NCBI GenBank assembly: GCA_001873065.1
Contig: MNYM01000015.1
Span: forward strand, 1-64,000
Origin: Flavobacteriaceae bacterium CG2_30_31_66
GTDB taxonomy: Bacteria > Bacteroidota > Bacteroidia > Flavobacteriales > Flavobacteriaceae
Direction of reading: 5' to 3'
Length of the DNA: 64,000 nt
The notes under the pieces were generated by a model. The model had not been told where the DNA came from and did no database searches. It saw only the letters and a list, made by a program, of their open reading frames with translations. Within the stretch, counting starts at the first letter, position 1; each line of letters begins with the position of its first letter. Shown one piece after another: positions 1-64,000 of the stretch. A program made the position numbers and the translations under genes.

Positions 1-96
1 ACCGTAATTATCCATTGCGCTTTTCCACAGTAAATAACCAAATAAGATTGAAAGGATAGGAATCCCAATAAGAAATAGTAAAACTAAATCATCCAT
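1..96 (-). CDS. Small membrane protein, N-terminal part only
   Basis: An ATG at 96 on the minus strand opens a frame of 32 codons that runs off the left edge. It begins MDDLVLLFLIGIPILS and is a single hydrophobic segment followed by a more polar stretch, as at the start of a membrane-anchored protein. Nothing identifies the family. The start lies 125 bases from the divergent XRE gene, which leaves room for promoters in both directions. It could be a chance frame, but the membrane-like composition argues for a real gene. Confidence 0.45.
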   Translation of the reverse strand, partial: MDDLVLLFLIGIPILSILFGYLLWKSAMDNYG

Positions 97-221
97 AATT
101 TTTTTTAATATCCGTAAACTTATTGATTTACAGTTTAATCTTAAAATTATGTAACTAATTTTCTTAGGATAATTTTAAAATCATATATTCGCATATAAAT
201 ATTTAAATAAATTGAAAAACC

Positions 222-551
222 ATGAGTTTAAAAGAAATAAGAAAGAGAAAAGGAATTACACAAAGACAAATTGCACAAAAAATGGCTATGGAACAAACTA
301 CCTATTCTAAAAAAGAAAATGGAAAATCACCAATTACTGATGAAGAATATATCAAACTAGCTGATATTTTAGAAACTTCAATAGAAGAAATCAAGAGAGA
401 TAATCAGACTTCTCCAAAAAATGAATATTGCACATTCAATGACAATTTTATAGGAATCCAAATAATTTCAATGCCAAAAGATGTTTTAGATGTAATGTTA
501 AAATACACTGCAAAACTTGAAGAGGAAATTTCTTTTTTGAAAAGCAACTAG
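222..551 (+). CDS. XRE-family helix-turn-helix regulator
   Basis: A 109-residue protein. Residues 2-60 form a Cro/C1-type helix-turn-helix: the opening SLKEIRKRKGITQRQIA gives helices 1 and 2, and TTYSKKENGK the recognition helix. The C-terminal 45 residues are acidic and end in a probable short coiled coil (KYTAKLEEEISFLK) that could mediate dimerisation. Single-domain XRE proteins of this size in Bacteroidota usually act as local repressors. No toxin, phage or restriction partner is visible, so the target is unknown. A weak -7-like element lies near 185-195 upstream. The fold call is firm; the role is not. Confidence 0.85.
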   Translation: MSLKEIRKRKGITQRQIAQKMAMEQTTYSKKENGKSPITDEEYIKLADILETSIEEIKRDNQTSPKNEYCTFNDNFIGIQIISMPKDVLDVMLKYTAKLEEEISFLKSN

Positions 552-592
552 ATTTTTTAATATTTGACTTTTTGTTTTAAATGCAGAATAAT

Positions 593-1354
593 TTATTTTG
601 GAATTTTTCTAAAATTTCCTAAAAAAATCGTCCAATCGTATTCTTTAAATTCTATTTTTTTTGGAATTTCAGGGGTAATTTTATAGTTAAAGAGTATTTT
701 TTTAGCACCATTTATTCCTCCAAAATCGCCACGAAACCAAGATATTAAAACAACAGAAGTAGCAGTTTTCGTTTCAGATTCATAAGAAGTTTGTTCTTTT
801 AAATACGCTTTTGCCATAAAATCAAGTTCATTATCTAAGTTTTCGGGAGTATAGATAGCTACTGGAGGACAGCTTTTTGCACCACAATTCAAGGCAAAAT
901 GAATGCGCCAATCAATGTCATTTACTCGTAATTTTTGTTCCCAATTAGCGACAGACAATTTTTTTAAATACCCCAAACTAATTTTCATTCGAGATTTTCT
1001 AATAATTCCGTGTTCTATATCGTCAAAAGACAAGATTTCTCCGGCAACTTTTACTATTTTTTCACCGAAAAAAGCAGATCTATTTTTATATAAATCAGGG
1101 TTTTTGGTGAGAGAAATTTGTATAAATGAATTATAAATATTTATCCAAAAAGCAATTTTTTGTTCGTCTGTTTTTAACTGTTCTGTCAATTCATCTAGAG
1201 TGCTTTTTGAAAGCAAGTCAAGTTCTTTTTGAAACGATTTTCCATGCATTATTTGAGTTAATAAATCTTGAGAAATTTTATTATAATTTTCCTTTGATTG
1301 AGAATTCATCCAAAAAGTGGATAAAAAAAGTATGAAAATAAAAAAGTGTCTCAT
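593..1354 (-). CDS. Exported DUF547 domain protein
   Basis: The start at 1354 gives MRHFFIFILFLSTFWMNSQS, a clean N-terminal signal peptide, and is preferred over an in-frame ATG at 1378, which would prefix eight residues and overlap the divergent glycosyltransferase start. The mature part carries the DUF547 hallmarks AFWINIYNSF, DIEHGIIR and CGAKSCPP, in the usual order and spacing, over about 230 residues. DUF547 proteins are common extracytoplasmic proteins of unknown biochemistry in Bacteroidota; the conserved Cys-Gly-Ala-Lys-Ser-Cys motif suggests a catalytic or redox role, which is inference only. It is divergent from the glycosyltransferase at 1377, and the two starts are only about 22 bases apart. 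Confidence 0.85.
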   Translation of the reverse strand: MRHFFIFILFLSTFWMNSQSKENYNKISQDLLTQIMHGKSFQKELDLLSKSTLDELTEQLKTDEQKIAFWINIYNSFIQISLTKNPDLYKNRSAFFGEKIVKVAGEILSFDDIEHGIIRKSRMKISLGYLKKLSVANWEQKLRVNDIDWRIHFALNCGAKSCPPVAIYTPENLDNELDFMAKAYLKEQTSYESETKTATSVVLISWFRGDFGGINGAKKILFNYKITPEIPKKIEFKEYDWTIFLGNFRKIPK

Positions 1355-1376
1355 AAAAAATTTCGTAAGTTTAAGC

Positions 1377-2081
1377 ATGAAAATAGCGGTTATAATTCCT
1401 GTTTATAATGAGCAAGAAAACCTTGCAAAAAGGTTGTCGTTTTTATGCGAACAAGTTAACAAATTTCCGATTGAAATAATTGTTTCCAATTCTCCAGAAA
1501 CGTTTGATGAAACCCCAAAAGTATGTGAAAATTTTTCAAATATACGTTTTATAAACAGTCCACAAAAAGGCAGAGCTGTACAAATGAATTTTGGCGCAAA
1601 ACAAGCAAAAGGAGATGTTTTGCTCTTTTTACATGCTGATGTTTGTTTGCCAAAAGATTTTTATGAACAAGTAATCAATGCCATTAAAAAAGGATTCAAA
1701 GCCGGATTTTTTGCCTATAAGTTTGATAAAGAAACTCGATTATTAAATTTAAATAGTTCATTCACTAAAAAAGATGGATTTTTTGCTGGAGGTGGAGATC
1801 AATGCCAATTTTTTACCAAAGAAACTTTTGAAAAATTACAAGGTTTTAATGAAGAATTTTGCATTATGGAAGATTTTGAAATGATTGATAAAGTGAGAAA
1901 AGCAAAAATTCCATACACAATTATTCAATCAAAAGCGATTGTCAGTGCTCGAAAATACGATCAAAATTCATGGCTAAAAGTCAACTTGATTAACGGGTAT
2001 GTTTTTTTTAAATATAAATTAGGAGTTCATCCAATTCAATTAAGAAAAACCTATAAAAGTTTGTTGAGAGAATCTGTTTAA
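1377..2081 (+). CDS. Family 2 glycosyltransferase, TIGR04283-type
   Basis: A 234-residue GT2-fold protein starting MKIAVIIPVYNEQENL, the nucleotide-sugar binding strand. The segments KGRAVQMNFGAKQAKGDVLLF, split here as RAVQMNFGAKQA and GDVLLFLHADVCLP, place the metal-binding DxD-type HADV motif near residue 85. The late GGGDQCQFF and FCIMEDFEM segments match the small cytosolic glycosyltransferases called 'rSAM/selenodomain-associated transferase 2'. A longer frame upstream to 1317 exists but its extra 20 residues look unlike the family and cover the divergent gene's signal peptide. It ends by overlapping the convergent glpD stop by 4 bases. Acceptor and sugar are unknown; no membrane segment is seen. 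Confidence 0.85.
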   Translation: MKIAVIIPVYNEQENLAKRLSFLCEQVNKFPIEIIVSNSPETFDETPKVCENFSNIRFINSPQKGRAVQMNFGAKQAKGDVLLFLHADVCLPKDFYEQVINAIKKGFKAGFFAYKFDKETRLLNLNSSFTKKDGFFAGGGDQCQFFTKETFEKLQGFNEEFCIMEDFEMIDKVRKAKIPYTIIQSKAIVSARKYDQNSWLKVNLINGYVFFKYKLGVHPIQLRKTYKSLLRESV

Positions 2082-3724
2082 GAAAACGAAGTTGCCATTT
2101 TTAGTTGATGTTCCAAGTCATTTTGATGTAAATTTTTAGTCTTTTCATCCCAATTAAAATGCTCTTTAAACAATTGTAAAACAAGGTTTTTATACAAATT
2201 CACATTGGGTTTGTCAAAAAATAAACGTCCTGTTCTTCTCATAAAAAAATCGGTTGGAGTACAAGCCATTTCATAATGAATAGTGAACCAAACTTCGGCT
2301 TTTAGTAATTTTTCAGTTTGATTTTCATCTATAAATTCGTCAAACTTTTTCAAGATGATGTCTGTTTGTTTTCCATAATTATGCACTAAATATTCGGCAT
2401 CTTTTTGGGTAAAATCAACTTCATTAATACGATTGTAAATGGCATCAGTATAACTTTTTACCTCATTTGAGTTTTTAAAAGTTCCGCCTGAAAGCACAAT
2501 TTTTTCAGTTTTTATTACATCAAATTTTTTATCAAAACGTCTTTCATATTTTTTTGCTACCAAATCAACAATGCGTTCAGCCATTTTTCTATAGCCTGTT
2601 AATTTTCCTCCAGCAATAGAAATTAATTCAGTTTCACTAACAAAAATTTCATCTTTTCTTGACAATTCCGAGGCTGATTTTCCTTCCTCATGAATCAAAG
2701 GACGCAAACCTGCCCAAGAAGATTGGATATCATCTAACGTAATATTTATTTCAGGAAACATATTGTTCACTGCTGAAATTAAGTAAGTTGCATCTACTAA
2801 ATCCGTATTTACAGTATTTTTATTTTCTTGATAATTAGTATCTGTTGTTCCAAAATACGTTACTTTTCCTCTTGGAATGGCAAACATCATTCTTCCATCT
2901 GGAATGTCGAAATACACCGCTTGTTTTACAGGCAGTTTTTCGTGAGCAACCACCAAATGAACGCCTTTTGTCAAATGCAAACGTTTACCAATTTTTGAAT
3001 GATTGATTTGACGCAATTCATCCACCCAAGGGCCAGCAGCGTTTACAACATATTTTGCTGAGATTTCAAAAGTTTCATTAGAAATTGTATCAATAACTTT
3101 AGCGCCAACGACTCTTTTTTCTTTGTATAAAAAGTCGGTTGCTTCTAGATAATTAAGAGCTTTCGCATGATAATTTAGCGAAGTTTTTAAAATTTCGATG
3201 GTTAAACGTGCGTCATCAGTTCTATATTCTGCATAAAATCCTGCACCATTTAAAATGCTTTTTGGCAGCAAAGGTTCTTTTTCTAAAGCCTCCTCCTTTG
3301 TGAGCATTTTTCGTTTGTCATCACCTTCAACAGAAGCTAAGATATCATATACTTTTAAACCGAAAGAAGTGAGCCATGAGCCATACGATCCGCCTTCAAT
3401 TAAAGGCAAAATCATCTTTTCAGGAACCACTAAATGAGGAGCTAATTTGTGAACAATAGCGCGTTCTGTGCCAACTTCTTTCACCAACCAAAAATCGAAT
3501 TGTTTCAAATAACGCAATCCACCATGAATCAATTTTGTTGATTTGCTTGACGTTCCAGAAGCAAAATCGTTTTTTTCAATCAAAGCCACTTTCATTCCGC
3601 GAGAAGCTGCATCTAAAGCAATTCCTGCACCTGTGATGCCACCACCAATAATCAAAATGTCAAACTCCACTGTTTGTAAAGCTATTTGAATGTTTTTTCT
3701 ATTGAAATAGGAAAAGTTTATCAT
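2078..3724 (-). CDS. glpD: FAD-dependent glycerol-3-phosphate dehydrogenase
   Basis: A 548-residue enzyme that oxidises sn-glycerol 3-phosphate to dihydroxyacetone phosphate at the membrane and feeds electrons to the quinone pool. The FAD Rossmann motif GGGITG sits at residues 27-32, followed by the family signature GTSSKSTKLIHGGLRYL at about 57-73. The C-terminal 130 residues match the DAO_C cap. It starts 23 bases after glpK, so the pair glpK-glpD is an operon. No glpF facilitator or regulator gene lies beside them. Length and motifs fit the aerobic GlpD type rather than the anaerobic GlpABC complex. Confidence 0.95.
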   Translation of the reverse strand: MINFSYFNRKNIQIALQTVEFDILIIGGGITGAGIALDAASRGMKVALIEKNDFASGTSSKSTKLIHGGLRYLKQFDFWLVKEVGTERAIVHKLAPHLVVPEKMILPLIEGGSYGSWLTSFGLKVYDILASVEGDDKRKMLTKEEALEKEPLLPKSILNGAGFYAEYRTDDARLTIEILKTSLNYHAKALNYLEATDFLYKEKRVVGAKVIDTISNETFEISAKYVVNAAGPWVDELRQINHSKIGKRLHLTKGVHLVVAHEKLPVKQAVYFDIPDGRMMFAIPRGKVTYFGTTDTNYQENKNTVNTDLVDATYLISAVNNMFPEINITLDDIQSSWAGLRPLIHEEGKSASELSRKDEIFVSETELISIAGGKLTGYRKMAERIVDLVAKKYERRFDKKFDVIKTEKIVLSGGTFKNSNEVKSYTDAIYNRINEVDFTQKDAEYLVHNYGKQTDIILKKFDEFIDENQTEKLLKAEVWFTIHYEMACTPTDFFMRRTGRLFFDKPNVNLYKNLVLQLFKEHFNWDEKTKNLHQNDLEHQLKMATSFS

Positions 3725-3747
3725 ACAATTTTTAGGATAATTATTAA

Positions 3748-5232
3748 TTATTCTTCCCAGTTTTTAGTTCGTTCAATGGCTTTCAACCAATTTTTGTACA
3801 AATGTTCTCTTTTTTCAGAAGTGAATTTTGGTATAAATTCAACATCAATTTCACGATGAATTGTCAACTCATTTTGATGCCACAAACCCACACAAATTCC
3901 AGCCAAATAGGCAGCACCCATAATTGTTGTTTCAATAATTTTTGGACGTTCAACAATCGTATTTAAAATATCAGCTTGAAACTGCATCAGTAAATTATTT
4001 GCACTTGCTCCACCATCAACTTTCAATGATTTTAGCGGAATTCCAGCATCTTCTTGCATGGCAATTAACACATCTTTCGTTTGATAAGCCAAAGATTGTA
4101 AAGTGGCTTTGATGAGGTGATTTTTGCCTGTATCCCTAGTCAACCCAAAAATAGCACCTCTGGCATACATATCCCAATAAGGCGCGCCCAAACCTGCAAA
4201 TGCAGGCACCACAATCACAGGATTTTCGTCTCCTACATGTTGCGCGAAAAACTCACTTTCTTCGGCTGATTTTATGATTTCTAAACCATCTCTCAACCAT
4301 TGAATGGCTGCTCCAGCCACAAAAACACTTCCTTCTAAAGCATAATAAACTTTATCGTTGATTCCCCAAGCAATGGTTGTTAACAAACCATTTTTTGAAA
4401 ATTGTGGTTTTTTTCCAGTATTCATCAATAAAAAACAGCCAGTTCCATAGGTGTTTTTAGCATTTCCTTTTTTGAAACACGCTTGTCCAAACAAGGCTGC
4501 TTGTTGATCTCCAGCAATTCCAGCTATTGGAATTTTTGTTTCATTCAACATAAAATCACCAAAATGAAACGAAGAGGGTTTTACTTCTGGAAGCATTTTT
4601 TGATCAATATTCAATGCTTTTAAAAGCGTTTCATCCCAACACAATTTATTGATATCAAACAACATTGTTCTTGAAGCATTGCTATAATCGGTGGCATGCA
4701 CTTTTTTATCAGTCAAATTCCATAAAACCCAAGAATCAACGGTTCCAAAAAGCAAATTTCCTTTTGCAGCTTCTTCTTTTGCATTAGGAATATTTTCTAA
4801 AATCCAATGAATTTTGGTAGCAGAAAAATAGGCATCAATCACTAAACCTGTAGTCTGTTTTACATGATTTTCTAAGCCTTTTTTCTTTAAATCTTCACAA
4901 ATTTCAGCAGTTCTTTTGTCTTGCCAAACAATGGCGTTATAGATCGGTTTTCCAGTATTTTTATCCCAAATAACAGTAGTTTCTCGTTGATTGGTGATGC
5001 CAATTCCTACAATTTTATCTGAAGTAATATTTGCAATTTCAATTACTTTTTGTAAGGTTGAAAGTTGCGTTTCTAAAATCACAAAAGGGTCATGCTCAAC
5101 CCAACCAGATGCAGGATAAATTTGTTCAAATTCCTCTTGAGCAATCGCAACAATCTTCCCTTTTTCGTCCACCAAAACCGAACGCGAACTGGTGGTTCCT
5201 TGATCTAATGCTAAAATATATTTTTGTGACAT
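3748..5232 (-). CDS. glpK: Glycerol kinase
   Basis: A 494-residue FGGY-family kinase that phosphorylates glycerol with ATP to sn-glycerol 3-phosphate, the first step of glycerol use. The N-terminal phosphate loop [15 protein letters not shown] is at residues 8-22. The substrate-binding WVEHDP and [11 protein letters not shown] segments and the C-terminal FGGY signature [17 protein letters not shown] are present. Length is that of the usual family (about 495-505). It is the first gene of glpK-glpD and is divergent from the NhaC antiporter, with 87 bases between them for promoters. Confidence 0.96.
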
Positions 5233-5319
5233 AAAAATGCAAATACAATTAGCAATTTACAAAATAACCTGAAATAATATGGATAAATTATTACCTTTCC
5301 GAAAATTAAAATCGTTTCT

Positions 5320-6795
5320 ATGGATTATGGATTTCTGTCAGTAATACCTCCTGTTGTAGCAATTATTTTGGCTTTAAGAACCAAGCAAGTATATATTGCT
5401 TTGTTATTTGGAATTTGGTTTTCATGGCTAATTATCAAAGGTTGGAATCCACTTGATGGAACAATTGCGATGATTGAAAGTTTAGTGAATGTTTTTAAAT
5501 CTGAAGGAAATACTAGAACAATTATGTTTAGTGCATTGGTTGGAGCGCTGTTAATTTTCATACAATATTCAAAAGGCGTACAAGGTTTTGTTAACATTAT
5601 CAACAGAAGATTGGTGAAATTTGAAGAAAAAAAATCAGGTTTTGCACGAGTGATGGTTCAGGTTTTAGCCATGTTTACAGGGATTTTATTGTTTGTAGAA
5701 ACAAGTATTAGTTCGCTGACTGTTGGCACTTTATATCGTCCAATTTTTGATAAATTAAGAATTCCTAGAGAAAAACTCGCTTATATTGCCGATTCAAGTT
5801 CTGCACCTTCCTCGATTTTGATTCCTTTTAATGCTTGGGGAGCATTTATCATGGGTTTATTGCTCACACAAGGAATTGACAAACCATTTTCTGTGATGAT
5901 GGCATCTATCAAATATAATTTTTATCCGTTATTGGCAATTTTGATTGTTTTCATTGTTATTTTATCAAAAAAGGATTTTGGTCCAATGAAAAAGGCCGAA
6001 AAAAGAACTTTAGAAACAGGCGAATTGATGAATCCTAATGCAACTCCAATGGTTTCTGATGAGGTTACTTCTTTTCCGCCAAAAGAAGGAATCAAAGCAA
6101 AAGCATATAATATGATTGTGCCACTTTTGGTCATGGTTTTTATGATGCCTATTAATTTGATATATACTGGTTGGAATGCCGTAAAAGAATCTTCTTCATT
6201 TTTGAATCATGCATCACAAGCTATTGGTGAAGGTTCAGGTTCTTCTTCGGTTTTATATGCAGTAATTGCATCTATTTTAGTGGCAATAGGAATGTATATG
6301 ATTCAAGGAATTTTAAATCCAAAAGAAGCAATAACCCTAACTCTCAAAGGAATTAGCGAATTAATGCCTTTAGCTTTATTGATGTTATTAGCGTTTGCCA
6401 TTGGGGATGCTTGTAAAGAATTGGAAACTGGAGTTTATGTTGCGAATGTTACAAAAAGTTGGCTGTCAGTTGAATTATTGCCTGCAGTTGTTTTTCTAAT
6501 TAGTTCGTTTATTGCTTTTTCTACAGGAACTTCTTGGGGAACTTTTGCGATTATGTTGGCAATTTCAATTCCGATGGCAACTATTCATGGTGCAGATGTC
6601 ACTATTGTTGTTGCAGCAACTTTAGGAGGGGGAATTTTTGGAGATCATTCTTCACCAATTTCAGATACGTCTATTATTTCCTCAATGGCTTCAGCAAGTG
6701 ATCATATTGACCATGTGAAAACCCAAATGCCTTATGCAATTATTGGAGGAATTATTACAACAATTTTATATTTGATTATTGGATTTTTTGGTTAA
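5320..6795 (+). CDS. Na+/H+ antiporter, NhaC family
   Basis: A 491-residue integral membrane protein with about eleven hydrophobic segments. The NhaC superfamily motifs are visible: ADSSSAPSSILIPFNAWGAF around residue 160, and GGGIFGDHSSPISDTSIIS near 440, with charged/polar residues placed inside membrane helices as in sodium-binding antiporters. Members exchange Na+ for H+ across the inner membrane, or sometimes organic substrates such as malate/lactate; the substrate cannot be told from sequence alone. It stands as a single gene, divergent from glpK. Confidence 0.88.
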   Translation: MDYGFLSVIPPVVAIILALRTKQVYIALLFGIWFSWLIIKGWNPLDGTIAMIESLVNVFKSEGNTRTIMFSALVGALLIFIQYSKGVQGFVNIINRRLVKFEEKKSGFARVMVQVLAMFTGILLFVETSISSLTVGTLYRPIFDKLRIPREKLAYIADSSSAPSSILIPFNAWGAFIMGLLLTQGIDKPFSVMMASIKYNFYPLLAILIVFIVILSKKDFGPMKKAEKRTLETGELMNPNATPMVSDEVTSFPPKEGIKAKAYNMIVPLLVMVFMMPINLIYTGWNAVKESSSFLNHASQAIGEGSGSSSVLYAVIASILVAIGMYMIQGILNPKEAITLTLKGISELMPLALLMLLAFAIGDACKELETGVYVANVTKSWLSVELLPAVVFLISSFIAFSTGTSWGTFAIMLAISIPMATIHGADVTIVVAATLGGGIFGDHSSPISDTSIISSMASASDHIDHVKTQMPYAIIGGIITTILYLIIGFFG

Positions 6796-6882
6796 ATAAA
6801 ACCGCAGAGAAACAAAGGTTTCGCAAAGAACACAAAGTTAATCTTACCGAACTATGCGGAAAAAAGTTTGCGCTTTTTGCGT
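6796..6882. repeat. Intergenic repeat-like segment (cgcaaag units)
   Basis: The gap between the NhaC gene and the convergent gene at 6883 holds unusually G+C-richer, repetitive text: ccgcagagaaacaaag and tcgcaaagaacacaaag on one side, and tttgcgctttttgcgttt on the other, which is partly complementary to it. Similar phrases built of 'cgcaaag' units are, from memory, scattered between genes in flavobacteria. It could fold and end transcription from both sides. Confidence 0.4.
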
Positions 6883-7281
6883 TTAATCGTATGCTAAAAT
6901 CCCACGTTTTCCCATTTCAGGAATTATTCTTAATGCGCCTTCTTTAATAGTATTTTCTTTAAATAGAAAGGTTTTTTCAAATAAGGTATTTCCTTCAAAA
7001 AAACTCACTTGAAAACGATTGTTCAATTGAAATAATTCTGGTTGAATCAGTTCAATTTTTGCAAATGAATTTGCTGGCAAAACATCCAATTTTTTTCGAA
7101 ATAAAGAAGTGGTTTTTGTTTCAGAAAAACCTTGTGAAACAATCACAACCAATTCTAAATCAACCGATTTTTTATTGATGATATATGCATTCCAATCATC
7201 GGTTTTGTAAATATCATTGTATTCAAAAACAATTGCAATTGCTACATCTGTAACTTCAGGAATGTGAATGTCTTTTTTCAA
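6883..7281 (-). CDS. Conserved hypothetical protein downstream of pheS
   Basis: A 132-residue soluble protein with no signal peptide or membrane segment. It is predicted by eye to be mostly beta strands (alternating hydrophobics in VDLELVVIVSQGF and KIELIQPELFQL). I recognise it only as a small conserved flavobacterial protein that tends to sit next to pheS; it starts 7 bases after the pheS stop, so it is very probably in the same transcript. No catalytic motif is apparent. Function unknown. Confidence 0.75.
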   Translation of the reverse strand: MKKDIHIPEVTDVAIAIVFEYNDIYKTDDWNAYIINKKSVDLELVVIVSQGFSETKTTSLFRKKLDVLPANSFAKIELIQPELFQLNNRFQVSFFEGNTLFEKTFLFKENTIKEGALRIIPEMGKRGILAYD

Positions 7282-7288
7282 AAGTGCT

Positions 7289-8308
7289 TTAGATAATTGA
7301 TTTAAATTGCTCTAAAAATCGCTTGTCATTTTCATAAAACATTCTGATATCAGGAATTTGATACAACAACATGGCAATGCGTTCTATGCCCATTCCAAAA
7401 GCATATCCTGAGTATTTTGTTGGGTCTATATTGCAGTTTTTCAACACATTAGGATCAACCATTCCACAACCCATAATTTCTAACCAACCAGTTCCTTTGG
7501 TAATTCTGTAGTCAATTTCAGTTTCTAAACCCCAATAAATATCCACTTCTGCACTGGGTTCTGTAAACGGAAAATAAGAAGGTCTCAGACGAATTTTTGA
7601 TTTTCCAAACATCTCTTTTGTAAAATATAAAAGCGTTTGTTTTAAGTCTGCAAACGAAACATCAGTGTCAATATACAACCCCTCCACTTGATGAAAAATA
7701 CAGTGAGCTCTTGCAGAAATATCCTCATTTCTAAACACTCTTCCTGGTGAAATGGTTCTGATTGGCGGTTGATTTTTTTCCATATATCGCACTTGAACAG
7801 ATGAAGTGTGTGTTCGCAATAAAATATCTGGGTTTTGCTCAATAAAAAAAGTGTCTTGCATGTCTCTTGCAGGATGATATTCTGGCAAATTTAATGCGGT
7901 GAAATTATGCCAATCATCTTCAATTTCTGGTCCTTCAGAAACTGTAAAACCAATTCTATTAAAAACGTCAATAATTTGATTTTTTACGATAGCTATTGGA
8001 TGTCGCGAACCCAATTCAATCGGTTCAGAAGGCCTTGTTAAATCTCTGTAAATATTTTTTTCTTCAACCGAATTTTCAAGAATTTCATTCAATTCAGTTA
8101 CTTTCTCCTCAGCCGATTTTTTCAAAGTATTCAATGCTTGACCAAAATCTTTGCGCAAATCAGCATCTACATTTTTAAACGCAGCGAATAACTCTTTCAG
8201 TAAGCCTTTGGTTCCTAAAAATTTAATTCTAAAAGTTTCAATTTCTTCCTTTGTTGTTGCTTTAAAATCAGCTACTTCAATAATCAATTCTTTTACTTTA
8301 TCTAACAT
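7289..8308 (-). CDS. pheS: Phenylalanine-tRNA ligase alpha subunit
   Basis: A 339-residue class II aminoacyl-tRNA synthetase subunit; with PheT it forms the alpha2-beta2 enzyme charging tRNA-Phe. Residues 1-90 are the coiled-coil tRNA-binding arm. The catalytic core starts at GSRHPIAIVKNQIID. Motif 2 is PGRVFRNEDISARAH, and motif 3 is GYAFGMGIERIAMLLY near the C-terminus. Length matches the bacterial norm (about 330-345). pheT is not in the window. A -7 element TAAATTTG at 8336-8329 lies 20 bases before the start. Confidence 0.97.
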   Translation of the reverse strand: MLDKVKELIIEVADFKATTKEEIETFRIKFLGTKGLLKELFAAFKNVDADLRKDFGQALNTLKKSAEEKVTELNEILENSVEEKNIYRDLTRPSEPIELGSRHPIAIVKNQIIDVFNRIGFTVSEGPEIEDDWHNFTALNLPEYHPARDMQDTFFIEQNPDILLRTHTSSVQVRYMEKNQPPIRTISPGRVFRNEDISARAHCIFHQVEGLYIDTDVSFADLKQTLLYFTKEMFGKSKIRLRPSYFPFTEPSAEVDIYWGLETEIDYRITKGTGWLEIMGCGMVDPNVLKNCNIDPTKYSGYAFGMGIERIAMLLYQIPDIRMFYENDKRFLEQFKSII

Positions 8309-8328
8309 TTTGTTTGAAAATTAGTTTG

Positions 8329-8336
8329 CAAATTTA
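8329..8336 (-). promoter_or_regulatory. Candidate -7 element of pheS
   Basis: TAAATTTG on the minus strand fits the Bacteroidota -7 consensus TAnnTTTG and lies 20 bases upstream of the pheS ATG. No TTG is seen 17-23 bases further upstream, so the -33 part is missing or degenerate. Confidence 0.45.
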
Positions 8337-8442
8337 CATTATTTTAAAGAGTTTTTTTGATGATTTATTCGAGAATAAGTTTACATGGGCGAAATCGATT
8401 GAAATATAGGTTTAAGAAATGATTAATTTTAAGATTTTAAAT

Positions 8443-8470
8443 TTGTGATATTGAAAATTATGTATCTTTG
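8443..8470 (+). promoter_or_regulatory. Promoter of gdhA
   Basis: TTG at 8443-8445, a 17-base spacer, and TATCTTTG at 8463-8470 form a full match to the Bacteroidota sigma-A promoter (TTG, 17-23 bases, TAnnTTTG). Transcription would start near 8477, giving a leader of about 28 bases before the gdhA ATG. Confidence 0.7.
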
Positions 8471-8504
8471 CTTTACTAAATTTTTATTAATATCATAAAA
8501 AAAT

Positions 8505-9860
8505 ATGGAAGAAAGTATGAAATCAAAAATAGATGGCTTCATGAAGTTGGTTGAAAAACGCAATGGTCATGAACCAGAATTTTTACAAGCTGTAAGAGAA
8601 GTTGCAGAAACGGTAATTCCTTACATTATTCAACACGATATTTATCATGGCAAAAACATTTTATTAAGGATGGTTGAGCCTGAAAGATTTATTTATTTTA
8701 GAGTTTCTTGGGTTGATGATAGTGGTGAAATTCAAGTGAATAGAGGCTACAGAATTCAAATGAATTCTGCAATTGGACCTTATAAAGGAGGTTTGCGTTT
8801 TCACCCTACTGTAAATGCCAGTATTTTAAAGTTTTTAGCTTTTGAACAAGTATTTAAAAACTCACTGACAACTTTGCCAATGGGAGGTGGAAAAGGGGGT
8901 TCTGACTTTGATCCAAAAGGAAAATCTGATAATGAAATCATGCGTTTTTGCCATGCTTTTATGTCAGAATTATTCAGACATATTGGCGCAAATACTGATG
9001 TTCCTGCTGGAGATATTGGTGTTGGCGCAAGAGAAATTGGGTATATGTTTGGAATGTATAAAAAACTAAATAACGAATTTACAGGAGTTTTAACAGGTAA
9101 AGGGCAATCTTGGGGTGGTTCATTAATCAGACCAGAAGCTACAGGTTATGGAACGGTGTATTTTGCTCAAAATATGTTGCAAAGAAAAGGAATTACTTTA
9201 GAAGGAAAAAAAGTAGTGATTTCTGGTTCCGGAAATGTGGCTCAATATGCAGCTGAAAAAGCAATTGAATTGGGTGCTAAAGTTTTAACACTTTCTGATT
9301 CAACAGGGTATATTCACGTTGAAAACGGATTTTCTACTAAGCAATTGCAACATGTTATGCACATTAAAAACGTAAAACGTGGAAGAATCAGTGAGTTTTT
9401 AGAAAAATATCCATCAGAAAAATTTGTTGCAAATCAAAGACCTTGGTCAGTAGTGTGTGATATTGCTTTGCCATGCGCTACTCAAAACGAATTGAATGGT
9501 GATGAAGCAAAACAATTGATTAAAAACGGTTGTATGTGTGTTACTGAAGGTGCAAATATGCCTTCGACTCCTGAAGCTATGCACGCTTTTCAAAATGCAA
9601 GTATTTTATTTGCGCCAGGAAAAGCATCAAATGCAGGTGGCGTTGCAACTTCTGGACTGGAAATGAGTCAAAACTCATTGCGTTTAAGTTGGTCCCGTAA
9701 TGAAGTAGATGAGCGTTTGAAAGAAATTATGGAAAATATTCATAATTCTTGTGTAAAATATGGTCAAAACGAAGATGGTTCAATTGATTATGTAAGAGGT
9801 GCAAACATTGCAGGTTTCGTAAAAGTTGCAGATGCAATGTTGGCGCAAGGAGTTATTTAA
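8505..9860 (+). CDS. gdhA: Glutamate dehydrogenase, hexameric GdhA type
   Basis: A 451-residue enzyme that interconverts 2-oxoglutarate plus ammonium and glutamate, linking carbon and nitrogen metabolism. The substrate-binding region PYKGGLRFHP and the catalytic loop LPMGGGKGGSDFDP (with the reactive lysine) lie at residues 92-140. The Rossmann dinucleotide motif SGSGNVAQYAAEK is near 240. Length and the small-enzyme architecture fit the NADP(H)-preferring, 450-residue class, although the cofactor is inferred. It has its own strong promoter and terminator, so it is a single-gene unit. ATG at 8517 is an alternative start. Confidence 0.95.
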   Translation: MEESMKSKIDGFMKLVEKRNGHEPEFLQAVREVAETVIPYIIQHDIYHGKNILLRMVEPERFIYFRVSWVDDSGEIQVNRGYRIQMNSAIGPYKGGLRFHPTVNASILKFLAFEQVFKNSLTTLPMGGGKGGSDFDPKGKSDNEIMRFCHAFMSELFRHIGANTDVPAGDIGVGAREIGYMFGMYKKLNNEFTGVLTGKGQSWGGSLIRPEATGYGTVYFAQNMLQRKGITLEGKKVVISGSGNVAQYAAEKAIELGAKVLTLSDSTGYIHVENGFSTKQLQHVMHIKNVKRGRISEFLEKYPSEKFVANQRPWSVVCDIALPCATQNELNGDEAKQLIKNGCMCVTEGANMPSTPEAMHAFQNASILFAPGKASNAGGVATSGLEMSQNSLRLSWSRNEVDERLKEIMENIHNSCVKYGQNEDGSIDYVRGANIAGFVKVADAMLAQGVI

Positions 9861-9886
9861 AAAATAGTTTTTCAATTTAAACTGGG

Positions 9887-9916
9887 AAAGCACATCATTT
9901 TTGATGTGCTTTTTTT
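9887..9916 (+). terminator. Intrinsic terminator of gdhA
   Basis: A perfect 11-base inverted repeat, AAAGCACATCA (9887-9897) and TGATGTGCTTT (9902-9912) with a TTTT loop, is followed by a T-rich run. It lies 27 bases after the gdhA stop and ends just before the next gene's start. Confidence 0.9.
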
Positions 9917-9927
9917 ATTTTTATAGC

Positions 9928-10770
9928 ATGAAAATAATAACTAATCAAATCGTAAACGGAAATTCGCAAAAACCAATTTTGGCAGATGTTTTTTTTTATG
10001 AAATACATCAACCAAAACCAATCGTTATTTTTTGTCATGGCTACAAAGGTTTCAAAGATTGGGGAGCTTGGAATTTGATGGCGAAAGCTTTTGCTGAAGC
10101 AGACTTTTTCTTTGTAAAATTTAATTTTTCTCACAATGGAGGAACTCCTCAAAACCCTATTGATTTTTCTGATTTAGAAGCCTTTGGAAATAACAATTAT
10201 ACCAAAGAAATGGATGATTTAGGAACAATTATAGATTGGATTTTTTCGAATCAAAACTTTAAAAATGAGATAAAAACTGATGAAATTTCTCTGATTGGTC
10301 ACAGTAGAGCTGGTGGAATTGTTCTTTTAAAATCTAATGAAGATTCAAGGATTAAAAAAGTGATTACTTTAGCAGCTGTGTGTGATTATGAAACCCGATT
10401 TCGAAAAGGAGATGATTTTCAAAAATGGAAAGAAAATGGTGTTTATTTCGTAAAAAATGAACGAACGCTTCAAGAAATGCCTCATTTTTTCCAATTTTAT
10501 GAAGACTTTGAAAAAAATAAAAATCGCTTAAACATTCAAAATGCAACTAAAAATATTCAAATTCCGCATTTAATTATTCATGGAAATCAAGACAATGCTG
10601 TTTCGATTGAAGATGCAAAAAACCTCCACAAATGGAATCCAAAAGCTGTTTTTAAAATCATTGAAAATGCTGATCATGTGTTTAATATTTTTCATCCTTG
10701 GACAAAAAAATCAGTTTCAAAAGAGTTTCAAGAAGTAATCGAAAATTCTATAAAATTTTTAAAATTCTAA
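9928..10770 (+). CDS. Alpha/beta hydrolase
   Basis: A 280-residue soluble alpha/beta-hydrolase. The oxyanion-hole motif FCHGYKGFKDWGAW, the nucleophile elbow GHSRAGG (catalytic Ser), a late acidic segment HGNQDNAVSIEDA and the histidine in ENADHVFN give a complete Ser-Asp-His triad. The start at 9928 (MKIITNQIVNG) is chosen because a frame from 9901 would begin inside the gdhA terminator. No signal peptide is visible, so it is probably cytosolic. The substrate is unknown; esterase, thioesterase or dipeptidyl-type activity is possible. Confidence 0.85.
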   Translation: MKIITNQIVNGNSQKPILADVFFYEIHQPKPIVIFCHGYKGFKDWGAWNLMAKAFAEADFFFVKFNFSHNGGTPQNPIDFSDLEAFGNNNYTKEMDDLGTIIDWIFSNQNFKNEIKTDEISLIGHSRAGGIVLLKSNEDSRIKKVITLAAVCDYETRFRKGDDFQKWKENGVYFVKNERTLQEMPHFFQFYEDFEKNKNRLNIQNATKNIQIPHLIIHGNQDNAVSIEDAKNLHKWNPKAVFKIIENADHVFNIFHPWTKKSVSKEFQEVIENSIKFLKF

Positions 10771-10803
10771 CTCAAATTCTAACGATTTCTGTACTTAAGA
10801 AAT

Positions 10804-11886
10804 ATGGAATTACAGCCTCCTTTTCGTAAAATAATTCATGTTGATATGGATGCTTTTTTTGCTTCTGTAGAGCAGTTGGACAATCCTGAATTAAGAGGAA
10901 GACCCATTGCTGTTGGTGGAGGAGAATCAAGAGGTGTTGTTGCAGCAGCAAGTTATGAAGCGCGAAAATTTGGAGTAAAATCTGCCATGAGTGGCGTTTT
11001 AGCGAGACAAAAATGTCCTGATTTAATTTTTGTAAAGCCGAATTTTTCGAGATATAAAGAAATTTCTCATCAAATTAGAGAAATTTTTTATGATTATACT
11101 GATTTGGTGGAGCCACTTTCTTTAGACGAAGCGTATTTGGATGTAACCGAAAATAAAGTTGGAAATCCGTCAGCAAGTTTGATTGCGCAAGAAATCAGAA
11201 ATCGGATTTTTAATGAATTAAATTTGACAGCTTCTGCAGGAATTTCTATCAATAAATTTATTGCGAAAGTCGCTTCTGATATCAACAAACCAAATGGACA
11301 AAAAACCGTAAATCCTGAAGAAGTAATTACGTTTTTAGAAAATTTGCCCGTCAATAAATTTTATGGAGTTGGCAAAGTTACTACTTCAAAAATGTATAAT
11401 TTAGGAGTTTTTACAGGGAATGATTTAAAACAAAAATCATTGGAAGATTTGGCAAATTTGTTCGGAAAATCAGGAGCGCATTATTACAATATTGTGCGAG
11501 GAATTCATCATAGTGAAGTAAAACCAGACAGAATTCGAAAATCTGTTGGCGCAGAAACCACCTTTTTTGAGAATATTTCTTCAGAAATTTTTATGATAGA
11601 AAAACTCGAAAAAATTGCAGATGAGCTCGAAAGAAGAATGAAAAAATCTGATACCAAAGGAAAAACCATCACCTTAAAAATAAAATATTCCGATTTTTCT
11701 CAACAAACAAGAAGCAAAACTATGGAGTATTTTATGCAAGAAAAGTTCGAGTTTTTTCCTATTGTAAAAGAGTTACTATTTCAAGAAAAATTAAAAAATT
11801 CGGTACGATTGTTAGGAATTTCTTTCGGAAATTTAAACACAGAAAAAGCAACGCCCATTTGGGTACAATTGAAATTTGATTTTTAA
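10804..11886 (+). CDS. dinB: DNA polymerase IV (Y family)
   Basis: A 360-residue translesion polymerase. The palm carries DMDAFFASVE (Asp14/Asp16 region) and SLDEAYLD with catalytic Asp108-Glu109, both needed for metal binding. Helix-hairpin-helix residues follow (KFYGVGKVTTSKMYNLGV), and the little-finger domain occupies the last 110 residues. DinB copies damaged or mispaired primer ends at stalled forks. No LexA-type box was recognised upstream; the gene follows the hydrolase by 33 bases and may share its transcript. No C-terminal clamp motif could be confirmed. Confidence 0.95.
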   Translation: MELQPPFRKIIHVDMDAFFASVEQLDNPELRGRPIAVGGGESRGVVAAASYEARKFGVKSAMSGVLARQKCPDLIFVKPNFSRYKEISHQIREIFYDYTDLVEPLSLDEAYLDVTENKVGNPSASLIAQEIRNRIFNELNLTASAGISINKFIAKVASDINKPNGQKTVNPEEVITFLENLPVNKFYGVGKVTTSKMYNLGVFTGNDLKQKSLEDLANLFGKSGAHYYNIVRGIHHSEVKPDRIRKSVGAETTFFENISSEIFMIEKLEKIADELERRMKKSDTKGKTITLKIKYSDFSQQTRSKTMEYFMQEKFEFFPIVKELLFQEKLKNSVRLLGISFGNLNTEKATPIWVQLKFDF

Positions 11887-11924
11887 AACAAAAAAAGGGC
11901 TAAATTACAGACTGAAAAAAACTT

Positions 11925-13037
11925 ATGAATCTAAGTTATTGGGAGTTAAAAGAATGGTTTTCCAACATCGATTTTACGATTGTTGGTAGTGGAATTGTAG
12001 GCTTAAATTGTGCCTTGCAATTGAAAACAATTCATCCAAAAGCAAAAATTATTATTTTAGAAAAAGGTATGTTGCCTCAAGGAGCAAGCACCAAAAATGC
12101 AGGATTTGCTTGTTTTGGGAGTTTGTCAGAAATTTTAGATGATTTACAATCTCACACTCAAGAAGAGGTTTTTGAATTGGTAAAAAAACGTTGGGAGGGA
12201 TTGCAATTATTACGTTCAAATTTGGGTGATAAAAACATCGATTTTCAGCCAAATAAAGGTTTCGAATTGTTCAAAGAAGAGGAAATTTTTGAAGAATGTT
12301 TGCAGCAAAAAGAAGTAATTAATCAATTGTTGCATCCTATTTTTAATTCTGCTATTTTTACAATTTCTGACAATAAATTTGCTTTCCAAAAAGTGGTTCC
12401 AAAGTATATGGTAAACAATTTCGAAGGTCAAATTGATACTGGAAAAATGGCTGCAAAATTGTTGCAAAAAGTGCAGCAAAAAGGCATCAAAATTATCAAT
12501 AATATTGTTGTTGAATCATTTATAGAAAAAGAGACTGAAATACATATAAAAACCAACATATTAGATTTTTATACTCAAAATTTATTGATTGCAACTAATG
12601 GTTTTGCCAGTCAATTAATCAATGAAAATGTGCAACCTGCAAGAGCACAAGTGTTGATTACGAAACCGATTAAAAATTTGCATATCAAAGGAACTTTTCA
12701 TTTGGATAAAGGCTATTTTTACTTTAGAAATATTCATGATAGAATCTTATTTGGTGGAGGTAGAAATCTCGATTTTACCACCGAACAAACCTCGGAATTT
12801 GGACAAACTTTCATCATTCAAAATGAATTAGAAAAAATGCTTCAAGAAATTATTTTACCCAACATTCCTTTTGAAATTGAACACAGATGGAGTGGAATTA
12901 TGGGTCTTGGAAATCAGAAAAATGCCATTGTAAAACAATTGTCAAATCATGTTTTTTGCGGAGTTCGTTTGGGAGGAATGGGTGTTGCCATTGGAAGTTT
13001 GGTAGGTAAAGAATTGGCTGATTTAACGAAAAAATGA
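11925..13037 (+). CDS. FAD-dependent oxidoreductase (DAO family)
   Basis: A 370-residue flavoprotein with the FAD Rossmann motif GSGIVG at residues 21-26, an LEKG-type glycine-rich second strand, and the C-terminal GVRLGGMGVAIGSLVG that closes the FAD site in D-amino-acid-oxidase-like enzymes. The 18 residues before the Rossmann strand are an unusual extension. It overlaps the next flavoprotein gene by 4 bases (ATGA), so it is the first member of the polyketide operon by position, though it could instead be a general amine oxidase that happens to be co-transcribed. Substrate unknown. Confidence 0.85.
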   Translation: MNLSYWELKEWFSNIDFTIVGSGIVGLNCALQLKTIHPKAKIIILEKGMLPQGASTKNAGFACFGSLSEILDDLQSHTQEEVFELVKKRWEGLQLLRSNLGDKNIDFQPNKGFELFKEEEIFEECLQQKEVINQLLHPIFNSAIFTISDNKFAFQKVVPKYMVNNFEGQIDTGKMAAKLLQKVQQKGIKIINNIVVESFIEKETEIHIKTNILDFYTQNLLIATNGFASQLINENVQPARAQVLITKPIKNLHIKGTFHLDKGYFYFRNIHDRILFGGGRNLDFTTEQTSEFGQTFIIQNELEKMLQEIILPNIPFEIEHRWSGIMGLGNQKNAIVKQLSNHVFCGVRLGGMGVAIGSLVGKELADLTKK

Positions 13038-14170
13038 AAACTCAAAACACACATTTCGATGTCATTATTGTTGGTGGTGGTTTGGCTGGTTTGTGCAATG
13101 CCATTCATTTGTCAAAATTCAATAAAAAAGTATTGCTGATTGAAAAAAATGAGTATCCAAAACACAAAGTTTGTGGCGAATATATTTCTAATGAAGTGTT
13201 GCCTTATTTGGCTTTTTTAGAATTCAATCCTTTTGATTTTGGAGCTGTTAAAATCGATAAATTTCAGTTGTCAACCACCAATAACCAATTGATTTCTGCA
13301 ATATTACCTTTAGGTGGTTTTGGAATTTCTCGATTTAAATTAGATTTTGAATTGCTTCAAAAAGCCATTCAAAACGGCGTAATTTTGAGGCAAGATTTAG
13401 TCACAAATATTCAGTTTAAAAATGATCTATTTGAAGTTGAAACCAAAGAAAATCTAATAGTTACCTCAAAAATTGTGATTGGTGCTTTTGGCAAACGTTC
13501 TTTTTTGGATGTAGCTATGCAACGTGATTTTATCCAAAAAAAATCACCTTATTTGGGGGTGAAAATTCATGTGAAAGGCAATTTTTCAGATGATTTAGTG
13601 GCGCTTCACAATTTCAAAGGAGGTTATTGTGGCGTTTCAAAAGTGGAAAATAATGAGATTAATTTGTGTTATATCACCAATTTTTCATCTTTTAAAGAAC
13701 ATAAAAATATTGAGGATTTTCAAGAAAATGTGGTGTTTAAAAATCAATTTTTGAAAGAAATATTCCAAAACTCTGAATCAATTTTTCAGGAGCCATTGAC
13801 CATCAGCCAAATTTCATTTGAATCAAAAACTTTGGTCGAAAATCATATCATTATGTGCGGTGATGCAGCAGGAATGATACATCCATTGTGCGGAAATGGC
13901 ATGAGTATGGCAATCCAATCTGCACAAATCGCATCTAAACTCATTCTAAATTATTTAGAAGGTAAAATAACAAGAAGAAATACACTAGAAAACGAGTATC
14001 TTTCACGATGGAATTATCAGTTTAAATGGCGATTAAAAACAGGTCATTTTATTGCGATGTTGTTTAGACAAGATAAAATAGCTAACTTTTTATTGCTAAT
14101 TTTGAGTAAATTTCCTTTTTTAGTTCCCATAATTATTAAGCAAACGCATGGAAAACCTATAAAAAACTAA
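13034..14170 (+). CDS. FAD-dependent monooxygenase/reductase, SrsC-like position
   Basis: A 378-residue flavoprotein. GGGLAG at 14-19 binds FAD; KVCGEYIS near 50 and the second FAD motif MCGDAAGMIHPLCGNG near 280 are typical of the geranylgeranyl-reductase/phenol-hydroxylase superfamily. It lies directly before a methyltransferase and a type III polyketide synthase with 1-4 base overlaps. This is the same trio as the Streptomyces srsA-srsB-srsC phenolic lipid genes, where the flavoprotein hydroxylates the alkylresorcinol ring. By analogy it probably hydroxylates or reduces the polyketide product. The C-terminus is hydrophobic and may rest on the membrane. Confidence 0.85.
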   Translation: MKTQNTHFDVIIVGGGLAGLCNAIHLSKFNKKVLLIEKNEYPKHKVCGEYISNEVLPYLAFLEFNPFDFGAVKIDKFQLSTTNNQLISAILPLGGFGISRFKLDFELLQKAIQNGVILRQDLVTNIQFKNDLFEVETKENLIVTSKIVIGAFGKRSFLDVAMQRDFIQKKSPYLGVKIHVKGNFSDDLVALHNFKGGYCGVSKVENNEINLCYITNFSSFKEHKNIEDFQENVVFKNQFLKEIFQNSESIFQEPLTISQISFESKTLVENHIIMCGDAAGMIHPLCGNGMSMAIQSAQIASKLILNYLEGKITRRNTLENEYLSRWNYQFKWRLKTGHFIAMLFRQDKIANFLLLILSKFPFLVPIIIKQTHGKPIKN

Positions 14171-14880
14171 TGGACTTTTTTATCAACACAAAATTTAGAA
14201 CAGACAAAGAAGAATTGATGGACGATTTTTCTATTGGAGGTGATTTGTTGAGAGATACTTTGGATAAATTAGAAAATATAAATCGTTGGTTAGGAGGAAA
14301 TAAAGTAACGTTGAACGGATTGAAAAGCTTGTTGAAAAATCATCCAAAAGATAAAAAAATCACCATTATTGATATTGGTTGTGGTCATGGAGATATTTTG
14401 AGAGATGTTGCAAAATTCGGAAGAAAAGCCCAATTTCATTTGCAATTAATTGGTGTTGATGCAAATCCTGAAGCCATAAAATATGCACAAGAATTGTCTA
14501 TTGATTTTCCTGAAATTAGTTTTCGAACAGAAGATATTTTTTCGGAAAATTTTAAAAATCAGCAATTTGATATTGTGTTAGCAACCTTGTTTTTGCATCA
14601 TTTTAAAGAGGATTCGTTAATTTCATTTTTAAAAAACACCCTTCAAAACACGAAAATTGGAATTGTTGTCAACGATTTACACAGGCACAAATTGGCGTAT
14701 TATTTATTTATGACGTTGTCAATTTTCATAAAAAATAACATGATTATTGAAGATGGTTTGACATCTGTTTTAAGAGGATTTAAACGAAAAGATTTAGAAA
14801 AAATAAGCATACAAATAAACAAATCGCCTCAAATATCTTGGAAGTGGGCTTTCAGATATTTGTGGATTTTAAAAAAATAA
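14170..14880 (+). CDS. SAM-dependent methyltransferase of the polyketide operon
   Basis: A 236-residue class I methyltransferase. Motif I IIDIGCGHGD is at residues 66-75, the acidic residue that binds the SAM ribose is in GVDANPEA, and motif IV is DIVLATLFLHHF. The stop of the preceding gene overlaps its ATG by one base and its own stop abuts the next ATG, so translation is coupled across all three. By analogy with SrsB it would O- or C-methylate the aromatic lipid made by the neighbouring synthase; the target atom is not deducible. Confidence 0.88.
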   Translation: MDFFINTKFRTDKEELMDDFSIGGDLLRDTLDKLENINRWLGGNKVTLNGLKSLLKNHPKDKKITIIDIGCGHGDILRDVAKFGRKAQFHLQLIGVDANPEAIKYAQELSIDFPEISFRTEDIFSENFKNQQFDIVLATLFLHHFKEDSLISFLKNTLQNTKIGIVVNDLHRHKLAYYLFMTLSIFIKNNMIIEDGLTSVLRGFKRKDLEKISIQINKSPQISWKWAFRYLWILKK

Positions 14881-15933
14881 ATGAAAGTAAAAATCACCTC
14901 CGTCGCAAAACAATTGCCTCAATATTCTAAAGAAACAAAAGACATTATTCCTTTTGTAGAACTTTGGATGCAAGATCAAGAACCACGATTTCAACGAAAA
15001 GTCATCAAACTTTTTGAAGGTGCTGGTGTTGACAAACGGTTTTCAATTATGAGTCCTGAAGAGGTTTTCACAGCCACTTCTTTTGAAGATAAAAACAACA
15101 TTTACAAACGTGAAGTCATCAAATTGGGTGAGCAAGTTTTTATAAAATCTTTGCAAAAAGCCAACCTTCAACCTACAGATATTGATTATATTATTACGGT
15201 AAGTTGCACAGGAATTATGATTCCTTCTTTGGATGCGTATTTGATAAATTCATTGCAATTAAAACAAGATATTGTGCGTTTGCCAATCACAGAAATGGGA
15301 TGTGCAGCTGGCGTTTCAGGAATAATTTATGCAAAGAATTTTTTGAAAGCTAATCCCAATAAAAGAGCCGTTGTGATTTCGGTTGAAGCACCAACAGCCA
15401 CTTTTCAATTGGATGATTTTTCGATGGCAAATATTGTAAGTGCTGCTATTTTTGGAGATGGTGCAGCAAGCGTTATTTTGTCTTCTTATCCAGAAGATGA
15501 AGGTCCAGAAATTGTGGACGAAGCTATGTATCATTTTTATGATGCAATTCATATGATGGGTTTTAATTTGGTAAATTCAGGCTTACAAATGATTTTAGAC
15601 AAAGAAGTTCCTCAAAAAATTTCAGATCATTTTCCTGCAATAATTCATCCGTTTTTAGAAAAAAATCAGTTGAAAATTCAAGATATTGATTTTTTGATTT
15701 TTCATCCAGGAGGAAAAAAGATCGTGCAAACTGTGGAAGATTTATTTGGTGTTTTGGGTAAAAATATTGATGACACAAAAGAAGTTTTGCGTTTATACGG
15801 AAATATGTCAAGCGCCACTGTGCTCTATGTTTTAGAACGATTTATGGATCAAAATCCTAAAAAAGGAGACACAGGATTGATGTTGAGTTTTGGTCCTGGA
15901 TTTTCGGCACAACGAATTTTATTACAATGGTGA
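14881..15933 (+). CDS. Type III polyketide synthase
   Basis: A 350-residue chalcone-synthase-like enzyme with the complete catalytic triad: Cys141 in MGCAAGVSG, His275 in FHPGG and Asn308 in YGNMSSA. The C-terminal FGPGFSAQ is the type III signature loop. Such enzymes take an acyl starter, add malonyl units and cyclise the chain into resorcinols or pyrones. The Asn distinguishes it in context from FabH, as do the chalcone-synthase-like LPITEMGCAAG and the FGPGF loop. It sits in the middle of the operon: methyltransferase and flavoprotein upstream, fatty-acid-type genes downstream, suggesting a dedicated long-chain acyl starter. Confidence 0.93.
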   Translation: MKVKITSVAKQLPQYSKETKDIIPFVELWMQDQEPRFQRKVIKLFEGAGVDKRFSIMSPEEVFTATSFEDKNNIYKREVIKLGEQVFIKSLQKANLQPTDIDYIITVSCTGIMIPSLDAYLINSLQLKQDIVRLPITEMGCAAGVSGIIYAKNFLKANPNKRAVVISVEAPTATFQLDDFSMANIVSAAIFGDGAASVILSSYPEDEGPEIVDEAMYHFYDAIHMMGFNLVNSGLQMILDKEVPQKISDHFPAIIHPFLEKNQLKIQDIDFLIFHPGGKKIVQTVEDLFGVLGKNIDDTKEVLRLYGNMSSATVLYVLERFMDQNPKKGDTGLMLSFGPGFSAQRILLQW

Positions 15934-15941
15934 CAAAATTT

Positions 15942-15974
15942 AGACCTGCATGGTTTTCAAAACCTTGTAGGTCT
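15942..15974. repeat. 33-base palindromic intergenic repeat
   Basis: AGACCTGCATGGTTTTC followed by AAAACCTTGTAGGTCT folds into a near-perfect hairpin with one mismatch and one G-T pair. Hairpins with this 'gacctgcaaggttttcaaaacc' core are, from memory, common dispersed elements between flavobacterial genes. It lies between the polyketide synthase and the SDR gene and is not followed by a T run, so it is more likely a REP-like element or mRNA stabiliser than a terminator. Confidence 0.6.
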
Positions 15975-15991
15975 TTAATGAAGCATAAAAA

Positions 15992-16786
15992 ATGAAAGAT
16001 TTTCAAGGCAAAAATGAATGGGCAATTATTTTAGGAGGCTCAAGTGGTTTGGGTTTGGCAACTGCCAAAAAACTGGCTGAACAAGGCATGAATATTTGTG
16101 TGATTCACAGAAATTCACGTTCACAAATGCCTGAAATTGAAGCTCATTTTAAGGAAATCCAAACTCATAAAACTGAGTTTTTATCATTTAATTTTGATGC
16201 TTTACATCCTGAAAAAAGAAGTCAGATTATTTTTGAAATCAACCAAAAATTAGGCGCAATAGGACGAATTAAAACACTGGTACATTCGATTGCAAAAGGC
16301 AATTTAAAACCCATGATTTCTGTGGAAAAACCAATTTTACAAAATGATGATTTTCAACTAACCATCAATGCTATGGCAATTAGCTTGTATGATTGGTTTC
16401 AGGCAATTTTTCAACAAAAAATGTTTGCTGATGATGCAAGAATCATCAGTTTTACAAGTGAAGGAAATTCAAAACCTTGGGAAGATTATGGGGCTGTTTC
16501 TGCTGCAAAAGTCACTTTGGAAGCCATTACCAGAAACATCGCATTGGAATTTGCGAAATACGGAATTAGAGCCAATTGTATTCAAGCAGGAGTTACAAAT
16601 ACTCAGTCTTTACAAATGATTTCCAATAGTGATGAAATAAAAGCACATACTTTAAAAAGAAATCCTTTTGGACGATTAACAACACCTGAAGATGTTGCGA
16701 ATGTGGTGTATTTGATGTGTAAAGAGGAATCAAAATGGATTAATGGAACCATTATCAAGGTTGATGGTGGAGAAAGTTTAAGATAG
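15992..16786 (+). CDS. SDR oxidoreductase, enoyl-ACP-reductase-like
   Basis: A 264-residue short-chain dehydrogenase. GGSSGLG at residues 15-21 binds NAD(P). The active site reads DYGAVSAAK: Tyr166 and Lys173 are six residues apart (Y-x6-K), the spacing of enoyl-ACP reductases (FabI/FabL), not the Y-x3-K of ketoreductases. The position of the second FabI tyrosine is Ser156, as in FabL-type enzymes. It therefore probably saturates enoyl-ACP chains in this operon. The final NGTIIKVDGGESL is the standard SDR C-terminus. A ketoreductase role cannot be excluded. Confidence 0.8.
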   Translation: MKDFQGKNEWAIILGGSSGLGLATAKKLAEQGMNICVIHRNSRSQMPEIEAHFKEIQTHKTEFLSFNFDALHPEKRSQIIFEINQKLGAIGRIKTLVHSIAKGNLKPMISVEKPILQNDDFQLTINAMAISLYDWFQAIFQQKMFADDARIISFTSEGNSKPWEDYGAVSAAKVTLEAITRNIALEFAKYGIRANCIQAGVTNTQSLQMISNSDEIKAHTLKRNPFGRLTTPEDVANVVYLMCKEESKWINGTIIKVDGGESLR

Positions 16787-16787
16787 T

Positions 16788-17249
16788 ATGGATTCACAAA
16801 AAATTATATCATTTTTACCTTACACAAAACCTTTTTTGTTTGTGGATGAAATCACGCAAATATCAGAAAATGGTGTTATAGGAAATTATACATTCAAAGA
16901 AAATGAGTATTTTTATAAAGGTCATTTTATCAATAAACCAATTACGCCAGGCGTTATTTTAACAGAAACCATGGCACAGATTGGCGTTGTTTGTTTGGGA
17001 ATTTATTTGTTGAAAAATGAAATTTCATCAGATAAAAAACCTCAAATTGCCTTGACATCCAATGAAATAGATTTCTTTTTACCTGTTTATCCATCAGAAA
17101 AAGTAAGCATTGTTTCAGAAAAAATCTATTTTAGATTCAATAAATTAAAATGCAATGTGAAAATGTTCAATATGAAAAACGAATTGGTTTGCAGAGGAAC
17201 CATTGCAGGAATGATAAGCCCATTTTTAACAAAGGAAATAAATCAGTGA
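16788..17249 (+). CDS. FabZ-like 3-hydroxyacyl-ACP dehydratase
   Basis: A 153-residue single hotdog-fold protein. The catalytic histidine His46 is in KGHFINKPITPGV, which is the FabZ/FabA HFPxxPxxPG motif, and Glu60 in ILTETMAQIG is the second catalytic residue. It starts two bases after the SDR stop. It should dehydrate 3-hydroxyacyl-ACP. Sequence around the motif differs from housekeeping FabZ (HFIN for HFPG), suggesting a specialised paralog for this pathway. Confidence 0.88.
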   Translation: MDSQKIISFLPYTKPFLFVDEITQISENGVIGNYTFKENEYFYKGHFINKPITPGVILTETMAQIGVVCLGIYLLKNEISSDKKPQIALTSNEIDFFLPVYPSEKVSIVSEKIYFRFNKLKCNVKMFNMKNELVCRGTIAGMISPFLTKEINQ

Positions 17250-17275
17250 AAATTCGTTAAATCCGTGTCTAGAAA

Positions 17276-18556
17276 ATGAAAAATAGAGTCGTTATTACAG
17301 GTTTAGGAGTTGTTGCCCCAAATGGAGTTGGTTTAGAAAATTTTACAAAAGCAATTCAAACTGGAAAATCAGGAATTCAATTTCATCAGGAATTAAAAGA
17401 CAAAGGATTTTCATGTTGCATTGGTGGAATTCCAACTATCTCTGACGAAAAAATTGCGGAATATTTAACGCCTTTGCAATTGAGAGGTTTTCAAAGTAGT
17501 TCTATTTTGTATGGTTGTATGGCCGGAATTGACGCTTGGAAAGATGCAGGATTTTTGGTGGATGAAAATTCAGAATTAGATTCAGATTCCGGAATTATTT
17601 TTGGAACAGGTAATTCAGGAATTGAAAAATTACGAGAAGCAATTTATAAAATTGACGAAAATCAAGTAAAAAAATTGGGCAGTACTTCAGTAGTTCAAAC
17701 CATGTCAAGTGGCATTTCTGCGTATTTAGGTGGAATTTTAGGTCTTGGAAATCAAGTAACTACAAATTCTTCTGCATGTACCACAGGCGCTGAAGCCTTG
17801 TTAATGGGTTTTGAACGTATTCAAAATGGCAAAGCAAAACGAATGTTGGTGGGCAGTTCAAGTGACAGCAGTTTGTACACTTGGGGTGGATTTGACGCTA
17901 TGAGAGTCATGACTTATAAACACAATGAAACTTCCGAAAAAGGCTCAAGACCTATGAGCGAAACTGCTTCTGGATTTGTGCCTGGAAGTGGAGCAGGAGC
18001 TTTGATTTTAGAGTCTTTGGAAAGTGCTCTTGAAAGAAAAGCAACAATTTATGCAGAAGTTTTAGGAGGAAATATCAATGCTGGAGGTCAAAGAAATGGA
18101 GGGTCATTAACTGCGCCAAATGCAAGTGCTGTTCAAAAATGCATTGTGGATGCTTTGAAAGATTCAGGAATTTCTTCTGAAGAAATTGATGCTATAAATG
18201 GACATTTAACAGCAACTTCAAAAGACGATTTAGAAATTGAAAATTGGACAAAAGCACTGCAAAGAAATGGCAAAAATTTTCCGTATATCAATTCTTTAAA
18301 ATCAATGATTGGCCACTGTTTGGCAGCTTCTGGCGCCATTGAATGTGTGGCAACTGTTTTGCAAATAAAACACCAATTTCTGTTTCCAAATATCAATTGC
18401 GAAGATATTCATCCTGGAATTTCAGCGATGATTTCAACAGATAAAATTCCGACAAAAATGATTTCCAAAAACATCAATATTGTTGCAAAAGCAAGTTTTG
18501 GTTTTGGTGATGTAAATGCATGTGTTATCTTTAAAAAATATATTGACGAATTATGA
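17276..18556 (+). CDS. Beta-ketoacyl-ACP synthase (FabF/FabB family)
   Basis: A 426-residue thiolase-fold condensing enzyme. The Cys-His-His triad is complete: Cys168 in NSSACTTGAEA, His310 in NGHLTATSKDD and His347 in KSMIGHCLAASG. The first histidine motif (GHLTAT) departs from the usual HGTSTP, pointing to a specialised subfamily rather than the housekeeping FabF. It would extend acyl-ACP by two carbons from malonyl-ACP. It follows the dehydratase by 26 bases that carry a repeat-like phrase (aattcgttaaatccgtgtct), and it overlaps the acyl carrier protein gene by 4 bases. Confidence 0.92.
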   Translation: MKNRVVITGLGVVAPNGVGLENFTKAIQTGKSGIQFHQELKDKGFSCCIGGIPTISDEKIAEYLTPLQLRGFQSSSILYGCMAGIDAWKDAGFLVDENSELDSDSGIIFGTGNSGIEKLREAIYKIDENQVKKLGSTSVVQTMSSGISAYLGGILGLGNQVTTNSSACTTGAEALLMGFERIQNGKAKRMLVGSSSDSSLYTWGGFDAMRVMTYKHNETSEKGSRPMSETASGFVPGSGAGALILESLESALERKATIYAEVLGGNINAGGQRNGGSLTAPNASAVQKCIVDALKDSGISSEEIDAINGHLTATSKDDLEIENWTKALQRNGKNFPYINSLKSMIGHCLAASGAIECVATVLQIKHQFLFPNINCEDIHPGISAMISTDKIPTKMISKNINIVAKASFGFGDVNACVIFKKYIDEL

Positions 18557-18807
18557 AAAATGACGACTTAATTTCAAAATTAAAAACGATTGTAAAACCT
18601 TATATTCAGGATGAAATAGCGTTTGCAAACTTAACTGAAGACACTGATTTTATCAAAGATTTGAAAATCAATTCTGCAAATTTGGTAGATGTTATTTTAG
18701 ACATCGAAGACGAATTTGACATCGAAATTGACAACGATTCTATGGAAAAAATGCTTTCTGTAAAAGCGGCAATTGACATTATTGAACATAAATTAGCCCA
18801 AAAATGA
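18553..18807 (+). CDS. Acyl carrier protein of the polyketide operon
   Basis: An 84-residue acidic four-helix protein. Ser41 in the motif INSANLVDVILDIEDEF is the 4'-phosphopantetheine site (the DSL motif has become NSA). Its start overlaps the ketosynthase stop (ATGA) and its stop overlaps the phosphopantetheinyl transferase start in the same way, so synthase, carrier and activating enzyme are translated together. The divergent Ser context suggests it is distinct from the housekeeping ACP. Confidence 0.9.
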   Translation: MKNDDLISKLKTIVKPYIQDEIAFANLTEDTDFIKDLKINSANLVDVILDIEDEFDIEIDNDSMEKMLSVKAAIDIIEHKLAQK

Positions 18808-19352
18808 TTGGTAATGATTTGATTGATTTGCAGCTGGCAAAAAGTCAAAGTAATTGGCAGCGCAAAGGTTTTTTAGAAAAGCAATTTACAGATATTGAAA
18901 TCGCTGAAATTCTTTCATCAGAGAATCCTTTTTTGCAAGTTTGGCTTTTTTGGAGCATGAAAGAAGCTGCTTATAAATGTTATACACAAGTGTTTCAACA
19001 ACGATTTTTTGCACCAAAAAAGTTTGTTTGTTCTATGATTTCAAAAACTTTAGGAATCATAAAAATGGAGGAACAAACCTATTTTTCTACAACAACAATT
19101 ACTGAAAACTACATTCACACAGTTGTTTATAAAAAAAATACTGAAATTTTGACCTCAAAATTATTTTTGATGGATGAAAAATCATCACAATCTTCTCAAG
19201 TTTCAAACCAATTATTGTCAAGTGTTCCTTTCGCAACTGCTATTCAAAAAAATGAATTTGGCGTTCCATTTTTGTATAAAAATAAAAAGAAATTAGCACT
19301 TTCAATTTCCATTTCTCATCATGGGAAATTTGGTGCATTTGTAGTTTTATAA
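18804..19352 (+). CDS. 4'-phosphopantetheinyl transferase
   Basis: A 182-residue protein of the AcpS/Sfp superfamily. IGNDLIDL at residues 2-9 holds the first magnesium-binding acidic residues; WSMKEAAYK at 50-58 is the family's (F/W)SxKEA signature. A late FGVPFLYKN segment and ISISHHGKFGAFVV match the CoA-binding end. It transfers the phosphopantetheine arm from CoA to an acyl carrier protein, almost certainly the product of the gene it overlaps. Confidence 0.88.
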   Translation: MIGNDLIDLQLAKSQSNWQRKGFLEKQFTDIEIAEILSSENPFLQVWLFWSMKEAAYKCYTQVFQQRFFAPKKFVCSMISKTLGIIKMEEQTYFSTTTITENYIHTVVYKKNTEILTSKLFLMDEKSSQSSQVSNQLLSSVPFATAIQKNEFGVPFLYKNKKKLALSISISHHGKFGAFVVL

Positions 19353-19353
19353 A

Positions 19354-19806
19354 ATGAGGAACATCAAAAACGAATTATTAGAAACGTGCAGAAAATTTGT
19401 TGAAAATCGATTAAATACGGTTCAACAAACCTTACTTTCTTATGAAAATGATTTGCAATCAGAAACCAAAAGTTCAGCTGGTGATAAACACGAAACTGGA
19501 CGCGCAATGCTGCAATTGGAAATGGAAAAAACAGGACTGCAATTGATAGGAATTAACCAAATGATCTCGGTTTTAGATAAAATAGACATCTCAAAAAAAT
19601 CAAAAAAAGTGCATTTAGGAAGTTTGGTTTTTACAGAAAAAGACATTTATTTTTTGAGTATTTCTGCTGGAAAAATAATTGTTGAAAATGAAGTTTTTTA
19701 TGCAATTTCAACGTCATCTCCTATTGGAAAATTGTTGTTAGGAAAACAAGAAAATGAACAATTTGTGTTTCTTGGAAATACCATCAAAATTCAAAAGATA
19801 GTTTAA
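19354..19806 (+). CDS. GreA/GreB-like small protein
   Basis: A 150-residue protein with an N-terminal coiled-coil region (SSAGDKHETGRAMLQLEMEK) and a C-terminal segment STSSPIGKLLLGKQENEQF that resembles the GreA/GreB C-terminal domain, which binds RNA polymerase. It begins one base after the phosphopantetheinyl transferase stop, but its link to the polyketide pathway is unclear; in flavobacteria such genes are sometimes mislabelled '3-oxoacyl-ACP synthase', I believe because of this neighbourhood. It may be a cleavage-factor-like regulator. It overlaps the convergent ABC gene by 23 bases. Confidence 0.65.
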   Translation: MRNIKNELLETCRKFVENRLNTVQQTLLSYENDLQSETKSSAGDKHETGRAMLQLEMEKTGLQLIGINQMISVLDKIDISKKSKKVHLGSLVFTEKDIYFLSISAGKIIVENEVFYAISTSSPIGKLLLGKQENEQFVFLGNTIKIQKIV

Positions 19807-20710
19807 TTTCAAGTCCTTTTTCAAGTTCAAATGCGTGATTGAAAAACAGTTTTTGATCTTCAAATTCAGCTTCAATCAACCAAAAACTACCTTTGAAATA
19901 GCTGTGTAAAACAGTTGCTTTAAATTCAGAAATGGCCACTTTTTTTATTTGATGTGGAAAAAAAAGTGATTTTTTTTGATGGAAAGTAAGTTCATTTACA
20001 TCATCAAATAACGCAGCAATATATTTATTTGAAGGATTTTTAAAGATTTCTTTTGGATTATTAAATGCTATAATCTCTTGATTTTGAATTACTAATAAAG
20101 AATCCGCAAAAGAAAGTGCGTCATTTTTATCATGAGTCGCTACAATGCAGGCAATGTTTTTTTCTTTCAAATAATGAAATAGTTTTCTTCGTAAACTATT
20201 TTTTTTGAAATTATCAATTTGCCCAAAAGGTTCATCCAACAACAATAATTCTGGTTCTTTTGCAAGTGCTCTAGCAATCGCAACTCGTTGTTTTTGACCT
20301 CCACTCAAATTTTTGACTTTGTTATTTTTGAAATCAGTCATTTCAATCACTTCAAGCAATTCATTGGTGCGTTTTTCACTTTCTTCAGGATGAAAGCGTG
20401 AGAGAAATTTGCTAATATTTTCAGCAACAGAAGTATAAGGCATCAAATCAAAATCTTGGGCCACATATTTAAAAAAATCCATTCCAGGAACCAAGTGAAA
20501 AGCAGGTCCTAAAACTTGTTTTTCATCCCAAAAAATGCTGCCTTTATTGACATCAAGCAAACCGTAAATGAGTTTTAATAAGGTAGATTTTCCACAACCA
20601 CTTTCGCCCATTACACACAAATGTTCGCCTTTTTTTAGTGAGAAATTGAAGTTGTTTAACACCAAATTCTTTTCAGAATAACCAAAAGACAGCTTGTGAA
20701 CTTGTAGCAT
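19784..20710 (-). CDS. ABC transporter ATP-binding protein, PotA/FbpC-like
   Basis: A 308-residue ABC ATPase. Walker A GESGCGKS is at residues 35-42, the signature LSGGQKQRVAIARAL is near 140, and Walker B is LLLLDEPF. About 70 C-terminal residues follow the nucleotide domain and look like a TOBE-type regulatory extension, as in importers for polyamines, iron or sulfate. The start at 20710 (MLQVHKLSFGY) is chosen because the frame's 17 earlier residues overlap the preceding gene's end. No permease or binding protein is encoded nearby, so its partners must lie elsewhere. Confidence 0.88.
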   Translation of the reverse strand: MLQVHKLSFGYSEKNLVLNNFNFSLKKGEHLCVMGESGCGKSTLLKLIYGLLDVNKGSIFWDEKQVLGPAFHLVPGMDFFKYVAQDFDLMPYTSVAENISKFLSRFHPEESEKRTNELLEVIEMTDFKNNKVKNLSGGQKQRVAIARALAKEPELLLLDEPFGQIDNFKKNSLRRKLFHYLKEKNIACIVATHDKNDALSFADSLLVIQNQEIIAFNNPKEIFKNPSNKYIAALFDDVNELTFHQKKSLFFPHQIKKVAISEFKATVLHSYFKGSFWLIEAEFEDQKLFFNHAFELEKGLEIKLSFEF

Positions 20711-20715
20711 AAAAT

Positions 20716-21198
20716 TTACAAAAATCGATTGTACCAACTTTCTTCCATCGGAATTTCCCAATAATTTTCGAAGTCGAATTTGTTCGTAATTAAGTTGTCA
20801 AAAACGATTGTTTTTTCAGTAACAGCTTTGTTTTTCAGTAAGGTTTTTAAATCTTTCAGTTCTTTATATTGCACAAATTCACCTTGTTTAAAACACACGT
20901 TCATTTTGTCTAAAAGTGTTACTTCGTAGTCAGATTGAAGTTCTAAAATAAAAGAAACCATCACATCAATATCTAGATTTGAAACTGGTGAAAGTTTTTC
21001 ATCAGCAAAAAAAATGATGAATCTTTTGTATAAAAATTGGTAAGAAACTTTGAAATTTTCGTACTCAGATTTCCAATTTTCCAAAAAAATTTTGATTTTA
21101 TGTTCAATTTCTTCAATTTCAGTATCATAAAATTTTCGGCTTGAAGGATAAATCCAAACTTTAGCTTCTTCCGAAATTGAGTCATAATCTACAAACAT
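20716..21198 (-). CDS. Conserved Bacteroidota protein, function unknown
   Basis: A 160-residue soluble protein starting MFVDYDSISEEAKVWIYPSS. A further in-frame ATG lies at 21219. The family is widespread in Bacteroidota and often labelled 'ABC transporter ATPase', but there is no Walker motif here: that label comes from the neighbouring real ATPase gene, 5 bases downstream. Mixed alpha/beta composition, no signal peptide. A role linked to the ABC ATPase is possible by co-transcription only. Confidence 0.7.
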   Translation of the reverse strand: MFVDYDSISEEAKVWIYPSSRKFYDTEIEEIEHKIKIFLENWKSEYENFKVSYQFLYKRFIIFFADEKLSPVSNLDIDVMVSFILELQSDYEVTLLDKMNVCFKQGEFVQYKELKDLKTLLKNKAVTEKTIVFDNLITNKFDFENYWEIPMEESWYNRFL

Positions 21199-21231
21199 AT
21201 TTTTGTTCTTGAAATGCAAATATACACAAAG

Positions 21232-21267
21232 AAAAACCTCAAAAATGATTTCAAATTTGCGGTTTTT
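21232..21267 (-). terminator. Weak terminator-like hairpin
   Basis: AAAAACC and GGTTTTT arms flank a 22-base loop between the thioredoxin-like gene and the next gene on the minus strand. The stem is short, so it may act only weakly. Confidence 0.3.
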
Positions 21268-21290
21268 AGGATATTTTTTGAAAGAAAATT

Positions 21291-21896
21291 TTAATTTACA
21301 GCAGCGGTTTGCAACAATTGAATCAAATCATTTTGCAGATTTTCGCCTTTATTTTTATTATACCAAATTTGTAAATTTTGCTTAAAATCAGCATCTAAAC
21401 TGCCGTTTTTTTCTTTGTATTCAATTGCCATTTTTGTAGCAATAGAAGGTCTTGGACCCCAAGTATTGATGATATTTAATTCAGAATCAAAGATGATTAA
21501 TTTTGGAATTGAACGACTATTATTTGTCAAAAATAAATCCATCAATTCTAAATTTTCATCACGTAAAACCAATTTTAATTTGATTTTTTCATTTAATTCA
21601 GCCATTTTGTTAATGACAGGTAAATTTTGAGCTGCATCTCCACACCAACTTTCAGTGATGACTAACCAAGTTTGAGTTTCTTCTATTTTTTGAATTTCGC
21701 CAGTAATTTCGTCAGCAATTTTTATGGTTTTATCCAAACGTTTCATTCTGGTTTCGTTCAGCAAACTATAATTTGTCAATTCTTCAGATTGAATAGGTCC
21801 AGTAGATTTTCCTTCAGACAATAATTGCTGCATTAAAAGTCGATAGTCTTGATATGAATACGAATTTTCTAAACTTTTTACGATTATTTTTTTCAT
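21291..21896 (-). CDS. Thioredoxin-like protein with a single active-site Cys
   Basis: A 201-residue cytosolic thioredoxin-fold protein. The region aligned to the CxxC motif reads SWCGDAAQN: Cys85 is kept but the second cysteine is Ala88. It therefore cannot cycle a disulfide as thioredoxin does and more likely forms mixed disulfides or works in a peroxidase or chaperone-like role. The cis-proline loop is visible as SIPKLIIFD. It has its own -7 element and a palindrome upstream, so it is probably regulated separately. Confidence 0.82.
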   Translation of the reverse strand: MKKIIVKSLENSYSYQDYRLLMQQLLSEGKSTGPIQSEELTNYSLLNETRMKRLDKTIKIADEITGEIQKIEETQTWLVITESWCGDAAQNLPVINKMAELNEKIKLKLVLRDENLELMDLFLTNNSRSIPKLIIFDSELNIINTWGPRPSIATKMAIEYKEKNGSLDADFKQNLQIWYNKNKGENLQNDLIQLLQTAAVN

Positions 21897-21912
21897 TATT
21901 TCTAATTTTACT

Positions 21913-21920
21913 CAAAGATA
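21913..21920 (-). promoter_or_regulatory. Candidate -7 element of the thioredoxin-like gene
   Basis: TATCTTTG on the minus strand matches TAnnTTTG and lies 17 bases upstream of the ATG. No TTG at the usual -33 distance is visible, so an activator may be needed. Confidence 0.45.
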
Positions 21921-21947
21921 AGCCTTACAAAAACAGCTATAAGTAAC

Positions 21948-21960
21948 TCATGTTACATGA
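21948..21960. promoter_or_regulatory. 13-base palindromic candidate operator
   Basis: TCATGTTACATGA is a perfect 6-1-6 inverted repeat. It sits 28 bases upstream of the -7 element of the thioredoxin-like gene, where the -33 element would be. That is a typical position for a dimeric regulator; the regulator is unknown. Confidence 0.4.
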
Positions 21961-22018
21961 TTTTGAAAACAGGTATTTTGATAGACGAAATAAAATAAAT
22001 TACTAACAAAAGAAAGAT

Positions 22019-22966
22019 TTAAAGAGTGTTTTTTAAGCTTTCTAACATCTTAAAAGTCATTCTTTGCAAATCAAATTCATGCTTCCAATTCCAATCTTTT
22101 CTAGCTTCAGAATCGTCAATAGATGATGGCCAACTATCAGCAATTTGTTGTCTTGAATCAGGAACATAATCAAGGGTGAAATCGGGAATTCGCTTTTTAA
22201 TTTCGTTTGCAATCTCTTTTGGAGTAACATCGATGGCTGATAAATTATAGCTTGTTCTTATTTTGATATTTTCAGGATTTGCTTCCATCAATTGAATGGT
22301 TGCGTTCACAGCATCTTCCATATACATCATTGGTAAACGAGTGTTTTCACTTAAAAAACACGTGAATTTTTTTTCTTCAACAGCTTTAAAATAGATGTCA
22401 ACAGCATAATCTGTGGTGCCTCCTCCAGGTTTTGTTTTCCAAGAAATAATGCCTGGATAACGCAAACTTCGCACATCAACACCAAATTTTTCGTGGTAAT
22501 AATTGCACCAAAATTCGCCAGCCAATTTGCTGATTCCGTAAACTGTAGAAGGTTCCATGATGGTTTTTTGGGGTGTATTATTTTTGGGTGTGGTTGGTCC
22601 AAAAACAGCAATTGAACTTGGCCAATAAATTTGCTGAATGTGTTTTTCTTTTGCCAATTCTAAGACTGCCAGCAAGGAATTCATGTTTAAATTCCAAGCT
22701 TTTTGTGGAAATTTTTCAGCAGTTGCAGATAACATTGCAGCTAATAAATACACTTGATTTATTTGGTATTTTTTGATAATTGACAAAATAGTTTCTTTGT
22801 CTGTTGCATCAACAATTTCGAAAGGACCAGCATCTATCATTTCAAAAGTACCCAATTTTATATCAGAAGCAACCACATTTGAATTGCCGTAGAGTTCTCG
22901 TAATTTTTGAGTGAGCTCTGTGCCTATTTGACCACTTGCTCCTAAAACCAATATTCGTTTATCCAT
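22019..22966 (-). CDS. L-threonine 3-dehydrogenase, SDR type
   Basis: A 315-residue extended SDR. The NAD motif GASGQIG is at residues 9-15 and the catalytic Tyr143-x3-Lys147 in VYGISK. The segments SLRYPGIISW and the MMYMEDAVNATIQLM near 210 match SDR-type threonine dehydrogenases, which oxidise L-threonine to 2-amino-3-ketobutyrate; this then gives glycine and acetyl-CoA via a ketobutyrate ligase not present here. It has its own promoter and is a single-gene unit. A nucleotide-sugar epimerase is the main alternative but fits the motifs less well. Confidence 0.85.
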   Translation of the reverse strand: MDKRILVLGASGQIGTELTQKLRELYGNSNVVASDIKLGTFEMIDAGPFEIVDATDKETILSIIKKYQINQVYLLAAMLSATAEKFPQKAWNLNMNSLLAVLELAKEKHIQQIYWPSSIAVFGPTTPKNNTPQKTIMEPSTVYGISKLAGEFWCNYYHEKFGVDVRSLRYPGIISWKTKPGGGTTDYAVDIYFKAVEEKKFTCFLSENTRLPMMYMEDAVNATIQLMEANPENIKIRTSYNLSAIDVTPKEIANEIKKRIPDFTLDYVPDSRQQIADSWPSSIDDSEARKDWNWKHEFDLQRMTFKMLESLKNTL

Positions 22967-22993
22967 TGAAATAAAATCAATAATTTATCAAAA

Positions 22994-23021
22994 CAAAGGT
23001 ACTTAATTTTGTTATTCTCAA
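22994..23021 (-). promoter_or_regulatory. Promoter of the threonine dehydrogenase gene
   Basis: On the minus strand, TTG (23021-23019), 17 bases, and TACCTTTG (23001-22994) form a full match to the Bacteroidota promoter consensus. The leader to the ATG at 22966 would be about 22 bases. Confidence 0.7.
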
Positions 23022-23130
23022 ATAAAGTGACGTAAAAATATTTAATATTTAATTGCGTTTGATTTTATGATTTTTCAAATGCCGTTGCAACGTTAAAATA
23101 TGTATTTTTACATCATTAATTTTGCTATCT

Positions 23131-23751
23131 GTGAAATATATTATCATTATTATATTTTTTTCAATGGTTTCTTGCAACAAGGAAGTAGAAAAAACCGAAG
23201 TAAATCAGTCAGAAATTTCTGCTTTAAGAGCTGTTGTTGAACATTCAGTTTCAGAGGTTGTTTCAAATGATTTTCAGATGCAAATTGCCGATTGGAACGA
23301 ATTAAATGTTTTAAAAAACTTTTTAGATCGATTTATAAAAGCTTCACCAAAAGAAGTTTTGAGCAATTCATTAGAGCTCAGAGACCTTATAAAATTATTA
23401 AAAGAAAGTAAAAAATCAATATTATTTCAGAATCCATCTTTTGAAACTAGAGTGAATATACTGTATAACGAATCTTTGCGTTTGGCTGACATGAATACGA
23501 TTCCAGCAATTACAGCAAACGAGGTAAATACTCAGGTAGATAAAATTTTAGATGCTTTTTCGGCGGTCAATGCCAAGATAAATACAATATTCTCAAAGAA
23601 AAAATTTGAAGATGAGATTGATATTGATTTGCGACTGATTGGACTTGATTCTACTAAGATTGATACGATTTCAAGAATTAGTATTTTGAAAAGGAATCAA
23701 GAAAAAATTCTGAGAGAGAAAGAATTAAATAATTTGAAGAGAGAGAATTAA
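23131..23751 (+). CDS. Lipoprotein of unknown function, GTG start
   Basis: A 206-residue protein starting from GTG as MKYIIIIIFFSMVSCNKE: a hydrophobic signal followed by a lipobox (MVSC) marks a lipoprotein. The mature part is helical and charged, with no known motif. The upstream -7 element TAATTTTG ends at 23124, which would place transcription start on or beside the GTG, so the mRNA may be leaderless. Its stop overlaps the next lipoprotein gene's ATG by one base, so the two are probably made together. Confidence 0.72.
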   Translation: MKYIIIIIFFSMVSCNKEVEKTEVNQSEISALRAVVEHSVSEVVSNDFQMQIADWNELNVLKNFLDRFIKASPKEVLSNSLELRDLIKLLKESKKSILFQNPSFETRVNILYNESLRLADMNTIPAITANEVNTQVDKILDAFSAVNAKINTIFSKKKFEDEIDIDLRLIGLDSTKIDTISRISILKRNQEKILREKELNNLKREN

Positions 23752-24269
23752 TGAGAAAAATAAGTTCAATTTTACCATTTTTTTTCTTTTTAATTTCATG
23801 TGAAAAGCCACTTTCAGAAATTTCCAACTCAGAAAAACAACAATTAAAATTGACTCTGAATAGCTTTTTAGAGGATTGGCATTTAGCTGCTGCCGAGCCG
23901 AATTATGCAAATTATTTTGATAAAATGGATAGCACCTCTGTTTTTTTAGGAACTGATGCAACTGAAAATTGGACAAAAAAGCAGTTTGAAGCATATAGCA
24001 AACCACATTTTGACAAAGGCAAAGCTTGGAATTTTAAAGCTTTAGAGCGAAATATTTATGTAAATGATATTGGAAATTTTGCTTGGTTTGACGAACATTT
24101 ACAAACTAATAGAGGCACTTTTAGAGGATCAGGAGTTTTAGAAAAAGTTGGTGCATCTTGGAAAATAAAACACTACGTCTTGTCAGTTCCAATTCCTAAT
24201 AACGATATGAATAAAGTAGTAAAAATCACTCGAAAAAACGATTCCATTTTTCAGCGTAAGTTCAACTAA
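23751..24269 (+). CDS. Lipoprotein with SnoaL-like (NTF2-fold) domain
   Basis: A 172-residue protein. The signal MRKISSILPFFFFLISC ends in a lipobox. The mature domain of about 130 residues has the pattern of SnoaL_3/DUF4440 NTF2-fold proteins: a long first helix (LKLTLNSFLEDWHLAAAE), FLGTDATENWTKKQFEAY, and late strands with FRGSGVLEKVGASWKIKHY. Such domains bind small ligands or act as accessory domains. Ligand unknown. It is coupled to the upstream lipoprotein gene. Confidence 0.78.
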   Translation: MRKISSILPFFFFLISCEKPLSEISNSEKQQLKLTLNSFLEDWHLAAAEPNYANYFDKMDSTSVFLGTDATENWTKKQFEAYSKPHFDKGKAWNFKALERNIYVNDIGNFAWFDEHLQTNRGTFRGSGVLEKVGASWKIKHYVLSVPIPNNDMNKVVKITRKNDSIFQRKFN

Positions 24270-24270
24270 T

Positions 24271-24744
24271 TTAAGACAAAACGTCATCAAGAACTTTTAA
24301 AATTAAATCCGTTTCAAAGCCTTTTCTAAGGAGAAAATCAATTAATTTTTTTTTGCGCTTATAAGGATTAGATTCCGAAATGATAGTATTTCTGTTTTCA
24401 GTGATGCTATAAATGGTTTTTAGATAGTCATCTTCATCAATTTCTTTTAATGCAGTTTTAATGTTGTAAGACGAAATATCTCTCATTTTCAATTCGTTCA
24501 CAATGCGATTTTTTCCCCAATGTTTAATTCGGAATTTTCCTCGTGCGAAACTTTTGGCGAAGCGTTCTTCGTTCAGAAAATTGTCTTTCATCAAGCTTAT
24601 TAAAATCATTTCTCGTGCTTCAGGAATCAAGTTAAAAGATTTTATTTTTTCTTCTACCTCTTTATGACAGCGATCTTGATACACACAATATTGTGCTATT
24701 TTTTGTTGGATTTCCTGAACTGTATAACTTTTTTTCGGATTCAT
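24271..24744 (-). CDS. recX: RecX family regulator of RecA
   Basis: A 157-residue basic, all-helical protein. The repeated three-helix units are visible: MKDNFLNEERFAKSFARGKFR, split here as LNEERFAKSFARG, then KHWGKNRIVNELKMR and KRKKLIDFLLRKGFETD. RecX binds RecA filaments and limits their growth. It is not next to recA here. It ends one base from the convergent lipoprotein stop. Confidence 0.9.
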   Translation of the reverse strand: MNPKKSYTVQEIQQKIAQYCVYQDRCHKEVEEKIKSFNLIPEAREMILISLMKDNFLNEERFAKSFARGKFRIKHWGKNRIVNELKMRDISSYNIKTALKEIDEDDYLKTIYSITENRNTIISESNPYKRKKKLIDFLLRKGFETDLILKVLDDVLS

Positions 24745-24764
24745 ATTTCAAAAGTACAAAAATG

Positions 24765-24801
24765 AAAAAAGGTTGCCTACAATTAATAAGCAACCTTTTT
24801 T
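24765..24801. terminator. Terminator between the efflux operon and recX
   Basis: AAAAAAGGTTGC (24765-24776) and GCAACCTTTTTT (24790-24801) form a perfect 12-base stem with a 13-base loop and T tracts on both strands. It lies just after the RND pump stop and before recX. Confidence 0.88.
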
Positions 24802-24821
24802 GAATATTTAAAAATAGTTTT

Positions 24822-27800
24822 TTATTCTACAATTTTGATTTCTTCTTGTTGAAATTTTTGTTGCAACCACATTTTAAAACGTGTGATTAAATAGAATAAA
24901 ATTGGCACCACAATTAGTGTTAAAAATGTTGCCACAAATAGTCCATATATTACCGTCCAAGCCAATGGTCCCCAAAAAATTACATTATCACCTCCCATAT
25001 ATATTTTGGCATCAAATTCACTAAACAAAGAGAAAAAATCAATATTTAAGCCAATTGCAAGCGGAATCAATCCTAAAATTGTGGTAATTGCGGTTAATAA
25101 AACAGGACGCAAACGTGCTTTTCCAGCTTTAATTACTGCCTCTAAAAGCAGTTCTTTAGGCAAATATTTTTGATTTTCTAAGCCAAATTCTTCTTTTTTA
25201 CGATCAATCAATAATTGCATATAATCCAGCAAGACGACTCCGTTATTCACGACAATTCCTGCAAGTGCAATAATTCCCATCATGGTCATCATAATCACAA
25301 ACGAACTTCCTGTGATGACAATTCCTCCAAAAACACCAATGAAACTCAAGAAAATAGCAACCATAATAATTGACGGTTTTGAAACCGAGTTAAATTGGAA
25401 AATCAATATAAAGAAAATTAATGCCAAACCTTTAAAAAAGGCACCCACCAAAAAAGCTTGTTGCTTGTTTTGTTCTTCTAACTGTCCGGTATAATCAATT
25501 TTTATAGCACTTGATAATTCAGAAAAACTTTTCATTTCTTCCTTAATCTGATTTACTACTGCGGCCGCATCCACATAACCAGGCGCCAATTGCGAATACA
25601 CTGTTACCACACGTTTGGTGTCTCTATGTTTGATGGCACTAAAACCAGAACTATTTGTTTGTGTTGCAATTGAAGAAACTGGAATGGTTTTCACTTGACC
25701 AGAAGCCATGTCTCTAAAGGTAATTTTCTGCTCAAAAATGGCGCTTTTGTTATATCTGATGTCTTCATTAAAACGAACATTGATGTCATAATCATCACCA
25801 TCCTCTTTATAAATTCCTGCTTTTGCCCCAAAAATAGCGTTACGTAATTGTTGCCCAACTTGACTTGAAGAAACGCCCAATTCTCCTGCTTTTTTTCTAT
25901 CAACAAGCACTTTCATTGATGGTTTGTCTTTGTTTACATCAATCTTTATTTCATCAACTCCTGGTACATTTCGAGTATTGATAAAAGCACGCATTTTTTC
26001 GGCAGTTACAATTAATTCGTCATAATTATTTCCTTCCAATTCAATATTTATAGGTGCTCCAGCAGGAGGGCCATTGGCATCTTTTTCTACGGAAATTTGC
26101 ACACCAGGATAAATTCCAGTTAATGCTTTTTGCACTTTTTGACGTAGTTCTTCACTATCCAATCCCCTTCTATATTTGTATTGACGCATAGAAGCTGTGA
26201 TTTTTCCTCTGTGAGGCATTTCAGCGGTAGAACCTCCATCAGTTTGAGGATTTCCTGCACCTTCACCAACTTGCGAAACCGAACTTTCTACCATAAAATT
26301 GTAGCCATTGTCTAAATAAGTAGCTTCGTTTAAAACATTATAAACACGCTGTTCAATTTGCTTGGTAATTTTGTTGGTTTCATCAATATCTGTTCCTTGA
26401 GGATATTCAATATAAACAACAACTTGGTTAGGTTTGTTGTCGGGAAAAAACTCAATTTTTGTTCTTTGTGATGCTACAGATGCTCCAAAACCACCAAAAG
26501 CAATGAATAATAAAACAAATGTTCCAATAGTAATTGCCACTGGAAACCATCTTTTTAAAGATTTTTTCAAGGTTGTTTCATAAGCGTTTTCTAACCAAAC
26601 TAGGGTGTTATCTTGAAAATAATTTGCCCATTTTCTTAAAAATAAACGATATACCCATAACATGATTGCTGTGAAAATCATTACAGAACCTAAACCTCTA
26701 TAAGCACCTCCAAAAATCAAAATCACCAATCCAAAAGCACCAACAATTGATGTAATGGTGATGATTCTTTTTAGTGGCATATCCTTGTCTTCAGTGGTCA
26801 TGAATTTTGAAACCAACACTGAATTGAAGAAAATAGCAACTACTAATGATGAACCCAAAACAACAGAAAGTGTAATTGGAAAATAAATCATAAATTGACC
26901 AAATAACCCAGGCCATAAACCCAGTGGAACAAATGCTGCAACTGTGGTTACTGTAGAAATGATAATCGGATAGGCAATTTCACCAATTCCTTTTTTAGCC
27001 GCTTCAACTCTTGACATGCCTTCTTCGTCCATTAAACGATATACGTTTTCGACGACTACAATTCCATTGTCAACAAGCATTCCCAATCCCATAATCAACC
27101 CAAAAAGAATCATGGTGTTGAGCGTATATCCCATTGCATTCAAAATCATGATAGACATAAACATGGACATTGGAATCGCAAATCCAACAAATAAAGCATT
27201 CTTGAATCCTAAAAAGAACATCAAAACGCCAACTACGAGGATAATTCCAAAAATAATATTGTTCACCAAATCATCCACTTGACTGATGGTTTTGTCAGAT
27301 AAATCATTGGTAATACTTACATCTAAATTTTTTGGAAAGTAATTTTTAACAGCTTCATCAACAATGATTTTTACTTGTTCAGCAGCACCCACCATGTTTT
27401 TTCCAGCGCGTTTTTTAACGTCTAGCATAACAACAGGTTTTCCATCTTTTCTTGCAAAAGTCGTTTTATCTTTTTCTTTAAAACGAATTGTTGCAATGTC
27501 TTTTAAATAAATTGAGTTTCCTTTTTCAGTTTTAACAACAAAGTTTTCTAAATCCGAAGGTTTTTCAATTTCACCTAAAATTCTGATGGTTCTTCTTTGT
27601 CCACTTGCAATTAAATTCCCTGCAGATGAGGTAACATTTCCATTATTAATAGCTGTGATAACATCATTAAAACTTACTTGGGTTGCCATCATTTTATAAA
27701 TATCTACTGCAACTTCGACCTCCTTTTTTTGAACTCCACGAATATCAGCTTGTTTTACTTCGATTAAATCTTCGATGTCATCTTGCAAATACTCTGCAAA

Positions 27801-28313
27801 TTCTTTTAGTTTTTCTAAAGGATAATCTCCTGATATATTGATATTTAAAAACGGAACTTCTTCAGAAATACTCAAATCAAAAGCATTTGGGTCTACTTTT
27901 GCGCCATTGAAAGTTGGCCAATCTTCGGTTGCTTTTTCGGCGTCAATCTTGTCTTTTACACGTTGTTTTGCAACTTCAACATTCATGTTGTCATCAAATT
28001 CAACTACAATCATAGAATAATCTTCTTGTGAAGTTGAGGTGATTTCAACAACGCCACTCAAGCCTTTCAATTGGTCTTCAAGTGGATCAGTAATTAGTTT
28101 TTCAATATCTTCAGCAGTATTTCCTGGATATAAAGTGCTAATGTAAATTTTGGTTTCTTTGATTTCAGGAAAATCCTCTCTTGGCATGCTAAAATAGGCT
28201 GCGATTCCCAAAGCCAAAATCAGGAAAATAGCAACATACATTGTGGTGCTATTGGCAATTGCCCATGAAGAAGGTTTGTATTCTTTGTCGGTTTTTTTAT
28301 TATTTGTAGTCAT
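24822..28313 (-). CDS. RND efflux pump inner-membrane transporter
   Basis: A 1163-residue AcrB-fold transporter driven by the proton gradient. It has the N-terminal helix, two large periplasmic loops and two blocks of membrane helices. The proton-relay motif in helix 4 reads GMLVDNGIVVVENV, with one Asp where AcrB has two. At residues about 515-570 there is an extra pair of hydrophobic segments (TSIVGAFGLVILIFGGAY and SVMIFTAIMLWVYRLF) that explains the greater length than AcrB (about 1050). It is the last gene of tetR-tolC-MFP-RND. Substrates are unknown; drugs, bile-like compounds or lipids are possible. Confidence 0.94.
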   Translation of the reverse strand: MTTNNKKTDKEYKPSSWAIANSTTMYVAIFLILALGIAAYFSMPREDFPEIKETKIYISTLYPGNTAEDIEKLITDPLEDQLKGLSGVVEITSTSQEDYSMIVVEFDDNMNVEVAKQRVKDKIDAEKATEDWPTFNGAKVDPNAFDLSISEEVPFLNINISGDYPLEKLKEFAEYLQDDIEDLIEVKQADIRGVQKKEVEVAVDIYKMMATQVSFNDVITAINNGNVTSSAGNLIASGQRRTIRILGEIEKPSDLENFVVKTEKGNSIYLKDIATIRFKEKDKTTFARKDGKPVVMLDVKKRAGKNMVGAAEQVKIIVDEAVKNYFPKNLDVSITNDLSDKTISQVDDLVNNIIFGIILVVGVLMFFLGFKNALFVGFAIPMSMFMSIMILNAMGYTLNTMILFGLIMGLGMLVDNGIVVVENVYRLMDEEGMSRVEAAKKGIGEIAYPIIISTVTTVAAFVPLGLWPGLFGQFMIYFPITLSVVLGSSLVVAIFFNSVLVSKFMTTEDKDMPLKRIITITSIVGAFGLVILIFGGAYRGLGSVMIFTAIMLWVYRLFLRKWANYFQDNTLVWLENAYETTLKKSLKRWFPVAITIGTFVLLFIAFGGFGASVASQRTKIEFFPDNKPNQVVVYIEYPQGTDIDETNKITKQIEQRVYNVLNEATYLDNGYNFMVESSVSQVGEGAGNPQTDGGSTAEMPHRGKITASMRQYKYRRGLDSEELRQKVQKALTGIYPGVQISVEKDANGPPAGAPINIELEGNNYDELIVTAEKMRAFINTRNVPGVDEIKIDVNKDKPSMKVLVDRKKAGELGVSSSQVGQQLRNAIFGAKAGIYKEDGDDYDINVRFNEDIRYNKSAIFEQKITFRDMASGQVKTIPVSSIATQTNSSGFSAIKHRDTKRVVTVYSQLAPGYVDAAAVVNQIKEEMKSFSELSSAIKIDYTGQLEEQNKQQAFLVGAFFKGLALIFFILIFQFNSVSKPSIIMVAIFLSFIGVFGGIVITGSSFVIMMTMMGIIALAGIVVNNGVVLLDYMQLLIDRKKEEFGLENQKYLPKELLLEAVIKAGKARLRPVLLTAITTILGLIPLAIGLNIDFFSLFSEFDAKIYMGGDNVIFWGPLAWTVIYGLFVATFLTLIVVPILFYLITRFKMWLQQKFQQEEIKIVE

Positions 28314-28365
28314 TAGACTTATTATTTTTGATAGTTTTTTTTGATTTTAAATTAAGAACAAAAGA

Positions 28366-29532
28366 CTATTCACTAATCTTCACTTCTTGTCCATCTTTTA
28401 CGCTTCTTGCACCAGCTTCAATCAAAATATCTCCTGCCGTTACACCTTCCAAAATTTCAATGACATCTCCTTGAGTTTTACCAGTTTTTACAATGGTTTG
28501 TTTTGCAAAACCTTTGTTGTCTTTTAAGTTTGAAATTATATATACATATTGCTGACCTTCAGCATTTTCAGAGATAATACTTTGTGAAATTAACAACGCA
28601 TTTTTACTAGTATAATCGTTTATTTTAAGTTTTGCAGTTAAGTTTGGCTTGATGCTTTTATCTGAATTTGGAACTTCAATTTCAATGGTAAAAGTTCTAT
28701 TTGCGGGATTGATAAAATTTCCAGTTTCTTTAACTTTTGTGTTCAACGTTTTATCCAACATTGGTAAAAAAACTTCCACACTTTTTCCTTTTGTTACATT
28801 ACTGATATACTTTTCAGGAACAGCAGTTTCAATGAACATGTTGTTCAAATTCACAATTCTAAAAATTTCTGAGCCAGGTCCAGGTGCAACCACAGTTCCT
28901 TGATCTTTAATTACTTCATCAATAACTCCTGTAAATGGTGCTCTTATGGTTGATTTTCCTAGTTGTTTTTTAAATTGTGCCAAACTATTTTTTTGAGCTT
29001 CATAGTTTGTTTTCGTTTGTAAAAACTGAATTTCTGAACCAATTTTTTGATCCCACAAACTTTTTTGACGTTCAAAAGTTGTTTTTGCCAATGCTGTTGT
29101 TGCCTCTAATTGTGCTACTTGTTGCGACATTCCACCATCGTCAATGCTTGCCAAAACTTGACCTTTTACCACATTTTGTCCTCTTGAAACATACACTTTT
29201 TCTAATGTTCCAGGCATTTCAGGAAAAATCAACACATTTTGTTTGGTTTTTACATCACCTTGCAATTCTAAATAATGCATAAAAATCTCTTCTTTGAGTT
29301 CAATGGCTGTCACCAAAGGAATTTTTTTCAAAGTGTCTAATTCGTCAATTTCTGAAATTAATAATTTTATCTTTTCAGAAATTTCTTGACTTTGTTTGTC
29401 CAATTCTGTTTTTTTAGCACGAATTTGTTTCAAATCTTTGGTGGCAATCACTTGCTCTAAAGTGGGTTGTTTTTTTTCTCCACAAGAGATAAAGAAAAAT
29501 GTTAATATTAATAATGTGTATACAGTTTTCAT
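28366..29532 (-). CDS. RND efflux periplasmic adaptor (membrane fusion) lipoprotein
   Basis: A 388-residue adaptor linking the RND pump to the TolC channel. The signal peptide ends in the lipobox FISC (Cys17). A coiled-coil hairpin follows (residues 30-60 and 140-190), then the lipoyl/barrel-sandwich half motifs GTLEKVYVSRGQNVVKGQVL and TIRAPFTGVIDEV, beta barrel and membrane-proximal domains. It starts 11 bases after the TolC gene in the same operon. Confidence 0.93.
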   Translation of the reverse strand: MKTVYTLLILTFFFISCGEKKQPTLEQVIATKDLKQIRAKKTELDKQSQEISEKIKLLISEIDELDTLKKIPLVTAIELKEEIFMHYLELQGDVKTKQNVLIFPEMPGTLEKVYVSRGQNVVKGQVLASIDDGGMSQQVAQLEATTALAKTTFERQKSLWDQKIGSEIQFLQTKTNYEAQKNSLAQFKKQLGKSTIRAPFTGVIDEVIKDQGTVVAPGPGSEIFRIVNLNNMFIETAVPEKYISNVTKGKSVEVFLPMLDKTLNTKVKETGNFINPANRTFTIEIEVPNSDKSIKPNLTAKLKINDYTSKNALLISQSIISENAEGQQYVYIISNLKDNKGFAKQTIVKTGKTQGDVIEILEGVTAGDILIEAGARSVKDGQEVKISE

Positions 29533-29542
29533 ATTTAGTTAA

Positions 29543-30946
29543 TTATTTTATTGGAATGTTTAGTGCGTTTTCTAAAGTTGCTTTTTTAGCAATTACATCA
29601 AGCATTGACTGAATGTAATTTTGTTGTTGTGCGTATAATTGGTTTTGTGCTTGTAACAAATCAAAACTTGAGGATATTCCTTCAAAAAATTTGATGCGTT
29701 GTTTGTTTTCAATTCTTTCTGCCAAACCAACATTTCTTTTGGCTGTTTGATAATTTTCGATGCTAAATTGATAATCACTTCTGGCTTTTTCTGCTTGCAA
29801 ACTGAGTCTTTGTTTTGTTTCTTCTAGTCTCAAATCAGCAGTTTCTAGTGCAATTTTGGCTTGAGCAGTAGTGGCATTTTTACCAAAACTACTAAATATA
29901 GGAACATTCAATCCTACTCCGAAAATTGATGATTGAAACCAAGTTTGGCTGTTTTTAAAAAATGAAAAAGAATCAGAAAAAGCTTGTGCACCATAGTTTA
30001 CAAAAGCGCCTAAACTTGGTAAATACTTGCTTTTTTCAAGTTTAACCATCAACCTTTTGGTTTCGCGATCATTTTCTGCGATTTTAAAATCAATGTGATT
30101 ATCAACATTGAATGTTTCTGAAATCAAACTTAAATTGATATTTGAAGTTGCTAATCCATCCAAAGTATCTGTCAAAATTAATTTTGTATTGATAGGATTT
30201 CCAAGAGAAAGATTTAACATTTGATAAGCAATTTCTTGCATTCTTTGCACGCTATTTAATTGATTTTTCAAATTTCCCAAAGTGATTTCAAGTTGCTCAA
30301 CATCTTCTTCTTCATTGAGTCCATTTTCAAATATTTTTTTAGCATCTTGATAATTCTTCTCCAAAATTTCAATATTCTTTTTCAGAATTGCTACACTGTT
30401 TTCGGTTACTAAAACAGTTCCATAAGCATTTATAACAGCTTCTCTTGTAATGAGTTCCGTTTTTTCTTCTGCTTGATTTGAGATTTTTAAGAAAGTTTTC
30501 GCTGCTTGCAATCCAACCAAATAAGAACCATCAAACAATAACTGGGTTAAAGTAACTGATGCGTTCATATTTTGTTTGGTGCCAAAAACCACAGGAATAA
30601 AGCCTTCAGCGGGAGTGGGTCTTGTGTTCGCTTGTAAATTAAAATATTCTTCAACAGTTTCTACAGTAGAAGTTGTATTGTCAAAAGCGGCTGCTGGTAG
30701 CAAAGAAACAGGTTGTTTTAAAAAGTTTTGGTAATCAACTTTAGCATTGATTTGAGGCAAGCCAATAGTGGTTGTTTCCCAAACTTTTTCTTTGGCAGAA
30801 CGGATTTCATTTCTAGCAGCTTTGGTATTATAGCTATTTTCTATTGCAAATTTGATAGCTTCCTCAAGTGAAAACGACATGGTTTTTTCTTGCGCTTTTA
30901 CGGTTGATAGAAAAGTGATGGTTAATGCAAGTAAAATTCTTTTCAT
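29543..30946 (-). CDS. TolC-family outer membrane efflux channel
   Basis: A 467-residue protein with a cleavable signal (MKRILLALTITFLSTVKA), then two TolC repeats of long helices and short strands. The first repeat opens with SLEEAIKFAIENSYNTKAARNEI, given here in part as SLEEAIKFAIENSY, and the second has AQAKIALETADLRLEETKQR. It forms the outer-membrane exit duct for the RND pump. The gene starts one base after the TetR stop, so regulator and pump are co-transcribed. Confidence 0.93.
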   Translation of the reverse strand: MKRILLALTITFLSTVKAQEKTMSFSLEEAIKFAIENSYNTKAARNEIRSAKEKVWETTTIGLPQINAKVDYQNFLKQPVSLLPAAAFDNTTSTVETVEEYFNLQANTRPTPAEGFIPVVFGTKQNMNASVTLTQLLFDGSYLVGLQAAKTFLKISNQAEEKTELITREAVINAYGTVLVTENSVAILKKNIEILEKNYQDAKKIFENGLNEEEDVEQLEITLGNLKNQLNSVQRMQEIAYQMLNLSLGNPINTKLILTDTLDGLATSNINLSLISETFNVDNHIDFKIAENDRETKRLMVKLEKSKYLPSLGAFVNYGAQAFSDSFSFFKNSQTWFQSSIFGVGLNVPIFSSFGKNATTAQAKIALETADLRLEETKQRLSLQAEKARSDYQFSIENYQTAKRNVGLAERIENKQRIKFFEGISSSFDLLQAQNQLYAQQQNYIQSMLDVIAKKATLENALNIPIK

Positions 30947-30947
30947 T

Positions 30948-31547
30948 TTAATATTCGTTTAATTGTTTTTCAAGTTGAAGGATGCCTTTAGGAGTACAAA
31001 TTGCTCTCAAATGATACTCTAAATATTGAGTCATTAATGTTTTCATGACATAATTTTTTATAGGAAACATGTCATTGTCTTTGATGCCTGTAACTCCAAT
31101 AAAATAGATTCTTGACATAAAATCAATATTGATATCTTTTCTATAAAGCTTCATCTCAATTCCTTTTTCAAGATTTTCCACAACACATTTTTGCATTAGT
31201 TGGAATTGTTTCTGTTTTAAAGAGTGAAATAATCTTGGATAATATTTTTGTAGTTGATGTTGAGGAGAAGATTTTTCGTCTTTCAAATGATCTAAAACCA
31301 ATTTTTTGATAGCGAAAATTTCATCAATAGGATTCATGTTATCACCACAGACATGATCAATTCCGCAAGAAATTTTTTCAAACATGGTATTCGTAACCGC
31401 AGTGACCAAATCTGTTTTGTTGCTAAAATATTTGTAAATGGTTTTTTTAGAAACCCCAATTGCATTGGCAATCTCATCCATAGTAACACTCTTAAAACCA
31501 AGGGTTAAGAATAGTTCACACGATTTATCAATGATTGTTTCTTTCAT
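30948..31547 (-). CDS. TetR-family repressor of the efflux operon
   Basis: A 199-residue TetR/AcrR protein. The DNA-binding helices occupy residues 1-50, with the recognition part IANAIGVSKKTIYKYFSNK. The remaining helices form the ligand and dimer domain. As first gene of the efflux operon and with a 9-base inverted repeat inside its own promoter, it most likely represses the whole operon and is released by a pump substrate. Confidence 0.92.
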   Translation of the reverse strand: MKETIIDKSCELFLTLGFKSVTMDEIANAIGVSKKTIYKYFSNKTDLVTAVTNTMFEKISCGIDHVCGDNMNPIDEIFAIKKLVLDHLKDEKSSPQHQLQKYYPRLFHSLKQKQFQLMQKCVVENLEKGIEMKLYRKDINIDFMSRIYFIGVTGIKDNDMFPIKNYVMKTLMTQYLEYHLRAICTPKGILQLEKQLNEY

Positions 31548-31557
31548 AATTTCGGCG

Positions 31558-31598
31558 CAAAATTACAACAGGAAACTTTAGAAACAAAAAAAGTTTCC
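31558..31598 (-). promoter_or_regulatory. Promoter and TetR operator of the efflux operon
   Basis: On the minus strand TTG (31587-31585), 19 bases, and TAATTTTG (31565-31558) make a complete promoter. The perfect inverted repeat GGAAACTTT (31571-31579) / AAAGTTTCC (31590-31598), with a 10-base spacer, covers the -33 element and the spacer, as expected of a TetR operator. Transcription would start only about 5 bases before the tetR ATG. Confidence 0.75.
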
Positions 31599-31675
31599 AA
31601 AGTTTTAATGATTTTTTAACATTCAGAATTTTAAGAAGGATTTCTTTACCTTATTTTTACAGAAAAATTTAAATT

Positions 31676-32647
31676 TTGGATATTTTAAATTATCAAAAAG
31701 CATTTTTAGCGTATTTGGATTCAAAAAAATGGGTTCAAGAACCAAAAAATTTATACGAACCCATAGATTATATTTTAAAATTAGGAGGCAAGCGAATGCG
31801 TCCAATTTTAACGTTGATGTCTGCAGATATTTTTTCACAAGATTTTAAGAAAGCGTTGCCTGCAGCTTTGGCTGTGGAGGTTTTTCATAATTTTACCTTA
31901 GTTCATGATGATATTATGGATGAAGCTCCTCTGCGAAGAGGCGAAAAGACGGTGCATGAAAAATGGAATGTAAACACAGGAATTCTTTCAGGAGATGCCA
32001 TGTTGATTTTGGCGTATCAATTTTTTGAGAATTATGAACCAGTAATTTTCCAAGAGTTGGCAAAGTTGTTTAGCAAAACAGCTTTAGAAGTTTGTGATGG
32101 ACAACAATTAGACGTTGATTTTGAAACCAGAAATGACGTAACCATTGAAGAATATATTGAAATGATTCGTTTAAAAACTTCGGTTTTGGTGGCTGCTGCT
32201 TTAAAAATGGGTGCAATCGTTTCTGAAACTCATTCAAAAAACGCTGATTTAATTTATAATTTTGGATTGAATTTAGGATTGGCTTTTCAATTGCAAGATG
32301 ATTATTTAGACACTTTTGGAGATCCAGAAACCTTTGGAAAACAGATTGCTGGCGATATTATTGAAAATAAAAAAACGTATTTATATTTGAAAGCATCGAA
32401 ATTGGCAGACAAAAGAGACCAACAAAAGCTGAACTTTTTTTACAATCAAAAATTAGAAGACAATTCAATAAAAATTACTGAGGTAACAAGAATTTTTGAA
32501 TTGTATGACATTCCGTTATTGATTAAAAATGAAATTGAATCCTACACAGAAAAAGCGTTTGAAACATTGCAAGAAATGACCATTTCTGAGTTAGACAAAA
32601 AGAAATTGAAAAATTTTGGTTTGTGGTTAATGAATAGAACAGTTTAA
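31676..32647 (+). CDS. Polyprenyl (isoprenyl) diphosphate synthase
   Basis: A 323-residue all-helical trans-prenyltransferase. Both aspartate-rich motifs are present: DDIMD at residues 78-82 and DDYLD at 208-212, with GGKRMRP near 37-43. Phe74, five residues before the first motif, would shorten the product pocket in short-chain synthases, but the chain length is uncertain (C15-C20 or longer, including the quinone side chain). The start appears to be TTG at 31676, since a TAA lies just 6 bases upstream in frame and the next ATG (residue 41) would remove the first helices. Confidence 0.9.
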   Translation: MDILNYQKAFLAYLDSKKWVQEPKNLYEPIDYILKLGGKRMRPILTLMSADIFSQDFKKALPAALAVEVFHNFTLVHDDIMDEAPLRRGEKTVHEKWNVNTGILSGDAMLILAYQFFENYEPVIFQELAKLFSKTALEVCDGQQLDVDFETRNDVTIEEYIEMIRLKTSVLVAAALKMGAIVSETHSKNADLIYNFGLNLGLAFQLQDDYLDTFGDPETFGKQIAGDIIENKKTYLYLKASKLADKRDQQKLNFFYNQKLEDNSIKITEVTRIFELYDIPLLIKNEIESYTEKAFETLQEMTISELDKKKLKNFGLWLMNRTV

Positions 32648-32665
32648 TTATTCTTCAGAATTTAT

Positions 32666-32697
32666 TTGTAAATAATTTAAAATAAATAGTACATTTG
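32666..32697 (+). promoter_or_regulatory. Promoter of the tRNA gene
   Basis: TTG at 32666-32668, a 21-base spacer and TACATTTG at 32690-32697 fit the Bacteroidota promoter. Transcription would start about 7 bases before the tRNA. Confidence 0.65.
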
Positions 32698-32710
32698 CAC
32701 ACCAATTCTT

Positions 32711-32784
32711 GGTCCTATAGCTCAGTTGGTTAGAGCACCTGACTCATAATCAGGTGGTCCCTGGTTCGAGCCCAGGTGGGACCA
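32711..32784 (+). tRNA. tRNA with CAU anticodon (Met or Ile2)
   Basis: A complete cloverleaf of 74 bases. The acceptor arms GGTCCTA and TGGGACC pair (with one G-T), the D-loop has AGTTGGT, the anticodon stem CCTGA/TCAGG holds the loop CTCATAA with anticodon CAT, and the T-loop is GGTTCGAGCC. The discriminator is A and the CCA end is not encoded. The first pair is a normal G-C, so it is not initiator tRNA. Elongator Met and lysidine-modified Ile2 cannot be separated safely by eye. Confidence 0.95.
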
Positions 32785-32796
32785 CAAGACAAAAAT

Positions 32797-32830
32797 AAAG
32801 GTTTTATGAAAACTCATAAAACCTTTTTTT
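32797..32830 (+). terminator. Terminator of the tRNA gene
   Basis: AAAGGTTTTATGA (32797-32809) and TCATAAAACCTTT (32814-32826) form a perfect 13-base stem with an AAAC loop and a run of seven T. It lies 12 bases after the tRNA. Confidence 0.92.
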
Positions 32831-33154
32831 ATGGTAAAAAAACCAAGTAACCATAGAGTACTATAATTTTATTAAAAATTGATAAGTATTCTATTGTTGC
32901 CTTTCATATTAATCTATTAAACCCTTCTTTTCTTCTTAATAGATGTTATAAATTTCCATAAAAACATAAAATATTACCAAATAAAATACTTTTTTATATT
33001 CATAAAAAAATAAAATCTAACCAGATGTTACCAAATGCAATACACTTGTCTTGATAAAAAATCAACTGCTAAGTGGATTCTGTTTTCTTTTACGATTACC
33101 TGCAAATCTTTTAATTTTACAGTGTAATTAAGTTGAATATTTAAATCCCTAATC
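32831..33154. other. Gene-free AT-rich stretch after the tRNA
   Basis: About 320 bases without a convincing gene. It contains two related segments, AATATTACCAAATAAAATAC (32970-32989) and GATGTTACCAAATGCAATAC (33024-33043), 16 of 20 positions alike. No integrase, transposase or terminal repeat is seen. It may be decayed sequence next to a tRNA. Confidence 0.4.
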
Positions 33155-33370
33155 ATGAAAACAATTGAAATTAAACAAGTAGCCATAATATTAATTTCTT
33201 CAATAGGTTTATACACTTCAGGAAATTACATGTTAAAGATGTCTTATATAGAAACCTTATTAGACGCTTTGAATGTTTTCATTTTTTTCATCTCTTTTTT
33301 CCCATTCATGTTTGTGACTTTTGCTTTGTTGCTTAAAATTTTTAAAACAGTTTACAAATTTGCACATTAA
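33155..33370 (+). CDS. Possible small two-helix membrane protein
   Basis: A 71-residue frame starting MKTIEIKQVAIILISSIGLY. It has two hydrophobic segments (residues 8-24 and 38-65) around a short polar turn, with positive charges at both ends. An ATG start, membrane-like composition and independent position support it, but no family is recognised and it could be a chance frame in AT-rich DNA. Confidence 0.5.
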   Translation: MKTIEIKQVAIILISSIGLYTSGNYMLKMSYIETLLDALNVFIFFISFFPFMFVTFALLLKIFKTVYKFAH

Positions 33371-33441
33371 CAATTCATAGAAAGTTCATATTTGTATTTT
33401 TAATCTTAGGAAAAAATTAGAAAAAACTTTAATGAAGCCTG

Positions 33442-33888
33442 TCAATGATTTTCAAAAATGTAAAGAACTTCTTCAATTCCTTCATTGAAAATTGATTTCA
33501 CACGTTTAAACCCATTTCTAGAGTAAAAAGAACCCAAATGTAAAACTTCAATAGTGAGCCAAAATTGTTCTTTCGGCAGTGTTTTTTTAAGATTTTCTAA
33601 CCAAAAACTTCCTAAATATTTACCTCTTTTTTCTTCCAAAACAAAAATAAATCCAAGGTATAAATAGCCATTTTTCAACCAAAAATTAGCTTCATTTTTA
33701 GCATATTTCATATCTGGAGGACATGTGGAAAAAACCAAACCTCCTGCAATTATTGTATCATTTTCAGAAATGATATAACAATCAGTTGTTGATTTAAATG
33801 AATCCCAAAAAGGCAAAATGCCTTCTTTCCAATCATCTGGAAGTATATTGAAAAAAGCGTTAACATCCGTAGTTTTTTTAAAAATCAT
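33442..33888 (-). CDS. GNAT-family N-acetyltransferase
   Basis: A 148-residue protein with GNAT order: a first helix, the central strand GYLYLGFIFVLEEKRGKYLG holding a variant acetyl-CoA loop (EEKRGKYLGSF), then LTIEVLHLGSFYSRNGFKRV, the typical end of the fold. It acetylates an unknown amine. It starts 12 bases after the PurD-like ATP-grasp gene, so the two are co-transcribed and may act on the same molecule. Confidence 0.8.
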   Translation of the reverse strand: MIFKKTTDVNAFFNILPDDWKEGILPFWDSFKSTTDCYIISENDTIIAGGLVFSTCPPDMKYAKNEANFWLKNGYLYLGFIFVLEEKRGKYLGSFWLENLKKTLPKEQFWLTIEVLHLGSFYSRNGFKRVKSIFNEGIEEVLYIFENH

Positions 33889-33900
33889 TTTTTTATTATT

Positions 33901-35196
33901 TTACAACAATTCCCAAGACCATAATTTATCAGAATCTTCTGCCCAGCGATCTCCAATATCTGTTCTGTAATAGCCATTATTGATAATCACATTATTGATT
34001 CTATTGTACATCATTTTTTGTGCATCTTTCATGGTATTTCCAAATCCTGAAACCAACACAGCAATTCCTGTATTTCCAGTAATCAACCATTCATCATTTA
34101 TTTTTTTTAAATGCATAGGATGAACGCCATCTTTTCCGTTCTTTTTGAAAACAACAACTGCATCTTTTGAAAATAAATCAAAGGTTTTTTTATCATCATA
34201 AGGAAAAGGAGGCACAACTATAAAAGCCCCAACTTGAAAACCTTTTTTGGTGTTTATTTTAAAATTTTTACCTGATGCAATTTTGTATAAAAAATCACCA
34301 ATTGGTTCGTTAATTCCAGCTCTTTGTATAAAAATTTGAGGATATCCAAATCTTGATGTAAATTCTAACGGATAAATCCCATTGCCATTTACAATGCAAT
34401 TGATATCTATATGACCAATAAATTGATGTTTGGCAAGTGTATTTTGAAACTTCAACAATGTAGCATTGAAAATTGGAGAATCTTTTGTCCAAAACATGCT
34501 TGTTCCCATTTCGCCAGTAGAAACGCCCAATTCTTTTGGGAATAATTTTTTATGTTCGAACGTAATATTGATGGGATATAGAAACTCTTTTCCGTTAAAA
34601 AAAGCTGCAACCGAAATTTCTACCCCTTTTACTTTTCGCTGCAATTGAAAATTTCCGAAATCATTTCCCCATGATTTTTCATAAGCTTTCAACACACGAA
34701 TCACGTCTAAACCCTCATCATCACTACCAACAAACAATAATTGTTTCAATTCTTGCGTTTCTCCACAAGGTTTTAATACATACGAATTTGGATTTAGTTC
34801 AATATAATTAACAGCATCTTTAAATGAGGTAAATTCCTTTGAAGGAATCACTTTTATTTTATGTTTTTGAAGTTCTGCTTGTCCAAAATTTCTGTCGCTT
34901 TCTAACAAATCTGTATATTCAGATCCGCCAAAAACAATTTTTCCTGATTTTCTTAAATCTGCTGCAATTTTTCCATATCCAGTGTAATCAAAAACAATAA
35001 TATCTGCCCAATCAATATGTTTTTCCCAACGAGTAACTTTGTCAACAAAACCAAAACCTATTTCTTTTGAAGATTTGTCTTCAATAAAAAATTTTATTTC
35101 ATGTCCTTCTTGTTTTATGGTGTTTACAATATCTAAAGTTTCGCCCCAACGTGAAATAAAAAGGAATTTTTTTTTCGTTTGAATATCTGATTTCAA
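33901..35196 (-). CDS. PurD-like ATP-grasp ligase
   Basis: A protein of 431 residues with the order of phosphoribosylamine-glycine ligase: an N-terminal Rossmann-like domain (KFLFISRWGETLDIV), the ATP-grasp nucleotide strand SYVLKPCGE, the metal-binding HIDINCIV and PLEFTSRFGYP, and the C-terminal barrel ending in YRTDIGDRW. It is more divergent than housekeeping PurD and has no pur genes nearby, so it may join another amino compound. I prefer TTG at 35196 because a good -7 element lies at 35230-35223; an in-frame ATG at 35268 would put that element inside the gene and add 24 atypical residues. Confidence 0.75.
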   Translation of the reverse strand: MKSDIQTKKKFLFISRWGETLDIVNTIKQEGHEIKFFIEDKSSKEIGFGFVDKVTRWEKHIDWADIIVFDYTGYGKIAADLRKSGKIVFGGSEYTDLLESDRNFGQAELQKHKIKVIPSKEFTSFKDAVNYIELNPNSYVLKPCGETQELKQLLFVGSDDEGLDVIRVLKAYEKSWGNDFGNFQLQRKVKGVEISVAAFFNGKEFLYPINITFEHKKLFPKELGVSTGEMGTSMFWTKDSPIFNATLLKFQNTLAKHQFIGHIDINCIVNGNGIYPLEFTSRFGYPQIFIQRAGINEPIGDFLYKIASGKNFKINTKKGFQVGAFIVVPPFPYDDKKTFDLFSKDAVVVFKKNGKDGVHPMHLKKINDEWLITGNTGIAVLVSGFGNTMKDAQKMMYNRINNVIINNGYYRTDIGDRWAEDSDKLWSWELL

Positions 35197-35222
35197 TGTT
35201 AAAAATGGATTTATTTTTGATA

Positions 35223-35230
35223 CAAATGTA
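35223..35230 (-). promoter_or_regulatory. Candidate -7 element deciding the ATP-grasp start
   Basis: TACATTTG on the minus strand matches TAnnTTTG. Transcription from it would begin near 35217, downstream of the ATG at 35268 and 20 bases before TTG at 35196. No clear -33 element is visible. Confidence 0.4.
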
Positions 35231-35296
35231 TATAAATATATGTGTGTTTTTGTAGAATTCCAATCCAAAATAAAACAGAAAAACTCACAAAAATTA

Positions 35297-37485
35297 TCAG
35301 TTTTTATGAGTTTTACTATTAAAAAATTTTATTAAAAATTTCCCTTTTATCTTCATTTTTGGTGGATTTGGCAATTCATCAAAACCCATATTAAAGAGCG
35401 TAAATCCAAAAACATCTGCATTTTCCTCAATAATTTTCGAAACAGGTTTTCCTGCTCCATGTCCTGCATTGGTTTCAATTCTAATCAAAGTCGGGTTATT
35501 TCCTGTTTGTTTTTCTTGCAATTCAGCAGTAAATTTAAAACTATGTGCAGGCACTACTCTGTCATCATGATCACCAGTTGTGATAAGCGTTGCAGGATAT
35601 TTTACACCTTTTTTTACATTGTGAACTGGCGAATATCCTTTCAAATAATCCAACATTTCTTTGCTGTCTTCAGCAGTTCCATAATCATAAGCCCAACCTG
35701 CACCTGCAGTAAAAGTGTGATAACGCAACATGTCTAAAACACCCACAGCTGGCAATGCAACTTTCATTAAATCAGGTCTTTGTGTCATTGTTGCACCTAC
35801 TAATAATCCACCATTTGAACCACCACTAATCGCTAAATAATCAGAGGAAGTGTAGTTGTTTTTAATCAAATATTCTGCAGCTGCAATAAAATCATCAAAT
35901 ACATTTTGCTTTTTCATTTGTGTTCCTGTATCATGCCATTTTTTGCCATATTCACCTCCACCACGTAAATTTGGAACCGCATAAACGCCACCTTGTTCCA
36001 CCCAAACTACATTTGAAATACTAAAACTTGGTGTAAGACTTATGTTAAATCCACCATAACCATATAACATAGTTGGGTTTTTTCCATTAAGTTCAATTCC
36101 TTTTTTGTGAGTAATCATCATCGGAATTTTTGTTTCGTCTTTTGAAGTATAAAAAACTTGTTTGCTCTCGTAATCGTCTGAATTAAAATTAATTGAAGGT
36201 TTCCAATAAGATTTATATTCGCCATTTGTTGGATTAAATTTGAAAGATGAACTTGGTGTATTGTAATTTGTAAATGAAAAATAAAGCTCTTTTGCATCTT
36301 TTTTGCCACTAAAACCTCCTGCAGAACCCAAACCTGGCAATTTCACTTCTCGAATCATTTTTCCATTAAAATCATATTGTAACATTTTGGTAACAGCATC
36401 TACCATATAGTCTGCGAATAAAAACCCAGCACCAGAAGTACAATTCAATACATTTTCAGTTTGTGGAATAAAATCTTTCCAGTTTTCTGGGGTTGGATTT
36501 GAGACATCAACTGTCACAACTTTTTGATTTGGTGCATTCAGATTGGTTTGTAAATATAAATTTGTTCTATGATTATCAAGCACATGAGTGTCACTATTTG
36601 TGTTGTTTAAAATCGTAATTAATTCACTTTTAGGATTTGATAAATCTTTGATAAACAATTTATTACCTGAAGTTGAAACAGCAGCAGTAATCACTAAATA
36701 CGCATTATCTTCGGTAACAGATCCTCCAACATATCTGTGTTTTTCTGATGGTTTTTCACCAAAAATTACAACATCATCTTTTTGAGAAGTTCCTAATTTG
36801 TGATAATATAATTTGTGTTGATCTGTTTTTGCAGACAATTCACTGCCTTTTGGTTTGTCATAACTTGAGTAGTAAAATCCTTCATTCTTATAAAAAGAAA
36901 CTCCCGAAAATTTCACATCAACCAAGGTGTCTTCTTTTACGTTTTTTGATTCAACATCGATAATTATAACTTTTCTCCAATCAGATCCACTCTCAGAAAT
37001 GGAATATGCAGCCGTTTTTCCATCTTCAGAAAAACTCAAACCTCCTAAAGAAGTAGAACCATCTTCAGAAAAAGTATTTGGATCTAAAAAAACTTCAGGT
37101 TCTCCATTGTCTTTTTGCCTGTAAACCACAGACTGATTTTGCAATCCATTATTTTTATAAAAATACGTGTAAACTCCTTCTTTAAATGGTGTTCCCACTT
37201 TTTCATAATTCCATAATTCTGACAAGCGATTTTTAAGTGCCTCTCTGTATGGAATATTCTTTAAATAATCGAAAGTAACTTCATTTTGAGCCTTTACCCA
37301 ATTTTCAGTTTCTGCACTTTTATCATCCTCTAACCAACGATAATTGTCGATAATTTCTGTTCCAAAAAGCGTATCAACCACTGTTTTTTTAGTAGTTTCT
37401 GGATAATTCACGATGCTATTTTTTTGATACAAGCTACTAAAATAATGCTTGCAATGAAATGGATGAAAATAAATTTTTTGTTCAT
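35297..37485 (-). CDS. Prolyl oligopeptidase (S9A) lipoprotein with a -1 frameshift
   Basis: The main frame encodes a beta-propeller (from [19 protein letters not shown]) and an alpha/beta-hydrolase domain with the full triad: Ser in [11 protein letters not shown], Asp in GDHDDRVVP and His in NAGHGAGKP. It cleaves short proline-containing peptides. The start is abnormal: a classical lipoprotein signal begins at ATG 37485 but stops at TGA 37410-37408, and the enzyme continues in the other frame after a run of seven A (37425-37419, minus strand). One more A would join signal and enzyme perfectly into a protein of about 725 residues. The open frame further upstream to 37588 has no family resemblance. 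Either a sequencing error, a real inactivating shift or slippage. Confidence 0.8.
37408..37485 (-). other. Out-of-frame lipoprotein signal of the prolyl oligopeptidase
   Basis: A 25-codon frame, [19 protein letters not shown] then six residues and a stop. It has a positively charged start, a hydrophobic core and a lipobox (LVAC). It overlaps the enzyme frame by a poly-A tract and is its natural N-terminus if one A is added. Confidence 0.75.
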
Positions 37486-37638
37486 GATAAGTTTGTTTGA
37501 AGATTGTATTAAAATTAATTGTTTTTAGACGGGATAAGTTACATAAAACCAATGATTTAAAAGTTTTTAACAAATATAAAATTCTCATTTTTATTGATAT
37601 AATTTTATAAAACCATTACATTTAGTGAAAATTTCATC

Positions 37639-37998
37639 ATGACAACACATTTAACCAAAGAAACATTTTTAGAAAAAGTATTTAATTTTGAGAAATACGA
37701 AGAATGGAAATTTGAAGGTGACAAACCCGCAATTATTGATTTTTATGCAGATTGGTGTGGGCCTTGCAAAATGATTGCACCAATTTTAGAGCAACTTTCG
37801 GATGAATATAAAGGCAAAATAGACATTTATAAAATCGACACTGAAGTTGAGCAAGAATTATCAGCAGCATTTGCAATCAGAAGCATTCCTACCATGCTTT
37901 TTTGTCCAATGGATGAAGCCCCACAAATGGCAAGTGGCGCTTTGCCAAAAGCTGAGTTGGAACGCATAATTGCAGATGTTTTGAAAGTTGTAAAATAA
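37639..37998 (+). CDS. Thioredoxin
   Basis: A 119-residue cytosolic thioredoxin. The active site DWCGPCK has Cys40 and Cys43; the cis-proline loop is RSIPTML. The N-terminal 25 residues are longer than in E. coli Trx and a small insertion (CPMDEAPQM) replaces part of the usual turn. It reduces protein disulfides with thioredoxin reductase, or acts as a specialised paralog. Divergent from the prolyl oligopeptidase and followed by the PadR operon promoter. Confidence 0.92.
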   Translation: MTTHLTKETFLEKVFNFEKYEEWKFEGDKPAIIDFYADWCGPCKMIAPILEQLSDEYKGKIDIYKIDTEVEQELSAAFAIRSIPTMLFCPMDEAPQMASGALPKAELERIIADVLKVVK

Positions 37999-38029
37999 TT
38001 TTTACAAAACTTAATCTTGTGAAAAATTA

Positions 38030-38073
38030 TATACATAAGAATTTTATGTATAGGAAAATTATGTATATATTTG
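38030..38073 (+). promoter_or_regulatory. PadR operator and promoter
   Basis: TATACATAA (38030-38038) and TTATGTATA (38044-38052) form a perfect 9-base inverted repeat with a 5-base spacer. A second exact TTATGTATA copy is at 38059-38067, 15 bases on, and runs into the -7 element TATATTTG (38066-38073). ATAC/GTAT-type dyads of this kind are the usual PadR binding sites. Binding here would block transcription, so autoregulation is likely. Confidence 0.7.
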
Positions 38074-38082
38074 CCTTCGAAA

Positions 38083-38433
38083 ATGTATTCAAAAATGGGA
38101 AATCAAAAATTATTCAAAGGCTCTTTACAAACTATTATTTTGCAATTATTGGCAAGTAATGAAAAAATGTATGGTTATGAAATTACACAAAAAGTAAAAG
38201 AATTGACCAAAGGCGAATTGAATATTACAGAAGGTGCTTTGTATCCTGCATTGCATAAATTAGAAGCGGATGGTTTGCTAGATGTTGAGGTTGCAAATGT
38301 TGGAAACAGACTCAGAAAATACTATAAACTTACTGAAAATGGCAGCAAAGAAACCGCTAATAAAGTTTCGGAAATGCAAGAATTTTTGAGAACAATGCAA
38401 CAGTTAGTAAATCCTAAATTTAGTTTGGAATAA
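38083..38433 (+). CDS. PadR-family transcriptional regulator
   Basis: A PadR winged-helix protein of 116 residues from ATG 38083 (38095 is also possible). The core reads GSLQTIILQLLASNEKMYGYE, given here as LQTIILQLLASNEKMYGY, then the recognition helix LNITEGALYPALHKLEADGLL and a wing with GNRLRKYYKLTENG. The short C-terminal helix is for dimerisation (PadR subfamily 2). It heads an operon with four paralogous membrane proteins and an ABC transporter and has a clear operator in its promoter. Confidence 0.93.
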   Translation: MYSKMGNQKLFKGSLQTIILQLLASNEKMYGYEITQKVKELTKGELNITEGALYPALHKLEADGLLDVEVANVGNRLRKYYKLTENGSKETANKVSEMQEFLRTMQQLVNPKFSLE

Positions 38434-38444
38434 AATTGACAACT

Positions 38445-39098
38445 ATGGAATTGACAAAAGAGCAAATAGAAATTGTAGAGAGTTATTTACAAAACAGAAA
38501 AGTTGAATATTTAGATTTAAAAGTCGAAATTTTAGATCACATGATTTTGGATATTGAACAATTGATGAGCAAAAATCATTCGTTTGAAAATGCACTAAAA
38601 ATGACAACTATCAAATGGGAACGTCATTTTACACAACGCTCTAGTTTTTATTTTGGAATGTTGTATTCTGAATCAAAAATTGTGGTTGATAAAGCTGTTA
38701 AAGAATTTAGGTCATATTATTTTTTGTATTTAGCAGCTTATTTATTGCCCATGTTTTTTTTAAAAAACAGTTCTATTCCTTTTCAGGAACAAGAAGCAAA
38801 TTTGATAAATAACCTATTACTTTCAGTTACTTTTTTAGCTTTGATTTACATGATTTACATCATTATTAAAACACAGCTTTCTAAACAAAAAAGTACCTAT
38901 CGTTTTATTTTAAAAACACAATATATAGCTGTTGTTTTTTTAATAATTCCTCTGTTATTAGGAGGTTTTTTAGACCATAAAGGACAACTTAGTTCAATTT
39001 TTATGTCGTTCATGAGTGGAGGAGTTATGGTGACATATATCTGTCATCATTTTTATAAAAAGCATCAAGCGGTTGTTGGTAAATATAAAATTTCATAG
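38445..39098 (+). CDS. Tandem membrane paralog 1 (PadR-linked, HAAS-like N-domain)
   Basis: A 217-residue protein from ATG 38445 (MELTKEQIEIVESYL). The first 80 residues are soluble and helical with a conserved core VEILDHMILDIEQLM; four hydrophobic segments follow at about 90-108, 120-145, 160-180 and 185-205. The core resembles the HAAS/DUF1700-type domains found beside PadR regulators, in which a short helical domain is attached to membrane helices. It is the first of four related proteins in a row and is closest to the third. It starts 11 bases after the padR stop. Function unknown; a membrane sensor that controls PadR is one idea. Confidence 0.75.
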   Translation: MELTKEQIEIVESYLQNRKVEYLDLKVEILDHMILDIEQLMSKNHSFENALKMTTIKWERHFTQRSSFYFGMLYSESKIVVDKAVKEFRSYYFLYLAAYLLPMFFLKNSSIPFQEQEANLINNLLLSVTFLALIYMIYIIIKTQLSKQKSTYRFILKTQYIAVVFLIIPLLLGGFLDHKGQLSSIFMSFMSGGVMVTYICHHFYKKHQAVVGKYKIS

Positions 39099-39100
39099 CG

Positions 39101-39772
39101 ATGGAAATCACCAAAGAACAACTTACACAAATTGATAATTATTTAACAATTTGTAATATAAAATTTGAAGATGTAAAAAAGGAGTTGGTTGATCATTTTG
39201 CAAGTATTTTAGAAATAAAATTGCAAGAAAATCCAAAGTTAGATTTTCATCAAGAACTTGAAAATATTCATAAAAATTTTGGTGAAAATGGATTTAAAGA
39301 TTTGTTAGATGAAAAAACAAAATCAGTTACGAAGCAGTTTTACAAACAATCCTTTTTAGAATTACAAAGTTTTTTTAGCATTCCAAAAATCATTCTTTCA
39401 TTAGCTCTTTTTTTTGGTTTGTGGCAATTGATGCAATGGGTTGTTGATAAGAAAACTTTTTTTGAAACCTTAAGCTTTATTTTAATTTTTCTTGGATTTA
39501 GATTGCTGTTTTTAGTAAATATCAGAAACTCTAAAAAAGTTAGTTTTTTAGCACTTGATATTACCATGAATTTTTTCAATACATTTTATGTTTGTGTAAT
39601 GATTTTCAATTTTTTTGTAAGATTTGACAAAGAATCCTTTTTAAATCCGGTTTTTATTCACACCTTATTAATTGCTTTTTTTCTACTTGCTTTATTCTAT
39701 TGGTGTGGAGAATACGTTTTTTATCAAAAGAAAAAATACGTTGAAAAAATATATCAAATGAAAAATTTGTAA
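39101..39772 (+). CDS. Tandem membrane paralog 2
   Basis: A 223-residue protein with the same layout: soluble N-domain starting MEITKEQLTQIDNYL with the core KKELVDHFASILE, then four hydrophobic segments. It differs from paralogs 1 and 3 by an extended N-domain end, HKNFGENGFKDLLDEK, which paralog 4 shares (KKFGIFGFMDVIEAK). It starts 2 bases after the preceding gene. Function unknown. Confidence 0.75.
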   Translation: MEITKEQLTQIDNYLTICNIKFEDVKKELVDHFASILEIKLQENPKLDFHQELENIHKNFGENGFKDLLDEKTKSVTKQFYKQSFLELQSFFSIPKIILSLALFFGLWQLMQWVVDKKTFFETLSFILIFLGFRLLFLVNIRNSKKVSFLALDITMNFFNTFYVCVMIFNFFVRFDKESFLNPVFIHTLLIAFFLLALFYWCGEYVFYQKKKYVEKIYQMKNL

Positions 39773-39774
39773 AC

Positions 39775-40449
39775 ATGGAAATTACCAAAGAGCAAATACA
39801 ATCCATAGAAAATCGTTTAGAAAAAAACGGATTAAATTACTGGGACATCAGAATTGAAATTCTTGATCATTTAGTTTCGGACATTGAAAATCGAATGGAA
39901 AAAGGTGAATCTTATAAAAGTGCTCTTGAATCTAGCTTTTTCAACATGAATCTTACAGGAAATTTAGAGGCTTTGAACCGAAGTAAACTTTTCGCAATTA
40001 ATAAAATAGTTAGAAAACAATATTTTAAAAGAACTCTGCAAATGGTAACAAATCCCATTGATTTATTTGTGATTTGTTTGTCTTTTTTTTGTTATTTTTT
40101 GTTGTGTAAATTTTCTAGCCTTCTTGTCTTTCAAACCACTACAATGATAATTTTACTTACTCCTTTAATTATTGGTTTGGTTTTGTATTTCAAAGAATTT
40201 TTACAAAAGAAAAAATCTGGATATTTAATTTATAGTAGCTTTTATATCTTTTTCTCTTTTTTGATGTTAAACTTATTTTTACAATTTATAAAACCTGATG
40301 GAATCATTCCTGTTTCCAAAGAAACTCAGTTATTTATCTGGTTTTTAATTACTTGTGTAAATAGTATTTTTGCTACTGCAGGAATTTTAATTCACCTAAA
40401 AACCTTAAAAAAGCTAAAAATGATAGAGAGAAAATTATTGCTAGAATGA
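39775..40449 (+). CDS. Tandem membrane paralog 3
   Basis: A 224-residue protein, MEITKEQIQSIENRL with the core RIEILDHLVSDIENRM, followed by the membrane region with four hydrophobic segments and a basic C-terminus (KTLKKLKMIERK). It matches paralog 1 most closely in the N-domain (SYKSALESSF against SFENALKMTT). It starts 2 bases after paralog 2 and overlaps paralog 4 by 4 bases. Function unknown. Confidence 0.75.
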   Translation: MEITKEQIQSIENRLEKNGLNYWDIRIEILDHLVSDIENRMEKGESYKSALESSFFNMNLTGNLEALNRSKLFAINKIVRKQYFKRTLQMVTNPIDLFVICLSFFCYFLLCKFSSLLVFQTTTMIILLTPLIIGLVLYFKEFLQKKKSGYLIYSSFYIFFSFLMLNLFLQFIKPDGIIPVSKETQLFIWFLITCVNSIFATAGILIHLKTLKKLKMIERKLLLE

Positions 40450-41153
40450 AAATAACAAATAATCAAATAGAAGATTTATACCAATTCACGCGCAAACATT
40501 TTGTATATCATTATGATGTGCAAACAGAATTGGTAGATCATTTAGCCAATGATATTGAAGAAATTTGGCTCGAAAATCCACAGTTGACTTTTGAACAAGC
40601 GAGAGATCAATCTTTCAAAAAATTCGGAATTTTCGGTTTTATGGATGTGATTGAAGCCAAACAAAAACAGATGAATAAACGCTATCAAAAAATTATGTGG
40701 CGTTTTGTAAAAGAGTGGTTTACGATCCCAAAAGTGATCACAACAACACTTATTTTTCTGAGTATTTTTAGTGTTTTAAAAATTCGACATTCAGAATATG
40801 TGTTGCTTGGAACGTTGTTTATTTTGGCAATTTTTGATTTGATTAACCTCTCCAAGTTAAGGAAAAACCAAAAAAAGAAAGAAGAAAAACTAGAGAAAGT
40901 ATTTTTATTAGAAGCCATGATTGAACAAACAAGAAATGGGTTTACAGGACTAACTTTCATCAATCTCTTTAATTTTGTAAACCTCACAAAAGCTTCTTTT
41001 AGTGATTTAGAAAATTATTGGTTGGTATTGATTTCTTTTTCAGCAACCCTGATTTTTATTTTGTTTTATGTAACTGGTTATGTAATTCCCCAAAAAGCTG
41101 AAGAACTTCTCCAAGAAACCTATCCTGAATATAAATTGGTGAAAAATCTGTAA
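40446..41153 (+). CDS. Tandem membrane paralog 4
   Basis: A 235-residue protein, MKITNNQIEDLYQFTRKHF with the core QTELVDHLANDIEEIW, FG-containing linker (KKFGIFGFMDVIEAK) as in paralog 2, then four hydrophobic segments and a charged loop (LRKNQKKKEEKLEK) between the second and third. It starts inside paralog 3's stop (ATGA). The alternation 1/3 and 2/4 suggests that a two-gene unit was duplicated. The DUF5687 permease gene follows 50 bases on. Confidence 0.75.
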   Translation: MKITNNQIEDLYQFTRKHFVYHYDVQTELVDHLANDIEEIWLENPQLTFEQARDQSFKKFGIFGFMDVIEAKQKQMNKRYQKIMWRFVKEWFTIPKVITTTLIFLSIFSVLKIRHSEYVLLGTLFILAIFDLINLSKLRKNQKKKEEKLEKVFLLEAMIEQTRNGFTGLTFINLFNFVNLTKASFSDLENYWLVLISFSATLIFILFYVTGYVIPQKAEELLQETYPEYKLVKNL

Positions 41154-41202
41154 CAATTTCATTAACAAAACTACTTATTAACCAACAACTAAACTTTTTA
41201 CA

Positions 41203-42666
41203 ATGACTGCACACTTTTTAAAGTTGGAATGGAAACAATATTTTCGTTCTTCCTATTGGCAAAAAAGTATTTTTCTCAACATATTGTTGGGATTTTTTGC
41301 ACTTTATTTTATGGCATCTTTTCTGATTATTGGCATTGGAGGTTATTATATTTTAAAAGACCAATTTCCAAACCAAGATCCATTAGTTGTTGTGAATAGT
41401 TTTTTAATGTATGTGATTATTGGCGATTTAATTTTCAGATATATCATGCAAAAATTGCCTGTCATGAATATCAAACCTTTGCTAACATTGCCTGTAAATA
41501 AAAATAAGATTGTTCATTTTATTTTGATGAAATCTGCCATTTCAATTTTCAACCTGTTTAGTTTGTTTTTTTACATTCCATTTGCAGTTGTTTTGATTTT
41601 AAATGGCTACGATTCAACAGGTGTTTTGGCTTGGTTGTTCAGCATGATTTTACTCACGCAAAGTGCTAATTTTTTCAATTTTTTAATCAACAAAAACAGC
41701 CGAGTTTTCGCAGGTTTAATTGCTATTTTGATTATTGGTTACGTCATCCATAAATTTGATATTTTCAATCTTGCAGGATTTATTGGTGAAGGTTTTGATG
41801 CGGTTTATAATAATCCAGTTTATGCACTTATATTTCTTGTTTTGTTGATTTTTTTATACAATTTTAACTACAGACAATTGCGAAATGAAGTGTATTTAGA
41901 TGCATTAATTTCTCAAGAAGTAAAATTTGCAAAATCAGCTGATTTGTCTTTTACAGATAGATTTGGTGATATTGCGCCTTTTGTAAAAAATGATTTGCGA
42001 TTAATGATGAGAAATAAACGCACAAAATCATCACTTTGGATGTTGTTAATGGGTTTATTATATGAGGTTTTTTATACGCAACCAATTTATGCTGATATGG
42101 AAGTGATATTTGTTTTGGTGGGCATTTTTTCTACAGGAATTTTCTTGATGAATTTTGGACAATTTATTCCTGCTTGGGACAGCAGTTATTATAAAATGTT
42201 GATGAGTCAAAATATCAAATATGAACGCTATTTAACCTCGAAATTTATGTTAATGACCATTAGTATTGTAGTACTTTTTATACTCGGAATTCCTTATGTG
42301 TATTTTGGATGGAAAATTTTAGCAGTTCATTTTGCAGCCATGATTTATAATATTGGTGTTAATACACATGTGATTTTATTTGGAGGATCTTTCAACCGAA
42401 AAAAAATAAATTTAGATGAAAAAGCCGCTTTCAATTATCAAGGAACAGGAGCTGTGCAATGGTTGATTGGAATTCCATTAATGCTTTTTCCAATGGGACT
42501 TTTTTGGTTGATAAGTTGGTTGATCAACTTTGAATCTGCAGTAATTACCTTACTAATTTTAGGTTTTGCAGGCATTGCTTTACACAAAAATTTAATGACA
42601 ATTATTACCAAAAAATACCAAGATTCAAAATACAAAATGATTCATGCTTTTAATCAAGAAAACTAA
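41203..42666 (+). CDS. DUF5687 ABC-type membrane permease
   Basis: A 487-residue integral membrane protein with about 10-12 hydrophobic segments. The N-terminus HFLKLEWKQYFRSSYWQKS and the middle VKNDLRLMMRNKRTKSSLWM are the features by which I recognise the DUF5687 family, a Bacteroidota permease class placed next to an ABC ATPase. It resembles two fused ABC-2-type halves. With the ATPase 6 bases downstream it should form an exporter. Substrate unknown. Confidence 0.85.
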   Translation: MTAHFLKLEWKQYFRSSYWQKSIFLNILLGFFALYFMASFLIIGIGGYYILKDQFPNQDPLVVVNSFLMYVIIGDLIFRYIMQKLPVMNIKPLLTLPVNKNKIVHFILMKSAISIFNLFSLFFYIPFAVVLILNGYDSTGVLAWLFSMILLTQSANFFNFLINKNSRVFAGLIAILIIGYVIHKFDIFNLAGFIGEGFDAVYNNPVYALIFLVLLIFLYNFNYRQLRNEVYLDALISQEVKFAKSADLSFTDRFGDIAPFVKNDLRLMMRNKRTKSSLWMLLMGLLYEVFYTQPIYADMEVIFVLVGIFSTGIFLMNFGQFIPAWDSSYYKMLMSQNIKYERYLTSKFMLMTISIVVLFILGIPYVYFGWKILAVHFAAMIYNIGVNTHVILFGGSFNRKKINLDEKAAFNYQGTGAVQWLIGIPLMLFPMGLFWLISWLINFESAVITLLILGFAGIALHKNLMTIITKKYQDSKYKMIHAFNQEN

Positions 42667-42672
42667 AAAACG

Positions 42673-43368
42673 ATGATACAAATTACTCAATTATCAAAAA
42701 AATACGGAACAACAGAAGTGTTAAATATCAATTCTTTAGATATTCCAACAGGACAAAGTTTTGGTTTAGTGGGCAATAACGGCGCAGGAAAAACTACTTT
42801 TTTCAATATTTTGTTAGATTTGGTAAGACCAACAACAGGGTCAATTATCAGTCACGATTTTCAGGTAAACACCACTGAAGAATGGAAAACATTTACAGGC
42901 TCTTTTATTGATGAATCTTTTTTAATCGGCTATTTAACACCTGAAGAATATTTCGAATTTATTGGCGATTTACGGGGAATGAACAAAGCAGATGTGGATG
43001 CGTTTGTGGCAAAATTTGAAGAATTTTTCAATGGAGAAATTGTTGGGAAAAAAAAATATTTACGTGATTTAAGCAAAGGAAATCAAAAAAAAGTAGGCAT
43101 CATTGCTGCAATGATGGGAAATCCAAAGTTGATTATTTTGGATGAACCTTTTGCAAATTTAGATCCCACAACGCAAATTCGATTGAAAAAAATCATCAAA
43201 GAATTGACTGAAAATAGAGAAATTACAGTCTTAATTTCGTCTCATGATTTGACGCACGTTACTGAAGTTTGTGAACGAATTGTGGTTTTAGAAAAAGGAA
43301 AAATCGTCAAAGACATTCAAACTTCTGCTGAAACTTTGCAAGAGTTGGAAAGCTATTTTGCAGTTTAG
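42673..43368 (+). CDS. ABC transporter ATP-binding protein of the PadR operon
   Basis: A 231-residue ABC ATPase of the ABC-2/drug-export type. Walker A GNNGAGKTT is at 34-42. The signature LSKGNQKKVGIIAAM has K for the second G of LSGGQ, and the Walker B strand is LIILDEPFANLDP. The H-loop is in LISSHDLTH. It pairs with the DUF5687 permease just upstream and closes the operon, which ends in a hairpin terminator. Confidence 0.92.
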   Translation: MIQITQLSKKYGTTEVLNINSLDIPTGQSFGLVGNNGAGKTTFFNILLDLVRPTTGSIISHDFQVNTTEEWKTFTGSFIDESFLIGYLTPEEYFEFIGDLRGMNKADVDAFVAKFEEFFNGEIVGKKKYLRDLSKGNQKKVGIIAAMMGNPKLIILDEPFANLDPTTQIRLKKIIKELTENREITVLISSHDLTHVTEVCERIVVLEKGKIVKDIQTSAETLQELESYFAV

Positions 43369-43401
43369 GTAAAGATTTCTCAATTTATTACTATTTTTAC
43401 G

Positions 43402-43452
43402 CTCTTATTTATACTATTTTCACTGAAAATTAGTTGTAAATAAGAGTTTTTG
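43402..43452 (+). terminator. Terminator of the PadR operon
   Basis: CTCTTATTTA (43402-43411) and TAAATAAGAG (43437-43446) form a perfect 10-base stem. The 25-base loop contains a second stem (ATTTTC/GAAAAT), and five T follow. It lies 33 bases after the ATPase stop. Confidence 0.7.
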
Positions 43453-43489
43453 ATTTCAAAAAATAAATAGTTAACGTAGATTCATCTGT

Positions 43490-45712
43490 GTGAAAAACAC
43501 CAAAAAAATAATTGTTTTAGGATTCTTTATCACTGTTGCAATTTCTTGTGGCACTAAAAAAAACACGTTTGTTAGTAGAAATTATCAAGCATTAACTACA
43601 AAATACAATGTGTTATTTAACGGACAAGAAGCCTTAAAAAGTGGCGTTGATGAAATCAATGCAAACTATAAAGACGATTGGTTTCAGAGGTTGCCAATTG
43701 AACCTATTGAATTTGAAGAAAAAAGAGCAGATATTACCAGTTTTGGTTTAGGAGCAGGTTTTGATTCCAATGAAAATGATACAAAAAAAACATTGACAAC
43801 TTTTGACAAAGCAGAGGAAAAAGCTGTAAAAGCCATTCAAAAACACGGAATGAATATTGATGGTTTAGAGCGAAATAAACAAATTGATGATGCTTATTTT
43901 TTATTAGGAAAATCAAGATATTACCAACAACGTTTTATTCCTGCAATTGAAGCATTTAATTATGTAATTGCTAATTATCCTGATGCAAATTTGATTGCTG
44001 ACACAAAAATTTGGCGAGCAAAAACACATATTCGAATTGACAATGAAGAAAATGCCATTGAAACAATGAAATTATTGTTGATTGTCAGAGATACTTTGGA
44101 AGCCAATTTGCCAGATGAAACAAAAGAACGAGGTTACACAGCCCTAGCAATGGCTTACATAAAAACTGATAGTTTAGAAAAGGCAAAACAGCAATTATTA
44201 TTGGCTACTAGAACCTTAAAAGACAAAGATCAAGCTGCAAGAAATCTATTTATTCTAGGACAATTATTTGAGGAAGAAAACAAAAAAGATTCAGCTGCAA
44301 CACAATTTAAAAAGCTCATCGATTTTAGCAACGCCCCTGAAAAATATAAAATTCATGCAGAAATTGAATTGGCAAAAAACTCAATAAACGATTCTATGAT
44401 GGCTGTTTCTTTAGAAAGATTGAAAAAACTGATTAAAAATAGAGATAACAGACCATATTTAGATGCATTGTATTATCAAACTGCTGTTTTGAATGAAAAT
44501 CAAGACAGTATTCTATTAGCCATTTCGGATTATAACAATTCTTTACGCGCACCAAATGGAGGAGAAAAACAACGAACTTTCACCTACGAAAAATTAGGAA
44601 ATTTGTACTTTAAAAATTCAGAATATCAATATGCGAGTGCTTATTATGACAGCGTTTTGCAAATTTCAAAAGACAGTTTAGATTTAAGAATAAGACGCAT
44701 CAAAAGGAAGCAAAAAAGTTTAGTTTCTTTGATTAAATTTGAAAATTTAGTCCAAGAAAATGATAGTATTTTAAAACTAGTTGGCTTGTCAAAAGAAGAA
44801 CAAAAAACCTATTTTGAAAACTATATCACAAAACTTAAAAAAACGGATGAAGATGCTGCACAATTGCGTTTAAATCAATTAGCTTTTGGAAACAACACTA
44901 CTTCTTTGGCTTCAGCAGACAAAGGAAAATGGTATTTTTACAATACACAATCAACCAGTTTTGGAGCTACTGAATTTAAGAAAATTTGGGGAAATAGAAA
45001 GTTAGAAGACAATTGGAGATGGGCAGAAAAAGCAAAAAATGCGTTCAAAGAAAACGAAATTACTGAAGTAAATCAAAAAAATGAACGCTATGATTTAGAG
45101 TCATATATCAGTAAAATTCCAACAAAAAAAGAAACAATCGATAGCTTATATTTTGATAGAAATCAAGCACTTTATGAATTAGGGTTGATTTATAAAGAGC
45201 AATTTAATAATCCCAAATTAGCAAAAGAACGATTGGAAAGCGTTGCTTCTTTACAACCAAATGAGGAACTAATTTTACCAATAAATTGGCATTTATATCA
45301 AATTGAAACCAAATTAGGAAATGCTGAAAAAGCAGCATTTCACAAAAATTTAATTTTGACCAAATTTCCAGACACGAAATTTGCTCAAATTCTTTTAAAT
45401 CCTGAGGCAGAAATTAAAGATGAAGTTGTTGAAAGTGAGATAGAAAAGCAATACAAAGAATTGTATTATTTGTATAAAGATAGCAAATATGAGGAGTTGA
45501 TTCCTAAAATTGATGCTATTTTACCAAGCATTTCAAATTCAGAATTTTTACCAAAATTCGAACTTTTGAAAGCTTTTGCCATTGGAAAATCGAAAGACAA
45601 AGAAAGCTATAAAAAAGCATTGGAATTTGTTGCGGTAAATTATGGCACTTCCGAAGAAGGAAAAAAAGCAAAAGAAATTGTAAATCAACTAGATAAAAAG
45701 GCAATAGACTAA
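43490..45712 (+). CDS. sprE: Type IX secretion/gliding lipoprotein SprE (PorW)
   Basis: A 740-residue TPR-rich lipoprotein from a GTG start. The signal ends in AISC (Cys20). The N-terminal SRNYQALTTKYNVLFNGQEA is the hallmark of SprE/PorW. About ten TPR-like helical pairs follow, for example KSRYYQQRFIPAIEAFNYV and LGNLYFKNSEYQYASAYYD. SprE/PorW works at the inner side of the outer membrane with the type IX secretion machinery, needed for export of C-terminal-domain proteins and gliding. The bactofilin gene follows 19 bases on. Confidence 0.92.
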   Translation: MKNTKKIIVLGFFITVAISCGTKKNTFVSRNYQALTTKYNVLFNGQEALKSGVDEINANYKDDWFQRLPIEPIEFEEKRADITSFGLGAGFDSNENDTKKTLTTFDKAEEKAVKAIQKHGMNIDGLERNKQIDDAYFLLGKSRYYQQRFIPAIEAFNYVIANYPDANLIADTKIWRAKTHIRIDNEENAIETMKLLLIVRDTLEANLPDETKERGYTALAMAYIKTDSLEKAKQQLLLATRTLKDKDQAARNLFILGQLFEEENKKDSAATQFKKLIDFSNAPEKYKIHAEIELAKNSINDSMMAVSLERLKKLIKNRDNRPYLDALYYQTAVLNENQDSILLAISDYNNSLRAPNGGEKQRTFTYEKLGNLYFKNSEYQYASAYYDSVLQISKDSLDLRIRRIKRKQKSLVSLIKFENLVQENDSILKLVGLSKEEQKTYFENYITKLKKTDEDAAQLRLNQLAFGNNTTSLASADKGKWYFYNTQSTSFGATEFKKIWGNRKLEDNWRWAEKAKNAFKENEITEVNQKNERYDLESYISKIPTKKETIDSLYFDRNQALYELGLIYKEQFNNPKLAKERLESVASLQPNEELILPINWHLYQIETKLGNAEKAAFHKNLILTKFPDTKFAQILLNPEAEIKDEVVESEIEKQYKELYYLYKDSKYEELIPKIDAILPSISNSEFLPKFELLKAFAIGKSKDKESYKKALEFVAVNYGTSEEGKKAKEIVNQLDKKAID

Positions 45713-45731
45713 AATAACCAACGAAAAATTT

Positions 45732-46118
45732 GTGAATAATCGTATGGAAAGAAATGTTATTTCAAAAAATACTACTATAATTGGAGATATCAAAGCCGAA
45801 GGTGATTTTAGAATAGATGGCGTTTTAGAAGGCTCTTTAAAAACAAAAGGAAAAGTCATTTTGGGTGCTGATGCAATCATAAAAGGAAATGTTGACGCTT
45901 TAAGTGCTGATATTGAAGGTTTTTTTTCCGGACAATTAAAAGTCGAAAAAACATTGACCGTAAAAACAATTGCAACCATTTCAGGTGAAGTTACTGTTGG
46001 AAAATTATCTATCGAGCCTGGAGCCAATTTCAACGCATCTTGTTTGATGATTGAGCCAGGAAATGCCACAAAGAAACAAAATGAAAAATCAAAACAGCCC
46101 AAAAAAACCTTTAAATAA
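45732..46118 (+). CDS. Bactofilin (polymer-forming cytoskeletal protein)
   Basis: A 128-residue protein (GTG 45732; ATG 45744 is an alternative). The body is a right-handed beta-helix of short repeated turns, each with a small/hydrophobic pattern such as VISKNTTIIGDIKAEGDFRI, GKVILGADAIIKGNV and KTIATISGEVTVGKL. The tail is lysine-rich and disordered. Bactofilins polymerise without nucleotide at the membrane to place cell-wall or motility machinery. Its 3' end overlaps the next gene by 38 bases. Confidence 0.9.
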   Translation: MNNRMERNVISKNTTIIGDIKAEGDFRIDGVLEGSLKTKGKVILGADAIIKGNVDALSADIEGFFSGQLKVEKTLTVKTIATISGEVTVGKLSIEPGANFNASCLMIEPGNATKKQNEKSKQPKKTFK

Positions 46119-46299
46119 AGCCATTCAACTTTCAGGGGCTGGTCTTCAAATGGGCTTGACGATTTATCTTGGTTTTTTATTGGGTAAATGGCTGGACACT
46201 AAGTTGCAACTTCGTTTTTTAACAGAAATCATTACTTTACTGGCTATTTTTTTGGCAATGTATTCTTTAATTAAACAAGCAAATAAAATTAATGAGTAA
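46081..46299 (+). CDS. AtpZ/AtpI-like ATP synthase accessory protein
   Basis: A 72-residue protein starting MKNQNSPKKPLNKAIQLSG. Two membrane helices follow: GAGLQMGLTIYLGFLLGKWLD (residues about 17-37) and EIITLLAIFLAMYSLIKQ. The GxxxG-rich first helix and GKWLD are typical of the small AtpZ/AtpI family, which assists ATP synthase c-ring assembly or magnesium entry. ATG 46081 is preferred to an earlier frame start at 46051 within the bactofilin gene. It precedes the atp operon. Confidence 0.82.
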   Translation: MKNQNSPKKPLNKAIQLSGAGLQMGLTIYLGFLLGKWLDTKLQLRFLTEIITLLAIFLAMYSLIKQANKINE

Positions 46300-46681
46300 G
46301 TTGTTTTTTATTTATTTCTTGTTGTTTTTTGCGTTGTATTTTTTAGGTTTTAATCTACACCAATTCATTCTTCAAAAATATGCATTGAATACTTCATTTT
46401 CATTGCAAAAAGTATATCTCTTTCACTTTGGATTTTCGTTGTTGATTTGCATAAATTTCAATTACTTTTCATCTGTTGATAAAATTTTTCAACAATTAGG
46501 ATTTATCTATTTAATAACTATTTTTCTGAAAATTATTTTATTTTCGGCAATCTTTTATAAATCAGTGTTTAACGAAGAAAATTTACCATTTTTTTCAAGA
46601 GTTTCATTGTTCATTCCTGCAATTATATTTTTATTAACAGAAGCCATTTTCATCACAAAAATTTTAAATAAAAAACAATGA
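46292..46681 (+). CDS. Four-helix membrane protein preceding the ATP synthase genes
   Basis: A 129-residue very hydrophobic protein with four membrane segments. It overlaps the AtpZ-like gene by 8 bases. Position and size recall the AtpI protein of other bacteria, and in flavobacteria an uncharacterised membrane protein family (I recall DUF6168) occupies this site. No motif assigns a function; an accessory role in F0 assembly is inference from position. Confidence 0.7.
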   Translation: MSKLFFIYFLLFFALYFLGFNLHQFILQKYALNTSFSLQKVYLFHFGFSLLICINFNYFSSVDKIFQQLGFIYLITIFLKIILFSAIFYKSVFNEENLPFFSRVSLFIPAIIFLLTEAIFITKILNKKQ

Positions 46682-46703
46682 TCAATTATTCAGAAAAAAA
46701 GAT

Positions 46704-46732
46704 TTGTTTTTTTGAATTATTGCATACCTTTG
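46704..46732 (+). promoter_or_regulatory. Promoter of the atpBEFHAG operon
   Basis: TTG at 46704-46706, an 18-base spacer and TACCTTTG at 46725-46732 give an excellent Bacteroidota promoter. The leader to the atpB ATG would be about 22 bases. The ATP synthase genes can thus be expressed separately from the sprE-bactofilin genes upstream. Confidence 0.78.
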
Positions 46733-46760
46733 CGCCAAATTTAGAAAGCGTATTTTTACA

Positions 46761-47897
46761 ATGAAGATTGCACAAAAAACCATCAAATTTTTCATTTCAA
46801 TTGCTATAGCTCTTTTTACACTTGTAAATTTTGCAGCTGTTTCCGAAAAAAATCACGACGATCAAAATGATGGTGGACGTGTCAATTCCAAAGAAGAAGT
46901 AGAAGCTTATATATTGCATCACATCAAAGATTCGCACGATTTTTCTTTGTTTTCTTATACAAATGATGCAGGTGAAAGAAAACATATTGGTTTTCCTTTG
47001 CCAATTATTTTATGGACAAGTGAAGGTTTAATAACATTCATGTCTTCGGAATTTCACCACAATGATGATGGTCATGTAATCGTTGAAAAAAATGGTTTAA
47101 AATTCGTGAAAATTCACTCAAAAATATATGAATTAGACAAAGCTGTTTCAGAGGTAACTTTTAACGAAACGCATCATGCAACAAATGCTCACAAAGTATT
47201 GGATTTTTCGATTACGAAAAGTGTAGTTGGTGTTTTATTGATTGGTTTCTTATTGTTGTTTTGGTTTTCACGTTTGGCGAGACAATACAAAACACAAAAA
47301 ATCCCAACAGGTTTTGCAAGAGTTTTAGAGCCATTAGTAATTTATGTTCGCGATGAAATTGCCAGACCAAACATTGGTGAAAAACATTACAGAAGATTTA
47401 CAGGGTATTTATTAACCGTTTTCTTTTTTATCTGGGTTTTAAATTTATCTGGTTTAACACCTTTAGGTTTTAACGTTACAGGACAATTAGCAGTGACTGC
47501 TTGTTTAGCAATTTTTACATTGATTATTTATTCTGTTAGCGGCACTAAAAGCTACTGGATGCACATGATTTGGATGCCAGGAGTGCCTAAGTTAATCCGT
47601 CCAGTGTTAGCAATCATAGAATTGGCAGGTGCATTGCTTATCAAACCATTTTCATTATTAGTGCGTTTGTTCGCAAATATTTCAGCAGGTCACATTGTGG
47701 TAATGAGTTTAATCGCAATCATGTTTACATTAAAACAATCTTTAGGGGTTGTTGGTGCAACAGGTTTGTCATTGGTATTATCATTTTTTATAACATTAAT
47801 TGAAGTTTTAGTTGCTTTTTTACAAGCGTATATCTTTACAATGCTTTCAGCATTATTTATTGGTATGGCTGTAGAAGATCATGCTGAGCATCATTAA
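46761..47897 (+). CDS. atpB: ATP synthase F0 subunit a, with periplasmic extension
   Basis: A 378-residue proton-channel subunit, about 100 residues longer than E. coli AtpB. The extra part is N-terminal: a signal-like segment (residues 8-27) and a His/Asp-rich soluble domain (HDDQNDGG, SEFHHNDDGH) before the first channel helix at about 150. The essential arginine is in LLVRLFANISAGH. The C-terminus is also histidine-rich (EDHAEHH). Extended subunit a forms are normal in Bacteroidota. It drives proton translocation against the c-ring. Confidence 0.95.
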   Translation: MKIAQKTIKFFISIAIALFTLVNFAAVSEKNHDDQNDGGRVNSKEEVEAYILHHIKDSHDFSLFSYTNDAGERKHIGFPLPIILWTSEGLITFMSSEFHHNDDGHVIVEKNGLKFVKIHSKIYELDKAVSEVTFNETHHATNAHKVLDFSITKSVVGVLLIGFLLLFWFSRLARQYKTQKIPTGFARVLEPLVIYVRDEIARPNIGEKHYRRFTGYLLTVFFFIWVLNLSGLTPLGFNVTGQLAVTACLAIFTLIIYSVSGTKSYWMHMIWMPGVPKLIRPVLAIIELAGALLIKPFSLLVRLFANISAGHIVVMSLIAIMFTLKQSLGVVGATGLSLVLSFFITLIEVLVAFLQAYIFTMLSALFIGMAVEDHAEHH

Positions 47898-47912
47898 TAC
47901 AAGTTTGTTTAA

Positions 47913-48122
<210 letters not shown>

Positions 48123-48136
48123 TCCAAAACAAAACA

Positions 48137-48178
48137 AAAAATAGCGTTCTGTAACGGTTGGTTACAGAACCTATTTTT
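48137..48178 (+). terminator. Terminator-like hairpin between atpE and atpF
   Basis: GTTCTGTAAC (48146-48155) and GTTACAGAAC (48161-48170) pair perfectly around a 5-base loop. The flanking AAAAATAG (48137-48144) and CTATTTTT (48171-48178) extend the stem past one bulged C and provide a T run. It lies inside an operon whose following genes are essential, so it probably ends only part of the transcripts or protects the upstream mRNA. Confidence 0.72.
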
Positions 48179-48219
48179 AAAAATTAAACACAAAAAAATA
48201 AAATAATTCATTCATAAAA

Positions 48220-48720
48220 ATGGAAACTTTATTAAACGATTTTTCACCAGGATTATTTGTAGTAACAACTATTTTGTTAGTGGCATTAATCGCTTTGATG
48301 GTAAAATTTGCATGGAAACCAATTTTGAATTCTTTGGAAGAAAGAGAATCTGGAATTGAAAATGCCCTAGCAGCTGCAGAAAATGCACGAAAAGAAATGC
48401 AAAATTTGCAAGCTGATAATGAAAAACTCATTAAAGAAGCAAGAGCCGAAAGAGATGCCATGATGAAAGAAGCAAGAGTTATTAGAGATAAAATGATTGC
48501 TGAAGCGAAAGAAGATGCCAAAGAAGTTACTGCTGGTTTAATTGAAAAAGCGCAAGCTTCAATTCAACACGAAAAACAAGCAGCCTTGGCTGAAATCAAA
48601 AAGAATGTCGCTGAATTGTCTATAGGAATTGCAGAATCTGTGCTCAAAAAAGAATTGTCTTCTAAAAAAGATCAATTAGAATTGGTTGAAGAATTGTTAA
48701 AAGACGTTACTTTAAATTAA
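48220..48720 (+). CDS. atpF: ATP synthase F0 subunit b
   Basis: A 166-residue stator subunit. One N-terminal membrane helix (residues 10-31, LFVVTTILLVALIALMVKF) is followed by a long charged helix (NALAAAENARKEMQNLQADN) that dimerises and reaches the F1 head. The fairly conserved KPILNSLEERE follows the membrane segment. Length is typical. Eight bases separate it from atpH. Confidence 0.94.
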   Translation: METLLNDFSPGLFVVTTILLVALIALMVKFAWKPILNSLEERESGIENALAAAENARKEMQNLQADNEKLIKEARAERDAMMKEARVIRDKMIAEAKEDAKEVTAGLIEKAQASIQHEKQAALAEIKKNVAELSIGIAESVLKKELSSKKDQLELVEELLKDVTLN

Positions 48721-48727
48721 TTCGATT

Positions 48728-49285
48728 ATGAGAGATTCAAGAGCAGCATTGCGTTACGCAAAAGCAATTTTAGATTTGGCTAAAGATTCAAACATTGAAT
48801 CTAAAGTCAATGAAGATATGTTATTGGTTTCTTCAACGATTTCTGAAAATCACGATTTAGATGTCATGTTAAGAAGTCCAATTATCAAAGCAAAAGTGAA
48901 ACAAAATGTGTTGAATTCTTTGTTTGAAAATAAAGTAAATGACCTTACTTTGGGCGTTTTCCAATTGTTACTTGAAAACAAACGTTTGGATATTTTATAC
49001 CCTGTTGCTAAACAATACACCATTATTTACGATTATTTAAAAAGTATTGAAATTGCTACAGTAATTACAGCAGTTTCAATCACTAAAGAATTAGAAGACC
49101 AAGTGTTGGTTAAGATTTTGAAACTTACAGGACATAAAGCTACTATTGAGAACATTGTAAATCCAGCAATTTTAGGTGGATTTATATTACGTGTTGGAGA
49201 TTTGCAATATGATGCAAGTATTTCCAATCATTTAAATAAATTGAAAAAAGAATTTGACAATAGTCATTTCATTCCAAAAATATAG
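48728..49285 (+). CDS. atpH: ATP synthase F1 subunit delta
   Basis: A 185-residue peripheral-stalk protein. The N-terminal six-helix domain opens with SRAALRYAKAILDLAKD and the C-terminal strand region ends GGFILRVGDLQYDASISNHL, the OSCP/delta signature. It binds the top of F1 and subunit b. The gap to atpA (about 106 bases) holds inverted-repeat sequence. Confidence 0.94.
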   Translation: MRDSRAALRYAKAILDLAKDSNIESKVNEDMLLVSSTISENHDLDVMLRSPIIKAKVKQNVLNSLFENKVNDLTLGVFQLLLENKRLDILYPVAKQYTIIYDYLKSIEIATVITAVSITKELEDQVLVKILKLTGHKATIENIVNPAILGGFILRVGDLQYDASISNHLNKLKKEFDNSHFIPKI

Positions 49286-49288
49286 TCA

Positions 49289-49390
49289 GCTATTGGCTCT
49301 TGGCTTCTAGTCATTAGTAATAGCGAAAATTAAATTAAGTTAAAAGTAAATAGCCGAAAGCTAGAAGTCGAAAGCTAAAAACTAGAATAA
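49289..49390. repeat. Inverted repeat inserted between atpH and atpA
   Basis: The gap contains cagctattggctcttggctt ctag on the left and agccgaaagctagaagtcga aagct on the right, whose arms are largely complementary (GCTTCTAG/CTAGAAG and neighbouring AGCTTTCGGCT-like units). The composition differs from the surrounding AT-rich spacers. It looks like a dispersed palindromic element built of 'agctttcggct' units. Confidence 0.55.
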
Positions 49391-49391
49391 T

Positions 49392-50969
49392 ATGGCAAGT
49401 ATTAAACCAGCTGAAGTATCAGCAATTTTAAAAGAACAACTAACTAATTTTAAAGTGCAAGCCTCTTTAAATGAAGTTGGGTCAGTTTTACAGGTAGGTG
49501 ATGGAATTGCACGTGTTTACGGGCTTTCAAACGTTCAATATGGAGAACTTGTTGAGTTCGAAAACGGATTGGAAGGAATCGTTTTGAACCTCGAAGAAGA
49601 CAATGCAGGGGTGGTTTTATTAGGGGCTTCAACAGCAATTAAAGAGGGTTCTATCGTTAAAAGAACTGAAAGAATTGCAGCTTTAAAAGTAGGAGAAGGT
49701 ATTGTTGGAAGAGTTGTAGATACTTTAGGGAATCCTATTGATGGAAAAGGACCTATTGAAGGAAAAACCTATGAAATGCCTTTAGAGCGCAGAGCTCCAG
49801 GAGTTATTTTTAGAGAACCTGTAACTGAGCCATTGCAAACGGGTATTAAATCAATTGATGCAATGATTCCTGTTGGAAGAGGTCAACGTGAGTTGATAAT
49901 TGGCGACCGTCAAACTGGAAAATCAACGGTAGCTATTGATACTATTTTAAATCAAAAAGAATTTTTTGATGCTGGGAAACCGGTATATTGTATTTATATT
50001 GCTATTGGTCAAAAAGCGTCAACTGTTGCTGCAATAGCAAATATGTTAGAAGAAAAAGGAGCTTTACAATACACTACCATTGTTGCTGCAAACGCCTCTG
50101 ATCCTGCAGCAATGCAAGTATATGCGCCTTTTGCAGGAGCTTCAATTGGGGAATATTTTAGAGATTCGGGAAGACCAGCTTTGATTATTTATGATGATTT
50201 ATCAAAACAAGCTGTTGCTTACCGTGAAATTTCATTATTGTTGAGAAGACCACCAGGACGTGAAGCATATCCAGGAGATGTATTTTACTTACACTCAAGA
50301 TTATTAGAGCGTGCTGCAAAAATTATCAATGATGATAAAATTGCAAGCGAAATGAATGATTTACCAGATTCTTTGAAAGAAATCGTAAAAGGTGGAGGTT
50401 CATTAACTGCATTGCCAATTATTGAAACTCAAGCAGGTGACGTTTCTGCATACATCCCAACAAATGTAATTTCGATTACAGATGGACAGATTTTCTTAGA
50501 TGGAGATTTATTCAACTCAGGAGTTCGTCCTGCAATTAACGTAGGTATTTCTGTATCGCGTGTTGGAGGAAATGCTCAAATTAAATCCATGAAAAAAGTT
50601 GCTGGAACTTTAAAACTAGATCAAGCTCAATACCGTGAATTAGAAGCGTTTGCAAAGTTTGGTTCTGATTTAGATGCTGCAACAATGAGTGTGATTTCAA
50701 AAGGTCAACGTAATGTTGAAATTTTAAAACAAGCTCAAAACGATCCGTATGCAGTAGAAGATCAAATTGCAATTATCTATGCAGGTTCAAAAAACTTGTT
50801 GAAAGATGTGCCTGTGAATAAAGTAAAACAGTTTGAAAGAGATTATATCGATTATTTGAATGCAAAACACAGAGATGTGTTAGACGTTTTAAAATCTGGT
50901 AATTTAACCAATGAAGCAATTGCGACTTTAGAAGCTGCAGCAAAAGAAATTTCAACACATTTTGCTTGA
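49392..50969 (+). CDS. atpA: ATP synthase F1 subunit alpha
   Basis: A 525-residue F1 subunit. The P-loop GDRQTGKST is at residues 171-179, and the Arg finger region [13 protein letters not shown] and the signature [14 protein letters not shown] are present. With beta it forms the catalytic hexamer; alpha carries non-catalytic nucleotide sites. Length is normal. The gene for beta (atpD) is not adjacent, as usual in Bacteroidota. Confidence 0.97.
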
Positions 50970-51247
50970 TAGTTAAATGTAAGGATATTGTAATGAATTT
51001 TTAAAACAATAAAATAAAATTAAAAGGTATTTACGGAATTAAAAAATAAAAAATTACAATATGAAAAATAATAAATGTTAAAGGTGGACTTGGTTCCTCA
51101 TCAGAAGATTTGATAAATGTACTAATGAGAAAAACAACTAGAAGAATTCCATATACCGAATAAAAATTAGCATTTTTTATAATAGTTTGAAGAGTTATTT
51201 AAGTTTAGATTTAAATCAACTGAAAACCAATAACTAACAATTTAGAA
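50970..51247. other. Long atpA-atpG spacer with a possible decayed short gene
   Basis: This 278-base spacer is unusually long for the operon. It holds an open frame of 32 codons, 51065-51160 (stop TAA 51161), beginning KIINVKGGLGSSSEDL and ending RRIPYTE, with protein-like composition. An ATG at 51061 lies one base out of frame; removing one A from AAAAA at 51064-51068 would join it into a 33-residue peptide. The rest is AT-rich with no feature recognised. Confidence 0.4.
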
Positions 51248-52114
51248 ATGGCAAATTTAAAAGAAATACGTAACAGAATTACCTCAATCAAATCTACCAT
51301 GCAGATTACTTCTGCCATGAAGATGGTTTCTGCTGCGAAGTTAAAAAAAGCGCAGGATGCAATTGTTGCGATGAGACCATATTCATCGAAATTAACAGAA
51401 TTATTGCAAAATCTAAGCGCAACCTTAGATGGAGATTCAGGAGGTGCTTTTGCTAATCAAAGAGAAGTTTCTAAAGTGCTGTTAGTAGTAGTTACTTCAA
51501 ACAGAGGATTGTGTGGAGGTTTTAATTCATCAATCACTAAAGAAACCGTTAAAACAATCAAAGAAAAATATAAAAATGTTTCTGTTGATTTGTTAACAAT
51601 CGGAAAAAAAGGGGGAGATGTTTTAGGAAAATCATACAACATTATTGAAAAAAGAAATGATATTTTTGATGATTTAACGTTCAACAACGTTGCAATCATT
51701 GCCGAAAAATTGATGGAAATGTATGTTGATGGTAGCTATGATAAAGTTGAATTGGTGTACAATCAATTTAAAAATGCAGCTACTCAGATTCCTCAAGTTG
51801 AACAATATTTGCCAATTAAACCAGTAGAAGTTTCAGCAACATCAACGACCAATTCTGATTATATTTTTGAACCCTCAAAAAAGGAAATCGTTGAAGCGTT
51901 GATTCCAAAAGCACTAAAAACTCAATTATACAAAGCATTAAGAGATAGTTTCGCTTCTGAACACGGAGCAAGAATGACGGCTATGCACAAAGCAACTGAC
52001 AACGCAAAAGACTTGCGTGATGAGTTGTTATTAACGTATAATAAAGCGAGACAAGCTGCCATTACAAATGAAATTTTAGAGATTGTTGGAGGTGCAGAAG
52101 CATTGAAAAATTAA
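51248..52114 (+). CDS. atpG: ATP synthase F1 subunit gamma
   Basis: A 288-residue central-shaft subunit. The N-terminal helix is NLKEIRNRITSIKSTMQITS and the C-terminal helix MTAMHKATDNAKDLRDELLL, which pair in the rotor; the middle has the SNRGLCGGFNS signature. It is the last gene of atpBEFHAG and is followed by a terminator. Confidence 0.96.
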   Translation: MANLKEIRNRITSIKSTMQITSAMKMVSAAKLKKAQDAIVAMRPYSSKLTELLQNLSATLDGDSGGAFANQREVSKVLLVVVTSNRGLCGGFNSSITKETVKTIKEKYKNVSVDLLTIGKKGGDVLGKSYNIIEKRNDIFDDLTFNNVAIIAEKLMEMYVDGSYDKVELVYNQFKNAATQIPQVEQYLPIKPVEVSATSTTNSDYIFEPSKKEIVEALIPKALKTQLYKALRDSFASEHGARMTAMHKATDNAKDLRDELLLTYNKARQAAITNEILEIVGGAEALKN

Positions 52115-52133
52115 ATTTTTTTTAATATTTATT

Positions 52134-52164
52134 AAAAGCGAATCAATTTGGTTCGCTTTTTTTT
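52134..52164 (+). terminator. Terminator of the ATP synthase operon
   Basis: AAAAGCGAATC (52134-52144) pairs with GGTTCGCTTTT (52150-52160) with one G-T, followed by further T. It lies 19 bases after the atpG stop. Confidence 0.9.
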
Positions 52165-52210
52165 GGCACGTATTTTGAAAGTTTCCTGAAATAACTAAAA
52201 TTTTGGGATT

Positions 52211-53143
52211 ATGAAAACACTAAAATTTCTTTTCGTCCTTATTACTACAGGTGCATTTTTTAGCTCCTGTTCAACATTTTATCAAGATTCTTTTGATGAT
52301 TATCAACCAACATTAGAGGAAGTTGTTTCTAATTATGATTTGTGGTATGTTGACATTCACAGCACCTCAGGAAATGGAACTATTCCTTTTGTTTCACGTG
52401 CATTTACATTATCGTTTTTAAATGGAAATTTATATGCAAATAACAATATTGTTGATATTGGAAGAACAGGAAATGGTTTGGGAATCAAAGTTGGAAGATA
52501 CAATACATTTAATGGAGTTTTAGAAACTTTTCATACAATTGATGGTTACCACGATTTTGAAGTGTATGTAATTTCAAATAACGAAATAGAATTGTATAAT
52601 CGAAGACAAAACGTTACCTATTTCTTGATTGGTTACAACACAAATACTTTTGATTATGACAAGTTGTTTTACGAAAACATTGAATATTTTTTACAAGAAT
52701 ATGTTGCTTGGGAAAAAATAGCAACCAATGGTGGAATACCAAATACTTTTGATGATGAAAATTATTTACAATTTACGCCTGAAAATATAACAACATTTTA
52801 TAGTTCTCATGATTTTTTTGGCACAAATATTGACAATATAATTTGGAATTATGTAGGTGATTACAAGGTATTTGATGTCTCAGGAAATCAAAATATTAAA
52901 ATTTTAACATTGAATTATGATCTTGGAGATATTGAGGAATTTGAATTGAGCGTTATTAATGATAAAACGATTCGTCTATTTCATATAAACTCAAAAACAA
53001 CATACGATTTCAGCGGAAGAGGTTTTACTCAGTATTTAAAAAGTGAAAAAACTGTTAAAGGTGCAAAAGAAACCGTAAGAAACTCTGATAGATTTCGAAC
53101 AAAGATTCAAAGAGAAATAAAGGAAAGAAGACACTTAAAATAA
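52211..53143 (+). CDS. Conserved flavobacterial lipoprotein
   Basis: A 310-residue lipoprotein: signal MKTLKFLFVLITTGAFFSSC with the Cys at residue 20. The mature part is rich in beta strands and aromatic residues (YDLWYVDIHSTSGNG, GNLYANNNIVDIG) and ends in a strongly basic tail (RNSDRFRTKIQREIKERRH). Related proteins are commonly labelled 'nicotinic acid mononucleotide adenyltransferase', but there is no nucleotidyltransferase HxGH motif. Function unknown; single gene with its own terminator. Confidence 0.75.
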   Translation: MKTLKFLFVLITTGAFFSSCSTFYQDSFDDYQPTLEEVVSNYDLWYVDIHSTSGNGTIPFVSRAFTLSFLNGNLYANNNIVDIGRTGNGLGIKVGRYNTFNGVLETFHTIDGYHDFEVYVISNNEIELYNRRQNVTYFLIGYNTNTFDYDKLFYENIEYFLQEYVAWEKIATNGGIPNTFDDENYLQFTPENITTFYSSHDFFGTNIDNIIWNYVGDYKVFDVSGNQNIKILTLNYDLGDIEEFELSVINDKTIRLFHINSKTTYDFSGRGFTQYLKSEKTVKGAKETVRNSDRFRTKIQREIKERRHLK

Positions 53144-53166
53144 AGTTTGGTTAGTTGATTTTTTGG

Positions 53167-53224
53167 TTGGTTATCTCTCAATAACCAACTGAAAGAGGAA
53201 CCGCTCTTCAAAGAGCGGTTTTTT
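53167..53224 (+). terminator. Double-hairpin terminator
   Basis: Two stems in series: TTGGTTAT (53167-53174)/ATAACCAA (53181-53188), then AACCGCTCTT (53199-53208)/AAGAGCGGTT (53211-53220) followed by a T run. The second is a clear intrinsic terminator for the lipoprotein gene. Confidence 0.85.
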
Positions 53225-53318
53225 CTTTGTTGATAATCGATGATAAATTCACATATTTAAAGTGCTTCAAAAACATAAATTTTCCTACTTTTAGGAGTGT
53301 AAAAAAAGAACAATTATA

Positions 53319-54068
53319 ATGAAAACAGCATTGATAACAGGAGCCACATCTGGCATTGGAAAAGCAACAGCGCAAGAGTTTGCAAAACATAAAATTCGTT
53401 TAATTCTTTGCGGTAGAAGAGAAGACCGCTTAGAATCACTCAAAGAAGAACTTTCAAAAATCACAGAAGTAACCACTTTACAATTTGATGTTTCTAAAAA
53501 AGAAGAAGTTGCATTCGCAATAAAATCACTTCCAGAAAATTTTAAAAAAATTGATATTTTAATTAATAATGCTGGAAATGCCCACGGTTTATCAACAATT
53601 CAAGATGGAAATATTGATGATTGGGATGCAATGTTGGATATCAATGTGAAAGGATTGTTATACGTTTCAAAATCAATTATTCCACAGATGATTGCTCAAA
53701 ACGAGGGTTTTATTGTGAATATTGGTTCAATAGCTGCCAAAGAAGTTTATAAAAATGGAAACGTTTATTGCGCTTCAAAAGTTGCTGTTGATGCGTTGAA
53801 TAAGTCTATGAGATTGGATTTGAATGAGTATAACATTCGCGTTTCTGCAATCCACCCAGGAATGGTTGAAACCGAGTTTTCAGAAGTGCGTTTTAAAGGT
53901 GATAAAGAAAGAGCAAAATCAGTGTATAAGGGCTTTAAACCTCTGCAAGCAGCTGATGTTGCTGATATTATTTACTTTGTGGTATCAAGACCTTATCATG
54001 TAAATATTGAAGATTTAGTGGTGTATCCAACAGCGCAAGCAAGTGCAGGAGTTGTTAACAAAAATTAA
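53319..54068 (+). CDS. SDR oxidoreductase, YdfG type
   Basis: A 249-residue classical short-chain dehydrogenase. TGATSGIG at residues 7-14 binds NADP (Arg residues in CGRREDR support NADP). NNAG is near 85, and the catalytic Ser-Tyr-Lys set is Ser in NIGSIAA with Tyr-x3-Lys in VYCASK. The later HPGMVETEFSEVRFKGD is typical of YdfG, an NADP-dependent 3-hydroxy acid (serine, allo-threonine, malonic semialdehyde) dehydrogenase. The AlbA_2 gene starts directly after its stop. Confidence 0.9.
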   Translation: MKTALITGATSGIGKATAQEFAKHKIRLILCGRREDRLESLKEELSKITEVTTLQFDVSKKEEVAFAIKSLPENFKKIDILINNAGNAHGLSTIQDGNIDDWDAMLDINVKGLLYVSKSIIPQMIAQNEGFIVNIGSIAAKEVYKNGNVYCASKVAVDALNKSMRLDLNEYNIRVSAIHPGMVETEFSEVRFKGDKERAKSVYKGFKPLQAADVADIIYFVVSRPYHVNIEDLVVYPTAQASAGVVNKN

Positions 54069-55202
54069 ATGATTAATAAACGTTTACTTATCAAAAATCT
54101 TATAGCCCACAATGATGAAAATAGTTTTTATGATAAAAAACGAAAAATTGAAATTGGTGAAAAAGAAGGAAAGGCGAAATTTTTAAAACATATTTGCGCA
54201 CTCTCTAACAGCAATCCTAAAAATAATTCCTACATTGTTATTGGTGTTGAAGATGAAGATAATTCAATTGTTGGTGTCGATTTTTTTGATGATAGCAAAA
54301 TCCAAAATCTTATCAATGCTTATTTGAACAATCCGCCAATTGTTCAGTATGAAAACATTCCTTTTCCGCATTTGAATGAAGATAAAGTAGTAGGTTTGGT
54401 TACCATTAGACCTAATGAAGGATTGACATCGCTCAAAAAAAACATTTGGAAATATTATGGAGGATCTGTTTTTTTTAGAGATGGAAGCATCAGCATGCCC
54501 AAGGTTTTTGATATTAAAATTAAAGATGTCAACTCAAAAATAGTAACTGCTATTGAAAACAATTCTCAAAACAATATTCAACTTACTTTGGATGGAGTTT
54601 TTGATTTTATGAAAAAAAGAAAAGACTATAATCCTCAATATAAGGTTTTTAAAGAATATTTTGTCTTGTGCTGGTCTGGGCAAAAAAAAGTAGTAAAGCA
54701 AGAAACTTTTTATTCAAGAGTAGATATCGAGTTGATCAATGAACAAGTTCGATTGTTTTTTTCAAAACTTGATGAGGTTTCCATTGAGGTAGACGAACAT
54801 CAATTCAAAATTATAGAATACGTACATTTAGGATTTCAAAACTCCTATAAATACTATCATTTAGAACAAACAATTATTGATTTTAGCAACAACACTAATT
54901 ACACAATAGATTCTAAATTGTTATTTGAACCACCACAATTTGACAAAAAAGTATTGCATCACATTTACAATACGAACAACACGATTTTAGAAAAACTAAA
55001 AAAAGGATTGACGCTTACAAAAAGCGAAGAAATTGATTTAAAAAACCTTCCTGCAACTTATTTAATTTGCTATCTCAATTTGTTTCATGAAGCAATTGAC
55101 AAACTCAATGAAGCTAAAATGTATTTAAAAAATCATAGTGAAGAAATTTATGAAATTTATAAAGACACTATGCGAATTTTACGTAAAGTGAAGTATAGTT
55201 GA
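54069..55202 (+). CDS. AlbA_2/Schlafen-like ATP-binding domain protein
   Basis: A 377-residue cytosolic protein. Residues about 25-160 resemble the AlbA_2 (divergent AAA-4/Schlafen) domain: GEKEGKAKFLKHICALSNS near the start, SYIVIGVEDEDNSIVGVD, and a late SVFFRDGSISMP. The C-terminal 200 residues are helical and not recognised. AlbA_2 proteins can be nucleic-acid-binding regulators or defence proteins. It immediately follows the SDR gene, and no mobile or defence gene is nearby, so a housekeeping role is as likely. Confidence 0.72.
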   Translation: MINKRLLIKNLIAHNDENSFYDKKRKIEIGEKEGKAKFLKHICALSNSNPKNNSYIVIGVEDEDNSIVGVDFFDDSKIQNLINAYLNNPPIVQYENIPFPHLNEDKVVGLVTIRPNEGLTSLKKNIWKYYGGSVFFRDGSISMPKVFDIKIKDVNSKIVTAIENNSQNNIQLTLDGVFDFMKKRKDYNPQYKVFKEYFVLCWSGQKKVVKQETFYSRVDIELINEQVRLFFSKLDEVSIEVDEHQFKIIEYVHLGFQNSYKYYHLEQTIIDFSNNTNYTIDSKLLFEPPQFDKKVLHHIYNTNNTILEKLKKGLTLTKSEEIDLKNLPATYLICYLNLFHEAIDKLNEAKMYLKNHSEEIYEIYKDTMRILRKVKYS

Positions 55203-55203
55203 G

Positions 55204-56394
55204 TTATATAAATGATAATGGCGAAAATTTTTGCTGTAAAATTTGTTCATCATTTACAGCTAACCAATTTTGTAAAATGCTGGCATAAATAGTCCTAAAA
55301 TCAACAGTATATTTCAAATCTCCATTAGAATCTAAATCAGATAAACTTGCCAATTCATTGTAAAAGCCTTGTTTTTTTAGTTGATTTCCAATGATAAAAA
55401 CGTTGCTTGCAGCTCCATGATCAGTGCCATTTCCAGCATTTTCTTTAACACGTCTTCCAAATTCTGAGAAAGTAACAATCAAGGTATCATTGAAAGTTCC
55501 TTGCTTTTTCAAGTCATTCACAAAAGCTTCTATACTTGAAGCATAAATTTCCAACAATCTTTTTTGCGAATTCATTTGATTTGCGTGCGTATCAAATCCG
55601 CCCAAAGAAGAGAAAAATACGCGAGTTTCCAAGCCAGAATTGATCAATTTTGCAGTCGTTTTTAATTGATTTGCGAATTGATTATTTGGGTATTCTGCGT
55701 TGTTTGAGGCAATTTTATTTTTCTCAAAAATGTATTTTGAGGATGATTTCGCATCAATCATTGTTTTGTATAAATACCCTAAATTATGCTCACTCAAATG
55801 CTCATCATTATAGTGATTTAAGACATTTTTAAAATATGGATCTTGTGATAATTTGAATAAATTCGTCGGATTTTGAGTGGCAATTCCGTTATTATTTTCG
55901 CCTTTCATCAACAAAGATAAACTATCATCAATTTCAATAGCATTATAAGCATTTGAACCATAAGCATCTAAATACCTCCCAACCCAACCAGTTTGCCAAT
56001 ATTGATTGGAATTACTGGCAGTTTGCCAAATATCTGTAGCTCTAAAATGCGAACGATCAGGATTTGGATAGCCAACATTGTTGATGACAGTTAAGTTTCC
56101 TTGATCATATAAATTTTTCAATGGCAATAAACTCGAATGAAATCCTAAAGAATCAGAAACAGGAATCAAATCGTTTTTTTGCAAGGCTATTTTTGGTCTA
56201 TTTCTATAATAATCGTCATTTGTAAATGGAACAACAGTATTTAATCCATCATTTCCTCCAGCTAATTGAATCATTACCAAGCGCTTATAACCAAAATTAT
56301 TTGGATGGGAATTTTCAAAAGCTTTCAAAAATCCTGGAATAAAAAATAAGCTACTAGCTAAGGCAGATTGTTTTAAAAAATATCTTCTTTCCAT
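55204..56394 (-). CDS. DUF1501 protein with Tat-like signal
   Basis: A 396-residue exported protein of the alkaline-phosphatase/sulfatase fold. The N-terminus MERRYFLKQSALASSLFFIP has a twin-arginine motif RRYFLK and a hydrophobic core, so export by Tat is likely. LAGGNDGLNTVVPF near 45, the FSSLGGFDTHANQ region and TFSEFGRRVKEN with GTDHGAASN are the family's metal-site-like motifs. It is paired with a DUF1800 gene 1 base upstream, a conserved partnership whose activity is unknown. Confidence 0.9.
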   Translation of the reverse strand: MERRYFLKQSALASSLFFIPGFLKAFENSHPNNFGYKRLVMIQLAGGNDGLNTVVPFTNDDYYRNRPKIALQKNDLIPVSDSLGFHSSLLPLKNLYDQGNLTVINNVGYPNPDRSHFRATDIWQTASNSNQYWQTGWVGRYLDAYGSNAYNAIEIDDSLSLLMKGENNNGIATQNPTNLFKLSQDPYFKNVLNHYNDEHLSEHNLGYLYKTMIDAKSSSKYIFEKNKIASNNAEYPNNQFANQLKTTAKLINSGLETRVFFSSLGGFDTHANQMNSQKRLLEIYASSIEAFVNDLKKQGTFNDTLIVTFSEFGRRVKENAGNGTDHGAASNVFIIGNQLKKQGFYNELASLSDLDSNGDLKYTVDFRTIYASILQNWLAVNDEQILQQKFSPLSFI

Positions 56395-56395
56395 A

Positions 56396-57772
56396 TTAAC
56401 AAATTTGATATTCTGGGAGTGACATTAATTGTATGCAAAATTCTTTTTTAGAACTTTTTATAAGATGACTCAAATAGGTTTCAGTTCCTTCATTGGGAGC
56501 TGTGATTAAAAAGAGAGATTTCATTTCATCAAAAGAAATGTTTTTAAAACTTTTTTCAAAAAAATCCCAATCAACAGTTACTTTCGCAAAGTCTTTTTGA
56601 TTTTTGTTGGATGCGTGATATTTTTCAAATGAATCCTCAAACTCTCCTTTTTCTTTGATTGAAATTTCGGCATTCGAGAGTAAAATAGAAGGTAATTTCA
56701 ATCGTAAAATGATGGTATTGCTGTCAATCCAATTTTTGCCACCTTTCCAACCTGCAACATTGGGAGGATCTAAAAGCACTTGACCTAACAAACGTTGAAT
56801 TTTTAAAACATCTTTTGTGTTCTGAAACGAAAATGGAACCATTTTTTGCATTCCTACCAAAAGTTCAATGGGCGATTTAATTTTAGTTCCAATATTCTCA
56901 GCATCATAAAACCAATCTTTTAAAAACAAAAATTTCATCAGTTTTTCGATGTTATAATCTTTGTAAAAAACACTGGTTAATTCATCCAAATGCTTTTCAT
57001 TCACTATGTCATTTACGAAATAGCGATATATTTTTTCGCAAACAAAACGCGCACATTGTGGTTGTTTTAAAATAATATCAATAATATCATCACCTGAAAA
57101 ATTACCAGTTTTGTCAAAAAAAGTTTTTAAATCATCATCATGATGATATTTTGTTATTATAAATTCACCGCTAAATTTATAATTATACCCTGTAAAAGCT
57201 CTTGCGCTTTCTTTGACATCTTTTTCAGAATAATTTCCAACACCCAAAGTAAAAAGTTCCATAAGTTCTCTTGCGAAATTTTCATTAGGTTGTTTTTTTC
57301 TATTTTGTCTAGAGTTTAGGTAGTTCAACATGGCAGGCTCTTTAGAAATTTCTTTTACAAAATCACCAAAATTGCCAAGGGCATTTTTTCTAAGTGTGTT
57401 GTTATATCGCTGTACAAAAAAGATATTTTGATTTTTACATACAAAATGATTTGCCCAAAACAAGGTCATTTTTTCTGTTAAAAGCACCTCAGAATTTGCC
57501 AACCGTTCCATCCAAAGTTTGTTGAAATCTCTAATTTTTTCGTTGCTTTTTCGCTGAAATTCCATTAAATTAGCTCTATCTTTCATGTATTCTTGAGTGT
57601 AAATTGAAAGATCAGAAAGGTCCATTTCCAATGGAAGAAAACTGTTTGTAGTAAATAAGAATTCAACAACTTTTTTTTTATTTTTTTTTGACAAATCATT
57701 GGTAAGTTGAGGAGTAATTCCAAACCCTGTTCGTAAAAATAAATGTTGAAGTTGTTTTGTTTTCATAAACAT
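56396..57772 (-). CDS. DUF1800 protein
   Basis: A 458-residue mainly helical protein (ATG 57766 is an alternative start). Family features are HLFLRTGFGITP at the N-terminus, LFWANHFVCKN, NFARELMELFTLGVGNY near 170 and a late DPPNVAGWKGGKNWID. No signal peptide is obvious, though homologs are often exported. DUF1800 and DUF1501 genes occur side by side across Bacteroidota and Planctomycetes and are thought to work together, possibly on a secreted polymer; this is inference. Confidence 0.9.
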   Translation of the reverse strand: MFMKTKQLQHLFLRTGFGITPQLTNDLSKKNKKKVVEFLFTTNSFLPLEMDLSDLSIYTQEYMKDRANLMEFQRKSNEKIRDFNKLWMERLANSEVLLTEKMTLFWANHFVCKNQNIFFVQRYNNTLRKNALGNFGDFVKEISKEPAMLNYLNSRQNRKKQPNENFARELMELFTLGVGNYSEKDVKESARAFTGYNYKFSGEFIITKYHHDDDLKTFFDKTGNFSGDDIIDIILKQPQCARFVCEKIYRYFVNDIVNEKHLDELTSVFYKDYNIEKLMKFLFLKDWFYDAENIGTKIKSPIELLVGMQKMVPFSFQNTKDVLKIQRLLGQVLLDPPNVAGWKGGKNWIDSNTIILRLKLPSILLSNAEISIKEKGEFEDSFEKYHASNKNQKDFAKVTVDWDFFEKSFKNISFDEMKSLFLITAPNEGTETYLSHLIKSSKKEFCIQLMSLPEYQIC

Positions 57773-57795
57773 TAGACTGTGAAAGGTGTAAAACG

Positions 57796-57829
57796 TTTAA
57801 ATCATCCATAAAAGTATGGATGATTTAAA
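57796..57829. terminator. Strong hairpin between DUF1800 and aldehyde dehydrogenase genes
   Basis: TTTAAATCATCCATA (57796-57810) and TATGGATGATTTAAA (57815-57829) form a perfect 15-base stem around AAAG. On the minus strand it lies 21 bases after the aldehyde dehydrogenase stop. The T tract is short, so it could be a terminator or an RNA-stabilising hairpin. Confidence 0.65.
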
Positions 57830-57850
57830 TTTTTACAAAAAGAAAAGAAA

Positions 57851-59392
57851 TTATAAATCAAATTTAATTCCCTGTGCTAAAGGCAATTCAGTAGTATAAT
57901 TGATGGTATTTGTTTGTCTTCGCATGTACACTTTCCAGGCATCTGAGCCAGATTCACGACCTCCACCAGTTTCTTTTTCCCCTCCAAAAGCGCCTCCAAT
58001 TTCAGCGCCAGAAGTGCCAATATTTACATTTGCAATGCCACAATCTGAACCATTTACGGATAAAAAGGCTTCAGCTTCACGCAAATTATTTGTCATAATT
58101 GCAGATGATAAACCTTGTGCAACGCCATTTTGAATATCAATTGCATTCATGATATCTCCTGAATATTTTATCAAATACAAAATTGGTGCAAATGTTTCGT
58201 GCTGCACAATCGCAAAAGAATTATTAGCGATTGCAATGGCAGGTTTTACATAACAACCACTTTCATATCCTTTTCCTGATAATACACCACCTCCAACAAC
58301 CAATTTTCCTCCTTCATCTACAACTTTTTGAAGCGCATTTTCATACATTTTTACAGCTTGAACATCAATCAAAGGACCTATATGAATTTTTTCATCCAAC
58401 GGATTTCCAATACGCAATTGTTGATACGCTTTTGTCAACGCTTCTGTTACTTTCTCAAAAATGGATTCATGAATTATCAATCTTCTAGTTGATGTACAAC
58501 GTTGTCCTGCAGTGCCAACTGCACCAAAAACTGCTCCAATAACTGTCATTTTGATATCAGCATCTGGCGTTACAATGATGGCGTTGTTTCCTCCTAATTC
58601 TAACAAAGATTTTCCCAAACGTCCTGCAACTTCTTTAGCAACAATTTTTCCCATTCTAGTACTTCCTGTTGCAGAAATCAATGGGATTCGAGTGTCTTTT
58701 GCCATGAATTCACCTACTTTATAATCGCCATTTATCAAGCAAGAAATTCCTTCTGGTAAATTATTTTCAGCCAGCACTTCTGCAATAATTCGTTGACAAG
58801 CAATGCCACACAAGGGGGTTTTTTCACTCGGTTTCCAAACGCAAACATCTCCACAAATCCACGCCAATGCTGTGTTCCAAGCCCAAACAGCCACAGGAAA
58901 ATTGAAAGCAGAAATGATTCCAACAATTCCCAAAGGATGATATTGTTCATACATTCTATGTCCTGGACGTTCAGAATGCATAGTAAGTCCATGCAATTGA
59001 CGTGATAAACCCACTGCAAAATCACAGATATCAATCATTTCTTGTACTTCTCCCAAATCTTCTTGATACGATTTTCCCATTTCGTAAGAAACTAATTTGC
59101 CTAAAGCTTCTTTTTTTAAACGTAATTTTTGTCCAAATTGACGTACAATTTCTCCTCTAAATGGTGCAGGTTTATTTCTCCAAAATGTAAAAGCATTAGA
59201 AGCTGTCATCATTACTTTTTCATAATTTTCTTTGGTAGTAATGGTTATTTTTCCAATCAATAAACCATCAACTGGCGAATAACTATCAATAGTTTCATTC
59301 CCAGAGAAAGATTTTTTACCTGTTGAAGTTCCATCATTGATTGCTTTTAAACCAAGTTCTAGTAGCATTTCTGTCATGTCAAAATCAGTCAT
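57851..59392 (-). CDS. Aldehyde dehydrogenase, antiquitin (ALDH7) type
   Basis: A 513-residue NAD-dependent aldehyde dehydrogenase from ATG 59392 (MTDFDMTEMLLELG); an earlier in-frame start at 59473 adds 27 residues that fit no family. SAFNFPVAVWAWN and WKPSEKTPL begin the NAD site; the catalytic glutamate is in LELGGNNAI and the catalytic cysteine in AGQRCTSTRRL. The C-terminal GGGRESGSDAWKVYMRR is typical of ALDH7, which oxidises alpha-aminoadipate semialdehyde in lysine catabolism. Other lysine genes are not nearby. Confidence 0.9.
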   Translation of the reverse strand: MTDFDMTEMLLELGLKAINDGTSTGKKSFSGNETIDSYSPVDGLLIGKITITTKENYEKVMMTASNAFTFWRNKPAPFRGEIVRQFGQKLRLKKEALGKLVSYEMGKSYQEDLGEVQEMIDICDFAVGLSRQLHGLTMHSERPGHRMYEQYHPLGIVGIISAFNFPVAVWAWNTALAWICGDVCVWKPSEKTPLCGIACQRIIAEVLAENNLPEGISCLINGDYKVGEFMAKDTRIPLISATGSTRMGKIVAKEVAGRLGKSLLELGGNNAIIVTPDADIKMTVIGAVFGAVGTAGQRCTSTRRLIIHESIFEKVTEALTKAYQQLRIGNPLDEKIHIGPLIDVQAVKMYENALQKVVDEGGKLVVGGGVLSGKGYESGCYVKPAIAIANNSFAIVQHETFAPILYLIKYSGDIMNAIDIQNGVAQGLSSAIMTNNLREAEAFLSVNGSDCGIANVNIGTSGAEIGGAFGGEKETGGGRESGSDAWKVYMRRQTNTINYTTELPLAQGIKFDL

Positions 59393-59467
59393 TTTGTGTT
59401 TCAGTTTAAGTTGATTACTTTTAAGTCCGAAAGTACGAAATCTTTTAGAGATAAATAAATTAAACAA

Positions 59468-59485
59468 AAACAATAACTATTGTTT
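59468..59485. promoter_or_regulatory. 18-base palindrome between divergent genes
   Basis: AAACAATAACTATTGTTT is a perfect 8-2-8 inverted repeat. It lies in the 109-base gap between the aldehyde dehydrogenase and the divergent isoaspartyl peptidase gene, 16 bases before the latter's ATG. A dimeric regulator could control either or both. The regulator is unknown. Confidence 0.45.
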
Positions 59486-59501
59486 AAAATCAAACATAAA
59501 A

Positions 59502-60536
59502 ATGAAAAATTCAATTATTTTAGCTTTTTGTAGTCTTTTTTTAATGAGTTGTGAATCTACTTCAAAAGAAGAAAAAATCAACGATTTTGCAATTATCATT
59601 CATGGTGGAGCAGGCACAATTCTGAAAAAAAATATGACTGATGAAAAAGAAGCTGCTTATAAAGCTAAGTTGGAAGAAGCTATAAAAGTAGGCTATATTA
59701 TTTTAAAAACCGGAGGAACATCTACGGAAGCTGTGCTAAAAACGATACAAGTGATGGAAGAATCGCCATTATTTAATGCAGGAAAAGGGGCTGTTTTTAC
59801 GAATGCTGGAACCAATGAATTGGATGCTTCTTTTATGGATGGAAAAACCTTAAATGCAGGAGCTGTTGCTGGCGTAAAAGATGTAAAAAGTCCGATTGAA
59901 TTGGCAATCAAAATCATGACAGATTCTGAACATGTCATGCTTTCAGGAGAAGGAGCGTCTGCTTTTGCTAAAGAAAAAGGATTGGAAATGGTGGATCCAA
60001 GTTATTTTTATACAGAAAATCGTTTTCAATCATTGCAAAAAATTCTCAATCAAGAAAAAACGGAATTAGACCATGATGCAAAAAAAGCATCGTTTTATGA
60101 TCCAAATATTAACGACAGTAAATTTGGAACTGTAGGTTGTGTCGCTCTGGATAAATTTGGAAATATAGCTGCAGGAACTTCCACTGGAGGAATGACTAAC
60201 AAACGTTGGGGAAGAATTGGAGATGCACCAATTATTGGTTCAGGAACCTACGCAAATAACAATACTTGTGGAGTTTCTTCAACTGGTTGGGGTGAATATT
60301 TTATCCGAAGTCAAGTTGCGTATGATATTTCTGCACAAATGGAATATCAGAAAAAATCGTTGAAAGAAGCTACCAAAGATGTAATTCAAAATAAACTCAC
60401 CAAATTGGGAGGCACTGGAGGTGTTGTAGCTTTGGACAAAAATGGAAAAATGTCTTTTGAATTTAATACAGCAGGAATGTATAGGGCTTCAATGGATCAA
60501 AAAGGTGAATTGATTGTAAAGATTTATAAAGAGTAA
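59502..60536 (+). CDS. Isoaspartyl peptidase/L-asparaginase lipoprotein
   Basis: A 344-residue Ntn-hydrolase. The signal ends in LMSC (Cys17), so the enzyme is anchored as a lipoprotein. IIIHGGAGTI at about 31-40 begins the fold; autocleavage should occur before Thr210 in FGTVGCVAL, which becomes the nucleophile. STGGMTNKRWGRIGDAPIIG is the substrate loop. It removes isoaspartyl residues from peptides or hydrolyses asparagine outside the cytoplasm. Divergent from the aldehyde dehydrogenase. Confidence 0.93.
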   Translation: MKNSIILAFCSLFLMSCESTSKEEKINDFAIIIHGGAGTILKKNMTDEKEAAYKAKLEEAIKVGYIILKTGGTSTEAVLKTIQVMEESPLFNAGKGAVFTNAGTNELDASFMDGKTLNAGAVAGVKDVKSPIELAIKIMTDSEHVMLSGEGASAFAKEKGLEMVDPSYFYTENRFQSLQKILNQEKTELDHDAKKASFYDPNINDSKFGTVGCVALDKFGNIAAGTSTGGMTNKRWGRIGDAPIIGSGTYANNNTCGVSSTGWGEYFIRSQVAYDISAQMEYQKKSLKEATKDVIQNKLTKLGGTGGVVALDKNGKMSFEFNTAGMYRASMDQKGELIVKIYKE

Positions 60537-60540
60537 TCAT

Positions 60541-60939
60541 TTAATTTACAGGTACTTCTATTTCTTCAAAAATGTTTTCGCCATTCGCATCTTTGCCTTT
60601 ATAAAATTTGAAAATATAATTTTCTTCTTGTAAAACTTGAATAGGAATTTTGATTTCTTGTTCGATAGTTGCTTGTGTGCAAATGCTCTCTAAATCATGA
60701 ATTGCATTGATAGCGACAATTCTTTTGTTAGTATCGTATTCATAATAAATGCTCCAAAATTGATAACAATTATTAGGCAATTCATATTTTACTGAAATTG
60801 TATCTATACTTCCAAATTCAAAAAAATCGGGAGTTTTGGCCTCTTTCACAGGTAAAATTTTAAGTTCAAAAATGGGGTCATTGTTGCTACAAGAAAAAAG
60901 TAACCATGTTAAAACGAGTAATAAAGTAATTTTTTTCAT
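60541..60939 (-). CDS. Small lipoprotein, function unknown
   Basis: A 132-residue protein with signal MKKITLLLVLTWLLFSC and lipobox Cys17. The mature 115 residues are strand-rich with two cysteines (NNCYQFW and LESICTQA) that might form a disulfide. No family recognised. It ends 4 bases from the convergent peptidase gene. Confidence 0.75.
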   Translation of the reverse strand: MKKITLLLVLTWLLFSCSNNDPIFELKILPVKEAKTPDFFEFGSIDTISVKYELPNNCYQFWSIYYEYDTNKRIVAINAIHDLESICTQATIEQEIKIPIQVLQEENYIFKFYKGKDANGENIFEEIEVPVN

Positions 60940-61158
60940 AAAATTAATTGCGTCAATTTATTACCTAAAATTACAAAAATTTTGGATTGATAAATTTTAT
61001 TTTTACGATTTTATAACAATAGGAAATTATTTAAAACCAATCTCATATTGTTGGAATCAAAGTCGTTTTAAAAAAAATCATAAAATTTCTTTTAAGTTTA
61101 AAATAACATAATTAAATAGAGATTTTAGGGAAGAAAAAAGCGTTTTAATGACTAAAAT

Positions 61159-61503
61159 TTACATTGAATAATCAAGCCATTTTTCAGGTAATGGCTTTAA
61201 TTCAATTTCAATCTTTTCCTCAGTAAGTTTCTTATAAATTCCGATTTTTGAAATCGATGAAACCGATAAATTAGTATTATTTTTTTTATTGAGATGTGCT
61301 AAAACCACATGAATTGATCTTTTTCCACACAAAACCAAACTATTCATCATTGAATTAGATTCGATTGATAAATCATAAATATCAACATAATATTTAGGAA
61401 TGTCATTTTCAAAAATAATCCATTGAGAGGATTTTCGACTAGGAATTTCAATCACTTCCTTTTTTCCACTAAAAGTTAAATACGTTGTTTTGATTAATTC
61501 CAT
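61159..61503 (-). CDS. Hypothetical soluble protein
   Basis: A 114-residue protein, MELIKTTYLTFSGKKEVIEIP, without signal or membrane segments. The middle has LVLCGKRSIHVVLAHLNKKN and the end is acidic/proline-rich. Its start lies 40 bases downstream of a -7-like TAACTTTG (minus strand, 61550-61543). No family recognised; coding status is supported by length, composition and promoter only. Confidence 0.6.
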   Translation of the reverse strand: MELIKTTYLTFSGKKEVIEIPSRKSSQWIIFENDIPKYYVDIYDLSIESNSMMNSLVLCGKRSIHVVLAHLNKKNNTNLSVSSISKIGIYKKLTEEKIEIELKPLPEKWLDYSM

Positions 61504-61739
61504 TGTAAAATTTAAAACATTTTTATTTTAAAAAATTATCACAAAGTTAACATTTAGATTTATGATATTTTTTAAAAATTCGTTAAAATGTAATATATGA
61601 TAGTTTAAAATATCAAAATACTAGTTAATGATATAAAAAATTAATTAAAATCTATTTTTAAAAAATCAAAGCTTATTTTTAAAGAAAAAAACAAACCATA
61701 TTTAAACATTAAAATAATTGATTATTAATTATTTTTGCA

Positions 61740-62720
61740 ATGAATATGAAAACAGCAATTTTTGAAATTCAAAGTGAATCAATTTTCACAAAAACAGCTT
61801 TAAAAGTTTTTAAACATCAGTTTGAAAACAATAAAACCTATCGATCTTTTTGCGATTTGTTGTGCATTCATCCTAGTGATGTTTCAAAAATCGAAAAAAT
61901 TCCGTTTTTACCAATTCAGTTTTTTAAGAGCAGAAAAGTACTTTCTTCTAAAGACGAAGTACAAGAAATTTTCACAAGTTCTGGGACCACAGGAAGTACT
62001 ATAAGTCAGCATTTTATTACTGATATTCAGCTTTACAAAGAAAGTTATTCAAAGGGATTTGCCCAATTTTATGGAGAAATCAAAGACTTTGTTGTGTTGG
62101 CATTATTGCCAAATTATCTAGAAAAAAATGGATCGTCTCTGGTTTTTATGGTGGACGATTTGATTAGAAAATCGAATAACCCCGAAAGCGGATTTTATCT
62201 TCACAATCTGGATGAATTGGCTGAGAAACTCACCGAATTTGATAAAAAAGGACAAAAAATTTTATTGATTGGCGTTTCTTTTGCCTTATTAGATTTGATT
62301 GAAAAACACCAATTTTCGTTAAAAAATATCATCGTGATGGAAACGGGAGGCATGAAAGGCAGAAGAAAAGAATTGATTAGAGAAGAACTTCATACGATTT
62401 TAAAAGCTGGTTTTGGCGTTTCAGAAATTCATTCAGAATATGGAATGACTGAGCTGTTAAGTCAAGCATATTCAAAAGGAAATGGCGTTTTTAAAACCCC
62501 ACCTTGGATGAAAATTTTAGTAAGAGATACTGATGATGCGTTAACGATTTTACCTCCAAATAAAGCTGGAGGAATTAATGTGATTGATTTGGCAAATTAT
62601 AATTCTTGTTCTTTTATTGCCACACAAGATTTGGGTAAAATTCATGAAAATGGGACATTTGAAATTATCGGGCGTTTTGATAATTCAGATATTAGAGGTT
62701 GTAATTTGATGGTTTTGTAA
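61740..62720 (+). CDS. LuxE-like acyl-protein synthetase/ligase
   Basis: A 326-residue adenylate-forming enzyme of the LuxE family (ATG 61746 is an alternative). IFTSSGTTGSTISQHF at about 78-93 is the nucleotide loop; VMETGGMKGRRKELIRE and SEYGMTELLSQAYS hold the second and third ANL motifs. LuxE activates fatty acids as acyl-AMP and loads them on a protein. No luxC/luxD partner is present, so a different acyl acceptor is likely; flavobacterial copies often occur alone. A -7 element TATTTTTG at 61730-61737 sits almost on the start, suggesting a near-leaderless mRNA. Confidence 0.82.
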   Translation: MNMKTAIFEIQSESIFTKTALKVFKHQFENNKTYRSFCDLLCIHPSDVSKIEKIPFLPIQFFKSRKVLSSKDEVQEIFTSSGTTGSTISQHFITDIQLYKESYSKGFAQFYGEIKDFVVLALLPNYLEKNGSSLVFMVDDLIRKSNNPESGFYLHNLDELAEKLTEFDKKGQKILLIGVSFALLDLIEKHQFSLKNIIVMETGGMKGRRKELIREELHTILKAGFGVSEIHSEYGMTELLSQAYSKGNGVFKTPPWMKILVRDTDDALTILPPNKAGGINVIDLANYNSCSFIATQDLGKIHENGTFEIIGRFDNSDIRGCNLMVL

Positions 62721-62732
62721 CCAGAAAATATA

Positions 62733-63491
62733 TTATTTTTCGAATTCAGTTTTCATCAATTTGTCCCAAAAAGTAAAATACAAACCGAAATTGTAATTGA
62801 ATTTTCGATGGTGAAAATCATGATGTGTGGCGCCAATAAACCATTTTCGAAACCACAATCCCAATTTTCCTGAAGGATAAATTTCTACGCCTGCATGATT
62901 TATTGTTGCAGAAAATGTCATAATCAAAATTGCGCCAATCAAAGCATAAACATGTAATGGCAAAAGCACAATAATTATTGGCAAAAAAGCTGCTTGAAAA
63001 ATGGTTTCTAAAGGATGAAACGCAAACGAAGTCAACACAGAAGTATGTATGCTTTTATGATGTATTAAATGCAAATATTTATACACTTTTGGCAGGTGCA
63101 TCCATCTGTGTAACCAATAATAATAAGTGTCTTGAATAAGTAAAAAAATTAAAATACTTATTGGAATATATGCAATTGAATACTCAGAAATATTGAGATA
63201 AATGGCTGAAAATCCTTTGACATAAAAAAAATAAATTAACAATCCTGTTGCCGCAAAAATGAGTCCACTCAAAAAAGACCAATAAATTTCCTTGAACAAT
63301 TGAGTTCTTTTTAGTGGTTTTTTTCTAAGAAAGCGTTCTCTAAATGTTTTCTTTAAAAACTCAAAAAAAATCAAATAATACAATCCAGAAACAACTAAAT
63401 AACGCACAAAAATAATTGCCGAAAGTAACAAAAAGAGATAACCAATGGTATAAAAGTCAGTAAAATCAGTAGTTGTTAATTGGGTTTCCAT
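62733..63491 (-). CDS. Sterol desaturase/fatty acid hydroxylase family protein
   Basis: A 252-residue membrane di-iron enzyme. Histidine clusters HRWMH, HLIHH and HDFHH ligate the metals, and four to five hydrophobic segments flank them. Substrate is unknown: fatty acid, carotenoid or hopanoid-type lipids are possible. Its ATG overlaps the tyrS stop by one base (TGATG), so it is translated with tyrS. Confidence 0.9.
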   Translation of the reverse strand: METQLTTTDFTDFYTIGYLFLLLSAIIFVRYLVVSGLYYLIFFEFLKKTFRERFLRKKPLKRTQLFKEIYWSFLSGLIFAATGLLIYFFYVKGFSAIYLNISEYSIAYIPISILIFLLIQDTYYYWLHRWMHLPKVYKYLHLIHHKSIHTSVLTSFAFHPLETIFQAAFLPIIIVLLPLHVYALIGAILIMTFSATINHAGVEIYPSGKLGLWFRKWFIGATHHDFHHRKFNYNFGLYFTFWDKLMKTEFEK

Positions 63492-64000
63492 CAATCAAAA
63501 CGTATCAAAAAATAACTTTTTTTACCTCTTTGCAATAACACATATTTTTCAGCAATCAAATCGGATTTTGTTATAACAAAATCTTCAGTTACTTTTTCTT
63601 TATTGACAGCAATTCCATTTTCTTTCAAAGCTCTTTTTGCCTCTCCATTCGAACTTAAAAAATTTGTTTTTCCTGCCAAAGCATCAACCATTGTAATGCC
63701 GTCTTTTAACAATTCTGATGAAATTACAGCTTGTGGAATTCCGTCAAAAACATCTAAAAAGGTTTGCTCGTCCAATGATTTTAATACGTTAGCAGTTGAG
63801 TTTCCAAATAAAATTTCGGAAGCTGCAAGGGCATTTTCATACGCTTCTTTTCCATGTACTAAAAGGGTAACTTCTTCTCCTAAACGTTTTTGTAAAATTC
63901 GATTATGAGGTGCTTTTGCGTGTTCGATTACCAAATTTTGAATGGTTTCTTGGTCTAAAAACGTAAAAATTTTGATGTATTTTTCAGCATCTTCATCAGA
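63491..64000 (-). CDS. tyrS: Tyrosine-tRNA ligase, C-terminal part
   Basis: The window's right edge cuts this gene; about 169 C-terminal residues are seen. They hold the last part of the class I catalytic/anticodon domain (LVIEHAKAPHNRILQKRLG, then VTLLVHGKEAYENALAASEI) and the S4-type RNA-binding domain near the end (FLSSNGEAKRALKENGIAVN, YVLLQRGKKSYFLIRFD). It charges tRNA-Tyr. The HIGH and KMSKS motifs lie outside the window. Confidence 0.95.
   Translation of the reverse strand, partial: SDEDAEKYIKIFTFLDQETIQNLVIEHAKAPHNRILQKRLGEEVTLLVHGKEAYENALAASEILFGNSTANVLKSLDEQTFLDVFDGIPQAVISSELLKDGITMVDALAGKTNFLSSNGEAKRALKENGIAVNKEKVTEDFVITKSDLIAEKYVLLQRGKKSYFLIRFD

Follow-up and report, generated by a model that had tools for sequence, protein, structure and literature searches.

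Can a type III polyketide synthase (PKS) be supplied with its acyl starter by a private set of discrete fatty-acid-type enzymes encoded beside it and, if so, which genes belong to the unit? The question is raised by ten open reading frames (ORFs), all on the plus strand, that span positions 11925-19806 of the window, i.e. the whole 64,000-nucleotide stretch of DNA analysed here, from a marine member of Polaribacter. ORF calls and Pfam and NCBIfam matches agree with the ten genes and enzyme families proposed in an initial annotation of this DNA (Table 1). Type III PKS clusters make up about 9-11% of the predicted clusters of Flavobacteriaceae, as given in excerpts of two reports (PMC7440613, PMC10734526), and no characterised product for such clusters in this family was found in the article excerpts searched.

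Table 1 Genes and sequence features of the locus, in window coordinates
Feature	Position	Strand	Remarks
DAO-type flavoprotein, flanking	11925..13037	+	outside pathway
FAD-dependent monooxygenase/hydroxylase-like (FMO), 378 aa, core	13034..14170	+	
Class I (Rossmann) SAM methyltransferase, 236 aa, core	14170..14880	+	Methyltransf_31
Type III PKS, 350 aa, core	14881..15933	+	C141/H275/N308
REP-like palindrome, PKS-SDR gap	15943..15973	.	29-bp core pattern search of genome
SDR, predicted enoyl-ACP reductase, FabL-like, Y166-x6-K173	15992..16786	+	
FabZ-like 3-hydroxyacyl-ACP dehydratase, H46/E60	16788..17249	+	
FabF-like ketosynthase, C168/H310/H347, GHLT[A/S]T motif	17276..18556	+	
Acyl carrier protein, DLxINSA motif, S41	18553..18807	+	
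4'-phosphopantetheinyl transferase, ACPS superfamily, 182 aa	18804..19352	+	PF01648
Gre-like protein, flanking	19354..19806	+	outside pathway

Eight of the ten genes form the biosynthetic unit

The ten genes had been described as a single ten-gene operon, which the data do not support. Only the central eight genes make up the biosynthetic unit, in the order flavin monooxygenase (FMO), methyltransferase, type III PKS, SDR, FabZ, ketosynthase (KS), acyl carrier protein (ACP) and phosphopantetheinyl transferase (PPTase); the outer DAO and Gre-like genes are bystanders. Most congeners hold these two regardless of the cluster: the DAO gene is found in 10 of 13 PKS-less and 10 of 11 PKS-bearing congeners, and the Gre-like gene (Pfam match of 19.8 bits, under the 26.9-bit cut-off) in 10/13 and 11/11, respectively, as well as in 7/15 other genomes of the order. 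In an empty-site comparison, the two genes were adjacent in all nine cluster-less congeners that hold both. Because they lie side by side there, and are present without the cluster, both were ruled out as pathway members. They are thus to be excluded when the borders of the cluster are drawn, and the DAO-Gre site, in relatives with and without the cluster, offers a natural comparison for linking genes to lipids.

A three-gene set around a type III PKS

The methyltransferase, which scores 140 bits against PRK06202 (under the cut-off of 243), is found in 81/81 loci with enough sequence, and in all of them it stands side by side with the FMO and the PKS. The latter has a CHS-like fold with a Cys-His-Asn triad, as befits a type III PKS, and C141, H275 and N308 are invariant in 99/99 aligned sequences including the window. 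A homologue search, in which the 8000 best candidates were scored, listed at least 120 proteins, each at least 83% identical, and is silent on distant kinds. The best structural match is Pks11, the PDB title of which names an alkylpyrone enzyme, and the nearest solved folds include CylI and Steely1, the latter described in its entry title as a hybrid of type I and type III PKS. As CsyB and THNS score within 1 Z of Steely1, a tie, the structural pointer to ACP feeding is weak. As to the ring, a tryptophan-glycine switch in ArsB/ArsC bears on the choice between resorcinol and pyrone.

A discrete cassette with intact catalytic residues

The remaining core genes encode a dedicated type II cassette, with discrete KS, dehydratase, ACP and PPTase, in which the catalytic residues of the first three are intact and the PPTase is recognised by family match (PF01648, 39.5 bits against a cut-off of 25). 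Residue counts include the window, and sequences with a length outside 0.75-1.35 times that of the window protein, or below an identity floor, were excluded. H46/E60 of FabZ are invariant in 84/84 sequences, C168/H310/H347 of the KS in 89/89, S41 of the ACP in 83/83 and Y166/K173 of the SDR in 59/59. The residue sets listed by the initial annotation, Cys141-His275-Asn308 for the PKS, Y-x6-K for the SDR and Cys-His-His for the KS, are thus invariant across aligned relatives. Among the 81 loci with enough sequence, FabZ and the KS are each present in 80, the ACP in 76 and the PPTase in 74. The KS is distant from housekeeping FabF, both by its 31% identity to the genome's one further KS match (E<=1e-5) and by its place in a tree with three outgroup rows, which has long branches and open forks. 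The DLxINSA motif is carried by 77/83 PKS-linked ACPs, and DLxINS by 7/7 stand-alone ACPs.

Of all core genes, the SDR varies most in its presence. Its best NCBIfam match is FabL (151.7 bits, under the cut-off of 328) and its best PDB match is 3oic, an enoyl-ACP reductase. It is absent from 41/99 loci with FabZ, and in 6/10 other cluster-bearing congeners it is missing genome-wide (E<=1e-20); in a seventh, the SDR match elsewhere in the genome is just 32%. Judging from gene content, the SDR is a dispensable member of the cassette. These absences would be expected if the cassette yielded a partly reduced, unsaturated or polyenyl chain with the SDR optional, SDR-less lineages making a different, perhaps pigmented, lipid. 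We regard this as distinctly unlikely: a housekeeping enoyl reductase could stand in for the SDR, and the stand-alone cassettes of four loci (L178, L179, L181 and L182) retain it. Neither a ketoreductase, FabH nor a malonyl transferase was found among the cluster's genes by Pfam and NCBIfam. The cluster thus does not hold a full reductive cycle, with no ketoreductase among the ten genes and with an SDR whose Y-x6-K is of the enoyl-reductase type.

The PKS and the cassette are inherited together

The PKS is found in 11 of 39 genomes, and the KS in exactly those 11. In a class-wide sample of 395 genomes, the counts of which describe the sample, the KS is found in 26/26 genomes with a PKS of this clade, in 6/369 of the remaining genomes and in just 1/84 of those with a PKS match of a distant kind. 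The counts support one part of the initial interpretation: the PKS has a stable association with a discrete, type II-like set of KS, FabZ, SDR, ACP and PPTase. The gene-order comparison proposed earlier was run, and the core genes that are present keep their order in 81/81 loci with enough sequence (99 loci in all). Because this order is conserved over many genera, chance is very unlikely. In the PKS tree, the cassette-linked PKSs lie on one side of a branch with support of 88/77 and 89% of 200 bootstrap trees, and the cassette is absent from the stretches examined around the 18 distant PKS loci.

Separation of the PKS from the carrier and KS genes in relatives, an outcome considered by the initial annotation, is confined inside the PKS clade to five loci: L081 has the PKS and the SDR, with FabZ, KS, ACP and PPTase absent from the stretch examined around it, and L061, L068, L174 and L176, all with enough sequence, have a KS and no nearby ACP. 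At larger distance, separation does occur, 6 of the 32 sampled KS-bearing genomes having no PKS of this clade. Three of these are 83-85% complete (G104, G126 and G203) and G402 is in 1670 contigs; the PKS could therefore be missed there. Other Bacteroidota likewise have triads of PKS, methyltransferase and FAD protein with no cassette next to them, the FMO and methyltransferase being 34-47% identical to those of the window. Taken by themselves, the solitary triads and cassettes would fit two unrelated pathways that are co-transcribed as neighbours and chemically unlinked. This is very improbable given that presence and absence match perfectly in the genus and nearly so in the class sample, with an order that is fixed in 81/81 loci, although these counts are not independent of ancestry.

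At two loci (L145 and L147), KS, ACP and SDR matches beside a triad were rejected as a cassette: the KS (30-32% identity), next to an RNase III-like gene, is by eye housekeeping fabF, the ACP of L147 is ordinary-looking and the SDR is of another kind (25% identity). A separate Bacteroidota PKS lineage pairs its PKS with an ICMT-type methyltransferase, as do, by annotation, two proteobacterial plasmid loci.

The cassette as a separate module

Because the SDR is often missing, a ketoreductase is lacking and some KS-bearing genomes have no PKS of the clade, the cassette is a module in its own right, which has become attached to a single PKS clade. We tentatively suggest, as a possibility short of the probable, that it is a portable Bacteroidota type II acyl-supply cassette (SDR-FabZ-KS-ACP-PPTase, with a DLxINSA-type ACP and a GHLT[A/S]T KS), which functions by itself in some genomes and became linked to a type III PKS triad on a single occasion. 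The outcome would be a hybrid of a discrete type II FAS and a type III PKS that has a carrier protein to itself and is shared by many families of the class. In one genome, an unrelated pathway, that of DarB to dialkylresorcinols, may have taken up the cassette as well: at L182, the cassette is divergent from a darB gene, the score of which is above the curated cut-off.

Since the cassette occurs without this PKS in six sampled genomes, it does not make a PKS starter in every case. Together with the darB neighbour at L182, these genomes leave room for a PKS that primes itself with acyl-CoA or housekeeping acyl-ACP, the cassette making a second acyl group that is joined to the ring later. Such a two-part design is known in flexirubins, in which an aryl-polyene acid is esterified to a dialkylresorcinol, as described in excerpts of PMC3992019. 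It is unlikely here, as the core eight contain no acyltransferase or ester-forming gene and none was seen by eye in the 14 commonest extra-ORF families inside the cluster (99 loci).

Comparison with known systems

The term "SrsABC-like", used in the initial annotation, fits by enzyme roles. SrsABC of Streptomyces consists of a type III PKS, a methyltransferase and a flavin hydroxylase; the cluster shares these three roles. SrsABC is not known to have an attached cassette. By gene arrangement, three genes side by side, the locus belongs with the hierridin-type triads. In HidA/HidB/HidC of cyanobacteria (PMC8086630) and in a planctomycete operon (PMC10896814), as here, a type III PKS adjoins a single methyltransferase and a single oxidoreductase, the planctomycete oxidoreductase being FAD-dependent. 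The expected hierridin-type product is a modified alkylresorcinol, as here, and expression of the planctomycete genes in C. glutamicum yielded methylated alkylresorcinols (PMC10896814). In contrast to our locus, no dedicated KS/FabZ/ACP/PPTase cassette is described for either operon in the excerpts of these papers.

A dedicated fatty-acid-type synthase is shared with Azotobacter, where ArsA feeds type III PKSs directly, ArsB and ArsC taking chains from its ACP (PMC6274091). However, ArsA is, by a reference title in that paper, a type I synthase, whereas here each of KS, FabZ, ACP and SDR has its own ORF, and the cluster also includes a methyltransferase and a flavoprotein; lacking a multidomain type I synthase, the locus is not of the Ars type. 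Carrier-bound chains are also accepted by CylI, of the cylindrocyclophanes, and by germicidin synthase. CylI, fed by a free-standing ACP and type I PKSs, receives its chain from the latter and can use ACP-bound substrates (PMC8086630), and Gcs and SCO7671 accept hexanoyl-ACP, the substrate of the germicidin synthase report (PMC6274091). The excerpts of these papers describe a private discrete cassette for neither. ArsB/ArsC, Gcs, SCO7671 and the planctomycete triad serve as precedents for the pathway proposed below.

A proposed pathway

On balance, we think it probable that the cassette builds an acyl starter and that its ACP passes this chain to the PKS, the product being a phenolic or pyrone lipid that is methylated and hydroxylated. 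In this reading of the observed gene content, residues, co-inheritance and exclusion of the two flanking genes, we infer the hand-off and the product, i.e. the direction of acyl flow, the direct ACP-to-PKS transfer, the ring type and the tailoring sites. The PPTase would activate the dedicated DLxINSA-type ACP, on which the KS and FabZ, joined by the FabL-like enoyl reductase in loci that have it, would extend and reduce the chain, with ketoreductase (FabG), malonyl transfer (FabD) and priming presumably lent by the housekeeping pathway. The finished chain would pass from holo-ACP to Cys141 of the PKS, which would add malonyl units from malonyl-CoA and close the ring of an alkylresorcinol or alkylpyrone. 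As in hierridin-type triads, this ring would finally be methylated by the class I methyltransferase and hydroxylated by the flavin monooxygenase.

No description of a hybrid between a discrete cassette and a type III PKS was found in the literature searched, namely excerpts of open-licence articles with few subscription papers and no bioRxiv preprints. If the proposed pathway is true, a good part of the Flavobacteriaceae type III PKS class may be one conserved hybrid in which a private discrete cassette loads the PKS. The cluster provides a testable case of hand-off from a free-standing ACP to a type III PKS, and related strains that differ in having the enoyl reductase offer a ready comparison for lipid structure.

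Junctions and intergenic DNA

The genes had been described as mostly overlapping by 1-4 bases. This applies to four of the nine junctions; the other five are gapped, three by 0-1 base and two by 26 and 58 bases. Promoter-like matches are at chance level (32 against 34.3 expected), terminator-like matches number 6 against 3.8 expected, and the TTTG/TAnnTTTG promoter pattern has no match on the plus strand within the ten-gene span. The 58-base gap, at the PKS-SDR junction, contains the REP-like palindrome, the 29-bp core pattern of which has 23 sites in the genome at <=2 mismatches (control pattern, 0). This site is an insertion-prone spot and no working part of the cluster.

Gene content and limits of the cluster

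All ten open reading frames (ORFs) named in the initial annotation are present on the + strand, in the families given there. Their junctions had been described as mostly 1-4 base overlaps, a description that has to be corrected: only four of the nine overlap, by 4 bases at most, and the two widest gaps are 26 and 58 bases long. The window comes from a Polaribacter, the closest named record being Polaribacter sp. BAL334 (99% identity in the PKS). From a gdhA-like gene at 8505 to the end of the Gre-like gene, all genes lie on a single strand with gaps of at most 58 bases, so that a single long transcript over this stretch is possible. A TTTG/TAnnTTTG promoter-like site lies upstream of the gdhA-like gene, a motif whose count across the window is at chance level.

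Features of the window and their positions
Feature	Position	Strand	Remarks
Ten ORFs: DAO flavoprotein, FMO (FAD monooxygenase-like protein), class I methyltransferase (MT), type III PKS, SDR, FabZ-like dehydratase, FabF-like ketosynthase (KS), acyl carrier protein (ACP), phosphopantetheinyl transferase (PPTase), Gre-like	11925-19806	+	
REP-like palindrome	15943-15973		PKS-SDR gap; 29-bp core ACCT-N4-GGTTTT-N-AAAACC-N4-AGGT
Promoter-like site	8442-8470		

The genus was compared in 24 genomes, the window's own included, 11 of which hold a PKS orthologue. The DAO gene is found in 10/11 PKS-bearing and 10/13 PKS-less congeners, and the Gre-like gene in 11/11 and 10/13, respectively. Nine of the 13 cluster-less congeners have both, in all nine cases DAO followed by Gre-like on the same strand, with 2 to 136 bases between their aligned ends. 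In 10 of the 11 cluster-bearing congeners the cluster sits between these two genes; the eleventh, G012, is without DAO. Since DAO and Gre-like are adjacent in the absence of the cluster and flank it in 10 of the 11 genomes that have it, the stretch from FMO to PPTase fills a site between two ancestral neighbour genes, and the unit is one of eight genes, not the ten-gene operon initially annotated. G013 was scored as cluster-less, yet its FMO is truncated by a contig end, and its missing PKS may therefore be an assembly gap. The FMO copy of G012 may be damaged, as the match begins at residue 30 and spans one stop codon.

A different setting is seen in 21/99 PKS-clade loci (among L070-L109, plus L159), which come from Gelidibacter, Psychroserpens, some Winogradskyella and others: here a fabH-accB-accC stretch precedes the cluster, and in most cases DAO and Gre are located between the two. 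These neighbours, named by eye from sequence, are malonyl-CoA supply and fatty-acid initiation genes.

The SDR-FabZ-KS-ACP-PPTase cassette follows one PKS clade

Among 39 genomes, the KS (E<=1e-60) was found in precisely the 11 that bear the PKS. In a class sample of 395 genomes, 110 have a PKS match (E<=1e-25), and 26 hold a PKS of this clade (at least 51% identity; next best match 38%). The KS is present in all 26, and in just one of 84 genomes with distant PKSs (G151, on a different contig). Fisher's test for the association gives 6e-10 (39 genomes) and 3e-35 (395 genomes), values that are not proper probabilities because of shared ancestry. The proposed joining of a type II-like set to a type III PKS is thus borne out, and the cassette is tied to this clade. 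Separation of PKS from carrier and KS genes in relatives, a point raised at the outset, is seen in part: the KS accompanies the PKS in every PKS-clade genome of the class sample, and six other genomes have the KS without that PKS.

The PKS tree was built from 43 enzymes, 29 of them cassette-linked and 14 from a set of 18 distant loci. Of the other four distant loci, L149, L155 and L156 were too short according to the ORF caller, and in L152 no PKS was labelled. A branch with support 88/77, recovered in 89% of bootstrap trees, has the cassette-linked enzymes together on one side. Other Bacteroidota PKSs mostly lie within PKS-MT-FMO triads, and a separate lineage (L140, L141, L142, L177) adjoins a 163-aa protein, with an ICMT methyltransferase match in the three scanned; no cassette was found in the stretches around either.

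Type III PKS clusters are numerous in flavobacteria according to surveys (PMC7440613, PMC10734526). In the parts of the open-licence literature searched, no account was found of such a PKS paired with a discrete type II cassette. Among the closest published designs, ArsA with ArsB/C differs in that the feeding synthase is type I, and the hierridin-type triad in that the accounts consulted in part describe no cassette for it.

Gene order and gene loss

Gene order was compared in the 81 of 102 PKS-clade loci with room (a minimum of 6.5 kb on the downstream side and 2.5 kb on the upstream side), counting the PKS strand only and confining the search for SDR to the 2.6 kb that follow the start of the PKS gene. 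The order of the core genes present is identical in 81/81, and catalytic residues are unchanging in all aligned protein sets. FMO, MT and PKS are each present in 81, FabZ and KS in 80, ACP in 76, PPTase in 74 and SDR in 49. L081 is the sole locus of the 81 where FabZ, KS, ACP and PPTase were all not found in the stretch; L061, L068, L174 and L176 have KS with no nearby ACP or PPTase found, and in L172 and L175 PPTase alone was not detectable. SDR was not found in 41/99 loci with FabZ; it occurs in three of the other 10 cluster-bearing congeners, and G008 has only a 32% match elsewhere in the genome. SDR-less lineages either rely on the housekeeping enzyme for enoyl reduction or produce a chain that stays unsaturated.

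Cassettes apart from the PKS

The six genomes with KS and neighbours outside the PKS clade are G043 (two copies), G104, G126, G151, G203 and G402. G104, G126 and G203 are 83-85% complete and G402 is in 1670 contigs, so a PKS elsewhere in these four could be missed. No PKS adjoins the cassette in L178, L180, L181 or L182. Full five-gene sets are seen in L178, L179 (with a FabH-like gene inside), L181 and L182; L180 holds FabZ-KS-ACP, its match to PPTase being weak, and L183 and L184, at contig ends, have KS-ACP-PPTase. In the KS tree, stand-alone and PKS-linked enzymes form one family, distant from three outgroup KSs. The stand-alone KSs carry GHLT[A/S]T, and the ACPs all carry DLxINS (DLxINSA in 6/7, DLKINST in L179; DLxINSA in 77/83 PKS-linked ACPs). 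In L182 (G151:C44:180500-200400) the cassette is divergent from darB, of the dialkylresorcinol pathway (634.8 against a DarB cut-off of 550), with two genes between. Only in G151 is darB beside the cassette; in G104 it is on a separate contig. Being independent of the PKS here, the cassette need not serve a PKS in every case.

A repeated palindrome

The palindrome core has 23 genome-wide sites (up to two mismatches) against 0 for a control pattern. Several copies occur in relatives' loci (four in L048, five in L097). A related small ORF lies inside the cluster in 12/99 loci, and the one scanned matches IS200-like Y1_Tnp.
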